Assembly: GCA_944381405.1 (NCBI GenBank)
Contig: CALWLA010000019.1
Coordinates: 1 to 46,699 of the forward strand
Direction of reading: 5' to 3'
DNA from: an uncultured Lachnospiraceae bacterium
Lineage (GTDB): Bacteria > Bacillota > Clostridia > Lachnospirales > Lachnospiraceae
DNA length: 46,699 nucleotides
Shown here: positions 1-46,699 of the stretch, piece after piece
How positions within the stretch are numbered: position 1 is the first letter of the stretch
How the letters are laid out: each line of letters starts with the position of its first letter
Made by a program: the position numbers and the translations under genes
Notes under the pieces: model-generated
Seen by the model: only the letters and a program-made list of their open reading frames with translations
Database searches by the model: none
What the model was told of the DNA's origin: nothing

Positions 1-27
1 ATCAGGATTATTTACAGACATAAAGAT

Positions 28-66
28 ACCGGGCTTAGGAATTCTCTTCTAAACCCGGTTTGTCTT
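28..66 (+). terminator. Hairpin, probable terminator of an upstream gene
   Basis: Arms 28-38 (ACCGGGCTTAG) and 49-59 (CTAAACCCGGT) flank a 10-nt loop. Read on the plus strand there is one C-A mismatch and a TTTGTCTT tail. Read on the minus strand the mismatch becomes a G-U pair, so either direction is possible. A gene end just upstream of the window would explain it. Confidence 0.5.
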
Positions 67-73
67 CAGTCTG

Positions 74-97
74 AGGAGGCCTTGCAGGGCCTCCTTT
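74..97 (+). terminator. GC-rich hairpin with short T tract
   Basis: Perfect 8-bp arms AGGAGGCC (74-81) and GGCCTCCT (88-95) with a 6-nt loop, then TTT. It is a second terminator-like element after 28-66 and insulates the toxin promoter that follows. Confidence 0.45.
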
Positions 98-128
98 AAG
101 ATTCCGGGATATGGCTTTAAAGATCGGG

Positions 129-157
129 TTGCCGCTTTCCGGTGGATATGGTATTCT
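129..157 (+). promoter_or_regulatory. Sigma-A promoter of the mini-toxin
   Basis: TTGCCG (129-134), 17-bp spacer, TATTCT (152-157), with a TG extended -10 element (TGG before the box). The predicted transcription start is near 164, giving a leader of about 80 nt before the toxin start codon. Confidence 0.55.
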
Positions 158-189
158 TTGATGTGGGGAAACCCAAAGCCCGGCGGCCT

Positions 190-239
190 GCCCTCTGTTT
201 CGGAGGGCGCTATGCTCTCCAGACGAAAGAAAGGAGGGC
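190..239 (+). promoter_or_regulatory. Toxin mRNA leader with alternative Shine-Dalgarno pairing
   Basis: GCCCTC (190-195) can pair locally with GAGGGC (203-208), which leaves the ribosome site free. The segment 190-201 can instead pair with 229-239, which contains the toxin Shine-Dalgarno (AAAGGAGGG), hiding it. The sequence GGAGGGCGC occurs twice (202-210 and 233-241), which is what makes the two folds exclusive. Translational control by leader folding is known for type I toxins; that it operates here is inference. Confidence 0.4.
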
Positions 240-245
240 GCGCGT

Positions 246-335
246 ATGGTTACTTACTCGGATTTGATCCAGATCGGTATCTTTATCGTAGCCCTTGTAG
301 GTCTCATTTACGAGATCGTCAAGGATAGAAAATAG
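246..335 (+). CDS. Putative holin-like toxin (type I toxin-antitoxin family), 29 aa
   Basis: A 29-codon frame starts at ATG 246, 7 nt after a strong AAAGGAGGG ribosome site, and ends with TAG at 333-335. The product starts MVTYSDLIQIG, continues with a single hydrophobic helix (about residues 8-23, with IFIVALVGLIYEIV), and ends in a charged tail (KDRK). This matches the Hol-Tox type of tiny membrane toxin common in Firmicutes, usually paired with an antisense RNA rather than a protein antitoxin. It would insert in the cell membrane. A convergent promoter and hairpin for such an RNA are visible immediately downstream. The family call is from memory of the typical N-terminus; an antimicrobial-like or regulatory membrane peptide is the alternative. 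Confidence 0.72.
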   Translation: MVTYSDLIQIGIFIVALVGLIYEIVKDRK

Positions 336-418
336 CCGCCAACTACTCGCAATAGCTGACGGCTTGTAATAAAGTTAGCATGTTTGCGGGCAGGCCGCTT
401 TGGGCTTCCCTCTTTTCA
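325..418 (-). ncRNA. Predicted antisense RNA antitoxin to the holin-like toxin
   Basis: A minus-strand promoter (425-453) would start a transcript near 418. About 55 nt later it reaches an 11-bp hairpin (363-335) and then TATTTTCT. On the minus strand every pair of this hairpin is Watson-Crick or G-U, whereas on the plus strand two pairs become C-A and A-C mismatches, so selection seems to be on the minus-strand RNA. The RNA is about 90 nt and overlaps the 3' end of the toxin message, as in txpA/RatA-like and bsrG/SR4-like systems. Ends are estimates. Confidence 0.55.
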
Positions 419-424
419 TGTTTT

Positions 425-453
425 ATCATAGCACGAAACATAAGTTTGCGCAA
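425..453 (-). promoter_or_regulatory. Promoter of the antisense RNA
   Basis: On the minus strand, TTGCGC (453-448), exactly 17 bp, then TATGAT (430-425). No protein start with a ribosome site follows before the hairpin at 363-335, which supports a small RNA as product. Confidence 0.6.
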
Positions 454-483
454 CGCAATATTTTCAGCGCCTGCAGGACGTCC

Positions 484-723
484 TTACTGGTGGGCGGCTG
501 CCAGGTATTCTTTGATTATATCCATAATCGCAGAGGCGCATCACGTCCCTGCCGGATTGAGCTCCTTGCACCGGTCGAGGGTACAGGCACCGGTCATGCT
601 TTTGATATCGTCGAGAGTCCTTGCGCCCTGATTGAGCGCTACGAGGATATCGCTCCGGGTAACGGAGGAACACCAGCAGACCATTTCGGCGGGGCCCATC
701 TGTTTTTTATTTTCATCGTTCAT
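484..723 (-). CDS. BFD-like [2Fe-2S] ferredoxin-domain protein, candidate selenoprotein with UGA-encoded Sec61
   Basis: The ATG at 723 is preceded by an AGAAGG ribosome site and promoter 790-818. The frame reaches TGA at 543-541 after 60 codons, yet continues in the same frame for 18 more codons to TAA at 486-484, giving a sensible C-terminus (CASAIMDIIKEYLAAAHQ). Cys16-x-Cys18 and Cys47-x4-Cys52 are the cluster-ligand pattern of BFD/[2Fe-2S] small proteins, and the family usually carries a Cys-Cys pair right after the CKELNP segment. Here the UGA sits at the first of those two positions, followed by TGC (Cys62). A hairpin 11 nt after the UGA with a GG-starting loop fits a bacterial SECIS. 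Best reading: a 79-aa protein with a Sec-Cys dyad, probably electron transfer or redox sensing. Alternative: nonsense mutation giving a 60-aa truncated protein. No sel genes lie in this window. Confidence 0.65.
509..543 (-). promoter_or_regulatory. SECIS-like element after the in-frame UGA
   Basis: On the minus strand: UGA (543-541), an 11-nt gap (540-530), stem GATTAT (529-524), loop GGAT (523-520), stem ATAATC (519-514). Below a 2x2 internal loop, TCT (534-532) pairs with AGA (511-509). The 11-nt spacing equals that of the fdhF element of E. coli, and the loop starts with G as bacterial SECIS rules require (UGA-to-loop 17 nt, stem 6 bp). The pattern fit is seen; function is inferred. Confidence 0.55.
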
Positions 724-739
724 AATCAGAACCTTCTTT

Positions 740-776
740 CCAGAGATCCATCATAACAGCCAGAAATCCATCATAA
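740..776 (-). repeat. Two tandem 17-nt direct repeats, period 20, in the leader of the ferredoxin gene
   Basis: On the minus strand TTATGATGGATYTCTGG occurs at 776-760 and 756-740, differing at one base. The copies lie between the promoter (818-790) and the start codon at 723. Two equally oriented copies two helical turns apart suggest a protein-binding site; it could also be a chance duplication. Confidence 0.5.
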
Positions 777-789
777 TAATCTGAATTTT

Positions 790-818
790 ATCATAACAGG
801 AAAAAAGGAGGCCCGCAA
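790..818 (-). promoter_or_regulatory. Promoter of the ferredoxin/selenoprotein candidate
   Basis: On the minus strand TTGCGG (818-813), 17 bp, TATGAT (795-790). The hexamers are nearly the same as those of the antisense RNA promoter 425-453. Confidence 0.55.
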
Positions 819-866
819 GCCGGTTTTCCTTTCCGCAGCCGTAAGGAAAGCTTAAGGCGAAACCTT

Positions 867-914
867 TTGCCAAAGGCTGCCGGATATGATACTGTACTAA
901 TTGAATTAGTACAG
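867..914 (+). promoter_or_regulatory. Promoter and 23-bp palindromic operator of the GntR-ABC operon
   Basis: TTGCCA (867-872), 17 bp, TACTGT (890-895) with TG extension. A perfect palindrome with 11-bp arms around a central G spans 892-914 (left arm CTGTACTAATT, right arm AATTAGTACAG). It overlaps the -10 box and transcription start and lies just before the ribosome site of the YtrA-type gene, the expected position for autorepression by that protein. Confidence 0.7.
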
Positions 915-924
915 GAGGTATGCC

Positions 925-1299
925 ATGATCAGTCTGAATTTCAAAGACAAGCGGCCGATCTACGAGCAGGTGATCGACAGGCTCAAGGAGCTGATGGTGG
1001 TGGGCGCTCTACCGGAGAACACGCAGCTGCCCAGCGTGCGGGGGCTTGCGGTGGAGCTGAGCATCAATCCCAACACCATTCAGCGGGCCTACGGCGAACT
1101 GGAACGGCAGGGCTACATCTATTCCATCAAGGGAAAAGGCAATTTTGTTGCGGAAAACGAGAGGTTGAGAGACTTGAAGATCGATGAGATAAAACGGCGG
1201 CTTGAGGAGGTCATAGAGGAGGCCAGGAAGCTGGGGCTCCGGGATGAGGAGATCATTGCGCTGATCCGGCAGAAGGAGAACAAGGAGGGGGCCATATGA
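925..1299 (+). CDS. GntR family transcriptional regulator, YtrA subfamily
   Basis: 124 residues. The N-terminal winged helix (about 8-75) has the GntR pattern: PIYEQVIDRLKE, then LPSVRGLAVELSINPNTIQ as the helix-turn-helix, then the wing KGKGNFV. The short C-terminal helical tail (about 85-115) without a ligand domain is the mark of the YtrA subfamily, whose members repress the ABC transporter genes they precede. ATG at 925 follows an AGGAGG-type site. The stop overlaps the ATPase start by 4 nt, so the operon is translationally coupled. The 23-bp palindrome at 892-914 is the natural operator. The inducing signal is unknown; in related systems it is often a cell-wall-active antibiotic. Confidence 0.9.
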   Translation: MISLNFKDKRPIYEQVIDRLKELMVVGALPENTQLPSVRGLAVELSINPNTIQRAYGELERQGYIYSIKGKGNFVAENERLRDLKIDEIKRRLEEVIEEARKLGLRDEEIIALIRQKENKEGAI

Positions 1300-2201
1300 T
1301 AGAAGCAAAAAATCTGACAAAACGCTTTGGCAGCATCACCGCCCTGGACGACATCACCGCCACCATACGGGACCGGGAGGTGTTCGGCCTCATCGGCACC
1401 AATGGCGCGGGAAAATCCACCTTCCTTCGCTGCGCGGCAGGCATCTACCGGCCGGATGGCGGCAGCATTGCCATCGACGGACAGGAGGTCTTTGAAAACC
1501 AGCAGGTAAAGAGACGGTTTTTCTTTATTTCCGACGAGCAGTTTTTCCTTTCCAATGCGACGCCCATGGAAATGGGCAGGTTTTACCAGGCCTATTACGG
1601 CGGTTTCGATCAGGAACGGTTCCGGAAGCTCCTTTCGGAGTTCGGACTGGAGGAAAGCCGAAAGATCAACACCTTTTCCAAGGGCATGAAAAAGCAGCTT
1701 TCCGTGCTGCTGGGCATCTGTGCCGGAACGGACTATATCTTCTGCGACGAAACCTTTGACGGGCTGGATCCGGTGATGCGTCAGGCGGTGAAGTCCCTTT
1801 TCGCCCAGGAAATGGAGGAGCGGGGGCTGACCCCGGTGATCGCCTCCCATAACCTGCGGGAGCTGGAGGATATCTGCGACCATGTGGGGCTTCTGCATCG
1901 GGGCGGCATCCTTTTGAGCCGGGACCTGGACGAGCTGAAGCTTGGCGTCCATAAGGTGCAGTGCGTTTTCAGGCAGACGGAGGCTCCGGACGCCCTGGCG
2001 GCTCTGGATGTGGTGAGCCGGGATGTGCGGGGCAGGCTGAATACCATGATCATCAAGGGAGACGAGGGAGAGATCCGGGCGGTGATGAATTCCGTCGATC
2101 CGGTGTTCTATGAGCTGATTCCCCTGTCTCTGGAGGAAATATTCATTACGGAAACGGAGGTGGCAGGATATGACATCAAAAAGCTTATCCTCGGAGAATA
2201 A
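1296..2201 (+). CDS. ABC transporter ATP-binding protein (YtrB-like)
   Basis: 301 residues with a full nucleotide-binding domain: Walker A GTNGAGKST (34-42), a divergent signature FSKGMKKQ (127-134) in place of LSGGQ, Walker B YIFCDE (147-152; Asp151, Glu152) and switch His185. The FSKGMKKQ signature is usual in the antibiotic-response ABC-2-like ATPases next to YtrA regulators. The C-terminal 90 residues are an accessory domain of this subgroup. It couples by overlap to the regulator upstream (4 nt) and to the permease downstream (32 nt), so the three form one unit at the membrane. Confidence 0.9.
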   Translation: MIEAKNLTKRFGSITALDDITATIRDREVFGLIGTNGAGKSTFLRCAAGIYRPDGGSIAIDGQEVFENQQVKRRFFFISDEQFFLSNATPMEMGRFYQAYYGGFDQERFRKLLSEFGLEESRKINTFSKGMKKQLSVLLGICAGTDYIFCDETFDGLDPVMRQAVKSLFAQEMEERGLTPVIASHNLRELEDICDHVGLLHRGGILLSRDLDELKLGVHKVQCVFRQTEAPDALAALDVVSRDVRGRLNTMIIKGDEGEIRAVMNSVDPVFYELIPLSLEEIFITETEVAGYDIKKLILGE

Positions 2202-4341
2202 AAATCAAAAAAGCAGCGCTCTGGGAGCCCTGATCCTGCAAAATCTCCGCAGCCACATGGCGCTTTTGCTTCTGGGGCTTGTGGTGATGCTGTTCAATTA
2301 CCCGGTCAATCTGGGGATGCGGCTGACAGAGGCAAGGCAGGAATACATGGTAAACGGGTACCTGCCTGAGGCGGAGGCTGCTGAGATGACAGCGGTATCG
2401 GCAGAGGCCGTTATCGGCGGCGCAGATGGCCCTACCTCCATCGTTGTAGCGGAAAAGGCTGTAAAAACGCTGCCGGAGGCCATGCGCGAGATCACCAATG
2501 GGGTGCTGCTGGGACCAAACACCCTGATCCCGCTGATCGTCGGCATTGCAGCGATCCTGTGTGCCTTCAGCATGTTCCGGTACCTGTACAGCAAGCGCCA
2601 GACGGATTTTTATCAGGCGCTGCCGGTTTCCAGAGGAAAACGGTTCTGGGGGAACTATCTCAGCGGGCTTCTGATCATGGTGCTCTGTTACGGGGCAGGA
2701 CTTCTGGGAGCTCTGCTGGTATCTGCGGCTTTCGGGGTCTCTCATCTGATGTGGGCGGAAATAGCGGCCTCCAATGCCGGATATCTGCTGATGTTCCTGC
2801 TGATCTATACGGCTGCAGGAACAGGCATCCTGCTGTGCGGCAATCTGGCGGTAGGGGTGCTGGCGGTTGGCTGGCTGTTTTCTGCGGGACCGGTGCTCTA
2901 TACCCTGATTTCGGCCCTTAAGACAGTCAGCTTCGATACCATTTACGATACCATGGGCATGGAGCAGAAGCTTTTGTATCTGTCCCCGGTGAAATATCTG
3001 ACAGAGTATACCTATCTGCCCCAGGCCCTTGCGGAGCGGGCCGGATATTCCTTCCGGGAGCTGAGCCAGTTTCAGGACGTCCTGCTCCCCCATGTGACGC
3101 GCACCCTGCTTGGGACGGCGGCGATCACGGTGATATTACTGGCGCTGAACTGCTGGCTTTTTGCAAAAAGACCCTCGGAAAGCGCCGGGAACGCCCTGGC
3201 CTTTTCCAGGATCGGCGGTCCGGTGCGGTTCATCACTACCGTGGCGGCAGCCCTGTACCTTGCTCTTTTCGGCTTTTCCATGGAAAGCCTGCCCTGGGTC
3301 ATCCTTCTGCTGCTCATCGGCGCTTTGATCATGCACGGGGTGATGGAGAGCATTTTCCACCTGGACATCAAGGCGATCTTGCGCCACAAGGGAGAGCTGA
3401 TCGCCTGCATTGCCGTCAGCCTCCTGGGGGCCTGCCTGTTCTGGTTTGACCTTTTGGGAACCAACAGCTTCCTGCCGGAGCGGCAGGAGGTGTCCAGCGT
3501 ATCGGTATACGCCCCCGGCTATGTTCAGGACAGCACCGATGCGGTTTTGCAGGCGGAGAATTATTACGGCAAGGCAGGGAGCCCGGAATTTGACCCGGAG
3601 GGCTACTACGACGCCCATTATTATCTGACCAACTCCTTGAATAAAAGGATGGAGCTGTCCTCCCCTGAGGCAGTGGAAGCGGCTCTGCAGCTTGGAGAAA
3701 ACGGAATCCTCCACAACAACCAGCACCGTCGGGGACCGCAGTACAGCTATGAAGGACAGGACTATGTCCGGGTGATCTACCGGCTTTCCGGCGGCGAAGA
3801 AAACGACAGGAATTTTTATGTGGACGCGGCGCTTCTGCAGGAGCTGATGCCGGAGCTTTTTGCGGCTCCTGGCTATAAGGAAGCCGTTTATCCTGTGCTG
3901 GATCTGTCAAAGGAAGAAGCAGGCGCCTTTGGCCTTGCGGCGGCAAAAGATATGAATGAAACGGAGGAGAAAGCCCTGAGAAAGCTTTCCCCCATGAGCG
4001 CTCTGAGCTATCAGTATTACGGCGGCAGCGAGCGGCAGGTATACGATCTGACAGGTCAGGATGCCGGTCAGTCGGAAAAGCTCCTTTCCGCGCTGCAGGA
4101 AGACCTTAGAACCATGGACTACGAAACCTTTGCGGCATACTGCGAAGCGTTGGAATCTCCGATGTTTTCCGGAGAGAAAAATCCCTATTCCTATCTGATC
4201 TATGTGCCTCTGGAGGAGGTGCTGGCCAAAGAAGGCCTGGAACTGACGGATTATACCTATACAGACAGCTATCCCATCCTGGAGAGCTTTACCCATGTGC
4301 GGGAGGTTCTGGAGGAATCCTACGGGATCACGCTGTCCTGA
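2170..4341 (+). CDS. ABC-2-type transporter permease with large extracytoplasmic part
   Basis: 723 residues. ATG at 2170 follows GGAGGTGG and overlaps the ATPase gene. A first membrane helix (about 28-48) is followed by an outside loop, then a cluster of five or six helices (about 118-350), two more near 355-400 and one near 412-432, and a soluble C-terminal region (about 435-723) likely outside. It is the membrane partner of the ATPase at 1296; export or membrane-stress response is the likely role, substrate unknown. Odd point: residues 81-93 (VIGGADGPTSIVV) repeat almost exactly the ion-site segment typical of sodium-pumping decarboxylase beta subunits (OadB type), in a protein otherwise unrelated to them. 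Confidence 0.8.
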   Translation: MTSKSLSSENKNQKSSALGALILQNLRSHMALLLLGLVVMLFNYPVNLGMRLTEARQEYMVNGYLPEAEAAEMTAVSAEAVIGGADGPTSIVVAEKAVKTLPEAMREITNGVLLGPNTLIPLIVGIAAILCAFSMFRYLYSKRQTDFYQALPVSRGKRFWGNYLSGLLIMVLCYGAGLLGALLVSAAFGVSHLMWAEIAASNAGYLLMFLLIYTAAGTGILLCGNLAVGVLAVGWLFSAGPVLYTLISALKTVSFDTIYDTMGMEQKLLYLSPVKYLTEYTYLPQALAERAGYSFRELSQFQDVLLPHVTRTLLGTAAITVILLALNCWLFAKRPSESAGNALAFSRIGGPVRFITTVAAALYLALFGFSMESLPWVILLLLIGALIMHGVMESIFHLDIKAILRHKGELIACIAVSLLGACLFWFDLLGTNSFLPERQEVSSVSVYAPGYVQDSTDAVLQAENYYGKAGSPEFDPEGYYDAHYYLTNSLNKRMELSSPEAVEAALQLGENGILHNNQHRRGPQYSYEGQDYVRVIYRLSGGEENDRNFYVDAALLQELMPELFAAPGYKEAVYPVLDLSKEEAGAFGLAAAKDMNETEEKALRKLSPMSALSYQYYGGSERQVYDLTGQDAGQSEKLLSALQEDLRTMDYETFAAYCEALESPMFSGEKNPYSYLIYVPLEEVLAKEGLELTDYTYTDSYPILESFTHVREVLEESYGITLS

Positions 4342-4349
4342 GAAATTAC

Positions 4350-4388
4350 AAAATTGGGAGGACCCATCAGGGTTCTCCCAATTTTATT
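4350..4388 (+). terminator. Terminator of the GntR-ABC operon
   Basis: Arms AAAATTGGGAG (4350-4360) and CTCCCAATTTT (4375-4385), with GACCC/GGGTT extending the stem inward, then ATTGTTTG. Because the arms are A- and T-rich at their ends it may act in both directions. Confidence 0.8.
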
Positions 4389-4422
4389 GTTTGATATTAA
4401 AAACGAAAATTATGTTTTTGTA

Positions 4423-4450
4423 TTGAAAATTTGGCACAAAGAGCTATAAT
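4423..4450 (+). promoter_or_regulatory. Promoter of the AAA ATPase islet
   Basis: TTGAAA (4423-4428), 16 bp, perfect TATAAT (4445-4450), in a markedly AT-rich stretch that starts right after the terminator at 4350-4388. Ribosome site AGAGGTGATG follows near 4490. Confidence 0.6.
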
Positions 4451-4502
4451 ATTTCTATATTAAAAACAAATTATCCGTAATTAAAAGAAAAGAGGTGATG
4501 AA

Positions 4503-5690
4503 ATGAAGCTTTTAAAAATACGGGCTTCAGGAATTCCTTTGTTTAAAGATATATGTGAGATTGATTATATAGCTCGTCAAAGAGTAACTGCAGATGATGC
4601 GGAAGCTATGGGTACAGTGTTTACCGCCGGAATGCAGGCATTTGTACAGAATAATGTTCTTGCCATGATCGGTATCAACGCATCTGGAAAAACAACCGTA
4701 TTGAAATTGATAACCTTTGTCTGCAGGATGTTGAACAATGAACCGCTTAATCGTATTGACTGCGCAGAAGTTTTTGACGGCTTGGCAGAGAATCAGTATG
4801 CCACACTCGAAACATATTTTCTTGCGAACAGCAATGCACCTTGCCATCAGATTGACGGAAAGGCAATTAACCAGCTTAAAACGGTGATAGGAAGGAAAGA
4901 TGATAAGCTGCTGATCCTTCAGGAAACGCTCAGGACAAAAGCGATTGCCAAAGATCTCCGAAAAAAAACACTTTTTGATTTTGAAGGCGCAGAGACCAGT
5001 CTGTCCCGCCAGTTCAACGAATTTTTGTTGGACGATGTCAGTATTATGGTGGCATTTAATAAAAAGAACAAAGAGCAGGTTGTTATCGCAGATATGCTGC
5101 GGTATACGAATATCAATCAACTGCGTTTGTCGGAAGACTGCCCGTTTGAACTGATCGCTTTTTTTGATCCAAGTATTGAATATCTCAGATTAGAAAAAAA
5201 TAGTAAGGATGTCCGTATTCATCTAAAGTTCAGGGGGAAAAGGGAGATTATTCTGAATCAGTTTTCTGACCTGAACAGATATCTTTCATCCGGTACGATA
5301 AAGGGAATTAACACGTTTTTGAAGGCGATGCACGTATTCGAGGCGGGAGGATATCTGATTATTGATGAATTAGAAAATCACTTTAATCGAGAAATTGTAT
5401 CGACACTGATCCGGCTCTTTATGGATAAAAAAGTAAACAAGACCGGTGCGATGCTGATTTTTTCTACCCATTATCCAGAACTTCTTGATGAATTCAAGCG
5501 AAACGACAACATTTATATTGTGAGAAACAGGCAGGGGATTTCCGTTGAAAACCTTTCACTGATCCTTAAGCGAAATGATATAAAAAAGAGCGAAGCTTAT
5601 CAAAGCGGTTATCTGGAAGGAACCGTGCCTATGTATGAAGCTTACATGGATCTGAAAAGGGCCCTCATAAAAGCGTATAAGGAGGGCTGA
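4503..5690 (+). CDS. AAA family ATPase (AAA_15/OLD-like), candidate defence ATPase
   Basis: 395 residues. Walker A GINASGKTT (57-65), signature-like LSSGTIKG (261-268), Walker B YLIIDELE (284-291; Asp288, Glu289) and a STHYPELL switch with His323. The long insert between Walker A and the signature, and the recombination-ATPase style GINASGKT, fit the AAA_15/OLD/RloC group used in two-gene phage-defence modules such as AbiL and PARIS. The frame is AT-rich compared with its neighbours, suggesting recent transfer. It is followed after 3 nt by a small CEG-motif protein, so the two are co-translated and likely form a complex. Which defence type it is, or whether it is defence at all, cannot be settled by reading. 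Confidence 0.75.
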   Translation: MKLLKIRASGIPLFKDICEIDYIARQRVTADDAEAMGTVFTAGMQAFVQNNVLAMIGINASGKTTVLKLITFVCRMLNNEPLNRIDCAEVFDGLAENQYATLETYFLANSNAPCHQIDGKAINQLKTVIGRKDDKLLILQETLRTKAIAKDLRKKTLFDFEGAETSLSRQFNEFLLDDVSIMVAFNKKNKEQVVIADMLRYTNINQLRLSEDCPFELIAFFDPSIEYLRLEKNSKDVRIHLKFRGKREIILNQFSDLNRYLSSGTIKGINTFLKAMHVFEAGGYLIIDELENHFNREIVSTLIRLFMDKKVNKTGAMLIFSTHYPELLDEFKRNDNIYIVRNRQGISVENLSLILKRNDIKKSEAYQSGYLEGTVPMYEAYMDLKRALIKAYKEG

Positions 5691-5693
5691 GGC

Positions 5694-6104
5694 ATGGAAC
5701 TTTCCAAGTATGTTGCCTGCATTTGTGAAGGAACGGCAGAAGAAGTTATAATGGAAATCCTTCTGGATAACGATAGACTTATCTTTGACCGCAGCCAGCT
5801 ACTTGAAGAAACGTTGATCAGATGTCGGGACGCAAAGAAATTTGGTGTGATCAATGTCATTACGGCGCCTGAAATCGAAATGCTGGTGATCTTTGCTGAA
5901 AAGAAGTATGCGGCGTTTAAAAATTCCAGAAAACGGCCCAGCGATTTCTGTACGCAGGATTTGGGCTTGGGCAATGTTAAAAGCAGAGATTTTGTTCAGC
6001 AATATTTTCAAGACGTAGATTTATTGATTGCTGCGATCAAAGAGTATAAGCGGATATCTCATAGGGCCAAGGGGGAATACGCTTTGGCAAATTTATTAAA
6101 ATGA
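5694..6104 (+). CDS. Small TOPRIM-like partner protein of the AAA ATPase
   Basis: 136 residues. The N-terminus contains ICEGTAEE (10-17), like the first acidic motif of TOPRIM nucleases of RloB/AbiLii/OLD type, and a second conserved-looking segment NVITAPEIEML (54-64). No clear DxD pair of a complete TOPRIM is present between them: only about 36 residues separate the motifs. As I recall, related proteins are longer there, so this copy may have an in-frame deletion of the middle of the domain; that is inference. It starts 3 nt after the ATPase stop with an AAGGAGGGCTGAGGC ribosome region. Probable role: the effector or regulator half of a defence pair. Confidence 0.5.
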   Translation: MELSKYVACICEGTAEEVIMEILLDNDRLIFDRSQLLEETLIRCRDAKKFGVINVITAPEIEMLVIFAEKKYAAFKNSRKRPSDFCTQDLGLGNVKSRDFVQQYFQDVDLLIAAIKEYKRISHRAKGEYALANLLK

Positions 6105-6131
6105 TATTGGAAGCTTATTTACAGAGAATTT

Positions 6132-6164
6132 ATAAGAGGGGTGCGCTGTATCGCCCCCTCTTAT
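6132..6164. terminator. Hairpin between convergent genes
   Basis: Arms ATAAGAGGGG (6132-6141) and CCCCTCTTAT (6155-6164) are perfect 10-bp inverted repeats. There is no long T run on either side, so it is a hairpin that could stop transcription of both the AAA islet and the convergent COG3044 gene only with help. Confidence 0.5.
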
Positions 6165-6194
6165 GATCTGCGGGTATACTTTCAACGGATAAGC

Positions 6195-8009
6195 TTACAC
6201 CCGGTAAAAGCAGGCCATGATCTCCTGCAGCCTAGGCATGGCCAGCCCGGCAGCGGTGTAGGAACCGCCGGAAAGTCCGGAAAGCCCTTCCCGGGCGAGC
6301 CGGTCGGACAGAAGATTCATGATCCCCTGGCAGCTTAAGTTTTTCCCGGCGCAGGTTTCCATGACGTAGCGCAGCAGATGGGCGATGGCTGCGGTCTGCT
6401 CCGGATCCACCAGCTGTTCCAGATACCGAAGGTCCAGTTCCATGCGATCCAGGGAAAAGCCTGTGGGGCCCTGCATCCGGATCTTGGCGTGCTCGTGTTT
6501 CCGGCTGTTGTCAGCGGCGGCCTCCCGGCCATAACCGGCCGCGGCATTTCGGCCGTAGCCGCCCCGTCCCCGGTAACCCCGTCCTTTTTCCATGGCCGCC
6601 TCCCTTCCGTTTTTGGGAAGGCCGGCGTTTTTTAGAAACGCAAAGCCCCGGTCATAATCCGGCAGCAGAAAGCCTGGGGCGGACAGGCAGGGAGCCGTGT
6701 GTTCCGCGCAGATGCGGCGCACTCGTTCCGTAATGTCCACCGGACGGTATTCGTCCATCTGCAGGATGGTATCCGCCAGGTAAAAGTAAGCGCCGCAGCT
6801 GCCTACCACCAGAATCGAGGAAACGCCGGCCTTCTGGTACAGGTCCTTTGCCCGTTCCAGAAAGGGCGTGATGGGTTCTTTGTCTCTGGAGATCACCTCC
6901 TGCATCAGCTCGTCCCGGATCATGAAGTTGGTGGCAGAGGTGTCCTCGTCCATGAGGAACAGGCGGCTGCCGGTTTCCATGGCCTCCACGATATTGGCCG
7001 CTTGAGAGGTGCTGCCGCTGGCGTCCGGGGTAGAAAAGCGTTTGGTATCCTTTCCGTTGGGCAGATCGTGGATGAACAGGGAAATATCCGCATCGGAGAT
7101 CTTTCTGCCGTCCTCCGCCCGCAGCTTTACTGCCGTGCCGTCGGTGATCACGTATTCCCGGCCGTCTCCGGGGATGTGGTCGTAAACGCCCCGTTCCAGG
7201 GCCTTCAGCAGAGTGGACTTTCCGTGATAGCCGCCGCCTGCGATCAGGGTGATGCCCCGGCGGATGCCCATGCCCCGCAGGGGGCCCCGGTGAGGAAGAC
7301 TGAGGGTCACCGCAAGGCTTTCCGGCGCGGTAAAGGGCACCGCCTCCTCCATGGGCAGGTCGGATACGCCGCTTTCTCTGGGCAGGATGGAGCCGTCCGC
7401 TACAAAGGCGGCAAGGTCCAGCCGCGCAAGCTCCCGGCGGAGAAACTGCTGATCGTCGGAAAGATCTATGGCATCCTGCAGAGCCTTTTTTGGAAGATTC
7501 TTCCAGAAAAGGCTTTTTTCGATGCAGGGGGGCAGCAGATCAAAAAGGATCTTTTCCAGCTCTCCCGCAAGCACTGTCCGGCCTGCGGCGGGGAAGCCTG
7601 CAAAAAAACGGACGCAAAGCGTCCCTTTTTCGATCTCGCAGGCAGTACGGGCCAGAACCTCCTGGCCGCAGCGGCTTATGGTCAGGATGCCGCTTTTTCC
7701 GGATCCCTTTGCGATTCGGGAGGCGGAGGAAAGCTCCCTGCCGAACCGGCGCAGAAGCCAGTCGCAAAGGGCGGTCCGCCGTTCCGGGGTTTCCAGATAT
7801 TCCGCTGGAAAACCGGCCTTTTCCAGAGAAATATGGGCGGTCAGATGGGAGGGAGAGGCAAAGGGGTCTCCCTGTACATGGTCGATGGATAAAATATAAG
7901 AAGGGAAACGCCAGCTTCCCTGCAGGCTTTTATAGGCCGGATAGCTGCGGCGGTCGATCTCCCGCAGCCGTTTCTGCAGCTCCTGAGCAGATGAAACAGA
8001 TGTATGCAT
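6195..8009 (-). CDS. Predicted ATPase of the ABC class (COG3044 type)
   Basis: 604 residues. The start at 8009 is chosen because AGGAGGAA lies 8 nt upstream of it; a longer frame to 8072 has no ribosome site. Walker A-like GGGYHGKST is near 258-266, a STSQAANI signature-like segment near 333-340, and Walker B LFLMDEDTS near 350-358. These fit the COG3044 group, whose biological role is not established. Between the ATPase core and the C-terminal all-helical part (which has VDPEQTAAIAHLLR) is an insert rich in Arg, Gly and Tyr (about 476-499: RGYRGRGGYGRN and a second GYGRE unit), resembling RGG-box RNA-binding tails. It stands alone, convergent to the AAA islet and divergent from the marR operon. 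Confidence 0.8.
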   Translation of the reverse strand: MHTSVSSAQELQKRLREIDRRSYPAYKSLQGSWRFPSYILSIDHVQGDPFASPSHLTAHISLEKAGFPAEYLETPERRTALCDWLLRRFGRELSSASRIAKGSGKSGILTISRCGQEVLARTACEIEKGTLCVRFFAGFPAAGRTVLAGELEKILFDLLPPCIEKSLFWKNLPKKALQDAIDLSDDQQFLRRELARLDLAAFVADGSILPRESGVSDLPMEEAVPFTAPESLAVTLSLPHRGPLRGMGIRRGITLIAGGGYHGKSTLLKALERGVYDHIPGDGREYVITDGTAVKLRAEDGRKISDADISLFIHDLPNGKDTKRFSTPDASGSTSQAANIVEAMETGSRLFLMDEDTSATNFMIRDELMQEVISRDKEPITPFLERAKDLYQKAGVSSILVVGSCGAYFYLADTILQMDEYRPVDITERVRRICAEHTAPCLSAPGFLLPDYDRGFAFLKNAGLPKNGREAAMEKGRGYRGRGGYGRNAAAGYGREAAADNSRKHEHAKIRMQGPTGFSLDRMELDLRYLEQLVDPEQTAAIAHLLRYVMETCAGKNLSCQGIMNLLSDRLAREGLSGLSGGSYTAAGLAMPRLQEIMACFYRV

Positions 8010-8062
8010 AAAAAATTCCTCCTGTGTCAGCCGCGTATTCCACGGCATAAAGAGATACCCGG

Positions 8063-8091
8063 ATTCTAGCAAGCCCCCTTTGGAAAGTCAA
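8063..8091 (-). promoter_or_regulatory. Promoter of the COG3044 ATPase gene
   Basis: On the minus strand TTGACT (8091-8086), 17 bp, TAGAAT (8068-8063). Leader about 45 nt to the ATG at 8009. Confidence 0.7.
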
Positions 8092-8184
8092 GCGGGCGGG
8101 ATTTTACAAAAAGCAGGGACTGAAAAAACGGTGAAGAAACTGTGTCCGAAATCTAAAGGATTTCTAAAATATCCGGCGGACAGA

Positions 8185-8214
8185 TTGACATGTAGCGTGC
8201 TACAGATCTATAAT
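8185..8214 (+). promoter_or_regulatory. Consensus promoter with MarR-type palindrome in the spacer
   Basis: TTGACA (8185-8190) and TATAAT (8209-8214) are both perfect, with an 18-bp spacer. The spacer begins with TGTAGCGTGCTACA (8191-8204), a 6-bp-arm palindrome directly against the -35 box. This is the usual place for a MarR-family repressor to block RNA polymerase, and the first gene of the operon is a MarR regulator. Confidence 0.8.
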
Positions 8215-8314
8215 TTCCATCAGGCAAACAGAAATGTAAAACAAAAAAAGCAGACCTGCGGGTGTACCGCTGCGCCATGAAAAGCATGGCAAAATCAGAG
8301 AAAGGAGTACGCGC

Positions 8315-8779
8315 ACGAGAAAAACCGGATTGCTGCTGAAGCTTGTAACAGAGCGGCTGAAAACCATGGCGGATGCGAATCTGAAAGCGCAAAATCTGAC
8401 CTTGGTCCAAAGCCGGATCATCGGCTATCTGTCCTTCCGAAACGGACAGGCTACGCAAAAGGAACTGGAACGGTTTCTGGAGGTGGCCCATCCCACCGTG
8501 GTGGGGATCGTTTCCCGCATGGAACAGAACGGCTATGTGGAATGCCGCACGGACCATCTGGACCGCAGAAATAAGATCGTGAGCCTTACGGAAAAATCCA
8601 GAGCGGCTGCGGAAAATCTGCTGGAGATGCTCGAAAAACAGGATGAACGCATCTTTCAGGGATTTTCAGAGGAAGAACAGGAGCGTTTTGACGACTACCT
8701 CTTCCGGATCTATCAGAACCTGGGCGGTACGGACAGACATGCAGGCACAGAAATTGATACAGACAGGAGACAAGAATGA
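8315..8779 (+). CDS. MarR family transcriptional regulator, apparent ACG start
   Basis: 154 residues if read from ACG at 8315. The ribosome site AAAGGAG (8301-8307) is 7 nt before that ACG, and the resulting N-terminus (T/M-RKTGLLLKLVTERLK) is what MarR proteins of this type show. The first usual start codon in frame is TTG at 8330, 22 nt from the ribosome site and cutting into the first helix. Either ACG is used, or an ATG has mutated, or the weak TTG is used; all imply low expression. The winged helix is clear (ATQKELERFLEVAHPTVVGIV, then wing RTDHLDRRNKIVSLT). It likely represses itself and the two exporter genes through the palindrome at 8191-8204. Stop overlaps the next start (ATGA). Confidence 0.85.
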   Translation, partial: TRKTGLLLKLVTERLKTMADANLKAQNLTLVQSRIIGYLSFRNGQATQKELERFLEVAHPTVVGIVSRMEQNGYVECRTDHLDRRNKIVSLTEKSRAAAENLLEMLEKQDERIFQGFSEEEQERFDDYLFRIYQNLGGTDRHAGTEIDTDRRQE

Positions 8780-10551
8780 TCAGAACCTTATTTCAAAGCT
8801 CCCGGCAATACACCAAGGGAGCCATCGTAACCATTGGCCTTTCGGCCCTGGAGGTGGTGTTTGAGATCGTGATCCCCACCACCATGTCGGGGCTGATCGA
8901 CTACGGGATCAACGCAGGCAATACTTCCATGGTATGGCGGTACGGCCTGTTGCTGATCCTGTTCGCCGCTATGCAGCTTTGCACCGGCATGCTGGCGGCA
9001 AGGCTTGCGGCCTATTGCTCCTCAGGCTTTGCTTCCAATCTGCGGATGGATATGTACCGGAATATCCAGAGCTTTTCCTTTTCCAATATCGACCGGTTTT
9101 CCACCGCCTCCATCGTCACCAGGCTGACCACGGATGTGACCAACGTCCAGGCCGCCTATCAGATGATGACCCGTATGGTGATCCGGTCGCCTCTGATGCT
9201 GATCTTTTCCATGACGGCGGCCTTCCGCATCAGCTCGGAAATGTCCATGATCTTCCTGATCTGCCTGCCGATCCTGGGAGTGGGGCTGTTTCTGATCATC
9301 CGAAGGGTCATGCCCCTGTTCCGGCAGGTGTTCCATACCTACGATGAGCTGAACAACGTGGTACAGGAAAATGTGCAGGCCATCCGGGTGGTGAAGACCT
9401 TTAACCAGGAACAGCACGAGATCGGAAAATTTGAAGGGGTATCGGAGCGAATCTACCGCCTGTTCTCAAAGGCGGAGCGGACCATGACCCTGAACATGCC
9501 CCTGATGCAGTCCTGCATGTACCTGTGCATGCTGCTGATCTCCTGGATCGGGGCAAAGGCCATCCTCCAGAGCGGCAACGACCCGGCCCTGGGACTTACC
9601 ACCGGCAGCCTGACCGCCCTGATCACCTATGCCATCCAGACCCTTTCCAGCCTGATGATGCTGTCCATGGTGTTCGCCATGATGACCATCGCAGGCTCCT
9701 CGGCGGAACGTATCGTGGCGGTGCTGCAGGAAAAAACGGATATCGCCAACCCGGAACACCCGGTAATGGAAGTGAAAAACGGGGACGTGCAGTTCGAGCA
9801 TGTGGATCTCGTATATAACCGGGCTGCGGGCAAGAAGGTGCTTTCCGACATCAATCTGAATCTCAGATCCGGAGAGACCCTCGGCATCATCGGCGGCACC
9901 GGTTCTTCAAAATCTTCTCTGGTACAGCTGATTCCCAGGCTTTACGACGTCACCGGCGGCAGAGTGCTGATCGGGGACGTGGATGTGCGGGACTACGATA
10001 TAGAGACCCTGCGGAACGCCGTGTCCATGGTGCTGCAGAAAAACGAGCTCTTCAGCGGCACCATCGCGGAAAACCTGCGGTGGGGTAACGAGCACGCTAC
10101 AGACGAGGAGATCCGGGAGGCGGCAAGGCTCGCCTGCGCTGACGAATTTGTCAGCCAGTTCCCCAAGGGCTACGATACCTATATCGAGGAAGGAGGAACC
10201 AACGTATCCGGCGGCCAGAAACAGCGGCTCTGCATCGCCAGGGCGCTTTTGAAAAAGCCGAAGGTGCTGATTTTGGACGATTCCACCAGCGCGGTGGATA
10301 CCAAGACAGATGCGTCGATCCAGCACGCCCTCCGCACCTATCTGCCGGAGACCACAAAGATCATCATTTCCCAGAGGGTCAGCTCCGTGCAGAACGCGGA
10401 CAAGATCCTGGTGATGGAAGACGGACATATCCTGGCCCAGGGCTCCCATGAGGAGCTTCTTGAAAGCTGCCCGGTATACCGGGAGACCTTCCTGCAGCAG
10501 CAGAAGTCCGGAGGTGAAAAAAAGGAAAGGAGGGAAGAAGATGAGCAATAA
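8776..10551 (+). CDS. Heterodimeric ABC exporter subunit with degenerate nucleotide site
   Basis: 591 residues: six-helix exporter membrane domain (about 15-310) then an ABC domain. Walker A is GGTGSSKSS (373-381), with Ser instead of the usual Gly before Lys. Signature VSGGQKQR (477-484) is intact. Walker B ends ILDD (Asp501, Asp502), so Asp replaces the catalytic Glu. Such changes are known for the non-hydrolysing site of heterodimeric exporters (LmrCD, TM287/288 type). The partner follows with 11 nt overlap. Likely role: efflux of toxic compounds, induced when the MarR protein senses a ligand. The last 16 residues are highly charged, coded over the next gene's ribosome site. Confidence 0.9.
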   Translation: MIRTLFQSSRQYTKGAIVTIGLSALEVVFEIVIPTTMSGLIDYGINAGNTSMVWRYGLLLILFAAMQLCTGMLAARLAAYCSSGFASNLRMDMYRNIQSFSFSNIDRFSTASIVTRLTTDVTNVQAAYQMMTRMVIRSPLMLIFSMTAAFRISSEMSMIFLICLPILGVGLFLIIRRVMPLFRQVFHTYDELNNVVQENVQAIRVVKTFNQEQHEIGKFEGVSERIYRLFSKAERTMTLNMPLMQSCMYLCMLLISWIGAKAILQSGNDPALGLTTGSLTALITYAIQTLSSLMMLSMVFAMMTIAGSSAERIVAVLQEKTDIANPEHPVMEVKNGDVQFEHVDLVYNRAAGKKVLSDINLNLRSGETLGIIGGTGSSKSSLVQLIPRLYDVTGGRVLIGDVDVRDYDIETLRNAVSMVLQKNELFSGTIAENLRWGNEHATDEEIREAARLACADEFVSQFPKGYDTYIEEGGTNVSGGQKQRLCIARALLKKPKVLILDDSTSAVDTKTDASIQHALRTYLPETTKIIISQRVSSVQNADKILVMEDGHILAQGSHEELLESCPVYRETFLQQQKSGGEKKERREEDEQ

Positions 10552-12454
10552 AAGATCCATCAATCCCCAGCCTGCCAGGAAGCTGAACAAGGCTGCCCTG
10601 AAACGGCTTTTGTCTTATATGGCGGCCTATAAAGGGCGGCTTGTGCTGGTGTTCTGCTGCATTCTGCTGAGCGCAGTGGCCTCCGCAGGATCCGCCATGT
10701 TCGTGGAGATCCTCATCGACGACTATATCACGCCTCTTCTTCTGGAGGACGCACCGGTGCTGACCGGTCTCATGAAGGCCCTTGGCATCATGGCGGTCGT
10801 GTATGTGATCGGCGTCGTGTCCGGGTATCTTTATAACCGGCTGATGGTGACCATCGCCCAATCCACCCTGAAACAGATCCGTGACGAGATGTTTTCCAGG
10901 ATGCAGTACCTGCCGGTGCGGTATTTCGATACCCATACCCATGGCGAGGTCATGAGCCTTTATACCAACGATACGGATACCCTCAGACAGCTCATCGCTC
11001 AGTCCATGGGACAGATGGTCTCCTCCGTCAGCACCATGATCGCCGTGTTCTGCTGCATGCTGTATCTGAGCCTGTGGCTGACCCTGATCGTGCTCCTGAG
11101 CGTTGTAGCGATCTTGTTCGTGGTGAAAAAGGTGACGGGAAAGACCGCCTATTATTTCATGGGGCAGCAGCAGGCCATCGGCGCCCTGAACGGGTATATC
11201 GAAGAAATGGTCAACGGCCAGAAGGTCATCAAGGTCTTCTGCCATGAGGATAAAAACGTCGAAGGCTTTGCAGAACGAAACGAGGCCTGGAGGAAGGCGG
11301 CGGCCAACGCCAACGGCCGGGCCAACGCCATGATGCCCATGATGAACGGCCTGGGCTATGGCACCTATGTGCTGATCGCCATCATAGGCTCTTATCTGGC
11401 CATTGCAGGGGTGCCGAATGTGGGCTTCTCCGGCGTGGGTACCGTGACGGTGGGCGTTATCGCCTCCTTTCTGACCCTGTCCAGAAACTTCGTCAACCCC
11501 ATTTCCCAGATGGCAAACCAGTTCAACTCCATCATCATGGCTCTGGCAGGCGCAGAACGGATCTTCCGTTTCATGGATGAGCTGCCGGAGACAGACGAGG
11601 GCTATGTGACATTGGTAAACGCAAAGGAGGAAAATGGGCAGCTGACAGAGACGGCGGAACGGACGGGCCTCTGGGCCTGGAAGCACCCCCACAAGGACGG
11701 CTCCGTTACCTATACAAAGCTGGAAGGCCGGGTGGTGCTGGATCATGTGGATTTCTCCTATACCAAGGGGAAGGAGGTGCTGCACGACATCACCCTCTAT
11801 GCGGAACCGGGCCAGAAGGTGGCCTTTGTGGGAGCCACGGGAGCAGGCAAGACCACCATTACCAACCTGATCAACCGGTTTTATGACATCGACGACGGCA
11901 AGATCCGCTATGACGGAATCAACATCAACAAGATCAGAAAAGAGGATCTGCGCAGGTCCCTGGGCGTGGTGCTACAGGACGTTTTTCTCTTCACCGGAAC
12001 GGTAATGGAAAACATCCGTTACGGAAAGCCGGATGCTACGGACGAGGAATGTATCGCCGCTGCAAAGCTGGCCAATGCGGACGGCTTTATCCGGATGCTG
12101 CCGGAGGGTTATGATACGGTGCTGAAGGGCGGCGGCGCAGGACTGTCCCAGGGACAGCGGCAGCTGCTGTCCATCGCCAGGGCGGCGGTGTCCGACCCGC
12201 CGGTGATGATCCTGGACGAGGCCACCTCCTCCATCGATACCCATACGGAGGCTCTGGTGCAGGAGGGCATGGACCGGCTGATGAAGGGGCGGACGGTGTT
12301 CGTCATCGCCCACCGGCTGTCCACGGTACAGAACTCCGATGTCATCATGGTGCTGGATCATGGCCGCATCATCGAGCGGGGCAGCCATGAGGAGCTCATC
12401 GAAAAGAAGGGCACCTACTATCAGTTATATACCGGCGCTTTTGAGCTGGAGTAA
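10541..12454 (+). CDS. Heterodimeric ABC exporter subunit with consensus nucleotide site
   Basis: 637 residues from ATG at 10541, which follows GGAGG by 7 nt; a longer frame to 10448 lies inside the upstream gene and lacks a ribosome site. It has a six-helix membrane domain (about 25-330), a roughly 50-residue insert before the ABC domain (near 365-400) and a complete ATPase: Walker A GATGAGKTT (431-439), signature LSQGQRQ (535-541), Walker B ILDEATSS with Asp559 and catalytic Glu560. It complements the degenerate partner upstream, giving one active and one inactive site. The insert before the ABC domain is common in this half of Firmicutes exporters. Confidence 0.9.
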   Translation: MSNKRSINPQPARKLNKAALKRLLSYMAAYKGRLVLVFCCILLSAVASAGSAMFVEILIDDYITPLLLEDAPVLTGLMKALGIMAVVYVIGVVSGYLYNRLMVTIAQSTLKQIRDEMFSRMQYLPVRYFDTHTHGEVMSLYTNDTDTLRQLIAQSMGQMVSSVSTMIAVFCCMLYLSLWLTLIVLLSVVAILFVVKKVTGKTAYYFMGQQQAIGALNGYIEEMVNGQKVIKVFCHEDKNVEGFAERNEAWRKAAANANGRANAMMPMMNGLGYGTYVLIAIIGSYLAIAGVPNVGFSGVGTVTVGVIASFLTLSRNFVNPISQMANQFNSIIMALAGAERIFRFMDELPETDEGYVTLVNAKEENGQLTETAERTGLWAWKHPHKDGSVTYTKLEGRVVLDHVDFSYTKGKEVLHDITLYAEPGQKVAFVGATGAGKTTITNLINRFYDIDDGKIRYDGININKIRKEDLRRSLGVVLQDVFLFTGTVMENIRYGKPDATDEECIAAAKLANADGFIRMLPEGYDTVLKGGGAGLSQGQRQLLSIARAAVSDPPVMILDEATSSIDTHTEALVQEGMDRLMKGRTVFVIAHRLSTVQNSDVIMVLDHGRIIERGSHEELIEKKGTYYQLYTGAFELE

Positions 12455-12592
12455 ACAAAATATAGGATTTTTCAGACGGAAAAAAGCGAAAATGATCGAA
12501 TAATAAAAAAATATCCGTTTTCATACGTCAAAGAACAGTTTTATATTGACAAACAGGCCATAAGCCGGCATACTGGTGATGGAGGTGGAGAT

Positions 12593-13780
12593 ATGTTTAA
12601 GATCAATCCATACAGACCAGGTGCCGGCTTAATGCCGCCCTATCTCGCAGGAAGGGAAGAAGATATCCAGACGGTTGAACGGATGTTTGAGGCGCTGTCC
12701 ATGAACATTCCGACCCAATCCGTTATTTTCAGCGGCCTCCGAGGCGTCGGGAAAACCGTGCTGCTCAACCGCCTGCAGAAATCCGCGGAGGAAACAGGGA
12801 TCTTCTGTAAGCATATCGAAGTAGAGGAACGAAAGGATTTTATTTCCCAGATGGCAGCCAGTGCCCAGGGGTTTTTGCGGAAGCTCAGCGCGAAGGAAAA
12901 TCTGAAGCATCTGATCCAGAAGCCCTTGGAAGCGATCAAAGCGTTGGTCATATCTTTTGATCCGGAAAACAGCACTTTTTCTTTATCCATGCAGGAACGG
13001 GAGCTATATCGGACCACCAATCTGACCCAGAGCCTGACAGATGTTTTCACGGCGCTGGGGGAAGCGGCATACGAGGCGAGGTCGCCCATCTGTTTTTTTA
13101 TTGATGAGATTCAGTATATGAAAAAACAGGAGCTTGGGGCATTGATCGCCGCCATTCACAGAAGCAACCAGTTGGGATATCCCGTCATGATCGTGGGAGC
13201 AGGACTGCCGAAGATCTATAAAATGCTTTCCGAAGAAAAATCCTACTCGGAGCGCTTGTTTTTGTATAAGGAGATCGGTTCCTTATCCTATGAGCAGTCC
13301 CAGAAGGCGATCGAGGAACCGGTCAGAAAACTTGGAACGGAATACGACGAGGCGGCCATAAAACGGATTGTGGAGATAACAAAGGGCTATCCCTTTTTTA
13401 TCCAGCAGCTATGCCAGATCGTATATGAAGAGGCCGAGCAGAAGCTGATTACGGAGGATATGGTGCGGAATGCCGCTTCAACGTTTTATCAGGTATTGGA
13501 CAATGGTTTTTTTAAGGTCAGATATGAAAGATGCTCTGATGCGGACAAGCGATTTATCTTTGCAATGGTAAAATGCGGGGAATTGCCCTGTACGATCTCA
13601 AACGTTGCAAAATATCTGAAAAAAAGCGTCAGCGCGATCTCAACCATGCGGGCGCAGCTGATCAACAAGGGCATCGTGTTTTCGGCAAGGCACGGAGAGT
13701 TGGATTTTACGGTTCCGGAATTCGACGGCTTTATCCGAAGGCACACGGATTATGAACAGTGGCTGAACGGCAATTTTTAA
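12593..13780 (+). CDS. AAA ATPase with C-terminal winged helix (Orc1/STAND-like)
   Basis: 395 residues, ATG after GGAGGTGGAG. N-terminal PYRPGAGLMPPYLAGREED is the lead-in of stand-alone AAA_16-type ATPases. Walker A GLRGVGKT (48-55), Walker B CFFIDEIQ (167-174; Asp171, Glu172), a sensor-like VMIVGAGLP (198-206). The lid (about 255-310) has GYPFFIQQLCQIVYEEA. The last 80 residues (about 320-395) form a winged helix (NVAKYLKKSVSAISTMRAQLINKGIV). Role unknown: such proteins appear as single genes and may regulate DNA or act as signal-transducing ATPases. A TTGACA occurs at 12546 but no good -10 box follows. The region 12455-12592 is AT-rich with no other gene. Confidence 0.7.
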   Translation: MFKINPYRPGAGLMPPYLAGREEDIQTVERMFEALSMNIPTQSVIFSGLRGVGKTVLLNRLQKSAEETGIFCKHIEVEERKDFISQMAASAQGFLRKLSAKENLKHLIQKPLEAIKALVISFDPENSTFSLSMQERELYRTTNLTQSLTDVFTALGEAAYEARSPICFFIDEIQYMKKQELGALIAAIHRSNQLGYPVMIVGAGLPKIYKMLSEEKSYSERLFLYKEIGSLSYEQSQKAIEEPVRKLGTEYDEAAIKRIVEITKGYPFFIQQLCQIVYEEAEQKLITEDMVRNAASTFYQVLDNGFFKVRYERCSDADKRFIFAMVKCGELPCTISNVAKYLKKSVSAISTMRAQLINKGIVFSARHGELDFTVPEFDGFIRRHTDYEQWLNGNF

Positions 13781-13821
13781 AAAGATACAGCATATTCTGC
13801 AAAGCAGAAGGAGGCAAGGTC

Positions 13822-15036
13822 ATGGGAAAATATGATTTCACAACGATTATGGACAGACGGGGAAAGGATGCCATCGCCCTGGATGCGGTGGGCACCGGTC
13901 AGGGAGCTGCGCCGGGAGCGCCAAAGGAGGGCTTTGACATCATTCCCATGTGGATCGCGGATATGAACTTTCCGACGGTCCCCACGGTGCAGGAGGAAAT
14001 GATCAAAAGGGCCCAGCATCCGGCCTTCGGGTATTTCAATCCTTCCGAGGAATATTATCAGTCCATCATCCGCTGGCAGGAACAGCAAAACGGCGTAAAG
14101 GGCCTGACCCCGGAGTGCATCGGCTATGAGAACGGCGTGCTGGGCGGGGTCATCAGCGCCCTCAACGTGTTCTGTTCCAAGGGCGACAAGGTGCTGCTCC
14201 ACAGCCCCACCTATGTCGGCTTTACCAACAGCCTGAAAAACAACGGCTACGACATGGTGCTGAGCCCCCTGGTGCAGGACGAAGCCGGCACCTGGCGCAT
14301 GGATTTTGTGGACATGGAGGAAAAGCTGTGCAAAGAAAAGATCCACGCCGCGGTATTCTGCTCGCCCCATAACCCCTGCGGAAGAGTATGGGAAAGATGG
14401 GAGATCGAAACGGCCATGGAGCTGTTCAGAAAATACGACGTTTACGTGGTGTCCGACGAGATCTGGTCCGACATCCTGCTGAACGGCCATAAGCACATTC
14501 CCACCCAGTCCGTCAGCGAGGACGCCAGGATGCGGACGGCGGCCATGTACGCCCCCAGCAAGACCTTCAATCTGGCGGGCCTTGTGTGCAGCTATCACAT
14601 CGTTTACAACCCCTGGATCAGGGACCGGATGGCAAAGGAATCCTCCCTTTCCCATTACAACGGCATGAACGTCATGAGCATGCACGCCCTCATCGGCGCG
14701 TACCGGGAGGAAGGCCGGGAATGGCTTTCCGAGCTGCTGGAGACCTTAAGCGGAAACATCAATTTCGCATATGAATATATCACGACCCATTTCAAAGGCG
14801 TCAGCCTTCAGAAGCCGGAGGGCACCTATATGCTGTTCCTGGACTGCACCGAGTGGTGCAAAGCCCATGGAACGGACATCGAACAGGTGTTAAAGGCTGG
14901 ATGGGAGGTAGGCGTGGCCTGGCAGGACGGCAGAGCCTTCCACGGGCCCTGTTCCATCCGCATGAATCTGGCCCTGCCCCTTTCCAGAGTAGAGGAGGCC
15001 TTTGACCGGCTTTCCCGCTATGTTTTTAAGGACTGA
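13822..15036 (+). CDS. PatB/MalY-type aminotransferase, cystathionine beta-lyase-like C-S lyase
   Basis: 404 residues from ATG 13822, which follows AAGGAGG; upstream extension to 13759 overlaps the AAA gene. Fold type I PLP enzyme: IPMWIADMNF (41-50) is the MalY/PatB signature, HNPCGRVW (183-190), SDEIWSD (211-217), and PLP lysine Lys247 in APSKTFNLAG. It cleaves cysteine-S conjugates such as cystathionine to pyruvate, ammonia and a thiol in the cytoplasm. No methionine or cysteine gene is adjacent, so the physiological substrate is open. It may be co-transcribed with the ATPase 41 nt upstream. Confidence 0.92.
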   Translation: MGKYDFTTIMDRRGKDAIALDAVGTGQGAAPGAPKEGFDIIPMWIADMNFPTVPTVQEEMIKRAQHPAFGYFNPSEEYYQSIIRWQEQQNGVKGLTPECIGYENGVLGGVISALNVFCSKGDKVLLHSPTYVGFTNSLKNNGYDMVLSPLVQDEAGTWRMDFVDMEEKLCKEKIHAAVFCSPHNPCGRVWERWEIETAMELFRKYDVYVVSDEIWSDILLNGHKHIPTQSVSEDARMRTAAMYAPSKTFNLAGLVCSYHIVYNPWIRDRMAKESSLSHYNGMNVMSMHALIGAYREEGREWLSELLETLSGNINFAYEYITTHFKGVSLQKPEGTYMLFLDCTEWCKAHGTDIEQVLKAGWEVGVAWQDGRAFHGPCSIRMNLALPLSRVEEAFDRLSRYVFKD

Positions 15037-15037
15037 T

Positions 15038-15070
15038 ATGCTATAATGTTTTTCAGACCACAGGGTGGTC
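15038..15070 (+). promoter_or_regulatory. Extended -10 promoter and +1 hairpin before the DUF805 gene
   Basis: TGC-TATAAT (15039-15047) is a perfect extended -10 that begins just after the patB stop; no good -35 box is visible, as is usual for extended -10 promoters. A 6-bp hairpin GACCAC-AGG-GTGGTC (15056-15070) would lie at the very 5' end of the mRNA, which can stabilise a transcript. Confidence 0.55.
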
Positions 15071-15099
15071 ATAGAAAAACGAGAAAGGAAATGGTCTTT

Positions 15100-15651
15100 A
15101 TGAAATCACTGGGATTTGCAATGAAGGATCTCTTTGCTCATTATCTGAACTGGAAGGGACGGCTTTCCAGAGCGGGATACTGGTGGGCATGGCTGGGAGT
15201 GTTCCTCGTAGGTCTGGTGTTCTCTCTGCTGGGGGTTTTTGTGCACGAGGCAATCAGCTATCTGGGGGATCTGTGGTCCCTGGCGACTCTTTTGCCTATG
15301 TTTTTTGCGGCCATGCGCCGTTACCATGATTCCGGAAAACCGGGCTGGCTGGCGCTGCTTCTGTCTGTGCTGACAGAGGTTTTCATGCTTATCGGCCTTA
15401 CAGTGCTGATCGTTTCCATCGCAGGGCTTTCTGTAGGCGCGATGGATGGTGAGCCGGGAGCCGCGGTGGCCCTGTTCGGCACCAGCGGAATTTTCCTGGT
15501 TTTGATGCTGGCGGGCCTTGTGGTGAATTTCATCATGCTGGTGCTGCCCAGCACCCCGGGGACGAACCGTTATGGCGCTCCGAGACCCTTTGATCCAAAC
15601 GAAGGGCAGAGTCCTTCCGGTCCTACCCAGAGCGGCATCGACCTGCAGTAA
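15100..15651 (+). CDS. DUF805 family membrane protein
   Basis: 183 residues. Start 15100 is chosen because AAAGGA lies about 10 nt upstream; ATG at 15091 is possible but too close. The family pattern is present: FAHYLNWKGRLSRAGYWW at the N-terminus, four hydrophobic helices (about residues 30-52, 60-78, 88-112, 130-155), RRYHDSGKPGW in the middle and PGTNRYGAP near the C-terminus. DUF805 proteins are small inner-membrane proteins of unknown function. It is followed after 15 nt by another membrane protein gene. Confidence 0.85.
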   Translation: MKSLGFAMKDLFAHYLNWKGRLSRAGYWWAWLGVFLVGLVFSLLGVFVHEAISYLGDLWSLATLLPMFFAAMRRYHDSGKPGWLALLLSVLTEVFMLIGLTVLIVSIAGLSVGAMDGEPGAAVALFGTSGIFLVLMLAGLVVNFIMLVLPSTPGTNRYGAPRPFDPNEGQSPSGPTQSGIDLQ

Positions 15652-15666
15652 GGGAGCCTTCTGAAC

Positions 15667-17220
15667 ATGACCCGGAAAAACTTGGAAAAAGACTTGCAGC
15701 AGACAGAAACAACAAAGGGGAGACAGAGCGCGCGGCTTTTCGCGCTCTGTCTCCTTCCGGTCCTTCTGGGAACCTTTTTTTCTCTGTGGTATATCAGCAA
15801 CGCAGCCTGCGACGTGGTGTATACGGACTATATCCGCCTGATCGATTCTTATCTGCCGGACGTGACGGATCCGGCGAAGTTTTTCGTGCCGGATATCCTG
15901 ACCCGCATCCCTGCGTCCTTTCTGCAGCGACTCATCAATGTGGAGGTGTTCGGCTTTTCCGTGACCTTCGACCGCATCTGTACGGTCTTGGGACTGGCTT
16001 TATGCGGCGGGATGCTGGCGGCCTACACCGTGAGAAAACGGGCCCCGGCCTGGAGCTATCTCCTGGCTATGGCGGTGCTCTTTTCCCTGATCAAATGGGA
16101 GATCCTTCTGAACGGCACCTGCTGGGCCCATGTGGTGTCCTTCGGCCTGTTTTTCCTGAACTATGAGCTTCTGGACAGGGTGTATGGGGGAGACCGGAGA
16201 CGGGGGCTTGTGGCGGCCCTTTATGTGCTGCCCTTTGTGATCCTGCTGTTTGCCGGGGAGTATATCGCCTCTTATACGGGAGGTCTGATCTTAGCTTACG
16301 GATACTGCATCCTTCAGGAAAAATTCCGGCAGGAAAAACTCCGGGATCGCGGAAGCGCTTTCGGGGAGAAAGGGGACAGCGGGCAGGGCCTCCGGGAGAA
16401 AAGGCTGCCCTGGCGGAGCCTGCTGGTCTGCTCGGTGATCCCGCTGCTTTTGTATCTTTGCAGCAGGCATTTTGCCGTATGGGAGCACGCAGGGGCCACG
16501 GATATGAGCTTTACGGAAGCCTTTGCTATGGATCCGCTGTTTTTGCCTCGGTTCTTTATCCGGAGCTTTGCAGGAGCGGTGCTGGGACAGGAGACCATCC
16601 GCACCCTGGAGGAAGCGGGGCGGCTTTCAGACCATGGCGTCCTTTTTCTGGGGCTTCTGGTGATCTGCGCCTATCTGCTGGCCATTTATCTTTATATCCG
16701 GAAAGGGCTTTATAAAAAGACCCTGTTTCCCATGATCCTGCTGCTGACCGGCGGCATGAACCATGTGCTGGTGACGGCCTCCCGATGGATCTTCCTGGAG
16801 GATTCCTATGCCCTGAGCTCCCGTTACGCCGGGCAGTTCATGATCGGGCTCTTCGGCATCCTGCTGATCTTCGGCCTGGCCCTGAAACCGGAACCGGTAA
16901 GGGCGGCGGAAACGCCGAAACCGTGGCGTCCGGGCAGGCTGACGGCGGCAGCGGCGCTGGTCCTGAGCCTTGGCTTTCTTTTGGGAAACTGCTATACTAC
17001 CTGGGACGAGCTGAAAAAGATGCCCTACCGGGAAGAAAACTATGAAAAAATGTCCCTGATGGTGCTGGATTACCGGAATCAGGACATCGAAGCGCTGTGC
17101 AGCGCTCTGGAATGGCGGAAGGACCCGGAGGACTGCCTCCACGCGCTGGAAATCTTAGAGGAAAACCATTGGAACGTTTTCCGGCAGCAGGCGGAAGCCG
17201 CTGCGGTACCGTCGGAATAA
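15667..17220 (+). CDS. Polytopic membrane protein, DUF6056/GT-C-like
   Basis: 517 residues with ten or more hydrophobic segments (for example about 25-45, 105-125, 135-152, 160-175, 190-208, 245-262, 325-345, 355-372, 395-415, 430-447). The first outside loop carries acidic pairs (ACDVVYTDYIRL), a layout seen in lipid-linked sugar glycosyltransferases of the GT-C kind and in DUF6056 proteins. No motif identifies the donor or acceptor. It lies directly upstream of rfbF and rfbG, so a surface-glycan role is a reasonable inference. A charged loop (about 216-242, rich in Arg, Lys and Glu) is likely cytoplasmic. Ribosome site AGGGAG is rather far (about 10 nt). Confidence 0.6.
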   Translation: MTRKNLEKDLQQTETTKGRQSARLFALCLLPVLLGTFFSLWYISNAACDVVYTDYIRLIDSYLPDVTDPAKFFVPDILTRIPASFLQRLINVEVFGFSVTFDRICTVLGLALCGGMLAAYTVRKRAPAWSYLLAMAVLFSLIKWEILLNGTCWAHVVSFGLFFLNYELLDRVYGGDRRRGLVAALYVLPFVILLFAGEYIASYTGGLILAYGYCILQEKFRQEKLRDRGSAFGEKGDSGQGLREKRLPWRSLLVCSVIPLLLYLCSRHFAVWEHAGATDMSFTEAFAMDPLFLPRFFIRSFAGAVLGQETIRTLEEAGRLSDHGVLFLGLLVICAYLLAIYLYIRKGLYKKTLFPMILLLTGGMNHVLVTASRWIFLEDSYALSSRYAGQFMIGLFGILLIFGLALKPEPVRAAETPKPWRPGRLTAAAALVLSLGFLLGNCYTTWDELKKMPYREENYEKMSLMVLDYRNQDIEALCSALEWRKDPEDCLHALEILEENHWNVFRQQAEAAAVPSE

Positions 17221-17280
17221 AAACGTCCGCAAGGCACGGGGATATGGCCTGATGCCAAAATGGGAGGAAAGGAATTTTTT

Positions 17281-18063
17281 ATGAAAGTAGTGATACTGGC
17301 AGGGGGACTCGGCACCCGCATCAGCGAGGAATCCCATCTTCGCCCAAAGCCCATGATCGATATCGGCGGAATGCCGATCCTGTGGCATATCATGAAGCAT
17401 TACAGCGCCTACGGCTACAATGACTTCATCATTTGCCTGGGCTATAAACAGCATATGGTCAAGGAGTTTTTTGCGGATTATTTTCTGTATATGTCCGACG
17501 TGACCTTTGACATCCGGAACAATCAGATGGAGGTGCACAACAAGCCCGCCGACCCCTGGAAGGTGACGCTGATCGATACCGGGCTCCACACCATGACGGG
17601 AGGCCGGATCAAGCGGGTGCAGAAATACATCGGCGACGAGCCCTTCATGCTGACCTATGGGGACGGCGTCAGCAACGTGAATCTGCGGGAGCTGGAGGCC
17701 TTCCACCGGTCCCACGGAAAGATCGCCACCATCACCACGGTGAACCTGGCCCAGCTGAAGGGGGTCCTGGATGTGGATGATAATAACCAGATCATTTCCT
17801 TCCGGGAAAAGCAGGAGGACGACGGCTCTCTGATCAACGGCGGATTTATGATGTTCAATCCGGAGATCTTCCGGTATTTAAAGGGCGATGATACGGTGCT
17901 GGAGCAGGGGCCCTTGACCCAGCTTGCGGAGGAAGGGCAGCTGATGAGCTTTTACCATGATGGATTCTGGCAGTGCATGGACACCCAGCGGGAACGGGAA
18001 AAGCTGCAGAAGCTTTGGGACAGCGGAAACGCTCCCTGGAAGATCTGGAAAGACGGAAAATAG
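17281..18063 (+). CDS. rfbF: Glucose-1-phosphate cytidylyltransferase
   Basis: 260 residues from ATG 17281 after GGGAGGAAAGG; the family is about 257. The nucleotidyltransferase signature LAGGLGTR (6-13) is followed by RPKPMIDIGGMPILWHIM, and the GDGVSNVN and NGGFMMFNPE segments are those of RfbF. It makes CDP-glucose from CTP and glucose-1-phosphate, the first step to CDP-linked 3,6-dideoxy- or 6-deoxyhexoses for surface polysaccharide. It is 2 nt from rfbG, so the two are co-translated. Confidence 0.94.
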   Translation: MKVVILAGGLGTRISEESHLRPKPMIDIGGMPILWHIMKHYSAYGYNDFIICLGYKQHMVKEFFADYFLYMSDVTFDIRNNQMEVHNKPADPWKVTLIDTGLHTMTGGRIKRVQKYIGDEPFMLTYGDGVSNVNLRELEAFHRSHGKIATITTVNLAQLKGVLDVDDNNQIISFREKQEDDGSLINGGFMMFNPEIFRYLKGDDTVLEQGPLTQLAEEGQLMSFYHDGFWQCMDTQREREKLQKLWDSGNAPWKIWKDGK

Positions 18064-18065
18064 GT

Positions 18066-19205
18066 ATGAAACTGGAAACATTACAGAAATTTTATCAGGG
18101 AAAACGGGTGCTGGTGACCGGCCATACCGGTTTTAAAGGCAGCTGGCTGTGCGGGATCCTGAGCCTTTTGGGGGCAGAGGTATACGGCTATGCCCAAAAG
18201 CCGCCTACGGCTCCGGCCCTTTTCGAGGTGCTGTACGGCAGCGGCGCAGGGGAGAAGACGGCGGAAAACCTGCAGCTTCATCTTCCGGAAGCAGAGGGGG
18301 CTGCCATCAGGGGCGGCCTGCGGGTATCCCATATCGGCGATATCAGGAACTTCCCCGAGCTGCTGGAGTTTTATAAAGCAGTGCAGCCGGACTGCGTGCT
18401 GCATCTGGCAGCCCAGCCCATCGTGCGGGATTCCTACAGGATCCCCCGGGAGACCTATGAAACCAACGTCATGGGAACGGTCAATCTGATGGAGTGTATG
18501 CGCCTTGTACCAGGCTGCAGCTCCTTCCTGAACGTCACCACGGACAAGGTATACCTGAACGAAGAGCGGCCAGGCTACGGCTACCAGGAGGAGGACAAGC
18601 TGGACGGCTATGATCCCTATTCCAACTCCAAGTCCTGCTCGGAGCTGGTGACCCACAGCTACATGCACTCCTTCTTTTCCGAGGGGGTACCGGCCATCTC
18701 CACGGCCCGGGCGGGAAATGTCATCGGCGGCGGAGACTTTGCCAACGACCGCATCATTCCCGACTGCCTGCGGGCGGCCTTCCAGGGAAAGGACATCCTG
18801 GTGCGGAACCCAAACAGCACCCGGCCCTATCAGCATGTGCTGGAGCCTTTGGCGGTGTATCTCACCATCGTCATGAAGCAGGCGGAGGATGGCAGCCTTG
18901 CGGGCTGGTACAACGTGGGCCCGGACGACTGCGACTGCGTCACCACCGGGGAGCTGGCAGAGCTTTTTGTGGAGGCTTTTGGAGAGGGGCTTCGCTGGTA
19001 CTGCCCGGGAGCGCCCACAGGACCCCACGAGGCGGATTTCCTGAAGCTCAACAACGAAAAGATCAAGCGGGCATTCGGCTGGCAGCCGGTATGGCACATC
19101 GGGGAGGCGGTGGAGGCCACCGTCCGGTGGTCCAGAGCCTTTCAGGAGAGCAGCGAGGCGGCAAACGCCGAGATGCTGCGGCAGATAAGGGAATATTTTG
19201 GATAA
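18066..19205 (+). CDS. rfbG: CDP-glucose 4,6-dehydratase
   Basis: 379 residues, extended SDR fold: NAD-binding VTGHTGFKGSW (18-27), catalytic Tyr185 and Lys189 in YSNSK, TTDKVY segment (158-163), then NSTRPYQHVLEPL typical of RfbG. It converts CDP-glucose to CDP-4-keto-6-deoxyglucose. It is some 20 residues longer than usual owing to extra residues around 58-86 (a Gly/Ala/Glu-rich insert after the YGYAQKPPT segment). The genes that usually use the product (rfbH/ddhC and later) are absent here, and a terminator follows directly. Confidence 0.94.
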   Translation: MKLETLQKFYQGKRVLVTGHTGFKGSWLCGILSLLGAEVYGYAQKPPTAPALFEVLYGSGAGEKTAENLQLHLPEAEGAAIRGGLRVSHIGDIRNFPELLEFYKAVQPDCVLHLAAQPIVRDSYRIPRETYETNVMGTVNLMECMRLVPGCSSFLNVTTDKVYLNEERPGYGYQEEDKLDGYDPYSNSKSCSELVTHSYMHSFFSEGVPAISTARAGNVIGGGDFANDRIIPDCLRAAFQGKDILVRNPNSTRPYQHVLEPLAVYLTIVMKQAEDGSLAGWYNVGPDDCDCVTTGELAELFVEAFGEGLRWYCPGAPTGPHEADFLKLNNEKIKRAFGWQPVWHIGEAVEATVRWSRAFQESSEAANAEMLRQIREYFG

Positions 19206-19211
19206 GAAAAG

Positions 19212-19247
19212 GGGAATGCCACGATGGGTGGCATTCCCTTGGTTTTT
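19212..19247 (+). terminator. Terminator after rfbG
   Basis: Perfect 11-bp arms GGGAATGCCAC (19212-19222) and GTGGCATTCCC (19228-19238), 5-nt loop, then TTGGTTTTTC. It separates the glycan genes from the convergent peptidase operon. Confidence 0.88.
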
Positions 19248-19253
19248 CAGAAC

Positions 19254-20351
19254 TTATTCCGCAGTTATAAACAGCTCTTTTGGTGCCTGATTTAAGACTT
19301 CCCGCTGCCCTTCCAGATTGATGGCAACGATATCTTCGATGCGCATGCCGAATTCGCCGGGGACATATATGCCGGGCTCGATGGAAAAACACATGCCCTT
19401 TTCCAGCTTCCTGGCATTCCACTTCGCGATATAAGGAGCTTCATGGGTCATATATCCGATGCCATGTCCGATTCTTGTGGTGAAATATTGATCTACATTT
19501 TCTTCTGATAGAATGGTTCTGGCCTGTTGGTCGATATCCGGGATGAAGGCCCCTTCCACGGCGGAAGATTCTGCAGCCAACTGGGCTTTCAGTAAGAGCT
19601 GATAAAGCTGGCGCTGCCGGTCGGAAACGGAGCCGATGAAAACGGTTCTGGTCATATCAGAATGAAGACCATGAAAAAGGCATCCGAAATCCATGATCAG
19701 ACAATCTCCCGTGGAAAGCTGACGGGAATATTGGCAGTAGTGGGGATACCCGGCATTTGGGCCAGATGCGACCAAAGCGCCTGCATCGGTCCCACCTCGC
19801 CGTTCCATTTCGGAAACCAGCATATCCCGAACATCTCCTTCCAGTAAACCGGCGTGGATCCTGGGCAGAACGGCGCAATAGGCCTCATCAGCTATAGAAG
19901 CCGCTTTTCGCAGGCACTCCAGCTCCTCGGCCGTCTTGCAAATTCGCACTTCTTCCAAAAGAGAGACAGCATTCTGAAAATTACAACCGCTTTTTTCTGC
20001 AATATCCAGCAGATGAAAGGCCTTGGTAGAGGAATTAACGCCGATGGACTTTCCGGATAGCTGCATTTTTTCTAGTACCGGAAGAAGAACTTCGGTCATG
20101 GTTTCGTTATCGAACCAGGTAAATACCGGAATGCTTTCGGGCAGGGCATGGACGGCTTCATCTCCGGTCAGCAGATTGCAGAAGTAAAATGCGCTGCCGT
20201 CCCGTTTGACAAACAGCCCTTGAAATCTTTCGCAGACCACAGGAGAAAAGCCTGTCAAAAAGGAAAGTTCTTCGGAGGGGCAGATCAGGATAGCATCTAA
20301 ATCTGACTGTTTCAGCAGGTCGGTCAGTTTTTGGAAATAGAAATGATTCAT
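19254..20351 (-). CDS. M24 family metallopeptidase, Xaa-Pro aminopeptidase-like
   Basis: 365 residues. ATG at 20351 lies 3 nt after GGAGGTG; a start 12 nt earlier would sit inside that ribosome site. The N-terminal creatinase-like domain (about 1-125) is followed by the pita-bread catalytic domain with all five metal ligands: Asp221, Asp232, His296, Glu325 and Glu339, in DFGCLFHGLHSD, GHGIGYMTHEAP, SIEPGIY and MRIEDIV. It removes N-terminal residues from peptides, often before proline, in the cytoplasm. Last gene of the leftward operon (amidohydrolase, yjbQ, this) under the GntR-controlled promoter at 21752-21780; a hairpin (20374-20400) upstream may lower its expression. Confidence 0.92.
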   Translation of the reverse strand: MNHFYFQKLTDLLKQSDLDAILICPSEELSFLTGFSPVVCERFQGLFVKRDGSAFYFCNLLTGDEAVHALPESIPVFTWFDNETMTEVLLPVLEKMQLSGKSIGVNSSTKAFHLLDIAEKSGCNFQNAVSLLEEVRICKTAEELECLRKAASIADEAYCAVLPRIHAGLLEGDVRDMLVSEMERRGGTDAGALVASGPNAGYPHYCQYSRQLSTGDCLIMDFGCLFHGLHSDMTRTVFIGSVSDRQRQLYQLLLKAQLAAESSAVEGAFIPDIDQQARTILSEENVDQYFTTRIGHGIGYMTHEAPYIAKWNARKLEKGMCFSIEPGIYVPGEFGMRIEDIVAINLEGQREVLNQAPKELFITAE

Positions 20352-20373
20352 AGACACCTCCATAAATGTGAAA

Positions 20374-20400
20374 GGGGCCTGCCATATCTCAGCAGGCCCC
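20374..20400 (-). terminator. Intercistronic hairpin, partial terminator between yjbQ and the M24 gene
   Basis: Arms GGGGCCTGC and GCAGGCCCC (20374-20382, 20392-20400) with a 9-nt loop; on the minus strand TTTCACATTTAT follows. It sits inside the operon, 23 nt before the M24 start codon, so it probably attenuates rather than ends transcription. Confidence 0.6.
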
Positions 20401-20414
20401 AGCCTATGCAGTTT

Positions 20415-20843
20415 TTACTCGCCGATGATCTCAACGTAAATGGTCCTTAACTGGACTCCGTCAAATTCTGCGAAGTAGATATCCTGCGCCATACCCATTA
20501 CCATCTTTCCATCAACGATCGGTACAACACAGTGGTTTCCTACCAGCATGGATTTTAAATGGCCTGGAGCATTTCCGCCGATTGCGCCATAGCTCGGCAG
20601 GAAATGGGAATGGGCATAATCCTTATGAAGCGGAATAAGGTCTTCAAGAGTATCCTCAATATCCCGCTCCAGACAGGGCAGGCTTTCGTTGATCATGATT
20701 CCTGCAGTGGTGTGGGAAAGGATCACAAAGACAAGCCCATTTTTGATCTTTGAATTAGCGACAATTTCGCGAACATCATCGGTGATTTTGATCAGCTCAA
20801 ACTCTTTGGTAGAGTATTTCTGCAGTTTGGTGAATTCAACCAT
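20415..20843 (-). CDS. YjbQ family protein (UPF0047, secondary thiamine-phosphate synthase fold)
   Basis: 142 residues, the full family length. The conserved features are all there: ILSHTTAGIMINE (about 41-53), a DIEDTLEDLIP segment, and the H-rich SHFLPSYGAIGGNAPGHLKSML loop. YjbQ proteins have weak thiamine-phosphate synthase activity in vitro but their true role is unknown. It lies between an amidohydrolase-fold gene (3 nt upstream) and a peptidase, not near thiamine genes, so a thiamine role here is unlikely. Confidence 0.92.
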   Translation of the reverse strand: MVEFTKLQKYSTKEFELIKITDDVREIVANSKIKNGLVFVILSHTTAGIMINESLPCLERDIEDTLEDLIPLHKDYAHSHFLPSYGAIGGNAPGHLKSMLVGNHCVVPIVDGKMVMGMAQDIYFAEFDGVQLRTIYVEIIGE

Positions 20844-20846
20844 TTT

Positions 20847-21698
20847 TTAGCCCTCCAGTCCAAGAAAGTTTGCGGCATTTCCGCCGAGCAGCTTATCCAT
20901 CGTTATTTTTGAAAGCGGAAGGCTTTCCAGTCCGCGTTTGATCCTGGCCGGACGGAAACGCGGGTTATTTGAGCCGAAAAGAATTTTGTCGGCAATATTG
21001 TGTTCGATCCAGAGGGAGCCCATCATCTTCTGGAAGATGTCCGAGAAGAATTGTTCTGGACAATCCATATAAACGCCGGCAGTGTCTGCGTATACATTCG
21101 GATGCTTTAAAATGATCGCTGCGGTTTCAACGATCCATGGGAAACCGAAATGAGAAATATTCATGCGCAGCTGCGGATAGCGTACTGCAACCTCTTCAAA
21201 GAGATAAGGATGAGCATACTTCAGCAACGTATTCGGCTGCCAGGAAAGACCCGCATCAAAGGTGACGGGAACGTTGTGTTCCAAGCAAATCTCGTATAAT
21301 GGGAATAATGCCGGGTCATTCGGATAAACATGCTGCTTTGACGGATAGAGCGCCAGACCTTTTAAATTCAGGTCTTTCAAAGCGTATTGCAGGATAGCTG
21401 CCGCGTCTTTTTTGTTGGGATCAACGCTGGCAAAGCCGATAAAACGCTGAGAATCCAGATCGATCAGTTTTTTGATCTCCTCATTTGAGATAACGATCTC
21501 TCCGTCGATGGTTTCAGTGTCCTCAGGAAGCAAAACGAGCTTGTCGATATTGGCGAAAGCCATTTGTTTTTCGACGAGCTCCAGCGGAAAGGGACTCATT
21601 AAATCGTATCCCATAACCTGCTTGCGCTTAAGAAGACGGTTTTTGTCGTCACAAATCGGTCCGTAAAAGGCCGGGTGCACATGAACATCAATAACCAT
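20847..21698 (-). CDS. Amidohydrolase-fold protein (amidohydrolase_2) with altered metal ligands
   Basis: 283 residues, ATG at 21698 after AAAGGAG. It has the N-terminal HxH (His6, His8 in VHVHP), the barrel pattern of amidohydrolase_2 proteins, and His183 in ISHFGFPW. Two normally conserved positions are changed: the usual PVxxHxG is PVTFDAG (Asp148), and the usual GSDxP is GSNNP (Asn244). Metal binding or chemistry must therefore differ from standard members (decarboxylases, lactonases, amidases). First gene of the leftward operon that shares its operator with the peptide importer, so its substrate is likely derived from the imported compound. Confidence 0.82.
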   Translation of the reverse strand: MVIDVHVHPAFYGPICDDKNRLLKRKQVMGYDLMSPFPLELVEKQMAFANIDKLVLLPEDTETIDGEIVISNEEIKKLIDLDSQRFIGFASVDPNKKDAAAILQYALKDLNLKGLALYPSKQHVYPNDPALFPLYEICLEHNVPVTFDAGLSWQPNTLLKYAHPYLFEEVAVRYPQLRMNISHFGFPWIVETAAIILKHPNVYADTAGVYMDCPEQFFSDIFQKMMGSLWIEHNIADKILFGSNNPRFRPARIKRGLESLPLSKITMDKLLGGNAANFLGLEG

Positions 21699-21722
21699 GG
21701 GAAACTCCTTTTCATTTTTGAT

Positions 21723-21780
21723 ACGTCATGGGATGTCTTATATCAAGACCAAGTATACTTGGTCAGGAAAAAAATGTCAA
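21723..21780 (-). promoter_or_regulatory. Promoter and operators of the leftward operon
   Basis: On the minus strand TTGACA (21780-21775), 17 bp, TATACT (21757-21752). A perfect 18-bp palindrome GACCAAGTATACTTGGTC (21747-21764) covers the -10 box. Downstream of the start site is an inverted repeat ACGTC-ATGG-GATGT (21723-21736) followed by CTTATAT on the plus strand. The same block recurs at the importer promoter (22728-22741). The GntR protein coded next door is the likely ligand. Confidence 0.72.
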
Positions 21781-21808
21781 TAGCCAAACAGACGGCAATA
21801 CAAAGTGA

Positions 21809-21837
21809 TTGACAATACAAATGATTTTTTATAATAT
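21809..21837 (+). promoter_or_regulatory. Promoter of the HutC-type regulator gene
   Basis: TTGACA (21809-21814), 17 bp, TAATAT (21832-21837); a TATAAT at 21830 gives a 15-bp alternative. It is divergent from and back-to-back with the promoter at 21752-21780, 29 bp between the two -35 boxes. Confidence 0.6.
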
Positions 21838-21900
21838 AAGGTTATAATACATATAACGAAGATAAAAAGGGCTATGTATACAGGCCGAAAGGAGCAGGTT

Positions 21901-22617
21901 GTGCAAAAGCTTGTGGATAAAGGTGGAAAGCTTCTGTATCAGCAACTGGCGGAAGAGTTAAGGAAGAACATTGAAACGGATAGATGGAAGCCGGATGATC
22001 AGATCCCTACAGAGGGGGAACTGATGGAACTGTTTAACGTCAGCCGGGTTACGGTCAGGAAGGCCATCGAAGAGCTTGTGGAGGATGGGCTTTTGATAAA
22101 GATCCATGGAAAAGGAACCTTTGTGGCCCGTAAAAAGATCCAGAAACCGATCCAAACCTTTATCGGCTTTTCGGAAATGTGTAAAAATATGGGTTTGAAG
22201 CCCTCATCGAAGGTGATCAGCCTGGAAATGCATGCGGCTCATAAGAAGGTAAGAGACTTTTTTCAGCTGGAAAAGGAAGATGCTCCGGTGGTGATCATCA
22301 AGCGCCTGAGGCTTGCCGATGGAAAACCGATCATTTATGAGACCAATATTTTTCCGGCGGAATACAGGTTTCTGTTGCTGGAGGACCTGAAGGGCTCCTT
22401 ATATGACCTGTTGAAGGAGAAGAATATCGTTCCGGCAAAATCAGTCAAGGAGATAGATGTCTGCGTAGCCAATGAAGTTGAGGAGGAATACCTGGAGGTC
22501 CCGCCGGGAACGCCGCTTTTACTGATCGATGAAATGGTTTATGACGATCAAATGCAGCCTTTGCACATCTGTAAACAGATATTCCGGACGGATATGCTAA
22601 AATATACAATTCAGTAA
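21901..22617 (+). CDS. GntR family transcriptional regulator, HutC subfamily
   Basis: 238 residues from GTG 21901, chosen because AAAGGAG ends 6 nt upstream; an ATG at 21874 in the same frame has only a weak site. The winged helix (about 10-80) reads LLYQQLAEELRKNI, IPTEGELMELFNVSRVTVRKAIEEL and HGKGTFVA. The C-terminal UTRA ligand domain (about 85-235) has the PIIYETNIFP and LLLIDEMVY strands of HutC proteins, a group that includes the fructoselysine regulator FrlR. It sits between two operons that carry matching operators, so it probably represses both until a small metabolite, perhaps a sugar phosphate or modified amino acid, binds UTRA. Confidence 0.9.
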   Translation: MQKLVDKGGKLLYQQLAEELRKNIETDRWKPDDQIPTEGELMELFNVSRVTVRKAIEELVEDGLLIKIHGKGTFVARKKIQKPIQTFIGFSEMCKNMGLKPSSKVISLEMHAAHKKVRDFFQLEKEDAPVVIIKRLRLADGKPIIYETNIFPAEYRFLLLEDLKGSLYDLLKEKNIVPAKSVKEIDVCVANEVEEEYLEVPPGTPLLLIDEMVYDDQMQPLHICKQIFRTDMLKYTIQ

Positions 22618-22637
22618 ATGAATGGCATAAATGGATG

Positions 22638-22668
22638 CCGGTCTGCCATAGGGCAGGCCGGTATTTTT
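22638..22668 (+). terminator. Terminator of the HutC-type regulator gene
   Basis: CCGGTCTGCC (22638-22647) pairs with GGCAGGCCGG (22652-22661) with one U-G pair, 4-nt loop, then TATTTTTAT. It separates the regulator from the importer operon. Confidence 0.82.
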
Positions 22669-22689
22669 ATGCTGTCAAAAAATATTGTA

Positions 22690-22748
22690 TTGACATTTAT
22701 ACAGATCTGAGGTATTTTATAGAAAATACATCACAAGATGTCTTATAT
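22690..22748 (+). promoter_or_regulatory. Promoter and operator of the peptide importer operon
   Basis: TTGACA (22690-22695), 17 bp, TATTTT (22713-22718). From 22728 to 22741 lies the inverted repeat ACATC-ACAA-GATGT, then CTTATAT. Over 22 positions it matches the block at 21722-21743 at 18, with the same 4-nt centre. The start-site-proximal position of both suggests roadblock repression by the same GntR protein. Confidence 0.72.
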
Positions 22749-22780
22749 TATATCATTACAAATCAAAAGGGGAGGTAACT

Positions 22781-24397
22781 ATGAAGAAACGAAGAGCAGG
22801 AATGTTGCTTGCTGCCGGATTAGCGGGGTTATTGATGGCAGGCTGCGGCGCATCAACCGAAGAGACAACAGCGGCAGTTGAAAGCACTGCACAGGCAGAG
22901 AGCAGCGAGACCACCGCGGAAGCACAGCAGGAAGAAACCAGTGCAGCCGAGACCGAGGATGGGGAAAAGGTCCTGACGATCGCTCAGGGCGGCGATATTT
23001 CCACCTTTGATATGCAGAATCACAACAACGGCGTAACCGGCGCAGTTCTGTGCAATTTCAGCAATGGCCTGGTAGAGCGTGACGACAACAATGACTGGGT
23101 TTGCGTGCTGGCAGAAAGCTATGAAATGATCGACGACGAAACCTGGGAGTTCAAGTTAAGGGATGATGTAACCTGGCATAACGGGGATCCCTTCACGGCG
23201 GAAGATGTAAAATACACCTATGAGAGAGCCGCTACCGATGAGACTCTGGCTGAGAATCACATTTTCTCCGTCATTAAGGAAGTGCAGATCATCGACGACT
23301 ACACAGTAAGATTTATCACAGACGGACCGTATCCCACCATGCTTTCCCTGCTTTCCAAAAACGGAAGCCAGGTAATGCCGAAGAAGTACATAGAGGAAAA
23401 CGGGCTTGATTACTATCTTGAGCATCCAATCGGTGTTGGACCCTATAAGTTTAAGGAATGGGTAAAGGACAGCCAGGTTGTTCTTGAGAGATACGACGAT
23501 TATTTTGGCGGCACACCTTATTGGGATGAGGTTGTATTCAGATCCATTCCGGAAGCCTCCACAAGAGTTTCTGAGCTCCTTGCAGGAAATGTAGATATTA
23601 TCGTCAATGTTCCGACCAATGAGTGGGAGCGTATTGATGAAAACGAGGGCACGGAAATGGTGCTGGGAGACGGAACCAGAATCTATAACGTCATTATGAA
23701 GTGGAACACTTCTCCGACCCAGGATCTGGCGATCAGAGAAGCCGTGGATTACGCCATCGATACGGAATCCATCATCAATTCCATCCTGAAGGGCGCAGGT
23801 ACCTCCTGCTACACCAGAATTGCTCCTGGCGTATTTGGACAGGATGAGAGCCTCTATAACATCCAGAAGTATGACCAGGAAAAGGCAAAGGAACTGGTTG
23901 CATCTTCCGGCTATAACGGAGAAGAGATCGAATTCCTGGTACCCACGGGCCGTTACCTGATGGATAAGGAAGTCGGCGAGGTTGTAGCGGCAATGCTGCA
24001 GCAGGTTGGCCTGAATGTAAAGCTGAATGTTCTGGAATGGAGCGCATTTAACAGCAAGTTCAACTCCGGCGATTTCAATGGCATGGCATTGATCGCATAC
24101 GGCGATGACTTCTTCGACGCTTCCTATGGTATGAACGAGTACCGCACGGAGAACTGCACACCCATCAGCTGCTACAGCAGCCCGGAATACGATGCACTTT
24201 ATCTGGAAGCGTTAAATAACATGGATCCTGACAGCAGAAGCCAGCAGCTGATCGAAATGCAGCAGATGATCTTTGTGGATGAGTGTGTACAGGCGCCGTT
24301 CATTCACCTGAAGGTTCCTTATGGCGTAAATTCCAGAATCGATTTCAACAGCCGTATTGACGAACTCTTCTTTGTTGACAGAATTCATTTAAAGTAA
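22781..24397 (+). CDS. ABC transporter substrate-binding lipoprotein, peptide family 5 (Dpp/Opp type)
   Basis: 538 residues. A lipoprotein signal (MKKRRAGMLLAAGLAGLLMAGC) puts the acylated cysteine at position 22, followed by a Thr/Glu/Ala linker (to about 62). The SBP_bac_5 domain begins at KVLTIAQGGDISTFD and contains WEFKLRDDVTWHNGDPFTAEDV, the family signature. It binds di- or oligopeptides, or nickel-like or modified ligands in relatives, at the outer face of the membrane. It is the first gene after the shared operator; the hairpin after it (24435-24466) would leave more of its message than of the permeases, as usual for binding proteins. Confidence 0.93.
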   Translation: MKKRRAGMLLAAGLAGLLMAGCGASTEETTAAVESTAQAESSETTAEAQQEETSAAETEDGEKVLTIAQGGDISTFDMQNHNNGVTGAVLCNFSNGLVERDDNNDWVCVLAESYEMIDDETWEFKLRDDVTWHNGDPFTAEDVKYTYERAATDETLAENHIFSVIKEVQIIDDYTVRFITDGPYPTMLSLLSKNGSQVMPKKYIEENGLDYYLEHPIGVGPYKFKEWVKDSQVVLERYDDYFGGTPYWDEVVFRSIPEASTRVSELLAGNVDIIVNVPTNEWERIDENEGTEMVLGDGTRIYNVIMKWNTSPTQDLAIREAVDYAIDTESIINSILKGAGTSCYTRIAPGVFGQDESLYNIQKYDQEKAKELVASSGYNGEEIEFLVPTGRYLMDKEVGEVVAAMLQQVGLNVKLNVLEWSAFNSKFNSGDFNGMALIAYGDDFFDASYGMNEYRTENCTPISCYSSPEYDALYLEALNNMDPDSRSQQLIEMQQMIFVDECVQAPFIHLKVPYGVNSRIDFNSRIDELFFVDRIHLK

Positions 24398-24434
24398 AAA
24401 TCAAATAGCAAGACAACAACTAAGGGACGAACGA

Positions 24435-24470
24435 GGGCGCAGGGGTATGAATGTACCCATGCGCCCGTTT
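24435..24470 (+). terminator. Intercistronic hairpin after the binding-protein gene
   Basis: GGGCGCA (24435-24441) pairs with TGCGCCC (24460-24466), and inner GGGTA pairs with TACCC, then GTTTTAAAAG. It is strong, but the four transporter genes that follow have no promoter of their own that I can see, so it is probably a partial terminator or an RNA-stabilising 3' hairpin. Confidence 0.7.
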
Positions 24471-24491
24471 TAAAAGAAAGGGAAGGAGTTT

Positions 24492-25406
24492 ATGGCAAGA
24501 TATTTGGCAAAACGCATCCTGCAGATTATACCGGTGCTACTTATTTTGACATTTATTATATTCTGCCTGGTATATGTTGCAGGTGATCCGGTTGCGTTGA
24601 TGCTGCCTCCGGAGGCCGGAACAGAGGCCAGAGAATCTCTCCGGGCAGCGCTTGGACTGGACAAACCGTTCCATGAACAATTTATCATTTATATCACGAA
24701 TCTGCTGCACGGGGATTTTGGAACGTCCTATGAATATAATCAGGATGCGCTGCAGCTGGTTCTGGAAAGGCTTCCGTATTCGGCACAGCTGGCGGCGGTT
24801 GCGTTTGTAGCGTCCGTTATCCTGGGCGTGGTGTTGGGAATCGCTTCAGCGCAATACAAGGATACGCCTTTTGACCTTCTGGTCAGCGCACTTTCAGCCC
24901 TGGGACAGGCGATGCCTGGTTTCTGGGTGGCGATCATGCTGATTTTGCTGTTCTCCGTAAACATGAAGGTGCTTCCTGTTTCCGGAGCCGGCGGTTTTGA
25001 ACACATTATTTTACCGGCGACAACCCTTACGATCATGACGGCAGCAAAGATCGTGCCTTTGATCCGATCCAATATGATCGAAGTGATGCATCAGGACTAT
25101 ATTCGGACTGCCAAAAGCAAGGGTCTGAAAAACAGTGCGATCGTTTTTAAACACGCGTTTAAAAATGTGCTGGTTCCTGTCATCACCATTGTGGCCATGC
25201 AGATTCCTACGCTGATGGGCGGCGCCCTGATCACGGAAACCATCTTTGCCTGGCCGGGACTTGGGATGCTGATTTACAGGGGCGTTGCAAATCTGGATAT
25301 GTCTGTGGTACAGGCAGGCGTTTTGATGGTGGCCTTTATTACGATTCTGGCAAATTTGATTTCGGATATCGCATATTGCCTCATCGATCCGAGTATTCGT
25401 TACTAA
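24492..25406 (+). CDS. Peptide ABC transporter permease (DppB type)
   Basis: 304 residues, ATG after GGAAGGAG. N-terminal helix (10-30), a periplasm-side segment with EAGTEARESLRAALGLDKPF, then the BPD_transp_1 domain of five helices. The coupling loop RSNMIEVMHQDYIRTAKSKG (about 193-212) contacts the ATPases, and VLVPVITIVAMQIPTLMGGA and ETIFAWPGLG are DppB-type landmarks. It forms the membrane channel with the next gene. Confidence 0.93.
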   Translation: MARYLAKRILQIIPVLLILTFIIFCLVYVAGDPVALMLPPEAGTEARESLRAALGLDKPFHEQFIIYITNLLHGDFGTSYEYNQDALQLVLERLPYSAQLAAVAFVASVILGVVLGIASAQYKDTPFDLLVSALSALGQAMPGFWVAIMLILLFSVNMKVLPVSGAGGFEHIILPATTLTIMTAAKIVPLIRSNMIEVMHQDYIRTAKSKGLKNSAIVFKHAFKNVLVPVITIVAMQIPTLMGGALITETIFAWPGLGMLIYRGVANLDMSVVQAGVLMVAFITILANLISDIAYCLIDPSIRY

Positions 25407-25434
25407 GACAGTCAAAAGGATAAGTGGAAAAGCG

Positions 25435-26301
25435 ATGATGAAGAAAACAAAAAGATTTTTCAAGCTGCTGTTCCGCAGCAGTACGGGAACCGCAGGCGTG
25501 CTTATTTTTCTGCTTGTATGTATTGCGGCAATCTTTGCGGAACAGCTTGCACCCTATGATCCGAACATGATGGATCTGATGAATATGACAAAACCACCGG
25601 CCTGGATGGAAGGCGGCTCCATCAGCCATCTTCTGGGAACAGATAATCTGGGCAGGGATATTTTTTCAAGGATGCTGCATGGAGCCAGGGTCTCTTTGAC
25701 AGTTGGATTTCTGGCAACGATCTGCAGCGGAATTGTGGGAACTATTTTAGGTCTGATCTCCGGATATTTTGGAGGCATTGTAGACCATGTCATCATGAGA
25801 ATCGCGGATGCGTTCTATGCGATTCCGGGTATACTGCTTGCATTGGTAACGCTGATGGTCGTGCAGTCCTCCGGAATAGGAACTCTGGTCATCGTGATTG
25901 CGGCAATCTCCTGGGTTCAGTATGCAAGACTGATCAGAGCTGAGGTTTTGCGCCTGAAGGGCAAAGAGTTTGTCAGGGCATCGAGGACCATAGGCGCATC
26001 ACCCTGGTTTATTATCAGCCATCATATCGTACCGAATGTATGGCCTACTTTCATTGTCGTTTCGACCATGTCGGTGGCCAGCAGCATTCTGACAGAGGCG
26101 TCCCTGAGCTTCCTTGGCGTAGGCATTCAGTCTCCGCTGATCTCCTGGGGCGGTATGCTGAGCGACGGAAGAGCTTTACTGGCGACCCATTGGTGGGTGG
26201 CAACCTTCCCCGGAATCATGATCACGATAGCGATACTGGGCATTACTTTTATGGGAAACTGGCTGAGAGATGTGCTGGATCCGCACAATAAAGGACTGTA
26301 G
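25435..26301 (+). CDS. Peptide ABC transporter permease (DppC type)
   Basis: 288 residues; ATG at 25435 or the adjacent ATG at 25438. The N-terminal helix (about 20-38) is followed by the OppC-type loop (LGTDNLGRDIFSRMLHGARV) and the five-helix domain. Coupling loop EVLRLKGKEFVRASRTIGAS is near 176-195; SILTEASLSFLGVGIQSP is near 222-239. Second membrane half of the importer. Confidence 0.93.
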   Translation: MMKKTKRFFKLLFRSSTGTAGVLIFLLVCIAAIFAEQLAPYDPNMMDLMNMTKPPAWMEGGSISHLLGTDNLGRDIFSRMLHGARVSLTVGFLATICSGIVGTILGLISGYFGGIVDHVIMRIADAFYAIPGILLALVTLMVVQSSGIGTLVIVIAAISWVQYARLIRAEVLRLKGKEFVRASRTIGASPWFIISHHIVPNVWPTFIVVSTMSVASSILTEASLSFLGVGIQSPLISWGGMLSDGRALLATHWWVATFPGIMITIAILGITFMGNWLRDVLDPHNKGL

Positions 26302-26308
26302 GTGAAGT

Positions 26309-27286
26309 ATGAAAGATAATGTGCTTTTAAGTGTAAAAAATCTGAGTGTGAAGTTTAAAACGCTTGACGGCATGAACACCATCATTGAAGGGAATTCCTT
26401 TGATGTAAAAAAGGGCGAAGTTCTTTGCATGGTAGGCGAATCCGGATGCGGAAAGAGCCTGACCTCCCTTGCGATCATGGGGCTGATCGAAAAGCCCGGC
26501 ATTGCAAAGGCGGACGAGATCATGCTGGATGGAGAGGACATTTCCGGCTACTCGGAGGAAGCCCTTCGGAAGCTGAGGGGAAACAAGATGTCGATGATCT
26601 TTCAGGAACCCCTGACTTCCTTAAATCCACTTTTTACCATCGGGAACCAGATGGACGAGGTGTTCAGGCTTCACAGAAAAATGGACCGGGCGGAATGCCG
26701 GAAAAACAGCATTGAAATGCTGCGGTTTGTGGGAATACCGGCTCCGGAGAGCGTGTATAAACGATATCCAGTAGCACTCAGCGGAGGTATGCGGCAAAGA
26801 GTCATGATTGCCATGGCGCTTTCCTGCCGCCCCAAGCTGCTGATTGCAGACGAACCGACCACGGCGCTTGATGTTACGATCCAGAGACAGATCCTGAATT
26901 TGATGCAGAGTCTGCGAAAGGAGTTGGATACCTCGATCATTTTGATCACCCACGACCTGAGCGTAGTGGCGGAAATGGCAGACAGGGTCATCGTAATGTA
27001 TGCCGGACAGATCGTCGAACAGGCGGATGTCAGAGATCTGTTTAAAAAACCGCTGCATCCATATACAGAGGGATTGATCAACAGCACGATCCGCCTCGGG
27101 GAAAAATGCGAGCGGCTGAAGACGATTCCAGGCACCGTGCCGAACAATGAAAACATGCCGAAGGGCTGCCGGTTCCATCCAAGATGCCCCTTTGCAACGG
27201 ACAGGTGCAGAAACGAGCAGCCTCAGCTGATAAATGTTGAAGGCCGTGAAGTCAGATGCTTCAGATATGAAGGCAGTGAGAATTAA
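26309..27286 (+). CDS. Peptide ABC transporter ATP-binding protein (DppD type)
   Basis: 325 residues: Walker A GESGCGKS (43-50), Q-loop FQEPLTSLNP, signature LSGGMRQR, Walker B LLIADEPTTALD and switch ITHDLSVV. The C-terminal oligopeptide-importer extension carries a four-cysteine cluster, with cysteines in GCRFHPRCPF, DRC and VRCF; DppD proteins can bind an iron-sulfur cluster there. It pairs with the DppF-type ATPase that follows. Confidence 0.93.
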   Translation: MKDNVLLSVKNLSVKFKTLDGMNTIIEGNSFDVKKGEVLCMVGESGCGKSLTSLAIMGLIEKPGIAKADEIMLDGEDISGYSEEALRKLRGNKMSMIFQEPLTSLNPLFTIGNQMDEVFRLHRKMDRAECRKNSIEMLRFVGIPAPESVYKRYPVALSGGMRQRVMIAMALSCRPKLLIADEPTTALDVTIQRQILNLMQSLRKELDTSIILITHDLSVVAEMADRVIVMYAGQIVEQADVRDLFKKPLHPYTEGLINSTIRLGEKCERLKTIPGTVPNNENMPKGCRFHPRCPFATDRCRNEQPQLINVEGREVRCFRYEGSEN

Positions 27287-27313
27287 AGAGCCGATAATGA
27301 GCAGGAGAAAAGT

Positions 27314-28309
27314 ATGGCAGGGGTACAGAAAGAACAAGAATATCTTTTGGATGTAAGAAATTTGAAAGTCCAGTTTCCGGTAAACAGCGGCCTCTTTGGA
27401 ATGCAGAAGCAGTTTCTGAAAGCGGTGGATGATATCAGCTTCCAGATCAGGGAAGGTGAAACCATGGGAATCGTCGGAGAATCCGGCTGCGGAAAATCCA
27501 CCGTGGGAAACACGATCATAAAACTGATCGAGCCTGCAGCAGGAGAGATCTATTTCGCCGGACAGAATATCACGAAAATGAGCCAGCATGAGTTCGAAAA
27601 GATCAGACCTCAGATGCAGATGGTATTTCAGGATCCCTATTCTTCTTTAAATCCGCGAAAAAAGGTATTTGATATTATTGCAGAACCATATCATGTACAG
27701 ACCAAGCTTTCAAAGGCGGAGATCAAAGAGCGGGTTTTGGAAATGATGTCGCTGGTGGGTTTGGATGCGTCCTATGCAGACCGGTATCCCCATGAGTTTT
27801 CCGGCGGACAAAGGCAGAGGATCGGAATCGCAAGAGCGCTTGCGCTCCATCCCAAGCTGATCATCTGCGATGAGCCGGTTTCGGCGCTGGATGTTTCCAT
27901 TCAGGCGCAGATTCTGAATCTGTTGAAAGAATTGCAGGAAAAGCTTGGGCTGACCTATATTTTTATCGCCCATGGCCTGCCGACAGTGCAGTATATCAGC
28001 GACCGGATCGCGGTGATGTATCTTGGAAAAATGATGGAGATTGCGGAGGTGGACGAGCTCTTTGCCCATACGATGCACCCGTATACGGAAGGATTGCTGG
28101 CGTCGATTCCGATTCCGGATCCGGAACAGAGAGATATAGACGAAAAACCGGTTCTGGAGGGCGATCTGCCCAATCCGCTGAATCTGCCGAAGGGCTGCAA
28201 ATTCTGTTCCCGCTGCCGGTATGCAAAGGATATCTGCAGGGAACAGGAGCCGGAGCTTCGGGAAGTGACCAAAGGGCATTTTGTATGCTGTCATTTTCCG
28301 TTACAGTAA
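27314..28309 (+). CDS. Peptide ABC transporter ATP-binding protein (DppF type)
   Basis: 331 residues, ATG after AGGAG. Walker A GESGCGKST, Q-loop FQDPYSSLNPRK, signature FSGGQRQRIGIARALAL, Walker B LIICDEPVSALD. The switch region reads FIAHGLPTVQYISD, where relatives have HDL after the His. C-terminal extension with the cysteines GCKFCSRC is kept. It completes the five-gene importer 22781-28309. Confidence 0.93.
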   Translation: MAGVQKEQEYLLDVRNLKVQFPVNSGLFGMQKQFLKAVDDISFQIREGETMGIVGESGCGKSTVGNTIIKLIEPAAGEIYFAGQNITKMSQHEFEKIRPQMQMVFQDPYSSLNPRKKVFDIIAEPYHVQTKLSKAEIKERVLEMMSLVGLDASYADRYPHEFSGGQRQRIGIARALALHPKLIICDEPVSALDVSIQAQILNLLKELQEKLGLTYIFIAHGLPTVQYISDRIAVMYLGKMMEIAEVDELFAHTMHPYTEGLLASIPIPDPEQRDIDEKPVLEGDLPNPLNLPKGCKFCSRCRYAKDICREQEPELREVTKGHFVCCHFPLQ

Positions 28310-28333
28310 AAGACAACGATGAGGTAAAAAAGA

Positions 28334-29773
28334 ATGTATTATACGGAAGAGCAATATAAAGCAATCTGTGAATATGTGGAAAATCACAGACAGGAACTGG
28401 TGGATACCGTTATCCGGTTAGTCAATAAAAAGAGCGTTAAGGGAGCGCCGGAACCCGGAAAGCCCTTTGGTGCGGACTGCGCTGCGGCATTGGCGGAGGG
28501 CATGAAGATCTGCGAAGAAAACGGAATGTCTGCCGTAAACCGGGAAAATTATGTGGCGGAGGCTTCCTGGGGACAGGGGGATAAGGAAATCGGGTTTATC
28601 GCGCATCTGGATGTTGTACCGGCAGGGGACGGTTGGCAGAGCGATCCATTTTCCGGAATGGAGCGGGATGGGTTTATTGTAGGCCGTGGCTCCCGTGACA
28701 ATAAGGCCGGATTTGGAGCAGCGCTGATCGCAATCAACTGCATCCGGGAACTTGGAATTCCAATCCGATCCTCTCTGAAAATCGTTATGGGCAGCGATGA
28801 GGAAAGCGGAATGAGCGATATGGTATATTATGTCAAGAATTATAAAACGCCTGACTTCTCTATCGTTACAGACTGCTATTTCCCGGTGGCCCATGGTGAA
28901 AAGGGAAGGCTGGAGGGAGATATCCTCATCCCCTTTGACACGGAAAAGCTAAGGATTTACGGCGGAGAGGCCCCCAATATCATTCCGGCGAAATGCGAAG
29001 CACTGCTGATCGGTGCGGCTTCAGAGCTTGAAAAAATACAGGAGCTTGCCCATGGGACGGAGGGCATAGAGGTCCAGAAAGAGGGCCAGGATGTGAAACT
29101 CGTTGCTCATGGTATTTCCGCCCATGCTTCAGAACCCTTCAAGGCGGTCAACGCCATCTGGAAATTATGTTCTTTCCTTTATGACAACGATCTTGCAGAA
29201 GGGAAAAATCAAGAGGCGGTCAGATTTGTTAAGGAAGCGTTTTCCTATTATTACGGCGAATATTTTGGCATTGATTATGAGGACGAGCCTTCCGGGAAGA
29301 CGACCCTGATCACAGGGATGATCTCCAGCGAAGATCATACGTTAAAGGTGAATATTGACTGCCGTTACAGCGTGACGGATAAGAAAGAGCGGTTTATGCC
29401 GATCTTCCAGAAGAAAATGGAGGAACTTGGTTATACTTTTGAAACGGATTCTCTGACGGATTCACATTTTATTCCGGCGGACCATCCGGTGGCAGTGGAG
29501 CTGACAAAGATCTTCAACCATGTTTCAGGAGAGGATAAGAAGCCGTATGTGTTGGCAGGTGGAACCTATGCCAGCAAGGTGCCGAATTCTGTGGCCTTTG
29601 GACCGGGAAACCAAAGAGAAAAATTTCCCTATGGTCCGGGTCACGGAGACGCTCATCAGCCGGATGAAAGCCAGGACATTGCGTTCCTGATGGATGCGGT
29701 AAAGATGTATGCTCTGGCCATCATCGAACTTGACGGTATTCTTCATGCAGAGGGGCTGGGAGGCACAGAATGA
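28334..29773 (+). CDS. M20 family dipeptidase (Sapep/PepV type)
   Basis: 479 residues. Zinc ligands and catalytic residues are visible: His91 and Asp93 in HLDVVPAGDGW, Asp122 in GRGSRDNKAG, Glu156 and Glu157 in GSDEESGM, Asp180 in IVTDCYFP, and a final His in GPGHGDAHQPDE. The 190-450 insert with NIIPAKCEA and HGISAHASEP is the lid of PepV/Sapep enzymes, which hydrolyse unusual and beta-linked dipeptides. It follows the importer by 24 nt and overlaps the kinase start (ATGA), so it is likely to cut the imported peptide in the cytoplasm. Confidence 0.9.
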   Translation: MYYTEEQYKAICEYVENHRQELVDTVIRLVNKKSVKGAPEPGKPFGADCAAALAEGMKICEENGMSAVNRENYVAEASWGQGDKEIGFIAHLDVVPAGDGWQSDPFSGMERDGFIVGRGSRDNKAGFGAALIAINCIRELGIPIRSSLKIVMGSDEESGMSDMVYYVKNYKTPDFSIVTDCYFPVAHGEKGRLEGDILIPFDTEKLRIYGGEAPNIIPAKCEALLIGAASELEKIQELAHGTEGIEVQKEGQDVKLVAHGISAHASEPFKAVNAIWKLCSFLYDNDLAEGKNQEAVRFVKEAFSYYYGEYFGIDYEDEPSGKTTLITGMISSEDHTLKVNIDCRYSVTDKKERFMPIFQKKMEELGYTFETDSLTDSHFIPADHPVAVELTKIFNHVSGEDKKPYVLAGGTYASKVPNSVAFGPGNQREKFPYGPGHGDAHQPDESQDIAFLMDAVKMYALAIIELDGILHAEGLGGTE

Positions 29774-30567
29774 AAAAGGGTATAGCGGCGATCGGATTCT
29801 GCTGTATTGACAGCTATGAAAATCTTAACCTGAGCTATCCCACAGGAAATGGAATAGACTGCATCATCAACTTGCGGAAGAAGGGCGTAGAGGCAGCTGC
29901 AGTCAGCGTAGTGGGAACAGATCCGGAGGGCAGGGAAATGCTGGAGGTTCTGGAGAAATACCAGATCGACACTTCCCATATGCAGGTAAAGGAAGGGAAG
30001 ACCTCCCTGTTCCGTATGGAACTGAAGGAGAATAATGACAGGGTGCATATCGAAAACATTCCAGGCGTTATGGAAAACTATGTGCCGACAGAAGAAGATC
30101 TGCGTTTTACTTCTGAATATGAGTATGTACATACGGATCTGTTTGGAAGGGTACTGGAGTACATTCCAAGATTGAAGGAAAACGGCGCAAAGCTGATCCT
30201 GGATTTTTCCATTTATGCAAATGATGACAATATGAAACAGCTACTGCCGCATGTTGATTATGCCTTTTTCTCCGTTGGAGAGGGCAATCATGAAAAGGCT
30301 GTAAAGTTGTTGGAAAAGGCAAAGGCCTACGGCGGTCATATCATGACGGCAACCTTAGGAGAGGATGGAAGCGTTTCTTATGACGGAACGCATTTTTACG
30401 AAGGAAAATGTGTAAAAGTGCCTAAAGTCGTCAACACCGTAGGCGCAGGCGATTCCTTTATCGCAGGCTTTATGTACGGCATTATGCAGGGCTGGGACAT
30501 CCCTGCATGCCTGGAAAGCGGAGCGAAGACCTCCGCGGAGATCGTACAGCTGTTTAATCCTTATTGA
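29770..30567 (+). CDS. PfkB family carbohydrate kinase, fructosamine-kinase (FrlD)-like
   Basis: 265 residues, short for PfkB but normal for FrlD-type kinases (about 260). The PfkB C-terminal signature NTVGAGDSFIAGF (222-234) contains catalytic Asp228 and the anion hole GAGD. The N-terminus IGFCCIDSYENLN and YPTGNGIDCIINLRKKG parallels FrlD rather than ribokinase or fructokinase. FrlD phosphorylates fructoselysine at O6. The deglycase frlB is not in this window, so the kinase name is uncertain: another sugar- or polyol-modified amino acid is possible. Its fusion by overlap with a dipeptidase and a HutC regulator suggests action on a moiety freed from the imported peptide. Confidence 0.75.
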   Translation: MKKGIAAIGFCCIDSYENLNLSYPTGNGIDCIINLRKKGVEAAAVSVVGTDPEGREMLEVLEKYQIDTSHMQVKEGKTSLFRMELKENNDRVHIENIPGVMENYVPTEEDLRFTSEYEYVHTDLFGRVLEYIPRLKENGAKLILDFSIYANDDNMKQLLPHVDYAFFSVGEGNHEKAVKLLEKAKAYGGHIMTATLGEDGSVSYDGTHFYEGKCVKVPKVVNTVGAGDSFIAGFMYGIMQGWDIPACLESGAKTSAEIVQLFNPY

Positions 30568-30590
30568 TTGATATACACACTCACTCCAAG

Positions 30591-30640
30591 ACAGCGGGGT
30601 CCGGAAATCCCTTTCGTTTCCGGGCTCCGCTGTTCTTTAT
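30591..30640 (+). terminator. Terminator of the importer-dipeptidase-kinase operon
   Basis: ACAGCGG (30591-30597) pairs with CCGCTGT (30627-30633), CCGGAAA with TTTCCGG inside, then TCTTTATG. This long stem ends the operon that begins at 22690. Confidence 0.85.
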
Positions 30641-30665
30641 GCAAAAAGCGCCCGCTTTTCGCCTC

Positions 30666-30694
30666 TTGGGCTTTCCCCGGGGATGTGTTATACT
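30666..30694 (+). promoter_or_regulatory. Promoter giving a near-leaderless PAP2 message
   Basis: TTGGGC (30666-30671), 17 bp, TATACT (30689-30694) with TG extension (TGT before the box). Transcription should start near 30701, only about 3 nt before the ATG at 30704. Confidence 0.62.
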
Positions 30695-30703
30695 GTTCTT
30701 ACT

Positions 30704-31210
30704 ATGGATATTGGAATTTTGTTATGGATTCAGGAACATCTGCGCAGCGATGTGCTGGATCCCATCATGGTATTCATCACAGGCCTTGGAGACATCGGGA
30801 TGATCTGGATCCTGATCGGCGCTGTGTTCGTGGCACAAAAGGAGTATCGGAAGACAGGACTGCTGATCTGGCTCGCCCTGCTTTCAGAATATCTGCTGGT
30901 GGACGGAGTGATCAAAAACATCGTCATGCGGGAACGGCCCTTCCGGGCAGAGCCTTTGCTGCAGGCCCTCATCGAGCATCCGGAAAGCTGGAGCTTTCCG
31001 TCGGGGCATACGGGAAGCTCCTTTGCAGCGGCAACGGTAGTGGTCCTGCGGCTGCCGAAAAAGTTCGTCCTGCCCTGCCTTTTGCTGGCGGCGCTGATCG
31101 CTTTTTCCAGGCTGTATATCGGCGTCCACTACCCTACGGATGTGCTGGCGGGGGCTGTGGTCGGTATTCTGACGGGATGGCTGTGCTGCCGGGCGGCAGA
31201 CTGGCTGTAG
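30704..31210 (+). CDS. PAP2 family phosphatase (membrane lipid phosphatase)
   Basis: 168 residues. All three PAP2 motifs are present: KNIVMRERP (71-79), SFPSGHTGSS (97-106), SRLYIGVHYPTD (135-146). Five or six membrane helices. It dephosphorylates membrane phospholipids or undecaprenyl pyrophosphate at the outer face. ATG 30704 has no Shine-Dalgarno upstream, and the promoter lies so close that the message should be leaderless. An in-frame ATG at 30683 would start within the promoter, and no later in-frame start has a good site. Confidence 0.88.
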   Translation: MDIGILLWIQEHLRSDVLDPIMVFITGLGDIGMIWILIGAVFVAQKEYRKTGLLIWLALLSEYLLVDGVIKNIVMRERPFRAEPLLQALIEHPESWSFPSGHTGSSFAAATVVVLRLPKKFVLPCLLLAALIAFSRLYIGVHYPTDVLAGAVVGILTGWLCCRAADWL

Positions 31211-31294
31211 CGGCGAAAGGGGCCTGTGCAGAAATCAAAAAAGGGCGGAAACATTTAAACAGTGAGAAAATTTTAAACTGAGAGAAGGGAAACC

Positions 31295-32158
31295 ATGATC
31301 TGTAAAGAGATAAAAATAGAAGCCTGCGGAGGGGATGCCAGGCTCTCCTGCTGTCTCCATGAGCAGTATCCAAAGCTTCCCGGCAGCAAAAAGCGGCCCT
31401 GCATCGTCATTTGCCCCGGCGGCGCTTACGAGCGGGTTTCCGACCGGGAGGCGGACAATGTGGCGGCAAAATGCCTGGGCTTCGGGTATCATACGGCGGT
31501 GCTGCGTTATGCGGTAGCGCCCCATCGTTTCCCCACAGCCCTCTGCCAGCTGGCAAAGGCCCTGGCTTTCCTAAGGGAGCAGGCGGCAGAGTGGCATATC
31601 GATCCGGACCAGATCGCGGTCATGGGGTTTTCTGCAGGCGGTCATCTGGCGGCGTCTCTGGGAAATTTCTGGAACAGCCCGTTTCTTAAGGAACAGCTGG
31701 CCGGGGAGACGGAGGCCGGTAAGGAACCGGCGGTGCTGGCGGAACGCATCAGGCCAAATGCACAGATCCTCTGTTACCCGGTGATCTCCGGAATCAAAAG
31801 TCCCCATGAGGGCTCCTTCCGAAATCTCATCGGTCCCGGGCCGGAAGCGGGGTTTCGGGAGCGCTGCCGGGAGCTTTCCATGGAAAAATGTGTGGGGCCG
31901 GATACGCCGCCCACCTTTTTATGGCATTGTCTGCCGGATGATACCGTTCCTGCGGTCAATTCCCTGCTGATGGCGGAGGCCCTTTGGAAGGAACGGGTCC
32001 CGGTGGAACTGCACCTTTACGGCACTGGCGGCCACGCCCTGGGAACCGCAGATGCGCTGTCCCTCAGCGTAGACGGCAGAGGGGTGCAGCCGGAGTGCGC
32101 CAACTGGATGGAGCTGTGCCATACCTGGCTGAAGCATATCTGGAAAGAAGCTGTTTAA
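31295..32158 (+). CDS. Alpha/beta hydrolase, acetyl-esterase-like
   Basis: 287 residues, ATG after AGAAGGGAA. Oxyanion-hole CPGGAY (40-45), nucleophile elbow GFSAGGH with Ser113, acidic residue in LPDDTVP and catalytic His in GTGGHALG. The pattern fits BD-FAE/axe-type esterases that remove acetyl groups from xylan or other sugars; there is no signal peptide, so it works in the cytoplasm on imported oligosaccharides or small esters. No glycosidase gene is adjacent, so the natural substrate is open. The 84 bases before it hold no gene. Confidence 0.88.
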   Translation: MICKEIKIEACGGDARLSCCLHEQYPKLPGSKKRPCIVICPGGAYERVSDREADNVAAKCLGFGYHTAVLRYAVAPHRFPTALCQLAKALAFLREQAAEWHIDPDQIAVMGFSAGGHLAASLGNFWNSPFLKEQLAGETEAGKEPAVLAERIRPNAQILCYPVISGIKSPHEGSFRNLIGPGPEAGFRERCRELSMEKCVGPDTPPTFLWHCLPDDTVPAVNSLLMAEALWKERVPVELHLYGTGGHALGTADALSLSVDGRGVQPECANWMELCHTWLKHIWKEAV

Positions 32159-32198
32159 AAAGGCTATGACACTATAATACGAGAAGGAGAGAAAACCG

Positions 32199-32561
32199 AT
32201 GTTATTTTTGGAATACCCTAAATGCAGTACCTGTCAGAAAGCAAAGAAGTGGCTGGATGCGCACGGCATCGCTTATGAAGACCGGCACATTGTGGAGCAG
32301 AACCCTACCGGGGAGGAGCTTGCCGCATGGTTCAGGAAGAGCGGCCTGCCCCTGAAGCGGTTTTTCAACACCTCTGGAATGAAATACAGAGAACTGGGGC
32401 TCAAAGACAAACTGGATACCATGCCAGAGGAAGAGCAGCTGGCGCTTCTGGCTGCCGACGGCATGCTGGTAAAGCGGCCGCTGATCGTAGGCGAAGATTT
32501 TGTGCTGACCGGCTTCCGGGAAAAGGAATGGACGGAACGGCTTTTGGGGAACGATAATTGA
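32199..32561 (+). CDS. ArsC/Spx family thioredoxin-fold protein
   Basis: 120 residues. A CxxC redox pair (Cys9, Cys12 in KCSTCQK), then the ArsC-family landmarks RHIVEQNPT, LKRFFNTSG and KRPLIVG (with the Arg-Pro loop). Length and motifs fit the YffB/Spx-like branch of arsenate reductase-fold proteins rather than true arsenic reductases. There is no arsenic gene nearby. A TATAAT at 32173-32178 in front suggests its own promoter, though the -35 is poor. Confidence 0.88.
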   Translation: MLFLEYPKCSTCQKAKKWLDAHGIAYEDRHIVEQNPTGEELAAWFRKSGLPLKRFFNTSGMKYRELGLKDKLDTMPEEEQLALLAADGMLVKRPLIVGEDFVLTGFREKEWTERLLGNDN

Positions 32562-32608
32562 TTTGGCGAAAGAAAAGAAACGGAAAGGGCCAGAAAAATG
32601 ATCAGACG

Positions 32609-32761
32609 ATGCCTGTGCTTGTACTTTTTCTGGATGGATATTTAACAGAAGCGGAGGCAATCGCTCGTTTGCTGCCGCAGAAATTAAAGGATCAGGTTAC
32701 TTTTAAAACAGAAGAAGCGATTGCAGGTTTAAGATTTCAAGAGGTGATCCGCATTGAATAA
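32609..32761 (+). CDS. Small protein, possible remnant of a DUF3791-type gene
   Basis: From ATG 32609 the frame gives 50 residues (contains LTEAEAIARLLPQKLKDQ and ends GLRFQEVIRIE); it opens further upstream to TTG 32558 (67 residues). Neither start has a clear ribosome site. The 3' end overlaps the ribosome site and start of the next gene, which is how coupled genes look, so the C-terminus is probably real coding sequence. It could be a truncated or frameshifted N-terminal copy of one of the families that accompany DUF3791 genes. Confidence 0.4.
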   Translation: MPVLVLFLDGYLTEAEAIARLLPQKLKDQVTFKTEEAIAGLRFQEVIRIE

Positions 32762-32999
32762 GACGATTTTTTTTATCACAGATTATTATGACCGTAATGT
32801 GATTTCTCAGATGATAGAAAAATATAATATGAAACCAATGGATGCTGTGCGTGATTTTTTGACATCGGAAACCCACGCGCTTTTAGAAGATGCGGAGAAT
32901 GGATTGGCCAGTTTCTCAACAGGGGCTGTTTTCGATATGTGGGAAGCAGAACAGATAACAGGTGATCCGCGAAATTCTGTGTATTTAAGAGGTGAGTGA
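32754..32999 (+). CDS. DUF3791-associated small protein
   Basis: 81 residues from TTG 32754, supported by GAGGTGAT 5-7 nt upstream. The product has FFITDYYDRNVISQMIEKYN, a MDAVRDFLTSETHALLEDAE helix and a C-terminal WEAEQITGDPRN. I recall this family as common beside DUF3791 and DUF3990 genes in gut Clostridia; function unknown, toxin-antitoxin roles have been suggested by context. Overlaps both neighbours. Confidence 0.65.
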   Translation: MNKTIFFITDYYDRNVISQMIEKYNMKPMDAVRDFLTSETHALLEDAENGLASFSTGAVFDMWEAEQITGDPRNSVYLRGE

Positions 33000-33000
33000 C

Positions 33001-33210
33001 ATGACAAAGGAAATGGAATTCTTTATTTACCTGATCGAGAGCTACGCCTTTGAAAAAAAGAAATCCACAGGGGACGTATTGAAGGAATGGGATGCCCACG
33101 GCATTACCCAGGAGATATATGATAACTATGAGATGTATCATCAGGAACGGATCGAAAATGCGTATGAAGATATAGACAGTTTGCTGACAACGGGAAAGCA
33201 TGCCTGGTGA
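33001..33210 (+). CDS. DUF3791 domain protein
   Basis: 69 residues from ATG 33001 after GAGGTGAG. MEFFIYLIESYAFEKKKSTGDVL followed by EMYHQERIENAYEDID is the DUF3791 pattern, an all-helical small domain. It starts 2 nt after the previous stop. The usual larger third partner (DUF3990, an ADP-ribosyltransferase-like protein) does not follow: a terminator does. So this may be an orphan antitoxin-like set. Confidence 0.75.
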   Translation: MTKEMEFFIYLIESYAFEKKKSTGDVLKEWDAHGITQEIYDNYEMYHQERIENAYEDIDSLLTTGKHAW

Positions 33211-33224
33211 TCGCGGACAGGAAA

Positions 33225-33266
33225 ACGGAGCAGAAGGAGAAAAACTCCCGCTGCTCCGTTTTTTTG
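33225..33266. terminator. Bidirectional terminator between DUF3791 and purA
   Basis: Perfect arms ACGGAGCAG (33225-33233) and CTGCTCCGT (33251-33259), then seven T on the plus strand; on the minus strand the tail is TTTTCCTG. It serves both convergent transcripts. Confidence 0.88.
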
Positions 33267-33275
33267 CAGAACGGC

Positions 33276-34568
33276 TTACGCCGGATACTTCGGAGTCCGG
33301 TACAGGATCGCCTCCCGCTCTGGTCCGTTGGAGACCATGGTAATGGGGGCCTCGATGTGGCGCTCGATAAAGTCCACATAATTCTTGCAGGCCTCCGGAA
33401 GCTGGTCGTATTCCTTGATGCCCCGGATATCGCATTTCCAGCCCGGCAGGGTCTCGTAAACCGGCTTCGCCTTTTTCAGAAGCGGCGTTACCGGGAAGTC
33501 GGTGGTCACCTTACCGTCGATCTCATAGCCGACGCAGACCTTGATCTCATCCAGGTAGCCCAGCGCATCCAGCACCGTCAGGGCAACGCCGGTAGCGCCC
33601 TGCATGCGGCAGCCATACTTGGAAGCCACAGCGTCATACCAGCCGACTCGCCGGGGTCTGCCGGTGGTGGCACCGAACTCGCCCTTATCGCCGCCCCGCC
33701 TGCGCAGCTCGTCCGCTTCCTCGCCAAAGATCTCGGAAACGAATTCTCCTGCGCCTACCGCGGAGGAATAGGCCTTGGTGACTGCGATGATCTCCTTGAT
33801 CTCATAGGGCGGAACGCCTGCGCCTACTGCGCCGTAGCCTGCCAGGGTGGAGGAAGAAGTGACCATGGGGTAGATTCCGTGGTCCGTATCCTTCATGGTG
33901 CCGAGCTGGCCCTCCAACAGAATGGTCTTTCCGGCCTTCAGGGCTTCCTGCAGGAATTTTGCCGTGTCGCAGAGGTAAGGACGGATCAGGTCCCGGTACT
34001 CATGCAGGGTAGCCAGGATCTCGTCATAATTGAGCTCCGGCTTGTGGTAGAGATCCCGCAGCTGGATATTTTTCACTTCGATGACCCGCTTCAGATGCTC
34101 CTCCAGGATCTCCTCGTCAAAGAGCTCGTTGACCTCAAAGCCGATCTTTGCAAATTTATCGGAGAAGAAGGGCGCGATACCGGACTTGGTGGAACCGAAG
34201 GAGTTCTTGCCAAGGCGCTCCTCCTCGTACTGATCAAATAAAATATGGTAAGGCATGACGATCTGTACCCGGTCGGAAACCAGGATCTTCGGCTCCGGAA
34301 CACCTGCCTCCTCCACCGACTTCAGCTCCTTGACAAAGGCCGGGATGGAAAGAGCTACGCCGTTTCCGATGACACAGGTGGTGTGCTGATAGAAAATACC
34401 GCTGGGCAGCAGATGAAGCGCAAAACGGCCATAGTTGTTGATGATGGTATGACCGGCGTTGGCGCCGCCCTGATAACGGACGATAATGTCGGAAGTCTGG
34501 GCCAGAAGGTCGGTGATCTTACCCTTTCCTTCATCTCCCCAGTTTGCACCTACGATTGCACGAACCAT
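33276..34568 (-). CDS. purA: Adenylosuccinate synthetase
   Basis: 430 residues, the family length, from ATG 34568 after AGGAGG. P-loop GDEGKGK (11-17), NAGHT, TTGRPRRVGWYD and VAYEIDG-type landmarks (here CVGYEIDG) identify PurA, which joins IMP and aspartate using GTP in AMP synthesis. Housekeeping, monocistronic on the minus strand. An ATACGC/GCGTAT hairpin lies in its leader. Confidence 0.97.
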   Translation of the reverse strand: MVRAIVGANWGDEGKGKITDLLAQTSDIIVRYQGGANAGHTIINNYGRFALHLLPSGIFYQHTTCVIGNGVALSIPAFVKELKSVEEAGVPEPKILVSDRVQIVMPYHILFDQYEEERLGKNSFGSTKSGIAPFFSDKFAKIGFEVNELFDEEILEEHLKRVIEVKNIQLRDLYHKPELNYDEILATLHEYRDLIRPYLCDTAKFLQEALKAGKTILLEGQLGTMKDTDHGIYPMVTSSSTLAGYGAVGAGVPPYEIKEIIAVTKAYSSAVGAGEFVSEIFGEEADELRRRGGDKGEFGATTGRPRRVGWYDAVASKYGCRMQGATGVALTVLDALGYLDEIKVCVGYEIDGKVTTDFPVTPLLKKAKPVYETLPGWKCDIRGIKEYDQLPEACKNYVDFIERHIEAPITMVSNGPEREAILYRTPKYPA

Positions 34569-34589
34569 ATAAAAACCTCCTCTTGATGA

Positions 34590-34606
34590 TACGCTTTTGC
34601 GTATGC
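34590..34606 (-). promoter_or_regulatory. Leader hairpin of purA
   Basis: GATACGC region: ATACGC-TTTT-GCGTAT forms a 6-bp hairpin about 10 nt upstream of the purA ribosome site. It may affect translation or mRNA stability; no known purine riboswitch is recognisable. Confidence 0.35.
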
Positions 34607-34645
34607 TGTTCAATTGCTGAGAAACCTTCAAAACTTGCCTTATTA

Positions 34646-34674
34646 AGTATAAACAGGTGTCACCTATTTTTCAA
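34646..34674 (-). promoter_or_regulatory. purA promoter with palindromic spacer
   Basis: On the minus strand TTGAAA (34674-34669), 17 bp, TATACT (34651-34646). The spacer contains AGGTGTCACCT (34655-34665), a perfect 5-bp-arm palindrome that could be an operator. Confidence 0.65.
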
Positions 34675-34691
34675 TATGAATATTATATGAT

Positions 34692-34720
34692 TTGACACGC
34701 ATTTCCCCCATATATATAAT
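34692..34720 (+). promoter_or_regulatory. Perfect consensus sigma-A promoter
   Basis: TTGACA (34692-34697), 17 bp, TATAAT (34715-34720). The leader of about 80 nt contains a hairpin CCGCAG-CGGT-CTGCGG near 34755-34770. It drives the HAD phosphatase and probably the MscS and helicase genes. Confidence 0.85.
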
Positions 34721-34805
34721 AAGCTCAGACACAGTTTTTCAGGGAGTGCAAGGCTCCGCAGCGGTCTGCGGGGAGGCACGGAACCCGGCGGAACAGGAGG
34801 CGCTT

Positions 34806-35555
34806 ATGACAGCAGAAGAACTCAGACACACGAACAAAAAGGCCTGCATCTTTGACCTGGACGGTACCCTGGCGGATACGGTCCGGTCCATCGCCTATTC
34901 CGGCAATCTGACCCTCGGGGCCTTTGGATACAAGCCCCTCCCGGAGGAAAACTACAAGTACTATGCCGGAGACGGGGCCAAGGAACTGGTGCGCCGTTTT
35001 CTGGGAGCGGTAAGAGGCCGGGACGGGGGAGACCTGTCGGCAGCCTCCCTGGAGAGGGCCCTGGAGATCGGCGCCGGGGTACCGGATGAGGACAGGGAAT
35101 TTCAGGAGATGTACCGGAAATACCGGGAGATCTTCGGGGAGAACTGCATGTACGAGGTAAAGCCCTATCCGGGCATCCCGGAGCTTCTGCAGGCGCTTCG
35201 CCAGCGGGGCGTAAAGACCGCCGTGCTGTCCAACAAGCCCCATGCCCAGACCCTGGACGTGGTGGAACGGCTCTTTGGCCCTGGCACATTTGACATGGTG
35301 CAGGGGCAGATGGAGGGGATCCCGAAGAAACCCTCCCCCAAGGGCGCTCTGCACATCGCAGCTGCTTTTTCGGCGGAGCCCTGGGAGTGCCTTTACGCAG
35401 GGGACACCAATACGGACATGCAGACGGGAAATGCTGCCGGGATGTTCACTGTGGGCGTGCTCTGGGGCTTCCGGGATGAAAAGGAGCTTCTGGACAACCA
35501 TGCCATGGCCCTTTTGCGGCATCCGCTGGAAATGCTGCCTTATCTTGGAGCGTAA
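34806..35555 (+). CDS. HAD family hydrolase, phosphoglycolate-phosphatase-like
   Basis: 249 residues from ATG 34806 after CAGGAGG. HAD motif I FDLDGTLADT (Asp17, Asp19), motif II VLSNKP, motif III lysine in KKPSPKGAL, motif IV GDTNTDMQTG. The helical cap between motifs I and II marks subfamily IA (Gph/PgmB-like). It removes phosphate from small phosphorylated metabolites. Two nt separate it from the MscS gene. Confidence 0.88.
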   Translation: MTAEELRHTNKKACIFDLDGTLADTVRSIAYSGNLTLGAFGYKPLPEENYKYYAGDGAKELVRRFLGAVRGRDGGDLSAASLERALEIGAGVPDEDREFQEMYRKYREIFGENCMYEVKPYPGIPELLQALRQRGVKTAVLSNKPHAQTLDVVERLFGPGTFDMVQGQMEGIPKKPSPKGALHIAAAFSAEPWECLYAGDTNTDMQTGNAAGMFTVGVLWGFRDEKELLDNHAMALLRHPLEMLPYLGA

Positions 35556-35557
35556 AT

Positions 35558-36403
35558 ATGAAAACAAGCGTATTATTATCCATCGACTCTTCCTTTTTGG
35601 AGGAAACTCTGAAAACGGCCTGGCCTTCGATCCTGGGCTTTTTGTATAATCTGGCCTTTGCGGCGGTGATCGCCTTTATCGGCATCCGCCTCATCGGGTA
35701 TGTCAAAAAATGGAGCCGGAAAACCTTTCTCCGCATGAAGGTGGAGGAGGGCGTGGCCCGGTTCCTGAGCTCCTGCCTCAGCGTGGTGTTGTACGGGATC
35801 CTGATCTTCGTGGTGGCAGGCAGGCTGGGAGTGAACTCTGCCTCCATCGTGGCCCTTCTGGGCTCTGCCGGTATTGCCATCAGCCTGGCTCTGCAGGGCA
35901 GCCTGACCAATTTTGCCGGCGGCGTTCTGATCCTGCTGTCAAAGCCCTTTACGGTGGGGGACTATATCGTCAATCAGGACGGCGAGGGAACCGTTACCAA
36001 CATCGGGATCATTTATACGACCCTTCTGACCACGGATAACCGGAAGATCGTGCTGCCAAACGGGGCGCTGTCCAATTCCCCTCTGACAAACGTGACGGGA
36101 CAGGAGCGGCGCAGGGTGGTGATCACAGTGGGCATCAGCTACCGGTCGGACTTGAAACTGGCCAAGGAGATCATGCAGAGGCTCTTTGAGGAACGGAGCG
36201 AAGTGCTGAAGGAGGATGGCATCGAGGTCTATGTGGATTCCCTTGGGGACAGCGCGGTGATGCTGACGGGAAGAGCCTATACGAAAACAGAGGATTACTG
36301 GCCGGTGAAATGGGCGCTGACAGAGGCGGTGAAGCTGCGGTTTGACGAAGCGGGAATCGAGATCCCCTACAATCAGCTGGAGGTCCATCTGAAACAGCCC
36401 TGA
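35558..36403 (+). CDS. mscS: Small-conductance mechanosensitive channel (MscS family)
   Basis: 281 residues. Three helices (about 24-48, 66-86, 92-120); the third is the pore helix with the Gly/Ala pattern GSAGIAISLALQGSLTNFAGG. The following beta domain has PFTVGDYI, a VTNIGIIYTTLLTTDNRKIVLPNG segment and the C-terminal alpha/beta domain. It opens under membrane tension and releases solutes during osmotic downshock. Confidence 0.94.
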   Translation: MKTSVLLSIDSSFLEETLKTAWPSILGFLYNLAFAAVIAFIGIRLIGYVKKWSRKTFLRMKVEEGVARFLSSCLSVVLYGILIFVVAGRLGVNSASIVALLGSAGIAISLALQGSLTNFAGGVLILLSKPFTVGDYIVNQDGEGTVTNIGIIYTTLLTTDNRKIVLPNGALSNSPLTNVTGQERRRVVITVGISYRSDLKLAKEIMQRLFEERSEVLKEDGIEVYVDSLGDSAVMLTGRAYTKTEDYWPVKWALTEAVKLRFDEAGIEIPYNQLEVHLKQP

Positions 36404-36447
36404 TCTCCGAAGAAAGGAAGGACGCCCTTCTGACGTTCTGAAAAAAC

Positions 36448-39400
36448 ATGTATATTGCAGATCTTCACATTCATTCCAGATTTTCCAGAGCCACCAGCCG
36501 GGATCTCACCGTCGAGAGCCTGGCTCTTTCCGGTTGGAAAAAAGGCATCGGGCTGATCGGAACCGGGGATTTTACCCATCCGGAGTGGAGAAAGGAGCTT
36601 TCCGAAAGCCTGGAGATGGGAGAGGACGGCCTGTACCGGCTGAAGTCGTTGCAGCCAGGGATGGAAGAGGCTGGCCGTCTTTCAGAGGGGACCGCAGCCT
36701 GGATGGCGGGAGACGCGCCCCGCTTTGTGGTGACAGGCGAGATCAGCTCGATCTATAAGCAGGACGGCAAGGTCCGGAAAGTCCACAATCTGATTCTCCT
36801 GCCGGATCTGTCCGCAGCGGAACGGCTCTCCGCAAAGCTGGAGCTCATCGGCAATCTCCATTCCGACGGCAGGCCCATCCTGGGCCTTAGCAGCCGGGAT
36901 CTGCTGGAGATCACCATGGAGGTGTGTCCCGAGGCGATCTTTGTTCCGGCGCATATCTGGACGCCCCATTTTTCTATGTTCGGCGCTTTTTCCGGATTTG
37001 ACAGGGTGGAGGATTGCTTTGGGGATATGACGCCCTATATCCATGCGGTGGAAACCGGGCTTTCCTCGGATCCGCCCATGAACTGGAGGCTGTCTGCCCT
37101 GGACCGGTTCCAGCTGATCTCAAATTCCGACGCCCATTCCGCCGCAAAGCTTGGCAGGGAGGCCAATCTGATGGAGGGAGAGCCCTCCTATGAGGGCCTG
37201 TACCGGGGCATCCAGACCGGAGAGGGGCTCTATGGTACCCTGGAATTTTTCCCGGAGGAGGGAAAATATCACTATGACGGGCACCGGAAATGCCATCTGT
37301 GCTTAAGCCCCAGGGAAACAGAGCGCTATGAGGGCAGATGCCCTGTCTGCGGAAAAAAACTGACGGTGGGGGTCTCCCACCGGGTGGAGGAGCTGGCGGA
37401 CCGGCCGGAGGGCTATGTCCGGGAAAATGCCAAGCCCTTTGAAAGCCTGGTGCCTCTGCGGGAGGTGATCGCAGCTTCTGAGGGCATGAGTCCCCAGAGC
37501 GTGAAGGCAGAGCGCAGGTATGAGGAGTTGCTGCAGCGCCTGGGAACAGAGTTTTATATTTTACGGGAAGCGCCTCTTGCGGACATCAGACCCGCGGCAG
37601 GGGAACGGATTGCAGAGGGCATCCGGAGGCTGCGGGCAGGAGAAGTGGACCGTCGTCCCGGCTACGATGGGGAATATGGCAGGATCAGTCTGTTCAGTCA
37701 GGAAGAGCTGGACAATGCGGAGGGCCAGATGAGCTTTTTCGCCGCCCTGGGCATTTCCGAAAACCAGGAACCCCGGACCGCAGGCGAAGAACCGGCGGGA
37801 AGATCGGAAAAATTTAGAGAAAATGCGGGAAGATCGCAAAAATTTAGAGAAAATGCGAAAAGATCGGAAAAATTCAGAGAAAATCCGGGCGCGGAAGGGC
37901 CAGAAATACGAGAAAATAGAGAAAATCTGGCACCGGATATGCCGGCGCCTCAGCTGAACGAGGCCCAGCGGCTGGCGGCGGAGTCCCCAGCCAGAGCCCA
38001 GGCGGTGATCGCAGGGCCCGGAACCGGCAAGACAAAGACCCTGATCGCCCACATCATCTACCTGATCCGGGAGCGGGGCGTAAATCCAGCCGAGATCACG
38101 GCAGTGACCTTTACCAGAAAGGCTGCGGCAGAGATCGAGGAACGGCTTTCCGCAGAGCCTTCCCTGAAGGGAAAGCGCAGGAATATCCATACAGGGACCT
38201 TCCATGCCCTGTGTCTGGAGCTCCTTCGGAAGCAGGGGCGGCCCCTGGTGCTTGCCAGGGATGAGGCAGAAAAGAACGCCCTTCTGGCGGAGCAGGAGGG
38301 AGCGCAGGACCGCCCCTTGGTGCTGGATTTTGACGGCCTGATCGCAGAGACCCTGAAGCTTCTTCGGACAGAGAAAAAGGAGGAGTTCAGGGGCAAACAG
38401 TTCCGTTATCTGCTGGTGGACGAGTTTCAGGACGTGAGTCCGGAGCAGCTTGAACTGATCTGCCGCTGGAACAGAGGCGGCAAGGAGCTGTTTGTCATAG
38501 GAGATCCGGATCAGTCCATTTACGGCTTCCGGGGTGCGGACGCCCATTGCTTTGAAAAACTGGCAAAAACCTTTCCGGAGCTTTGCCTGCGGCAGCTGAA
38601 CGTAAGCTACCGCTCCGCACCGGAGATCCTGGAGGCGGCAGGCAGCCTCATCGCCCATAATGGGGGCTCCCATGAAACGCTTGTATCCGGCGCTGCCGGA
38701 AAGGGCCAGGACCGGGAGAAAAGCCCTGTTCGTTTTGTAAAAGCGGCCTCCGGGTTTTCCGAGGCGGTGTTCATCGCCAAGGAGATCAACCGCATGGCAG
38801 GCGGCGTGGATATGCTGGATACGGAAAACGGCTTTTATGACCGGAGCTTTTCCGGAGGAACAAGGAGCTTTTCGGAGATCGCGGTGCTGTACCGCACCAA
38901 CCGCCAGGGAGAGCTGTTGGAAAAATGCCTGAAGCAGGAGGGGATACCCTATATCCTCCATGGACGGGAGGACTTTCTGTCTGCAGACAGCGTGCAGGGG
39001 ACCCTGTGCTTTTTCCAGGCCATTTCTCCCGGGGAAAGGCCGGAGGGAGAGATCCGGCTCCTGCGGCGGCGGGCAGCAGCCCTTTTATGGAAGCTCTCCG
39101 GAAACGACATGATCGAAACCGTGCTGCAGGCAGCGGAGGAACGGTTCCGGCCCATGCTGAAACGGACCCGCCCGGCAAAGCTTTTAGAGGCCTTTGCGGC
39201 GGAAATGAACCTCGGAGAGGACAGGGACATCAGGAAGCTCTGCTCCATGAGCCTGTTCTATCCCACCATGCAGGAGCTGACCGCAGCGGTGCTCCTGGGC
39301 AGCGAAGGGGATCTGATGCGCAGCGGAGAAAAGCGCTGCCTGTCCGATGGGGTAAGACTGATGACGCTCCATGCCGCCAAGGGACTGGAGTTTCCGGTGG

Positions 39401-39645
39401 TGATCATCTGCGGCTTTGAAAAGGGCAAGATCCCCTTGGAAAGGAAATCGGAAGCCGTGGATATGGAAGAGGAACGCAGGCTCTTTTATGTAGGAATCAC
39501 AAGGGCAAAGGAGCAGCTGATCCTGACGGGAGCAGGAGAGGATTCGCCCTTCCTTCCGGAGCTTCCGGAGGCGCTTCTTTTGAGAGAGACAGCGCCCTCG
39601 GGAAGCCGTCAGGAGCCGGACGGCCAGCTGAGCCTGTTTTCATAA
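36448..39645 (+). CDS. Endonuclease Q-like PHP nuclease fused to UvrD/Rep-type helicase
   Basis: 1065 residues. Part 1 (about 1-400) is an endonuclease Q (TIGR00375) domain: DLHIHSRFS with His7 and His9, GLIGTGDFTHPEW, PAHIWTPHFSMFGAFSG, SNSDAHS, and a four-cysteine zinc site (Cys282, Cys285, Cys298, Cys301). EndoQ cuts DNA 5' of deaminated bases. A linker (about 450-490) holds three 10-residue repeats. Part 2 (about 500-1045) is an SF1 helicase: AGPGTGKT (522-529), LLVDEFQD (Asp658, Glu659), GDPDQSIYGFRGA, LNVSYRS, MTLHAAKGLEFP and FYVGITRAKE. The last residues QLSLF-S form a sliding-clamp (beta) binding motif. Role: repair of deaminated DNA coupled to unwinding. The ribosome site is weak (AAGGAAGG about 28 nt upstream). 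Confidence 0.9.
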   Translation: MYIADLHIHSRFSRATSRDLTVESLALSGWKKGIGLIGTGDFTHPEWRKELSESLEMGEDGLYRLKSLQPGMEEAGRLSEGTAAWMAGDAPRFVVTGEISSIYKQDGKVRKVHNLILLPDLSAAERLSAKLELIGNLHSDGRPILGLSSRDLLEITMEVCPEAIFVPAHIWTPHFSMFGAFSGFDRVEDCFGDMTPYIHAVETGLSSDPPMNWRLSALDRFQLISNSDAHSAAKLGREANLMEGEPSYEGLYRGIQTGEGLYGTLEFFPEEGKYHYDGHRKCHLCLSPRETERYEGRCPVCGKKLTVGVSHRVEELADRPEGYVRENAKPFESLVPLREVIAASEGMSPQSVKAERRYEELLQRLGTEFYILREAPLADIRPAAGERIAEGIRRLRAGEVDRRPGYDGEYGRISLFSQEELDNAEGQMSFFAALGISENQEPRTAGEEPAGRSEKFRENAGRSQKFRENAKRSEKFRENPGAEGPEIRENRENLAPDMPAPQLNEAQRLAAESPARAQAVIAGPGTGKTKTLIAHIIYLIRERGVNPAEITAVTFTRKAAAEIEERLSAEPSLKGKRRNIHTGTFHALCLELLRKQGRPLVLARDEAEKNALLAEQEGAQDRPLVLDFDGLIAETLKLLRTEKKEEFRGKQFRYLLVDEFQDVSPEQLELICRWNRGGKELFVIGDPDQSIYGFRGADAHCFEKLAKTFPELCLRQLNVSYRSAPEILEAAGSLIAHNGGSHETLVSGAAGKGQDREKSPVRFVKAASGFSEAVFIAKEINRMAGGVDMLDTENGFYDRSFSGGTRSFSEIAVLYRTNRQGELLEKCLKQEGIPYILHGREDFLSADSVQGTLCFFQAISPGERPEGEIRLLRRRAAALLWKLSGNDMIETVLQAAEERFRPMLKRTRPAKLLEAFAAEMNLGEDRDIRKLCSMSLFYPTMQELTAAVLLGSEGDLMRSGEKRCLSDGVRLMTLHAAKGLEFPVVIICGFEKGKIPLERKSEAVDMEEERRLFYVGITRAKEQLILTGAGEDSPFLPELPEALLLRETAPSGSRQEPDGQLSLFS
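37801..37890 (+). repeat. Three tandem 30-nt repeats in the nuclease-helicase linker
   Basis: Units 37801-37830, 37831-37860 and 37861-37890 each begin AGATCG and contain AAAATT(T/C)AGAGAAAAT. They encode RSEKFRENAG, RSQKFRENAK and RSEKFRENPG. A degenerate fourth unit follows (EIRENREN). They are more A-rich than the rest of the gene and keep the frame, so copy number could vary without loss of function. Confidence 0.92.
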
Positions 39646-39732
39646 AGCAGGGTTCCCGTGTATCGTGTATCATGAGGGGCCATATCGTTAGGCGCATCCG
39701 TATTACGAGGCGCATAAGAGAGGGGTGCAGGA

Positions 39733-41202
39733 ATGCTTAAGGACTGGAAAAAACCGAGAATGCCGGAGGAAGCGGAGATCAGGGAACGGATCAAAGCCGC
39801 CCGGGAAAAACTGGAGCTCCGCCAGCTTCAGCTGAAGGAACGGAATCTGCCGGTGATCGTGCTGCTGGAGGGTTGGGGCGCTGCCGGTAAGGGTAGCCTC
39901 ATCGGCAAGCTGATACGAAATCTGGATCCTCGTTTTTTCAAGGTGCTGACCTTTGGAGCGCCGTCTCCGGAGGATCTGAGGAAGCCCTTTCTTTACCGAT
40001 ATATGAAAGGCATCCCCCAGGCGGGCCGGATCCTTTTCATGGACGGAGGCTGGATGGAGCAGATCACCCGGGAACGGCTCCGGGAGGAGCTGTCCGACAG
40101 GGAATATGCAAGGCGTATCGAAAGCGTCCGCAGCTTTGAACGCCAGCTTTCCGATAACGGATATCTGCTGATGAAATTTTTCCTCCAGATCGACCAGAAG
40201 GAGCAGAAAAAACGCCTGGAAGGGCTTTTGGAGGACAAGGACACCAAATGGAGAGTCGGAGACTTTGACCAGTGGCAGAACCGGCATTATGATCGGTGCC
40301 TGGAGGTCTACGATCAATATCTGCGGGATACGCGGATGTCCTGCGCCCCCTGGTACCTGGTGGATGCGGAGCATCGGAAGTGGGCGGAGCTGCAGCTTCT
40401 GGAGACCCTTCTGGCGGGCATCGATACGGCCCTGCAGAACCATGAGATCGCCGTCCCCCTGCTGCAAAATCCCTTTTCTCTGGAGCCGGTGCCAAGGCTT
40501 GCAGACATCCGGCTGGATCAGAGCCTTTCCGAGAGCGAGTACGAAAAGCAGCTGAAAAAATACCAGGAGGAGCTTTCGGAGCTGCATAACCGGCTGTACC
40601 GGAAGAAGGTGCCGGTGATCATCGTTTATGAGGGCTGGGACGCCGCCGGAAAGGGCGGCAATATCCGGAGGCTGACGGAGGCCCTGGATCCCAGAGGCTT
40701 CGAGGTGCATCCCATCGCAAAACCGGAGCCCTACGAAAAATCCAGGCATTACCTGTGGCGGTTCTGGGTGCGGCTTCCCAAAACGGGACATGTGGCCATT
40801 TTCGACCGCAGCTGGTACGGCCGGGTCATGGTGGAGCGGATCGAAGGCCTGTGTACCCAGAACGACTGGCAGCGGGCCTACCATGAGATGAACGAGTTTG
40901 AAAAGGAGCTTTCCGACTGGGGCGCGGTCATCGTCAAATTCTGGGTGCAGATCGACAAGGACGTGCAGCTTGCGCGGTTTCAGGAACGGCAGAATACGCC
41001 GGAAAAACGATGGAAGATCACCGATGAGGACTGGCGTAACCGGGAAAAATGGGATCAGTACGAGACCGCCGTGGAGGAGATGCTGGAAAAGACCAGCACA
41101 GCGTTTGCGCCCTGGCATATACTTGAATCAAACGATAAACGCTATGCCAGGATCAAGGCGCTGAAGATCGTGATCCAGGAGATCAAAAGGAAGCTTTCTT
41201 AA
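39733..41202 (+). CDS. Two-domain PPK2-family kinase (polyphosphate:AMP phosphotransferase-like)
   Basis: 489 residues with two PPK2 domains. Domain 1 (about 15-235) has EGWGAAGKGS (46-55) but a lid motif MDGGWMEQ (103-110). Domain 2 (about 270-489) has EGWDAAGKGG (300-309) and the consensus FDRSWYGR (357-364). In class II enzymes (PAP) one of the two domains is catalytic, consistent with the poorer motifs of domain 1. It uses polyphosphate to phosphorylate AMP to ADP. Start after GGGGTGCAGGA. The 87 bases upstream hold no gene; a repeated AGGCGCAT occurs there. Confidence 0.9.
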   Translation: MLKDWKKPRMPEEAEIRERIKAAREKLELRQLQLKERNLPVIVLLEGWGAAGKGSLIGKLIRNLDPRFFKVLTFGAPSPEDLRKPFLYRYMKGIPQAGRILFMDGGWMEQITRERLREELSDREYARRIESVRSFERQLSDNGYLLMKFFLQIDQKEQKKRLEGLLEDKDTKWRVGDFDQWQNRHYDRCLEVYDQYLRDTRMSCAPWYLVDAEHRKWAELQLLETLLAGIDTALQNHEIAVPLLQNPFSLEPVPRLADIRLDQSLSESEYEKQLKKYQEELSELHNRLYRKKVPVIIVYEGWDAAGKGGNIRRLTEALDPRGFEVHPIAKPEPYEKSRHYLWRFWVRLPKTGHVAIFDRSWYGRVMVERIEGLCTQNDWQRAYHEMNEFEKELSDWGAVIVKFWVQIDKDVQLARFQERQNTPEKRWKITDEDWRNREKWDQYETAVEEMLEKTSTAFAPWHILESNDKRYARIKALKIVIQEIKRKLS

Positions 41203-41252
41203 AAGACTTCTTTGAAAAAACATAAAAGAAGAAATTGGGGTAAAAACAAAAG

Positions 41253-41876
41253 ATGTTGATCGATATGCACATGCATGAAAAGACCTTTTCCGCCGACAGC
41301 TACCTGTCTCTGGAGGAGATCGTCGCCATCGCCCGGCAGAAGGGGCTGGACGGCGTTTGTATCACGGATCACGACAGCATGGGGTTGCGGGAGGCGGCGG
41401 AGGCCTACTCGAAAAAAACGGGCTTCCCGATCTTTACGGGAATCGAATTCTATTCCCTGCAGGGGGACATCCTGGCCTTTGGCATCGAGGAATACCCGCC
41501 GGAGCGCATCGACGCCCAGGACTTTGTGGATATGGTGCGGGCCCAGGGAGGCATCACCATCAGCGCCCATCCCTTCCGGAACAACCGCAGGGGCCTGGAG
41601 GAAAATCTGGACATCGTCACCGGCCTCGACGCCATCGAGGTGCTGAACGGCAGCACCCTGCCGGACGCCATCAAAAAGGCGGAGCTCTATGCAAAAAAGC
41701 TGGGCCTTGCCATGACAGGGGCCAGTGACTGCCACATCCCAGACAAGGTAGGGGTCTACGCCACCTGGTTTCCGGAGGAGATCAGGTCGGTGCAGGAGCT
41801 TGTGGAGGCTGTCCGGGCAAAGGCCTGCAGGCCCGCTTATTTTCAGGATGGGGCCTATCACATTTACGGCTGTTGA
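41253..41876 (+). CDS. PHP domain phosphoesterase
   Basis: 207 residues. PHP motifs: HMHE (His6, His8), ITDHDSMG, GIEFYS, SAHPFR and SDCHIPDKVG, the set of metal ligands of the YciV/RNase AM or histidinol-phosphatase-like group. The closest reading is a short trpH/YciV-like protein that hydrolyses 3',5'-nucleotides or RNA 5' ends. Ribosome site TTGGGG is weak. It follows the PPK2 gene by 50 nt. Confidence 0.85.
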   Translation: MLIDMHMHEKTFSADSYLSLEEIVAIARQKGLDGVCITDHDSMGLREAAEAYSKKTGFPIFTGIEFYSLQGDILAFGIEEYPPERIDAQDFVDMVRAQGGITISAHPFRNNRRGLEENLDIVTGLDAIEVLNGSTLPDAIKKAELYAKKLGLAMTGASDCHIPDKVGVYATWFPEEIRSVQELVEAVRAKACRPAYFQDGAYHIYGC

Positions 41877-41879
41877 GGC

Positions 41880-41908
41880 TTGACAATTTGAGCGAACAGT
41901 GCTATCCT
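41880..41908 (+). promoter_or_regulatory. Promoter of the T-box operon
   Basis: TTGACA (41880-41885), 17 bp, TATCCT (41903-41908). The -35 box begins 4 nt after the stop of the PHP gene. Confidence 0.78.
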
Positions 41909-41914
41909 AACCCC

Positions 41915-42250
41915 AACAATCAAACATGGCAAACCGATGATAAAGAGTAAGTAGGCTGTAACAATTCCCGGAGGACATGCAGAACGAAAGGACAGCAGGG
42001 GATTTTCAATGCGGAAGCAGGAGAGAGCCGCCGATGGTGAGATGGCGGTGCGGACGGTGCAGCTGAATGGGCTTTAGAGGGCGCTCCGGAATCAAAATAG
42101 TATGGAGTGACGAAATCCGCATTCGTTAAAGGGCGGCATATATGATGGTATATGGGAAAGAGGGCTTCGGCCAAGGCGGGTGGTACCGCGGATAGTCTTT
42201 GAGAGTATTCGTCCCGGACAGAGCAGATTCTGTCCGGGATCTTTTATTTT
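41915..42250 (+). promoter_or_regulatory. T-box riboswitch, probable tryptophan specifier
   Basis: The diagnostic T-box GGGTGGTACCGCG is at 42178-42190, an AGAGAG plus CCGCC...GGCGG stem I apex near 42020-42053, and the leader starts after AAAGAGTAAGTA. In the specifier position the sequence CTGAA is followed by TGG (42068-42070) then GCTTT, so the codon reads UGG (Trp). Uncharged tRNA-Trp would pair there and at the T-box bulge to form the antiterminator. The terminator is 42212-42250. This matches the downstream TrpXYZ-type transporter. The codon call is less certain than the T-box itself. Confidence 0.85.
42212..42250 (+). terminator. T-box regulated terminator
   Basis: Perfect 11-bp arms TCCCGGACAGA (42212-42222) and TCTGTCCGGGA (42229-42239), 6-nt loop, then TCTTTTATTTTT. 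It is used when tRNA is charged. Confidence 0.92.
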
Positions 42251-42353
42251 TCAAGACCCGGATGCCAGAGTCTGGCAGCCCTTCTTTCAGACCTGTTTGT
42301 CATGCCGATTGGGACACAAGTTCATAAAGCTTATGGAAACGGAGGACAAACAG

Positions 42354-43409
42354 ATGAAAAAAAGAAACATGATGATGGCAGCGGCAATGATGATGGCGGC
42401 GATGGCGCTTACGGGCTGTGGCGGAAACGCACAGGAAACCACGGCGGCAGGAACGACAGCTTCCGGAACAGAGGCACAGCAGGCGGAGGCAGAGGGCAGC
42501 TATACCATCGGCATCGGCCAGTTTGCGGATCACGGTTCCCTGGACAACTGCCGGGAGGGCTTTCTGCAGGGCCTTGCAGAGGCGGGCATCGTGGAAGGCG
42601 AAAATCTGACGGTCAACTATGACAACGCCAACAGCGACGGCTCCATGGCGGCTCAGATCAACCAGAGCTATGTGGGCGGGGATGTGGATCTGATCTGCGC
42701 CATCGCGACCCCCATGGCCCAGGCGGCCTATGCGGCTACCAGAAATACGGATATCCCGGTGATCTATACGGCGGTAACGGATCCGGCGGCGGCAGAGCTG
42801 GTGGATGCAGAGGGAATGCCCGTGGGCAATATTACCGGCACCTCCGACAAGCTTCCGGTATCAGAGCAGCTTGACATGATCCGCCAGATCCTTCCGGAGG
42901 CAAAGAAGCTGGCCATCATGTATACCACCTCTGAGGCAAACTCCGAGTCCTCCGTGGCAGAGTACCAGCAGCTGGCGGGAGACTATGGCTTTGAGATCAA
43001 TGCGGTAGGCGTTTCTACGGCAGCAGACATTCCCCTGGCGGCGGACAGCATGCTGGCGGACTGCGACGTGGTGACCATGATCACGGACAATACGGTGGTG
43101 GCTTCCCTGCCGGTGATCCTGGCAAAGGCCAAGGCCAAAAACATCCCGGTATTCGGCTCCGAGATCGAGCAGGTGCGCATCGGATGTCTGGCGGCCATGG
43201 GCCTCGATTATGTGGAGCTTGGAAAACAGACCGGTCAGATGGCTGCAAAGATCCTGAAGGGAGAGGCGGTGGCCCAGGAGATGCCCTATGAGCAGATCGC
43301 AGGGGCAGCCTTCTATGGAAATACCGCAGTGGCGGAGCAGCTGGGCATCACCATTCCGGAGAACCTTGTTTCCAGCGCGACAGAGATGTTCGATACCATC
43401 GCAGAATAA
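42354..43409 (+). CDS. trpX: ABC transporter substrate-binding lipoprotein (TrpX-like)
   Basis: 351 residues from ATG 42354 after GGAGG; the open frame upstream overlaps the T-box terminator and is not coding. A Met-rich signal (contains MMMAAAMMMAAM) ends in LTGC with lipid-modified Cys22, followed by a Thr/Ala/Glu linker. The rest is an ABC_sub_bind (COG2984) domain with IGIGQFADHGSLDNC, ICAIATPMAQAAY and VYTAVTDPAA-type segments. TrpX proteins are predicted tryptophan binders; the Trp-type T-box in front supports it. Confidence 0.88.
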   Translation: MKKRNMMMAAAMMMAAMALTGCGGNAQETTAAGTTASGTEAQQAEAEGSYTIGIGQFADHGSLDNCREGFLQGLAEAGIVEGENLTVNYDNANSDGSMAAQINQSYVGGDVDLICAIATPMAQAAYAATRNTDIPVIYTAVTDPAAAELVDAEGMPVGNITGTSDKLPVSEQLDMIRQILPEAKKLAIMYTTSEANSESSVAEYQQLAGDYGFEINAVGVSTAADIPLAADSMLADCDVVTMITDNTVVASLPVILAKAKAKNIPVFGSEIEQVRIGCLAAMGLDYVELGKQTGQMAAKILKGEAVAQEMPYEQIAGAAFYGNTAVAEQLGITIPENLVSSATEMFDTIAE

Positions 43410-43427
43410 TATCGTAAGAGGAAATCA

Positions 43428-44318
43428 ATGAACAGTACGGTTATTTTAGGAATATTTGAAGAAGGACTGATCTATGCCATCATGTCCCTTGGCGTATACA
43501 TCACTTACAAGATCCTGGATTTTCCGGACCTTTCCGTGGACGGAACCTATCCCCTGGGCATGGCGGCGGCAGCGGCGCTGATCGTGCTTGGGGTAAATCC
43601 CATCCTGGTGCTGCCGGTGACCTTTCTGGTGGGCGCCCTGGCGGGCTGCGTGACAGGCCTGATCCATGTGCGGCTCAAGGTACGGGACCTACTGTCCGGA
43701 ATCATCGTAAGCATCGCCCTGTATTCCATTAACCTGCGGATCGCCGGGACCTCCAACCTGCCGATCTTTTCCAAGGAAACCATCTTCCAGAACGGGCTGC
43801 TCTCCAGCCTTCTGCCGGAGGCGGTAAAGCCCTTTGGCACGGTGCTGATCCTGGCAGTCATCACCCTTTTATGCAAGCTTTTGCTGGATGCGTATCTGAA
43901 GACCAGATCCGGCTTTCTGCTGCGGGCGGCAGGCAGCAACGACACCCTGGTGACCTCCCTGGCAAAGGACAAGGGCACGGTAAAGATCCTGGGACTGGCC
44001 CTGGCCAATGGCTTTGCGGCCCTGGCAGGAGGCATCATGTGCCAGAAACAGGGATTTTTCGAGGTGACCTCCGGCACCGGCATGATGGTCATCGGTCTGG
44101 CCAACGTCATCATCGGCACCCAGCTGTTCCGGCGGCTCAGCTTTGTGAAAGCCACCACGGCGGTGATCTTCGGATCCATCCTGTACCGGGCCTGCGTGGC
44201 CATCGCCATCAATATGGGCATGGTACCGGGAGACCTGAAGCTGATCACGGCGGCGCTGTTCCTGCTGATCCTTGTATTCAGCAATCTGCAGAAGGGAAAG
44301 GTAAAGAAGCATGCTTAA
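43428..44318 (+). CDS. trpY: ABC transporter permease (TrpY-like)
   Basis: 296 residues, start after AGAGGAAA. About eight hydrophobic helices, with DFPDLSVDGTYPLG near residue 30, the landmark of COG4120 permeases, and FQNGLLSSLL. It overlaps the ATPase gene by 8 nt. Channel of the predicted tryptophan importer. Confidence 0.88.
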   Translation: MNSTVILGIFEEGLIYAIMSLGVYITYKILDFPDLSVDGTYPLGMAAAAALIVLGVNPILVLPVTFLVGALAGCVTGLIHVRLKVRDLLSGIIVSIALYSINLRIAGTSNLPIFSKETIFQNGLLSSLLPEAVKPFGTVLILAVITLLCKLLLDAYLKTRSGFLLRAAGSNDTLVTSLAKDKGTVKILGLALANGFAALAGGIMCQKQGFFEVTSGTGMMVIGLANVIIGTQLFRRLSFVKATTAVIFGSILYRACVAIAINMGMVPGDLKLITAALFLLILVFSNLQKGKVKKHA

Positions 44319-45084
44319 GCTGGAAAACATCTGCAAATATTACAACCCCGGCACCATCAACGAGATGTGCCTGTTTGAAAACTACAACCTGAAGGTAGAG
44401 CAGGGAGAATTTGTTTCCATCGTGGGCTCCAACGGCTCCGGTAAGACCAGCATGCTGAACATCATCTGCGGGAGCATTCCGGTGGATTCCGGAAAGATCT
44501 ATATCGACCAGCAGGAGGTGACCCGGATGCCGGAGTTCCGCAGGGCCCAGGTCATCGGCCGGGTCTATCAGAATCCCGCCCTGGGCACCTGTCCGGATAT
44601 GACGATCCTGGAAAACATGTCCCTGGCGGATACCAAGGGAAAATCCTTTAACCTGAGGCGGGGAACGGACAAGGACCGGATCGATTACTACCGGGAGCTT
44701 CTGGCAGGCCTTGGCCTCGGCCTGGAAAACAAGCTTTCGGTCAGGGTAGGGGCCCTTTCCGGCGGCCAGCGGCAGGCCATGGCCCTGCTGATGTCCACCA
44801 TGACCCCCATCGATTTCCTGATCCTGGACGAGCATACGGCTGCCCTGGATCCCAAAACGGCGGACACCATCATGGAGCTGACGGACCGGATCGTCCGGGA
44901 AAAACAGCTGACCACCCTGATGGTGACCCACAACCTCCGCTATGCAGTGGAGTACGGCAACCGGCTGATCATGATGCACCAGGGAGAAAACGTCATGGAC
45001 CTTGGGGCGGAGGAAAAACAGAACCTCAAGGTGGAGGATATCCTGCAGAAGTTCAACGAGATCTCCATCGAGTGCGGAAACTGA
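44311..45084 (+). CDS. trpZ: ABC transporter ATP-binding protein (TrpZ-like)
   Basis: 257 residues: Walker A GSNGSGKTS (39-47), signature LSGGQRQA, Walker B LILDEHTAALDPK and switch VTHNLRYAVEYGNR. COG1101-type ATPase with the EHTAALD Walker B extension that is typical for this transporter family. Coupled by overlap to the permease gene. Confidence 0.9.
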   Translation: MLKLENICKYYNPGTINEMCLFENYNLKVEQGEFVSIVGSNGSGKTSMLNIICGSIPVDSGKIYIDQQEVTRMPEFRRAQVIGRVYQNPALGTCPDMTILENMSLADTKGKSFNLRRGTDKDRIDYYRELLAGLGLGLENKLSVRVGALSGGQRQAMALLMSTMTPIDFLILDEHTAALDPKTADTIMELTDRIVREKQLTTLMVTHNLRYAVEYGNRLIMMHQGENVMDLGAEEKQNLKVEDILQKFNEISIECGN

Positions 45085-45091
45085 TAAAAAC

Positions 45092-45127
45092 AAGGGGCCG
45101 ATAGCAAAGGGCCCCTTTACTTTTCAG
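45092..45127 (+). terminator. Terminator of the trpXYZ-like operon
   Basis: Arms AAGGGGCC (45092-45099) and GGCCCCTT (45110-45117), then TACTTTTC. A TATAAT at 45140-45145, with poor -35, may be the -10 of the patatin gene. Confidence 0.75.
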
Positions 45128-45185
45128 CCTTTTTTTCTTTATAATATAAGCAGAATGAGTGTTTTCAGGAAACGAGGGTGAAAAA

Positions 45186-46040
45186 ATGAAACTTGGCATG
45201 GTACTGGAGGGCGGCGGCATGCGGGGCATGTACACCGCAGGCGTACTGGATTTTCTGATGGAACGGAATTTTTACCCGGATGGCGTGATAGGGGTATCTG
45301 CAGGAGCGGTGCACGGCTGTTCCTATGCCTCCCATCAAAGGGGCAGAAGCTACCGGATCAATACGAAATACAGCGGGAACTGGCATTATATGAGCTTCCG
45401 TTCCCTGCTGCTCACAGGAGATTATTTTGGCGCGGAGTTCGCCTATCATAAGATCCCCGACGAGCTGGAGCCCTTCGATTACGAAACCTATGACGCCTTC
45501 CGGCAGCAGATGCCGCTTTATGTGACGGTGACGGATGTGGAGACCGGCAAGGCAGAATACAAGCGGCTTTCGGACATGCACGAAGGGGTGGAATGGGTGC
45601 GGGCCTCTGCCTCCATGCCCATCATGGCAGGGATCGTAACGCTTGAGGGAAGAAAATATCTGGATGGCGGCGTGGGAGACAGCATCCCCCTGCGGTTTAT
45701 GCGGAAAAACGGCTTTGACAAAAACATCGTGGTGCTGACCCAGGTGGCGGGCTACCGAAAAGAGCCAAACCGGATGATGCCCCTGATCGGACTGCGGTAC
45801 GAAAAAAAGTATCCGGAGTTTGTGCGGGCCATGGCTTCCCGCCATATCCGGTACAACAAGACCCTGGACAAGATCCAGGAACTGGAAGCGGCGGGAGAGA
45901 TCTTTGTGCTGCGGCCTTCCAGGCTGGTACCCATTTCCCGCATCGAAAAAAATGTGGACAAGATCAACGAGATCTACAGACTTGGATACCAGGACGCAGA
46001 GAACAGCTATGAAGCGATGCTTCGTTATGCCGGGAGGTAA
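45186..46040 (+). CDS. Patatin-like phospholipase
   Basis: 284 residues from ATG 45186 after GAGGGTGA. Oxyanion GGGMRG (9-14), nucleophile GVSAG with Ser38, and catalytic Asp160 in DGG: the Ser-Asp dyad of bacterial patatins (RssA/YjjU type). It hydrolyses acyl esters of lipids in the cytoplasm or at the inner membrane face. It is 5 nt from the Rrf2 gene, so the two are co-transcribed; a functional link is not obvious. Confidence 0.92.
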   Translation: MKLGMVLEGGGMRGMYTAGVLDFLMERNFYPDGVIGVSAGAVHGCSYASHQRGRSYRINTKYSGNWHYMSFRSLLLTGDYFGAEFAYHKIPDELEPFDYETYDAFRQQMPLYVTVTDVETGKAEYKRLSDMHEGVEWVRASASMPIMAGIVTLEGRKYLDGGVGDSIPLRFMRKNGFDKNIVVLTQVAGYRKEPNRMMPLIGLRYEKKYPEFVRAMASRHIRYNKTLDKIQELEAAGEIFVLRPSRLVPISRIEKNVDKINEIYRLGYQDAENSYEAMLRYAGR

Positions 46041-46045
46041 GAAAT

Positions 46046-46471
46046 ATGATGGTATCGACAAAGGGCAGATATGCCCTGCGGGTCATGATCGATCTGGCCG
46101 AGCATCAGAAGGAGGGCTTTATTTCCCTGAGAGACGTGGCGGAGAGACAGGAGATTTCCATGAAATACATGGAGGCCATCGTGGCGGTGCTGAACCGGGC
46201 GGGCCTTCTGGAGAGCCGGCGGGGAAAAACCGGCGGCTACCGGCTGTCCCGGGATCCCTCGGAGATCACAGCCGGTGAGGTGCTTAGGCTGACGGAAGGG
46301 AGCCTTGCGCCAGTGGCCTGCATGGAAAAGGGCGGATGCAGCGAATGCGCCAGAGCATCGTGCTGCCAGACCCTGCCTATGTGGCAGCAGCTGGACGCCT
46401 TGATCGAAGCCTATCTGAGCAAGATCAGCATCATGGATCTGGCAGAGGGTAAGGTCAAAGCCATAAGCTGA
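46046..46471 (+). CDS. Rrf2 family transcriptional regulator (IscR/CymR-like)
   Basis: 141 residues from ATG 46046 (or 46049) after GGGAGGTAAG. The winged helix (about 3-70) has MVSTKGRYALRVMIDLA, IPxxYME-type EISMKYMEAIVAVL and GKTGGYRL. A C-terminal cysteine set (Cys92, Cys98, Cys101, Cys106, Cys107) resembles but exceeds the three-cysteine iron-sulfur site of IscR. It likely senses iron-sulfur or cysteine status and controls the promoter at 46571. Confidence 0.9.
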   Translation: MMVSTKGRYALRVMIDLAEHQKEGFISLRDVAERQEISMKYMEAIVAVLNRAGLLESRRGKTGGYRLSRDPSEITAGEVLRLTEGSLAPVACMEKGGCSECARASCCQTLPMWQQLDALIEAYLSKISIMDLAEGKVKAIS

Positions 46472-46516
46472 TGGCAAATGAAAGAACTGTTGAAGGAGTG
46501 AATTGTCGAAAGGACG

Positions 46517-46560
46517 GCTCCGGGCTGCGGGTATTGCGGCCTGGAGCTTTTATTTTATTT
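46517..46560 (+). terminator. Terminator after the Rrf2 gene
   Basis: 12-bp stem between 46517-46528 (GCTCCGGGCTGC) and 46536-46547 (GCGGCCTGGAGC), using two G-U pairs on the plus strand, followed by TTTTATTTTATTTTT. Confidence 0.88.
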
Positions 46561-46565
46561 TTAAT

Positions 46566-46613
46566 TCCTATTGACATAGTATGAATTAAGTGATAATATT
46601 CCTATGAAATAGG
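46566..46613 (+). promoter_or_regulatory. Promoter with Rrf2-type operator motifs
   Basis: TTGACA (46571-46576), 17 bp, TAATAT (46594-46599) with TG extension. CCTAT-tgac-ATAG overlaps the -35 box and CCTAT-gaa-ATAGG (46601-46613) follows the -10 box. Clostridial IscR-type promoters of cysteine/iron-sulfur genes look like this. The operon it drives begins beyond the window. Confidence 0.65.
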
Positions 46614-46622
46614 TGGGAAATA

Positions 46623-46699
46623 AAAACGCGGCGGGAAAGGAGAAACACCCTGCGGGTATCCCTGTATGCCGTGGAAAACGCGGCGGGAAAGGAGAAACA
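46623..46699 (+). repeat. 25-bp direct repeat, period 52, at the window end
   Basis: The same 25 bases (starting AAAACGCGGCGGG and containing AAAGGAGAAACA) occur at 46623-46647 and 46675-46699, separated by 27 bases. Each contains a strong Shine-Dalgarno. The second copy ends exactly at the window end. Confidence 0.9.

What the first reader, a model, noticed from the sequence alone, without database searches (positions are those of the whole stretch)
484..723. Candidate selenoprotein: BFD-like ferredoxin with Sec-Cys in place of the family Cys-Cys
The frame crosses a UGA at 543-541 and continues to TAA at 486 with a credible C-terminus. The UGA stands exactly where relatives, as I recall them, have a cysteine (the pair after CKELNP). 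A hairpin 11 nt after the UGA, with 6-bp stem and GGAU loop, satisfies bacterial SECIS geometry. A tiny [2Fe-2S] protein with a redox Sec-Cys dyad would be an unusual and perhaps undescribed selenoprotein family.
Basis: partly seen in the sequence, partly recalled or inferred. Interest (0 to 1): 0.87.

Follow-up and report, generated by a model that had tools for sequence, protein, structure and literature searches.

The report
Small selenium-containing iron-sulfur protein gene
A tiny iron-sulfur protein gene in this bacterium very probably reads an internal stop codon as selenocysteine, which makes it a further member of a selenoprotein family that reviews already list; I found no tested function for it.

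Summary
Minus strand 723-484 encodes a 79-residue BFD-type [2Fe-2S] protein with one in-frame UGA (543-541) before Cys62 and homologous sequence after it. Eighteen close standalone relatives carry Cys (11) or TGA (7) at that site. The genome holds selA, selB, tRNA-Sec and a selD that itself carries a TGA at its expected selenocysteine site. The hairpin has bacterial SECIS geometry, and one TGA relative (L105) keeps it almost letter for letter; alone it is no stronger than shuffles.

The claim of an undescribed family fails: two reviews list a CopZ-family (2Fe-2S) selenoprotein "form 1" with motif GxUC; the window has GTUC. I could not compare it with the listed accession.

Beyond the finding: six invariant Cys/Sec positions, one more than CopZ-type domains; SelA in 10 of 11 genomes with Cys-type copies against 51 of 291 in the class; two TGA copies in prophage lysogeny regions; some copies beside ArsP permease or phosphatase/arsenate-reductase-like genes. 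Best guess: a selenol/thiol pair next to a [2Fe-2S] cluster doing redox or soft-metal chemistry.

The parts
484..723 (-). CDS of the 79-residue BFD-type [2Fe-2S] selenoprotein (TAA at 486-484)
   Evidence: Translation with TGA read as U; Fer2_BFD E 9.9e-7; relatives
541..543 (-). In-frame UGA, predicted selenocysteine codon 61
   Evidence: 18 close standalone relatives: 11 Cys, 7 TGA at this codon
514..529 (-). Predicted SECIS upper hairpin: 6-bp stem, GGAU loop (loop 523-520)
   Evidence: nearly identical in TGA relative L105; not stronger than shuffles alone
497..539 (-). Wider predicted stem-loop holding the upper hairpin, -9.3 kcal/mol
   Evidence: RNA fold of 546-496; z-score only -0.43
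732..738 (-). Shine-Dalgarno-like AAGAAGG, 8 nt before the ATG
   Evidence: Sequence read directly

Best explanation
The gene encodes a standalone BFD-type [2Fe-2S] protein whose codon 61 (UGA) is read as selenocysteine by the genome's own SelA/SelB/tRNA-Sec/SelD system with a hairpin just after the UGA as SECIS (about 0.95). It belongs with the listed CopZ-family selenoprotein form 1, motif GxUC (about 0.85). How it most likely works (inferred, about 0.4): the BFD fold binds one [2Fe-2S] cluster with four of the six invariant Cys/Sec positions (16, 18, 47, 52, 61, 62). The other two, probably Sec61 together with Cys47 or Cys62, form a redox-active selenol/thiol pair beside the cluster. The cluster would feed electrons to that pair, which would reduce or hold a soft metal, metalloid or thiol-bound substrate. 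The sequence shows the Cys pattern and the UGA; the cluster, the pair and the substrate are not shown.
For: Frame and family. In the two collection scans, whose patterns leave out the pair, all 19 confirmed loci (16, 3) have Cys or TGA at the site. selA 477 bits, selB 356 bits, tRNA-Sec 60 bits side by side on contig C1; selD 372 bits with one TGA, located at GECGG*ASK. Hairpin within published limits for loop, stem and spacing (section read). Hairpin energies of 8 TGA genes are lower than those of 11 Cys genes, Mann-Whitney p 0.00045. Window and L105: third codon positions 9 of 13 identical after the UGA, 12 of 34 before it. AlphaFold model pLDDT 87.4; Foldseek hits Bfd 6e6s (prob 1.00, TM by target 0.78) and CopZ N-domain 2hu9 (prob 1.00). 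Neighbours such as ArsP_1, thioredoxins, DGC and LMWPc in some relatives.
Against: The window hairpin is not stronger than shuffles, and the bare 39-nt stretch folds at -5.2, above the -7.5 kcal/mol limit of the published model; only with the lower stem is it met (-9.3). Foldseek E-values are all above 0.001. The metal and arsenic neighbours were found in a minority of loci; the window gene has no informative neighbour and ends 483 bases from its contig end. The one other TGA host without SelA (L088) is a 1.5-Mb assembly. No expression or mass data.
Confidence: 0.87

Rival explanations
1. The UGA is a true stop: the gene makes a 60-residue BFD protein that ends at AGT, or it is a pseudogene or an assembly error of a Cys codon.
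For: The truncated form would keep CxC and Cys47/Cys52. Other small BFD proteins without the pair exist (L112-L114). The window's hairpin is not exceptional against shuffles.
Against: The same codon is TGA in 7 of 18 close relatives, including two prophage copies and hosts of Bacillota and Thermodesulfobacteriota (origins); homology continues after the UGA; the genome has the Sec machinery; third positions after the UGA are conserved towards L105.
Confidence: 0.04
2. It is a Bfd-like electron carrier for bacterioferritin or a similar partner, and the Sec-Cys pair only tunes or ligates the cluster.
For: Solved-structure matches include Bfd. The aligned CopZ N-domain stretch has only Cys 75, 77, 109, 118 and 119, so one of the pair may be a ligand there.
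Against: The Bfd sequence alignments end before the pair. All six Cys/Sec positions are invariant in the 15-row alignment, two more than a four-ligand cluster needs. No bacterioferritin gene was sought.
Confidence: 0.25
3. It is a selenium-handling accessory protein, tied to the Sec machinery even when it has Cys.
For: SelA over the Pfam cut-off in 10 of 11 genomes with a Cys-type standalone copy, against 51 of 291 in the window's class (Fisher p 5.6e-7) and 15 of 35 genomes with more distant BFD genes (p 0.0055; tests).
Against: One of the ten (L082) has SelA only in pieces; with a 300-bit bar it is 9 of 11, 47 of 291 and 14 of 35, p 6.0e-6 and 0.018. G791, 98% complete, has the Cys copy and no SelA. 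Within the genus only 2 of 6 genomes with full-length SelA have the gene. I saw no sel gene among the neighbours in the ORF list, by eye only. Hosts come from several phyla while the background is one class, many are incomplete, and the tests ignore kinship.
Confidence: 0.2

Closest known systems
(2Fe-2S)-binding protein, CopZ family, selenoprotein form 1 (cd10141, GxUC; PMC13188914, PMC9312934)
   Same: BFD-type domain; Sec followed by Cys; motif GxUC (window GTUC)
   Different: Not known: its listed sequence could not be fetched, so length, Cys pattern and neighbours were not compared
Csac_0668 family CopZ_Nterm_CU (NCBIfam NF045877), form 2 with CU motif
   Same: Its C-terminal part (96-160 of 161) matches residues 10-74 of the window protein, E 2.4e-13
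   Different: Score 50.3 against a cut-off of 190; longer at the N-terminus; motif CU in the review table; CopZ-type rows have no Cys at the Cys47 column (31 of 31 rows with a C-C pair, 29 distinct places)
Bacterioferritin-associated ferredoxin Bfd (6e6s, 4e6k)
   Same: Fold and CxC start
   Different: Sequence alignment ends before the pair
Archaeoglobus CopZ N-terminal domain (2hu9)
   Same: BFD fold with CxC, a later Cys and a C-C pair
   Different: Longer at the N-terminus; Cys instead of Sec; no Cys at the Cys47 site

Membership tests
Bacterial selenoprotein | In-frame UGA aligned with Cys of relatives | tested here: met
   11 Cys and 7 TGA of 18 close standalone relatives
Bacterial selenoprotein | Sec machinery in the genome | tested here: met
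   selA, selB, tRNA-Sec, selD
Bacterial selenoprotein | SECIS hairpin after the UGA | tested here: inconclusive
   Geometry met, conserved towards L105, but energy not better than shuffles
Bacterial selenoprotein | Selenium in the protein | not testable with these tools
   Needs 75Se or mass spectrometry
CopZ-family selenoprotein form 1 | BFD-type domain with GxUC motif | tested here: met
   against table rows seen; cd10141 itself was not searched, Pfam Fer2_BFD was
CopZ-family selenoprotein form 1 | Similarity to the listed accession WP_245779778.1 | not tested
   Sequence not available here
Csac_0668 family (form 2) | Score above the NCBIfam cut-off over the whole model | tested here: not met
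   50.3 bits against 190; only positions 96-160 of 161
Bfd | Bfd fold | tested here: met
   Foldseek prob 1.00 but E 0.011
Bfd | Electron transfer to bacterioferritin | not testable with these tools
   Needs an assay; no partner gene was sought

The most novel reading that the evidence does not exclude
The standalone six-Cys/Sec BFD proteins form a subfamily distinct from CopZ: a [2Fe-2S] cluster next to a Sec/Cys redox pair, a minimal counterpart in principle of ferredoxin-thioredoxin reductase, that serves selenium-dependent handling of soft metals or metalloids, goes with the Sec machinery even in its Cys form, and is carried between hosts partly by prophages.
Probability: 0.22. Interest if true: 0.62.

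Novelty: new member of a known kind. Interest (0 to 1): 0.38.

Why it matters
A 79-residue protein with a cluster and a possible Sec/Cys pair would be a very small system in which to study how selenium and an Fe-S cluster work together. Mechanical gene calling ends the gene at the UGA (60 residues), so copies are easily missed. Prophage-borne copies would show a selenoprotein gene travelling with phages, useful only in hosts that decode Sec.

Tried and rejected
A single-sequence scan of genome contigs found no relative; the three-row alignment did. The plasmid search gave two distant hits (37.1% and 35.7% identity), one annotated Csac_0668 family. The phage-record search with the L106 product gave no match. 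The GOS paper that both reviews cite for forms 1 and 2 (PMC2398784) holds none of CopZ, 2Fe-2S, copper chaperone, BFD or Fer2 in its main text, and PMC5029168 holds none of CopZ, 2Fe-2S, copper, ferredoxin or novel selenoprotein, so I could not trace the first description. PMC12013261, PMC1976440 and PMC9879109 are not held. PMC4510573 (passages) annotates Csac_0668 as a (2Fe-2S)-binding protein and does not use the words selenoprotein or selenocysteine. PMC5322559 mentions CopZ once, in comparison only. The other paper searches were seen as listings only. The tree of 19 rows has no well supported branch (0 of 16 starred), so the 3 Cys/Sec changes it shows are weak.

The distant BFD genes are also outside the 18: re-aligned on the right strand they are CopZ-type (31 rows, all C-C, no TGA) or of other BFD types without this pair. 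Four more small ones were fetched: L111 is CopZ-like with C-C, L112, L113 and both frames of L114 lack the pair. In one search the minus-strand loci were printed in the wrong frame; one search replaces those rows.

Full report
What is there. On the minus strand an ATG at 723, preceded by AAGAAGG 8 nt upstream, opens a frame that meets one UGA at 543-541 and ends with TAA at 486-484. Read with UGA as selenocysteine the product has 79 residues and ends GTUCASAIMDIIKEYLAAAHQ. Pfam gives Fer2_BFD at E 9.9e-7 over residues 14-72, across the UGA. Mechanical ORF calling gives only 60 residues.

Relatives. A search of 195 related genomes gave, besides many distant BFD genes, two close standalone genes (51-52% identity); both have C-C where the window has UGA-Cys. 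A genome-contig scan with patterns that do not include the pair returned 16 loci: 14 standalone and 2 CopZ-type (L093, L094, both C-C). Of the 14, four have TGA at the site (L081 Peptacetobacter, L088 Geobacter, L091 Desulfobacteraceae, L092 Desulfatibacillaceae) and ten have Cys. Three more with TGA came from IMG/VR (L105-L107) and one more with Cys from the window's order (L096 in G791). Total: 18 close standalone relatives, 11 Cys, 7 TGA, no other codon. More distant BFD genes are either CopZ-type, 31 rows all with C-C and none with TGA, or other types without this pair; small BFD proteins without the pair also exist.

Machinery. The window's genome has full-length selA, selB and tRNA-Sec above the gathering score within 3.5 kb of contig C1, and selD 11 kb away with one in-frame TGA at GECGG*ASK, where from recall SelD has its catalytic Cys or Sec. 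So this genome very probably decodes UGA as Sec in another gene. In the genomes of the other TGA loci that could be searched (L081, L088, L091, L092): SelA in 3 of 4, SelD above cut-off in 4 of 4, tRNA-Sec above cut-off in 3 of 4; the miss is the 1.5-Mb L088 genome. The hosts of L105-L107 were not tested.

SECIS. The review model (section read) asks for a 3-9 nt loop, a 4-16 bp stem, G in the first two loop positions, 16-37 nt spacing and -7.5 kcal/mol or lower. The window has a 4-nt GGAU loop, 6 bp and 17 nt. Energy is -9.3 with the lower stem and -5.2 without; neither stands out from shuffles. My script found a conforming upper hairpin in 8 of 8 TGA genes and, by this loose rule, in 7 of 11 Cys genes; energies run from -1.5 to -11.2 and from +1.5 to -2.6, Mann-Whitney p 0.00045 with absent hairpins set to +5. 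Shuffles that did as well: 4, 10, 35, 9, 31, 16, 42 and 63 of 300 for L081, L088, L091, L092, L105, L106, L107 and the window. L105 has the same stem letters with loop AGGU; third codon positions match in 9 of 13 codons after the UGA against 12 of 34 before.

Fold and cysteines. An AlphaFold model from 15 rows has pLDDT 87.4 and pTM 0.74; the pair lies just before the last helix, residues 63-77. Foldseek gives Bfd 6e6s and the CopZ N-domain 2hu9, both at probability 1.00 with E 0.011 and 0.065. Positions 16, 18, 47, 52, 61 and 62 are invariant in the 15-row alignment, with Sec read as Cys. In the aligned stretch of 2hu9 the Cys are 75, 77, 109, 118 and 119, so the CopZ domain lacks the equivalent of Cys47, as do all 31 CopZ-type rows. 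If its cluster has four Cys ligands from this stretch, one of the C-C pair must be a ligand. I did not read the ligands. By inference the window protein has two Cys/Sec positions beyond the four ligands, which could form a redox pair.

Neighbourhoods. The window gene stands alone near the contig start, divergent from a GntR/ABC transporter set. Ten chosen neighbours of five relatives were scanned: L088 has ArsP_1, a small and an ordinary thioredoxin and DsbD_TM; L091 a DGC protein; L092 two LMWPc proteins (a family that, from recall, includes arsenate reductases); L090 an ArsP_1 and a protein with a weak, below-cut-off thioredoxin match; L083 an HGD-D protein. This is no count over the whole set; L080, L084, L087 and L089 showed no such neighbours by eye in the ORF list. 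L106 and L107 lie between phage repressor genes and metalloprotease or endonuclease genes, with integrase matches nearby: prophage lysogeny regions, both under IMG genome number 2775507286 by their names.

Link to selenium. SelA passes the Pfam cut-off in 10 of the 11 genomes with Cys-type standalone copies (ten; G791 without), against 51 of 291 genomes in the window's class (the window's genome is one of them) and 15 of 35 genomes with a more distant BFD gene; Fisher p 5.6e-7 and 0.0055. With a 300-bit bar the counts are 9 of 11, 47 of 291 and 14 of 35, p 6.0e-6 and 0.018. Against a functional link: tRNA-Sec reached the cut-off in only 7 and SelD in only 9 of the 11, G791 lacks SelA, and in the genus 6 of 25 genomes have full-length SelA but only two of them the gene. 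Kinship and shared anaerobic life may explain it.

Known or new. PMC9312934 and PMC13188914 (table passages seen) list a CopZ-family (2Fe-2S)-binding selenoprotein in form 1 (GxUC) and form 2 (CU, Csac_0668). The window has G-T-U-C. It therefore counts as a new member of a listed family. My searches (listings; passages) showed no tested function for it, no six-Cys pattern, no prophage copies and no SelA link of the Cys forms; most papers were not opened, and subscription papers are mostly not held.

Noticed in passing
window 246-335 (+): 29-residue holin-like toxin peptide (Pfam Hol_Tox, E 1.7e-7) beyond the end of the selenoprotein gene, on the other strand; possible type I toxin.
   Followed up: partly
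L106 (match 5001-5186) and L107 (match 5001-5180): Two related copies of this selenoprotein gene with TGA lie in two prophage-type contigs that carry the same IMG genome number, near repressor, metalloprotease and integrase genes.
   Followed up: partly
L081 2051-4858 and 6467-7591: The Peptacetobacter TGA copy lies just after an AAA_5 ATPase and an McrBC-family gene (restriction-type pair) and before a phage-type integrase.
   Followed up: no
L110 7320-8243 (G000 C1:53320-54243): selD of the window's genome carries a TGA at the expected selenocysteine site; 13 of the 14 selD genes above the cut-off carry one TGA.
   Followed up: yes
window 4503-6104 (+): AAA_21 (AbiEii-like) ATPase followed by a 136-residue protein without Pfam match; looks like a two-gene defence-type pair.
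   Followed up: no
genus of G000 (25 genomes): Full-length SelA is patchy within the genus, 6 of 25 genomes, several of them incomplete.
   Followed up: no
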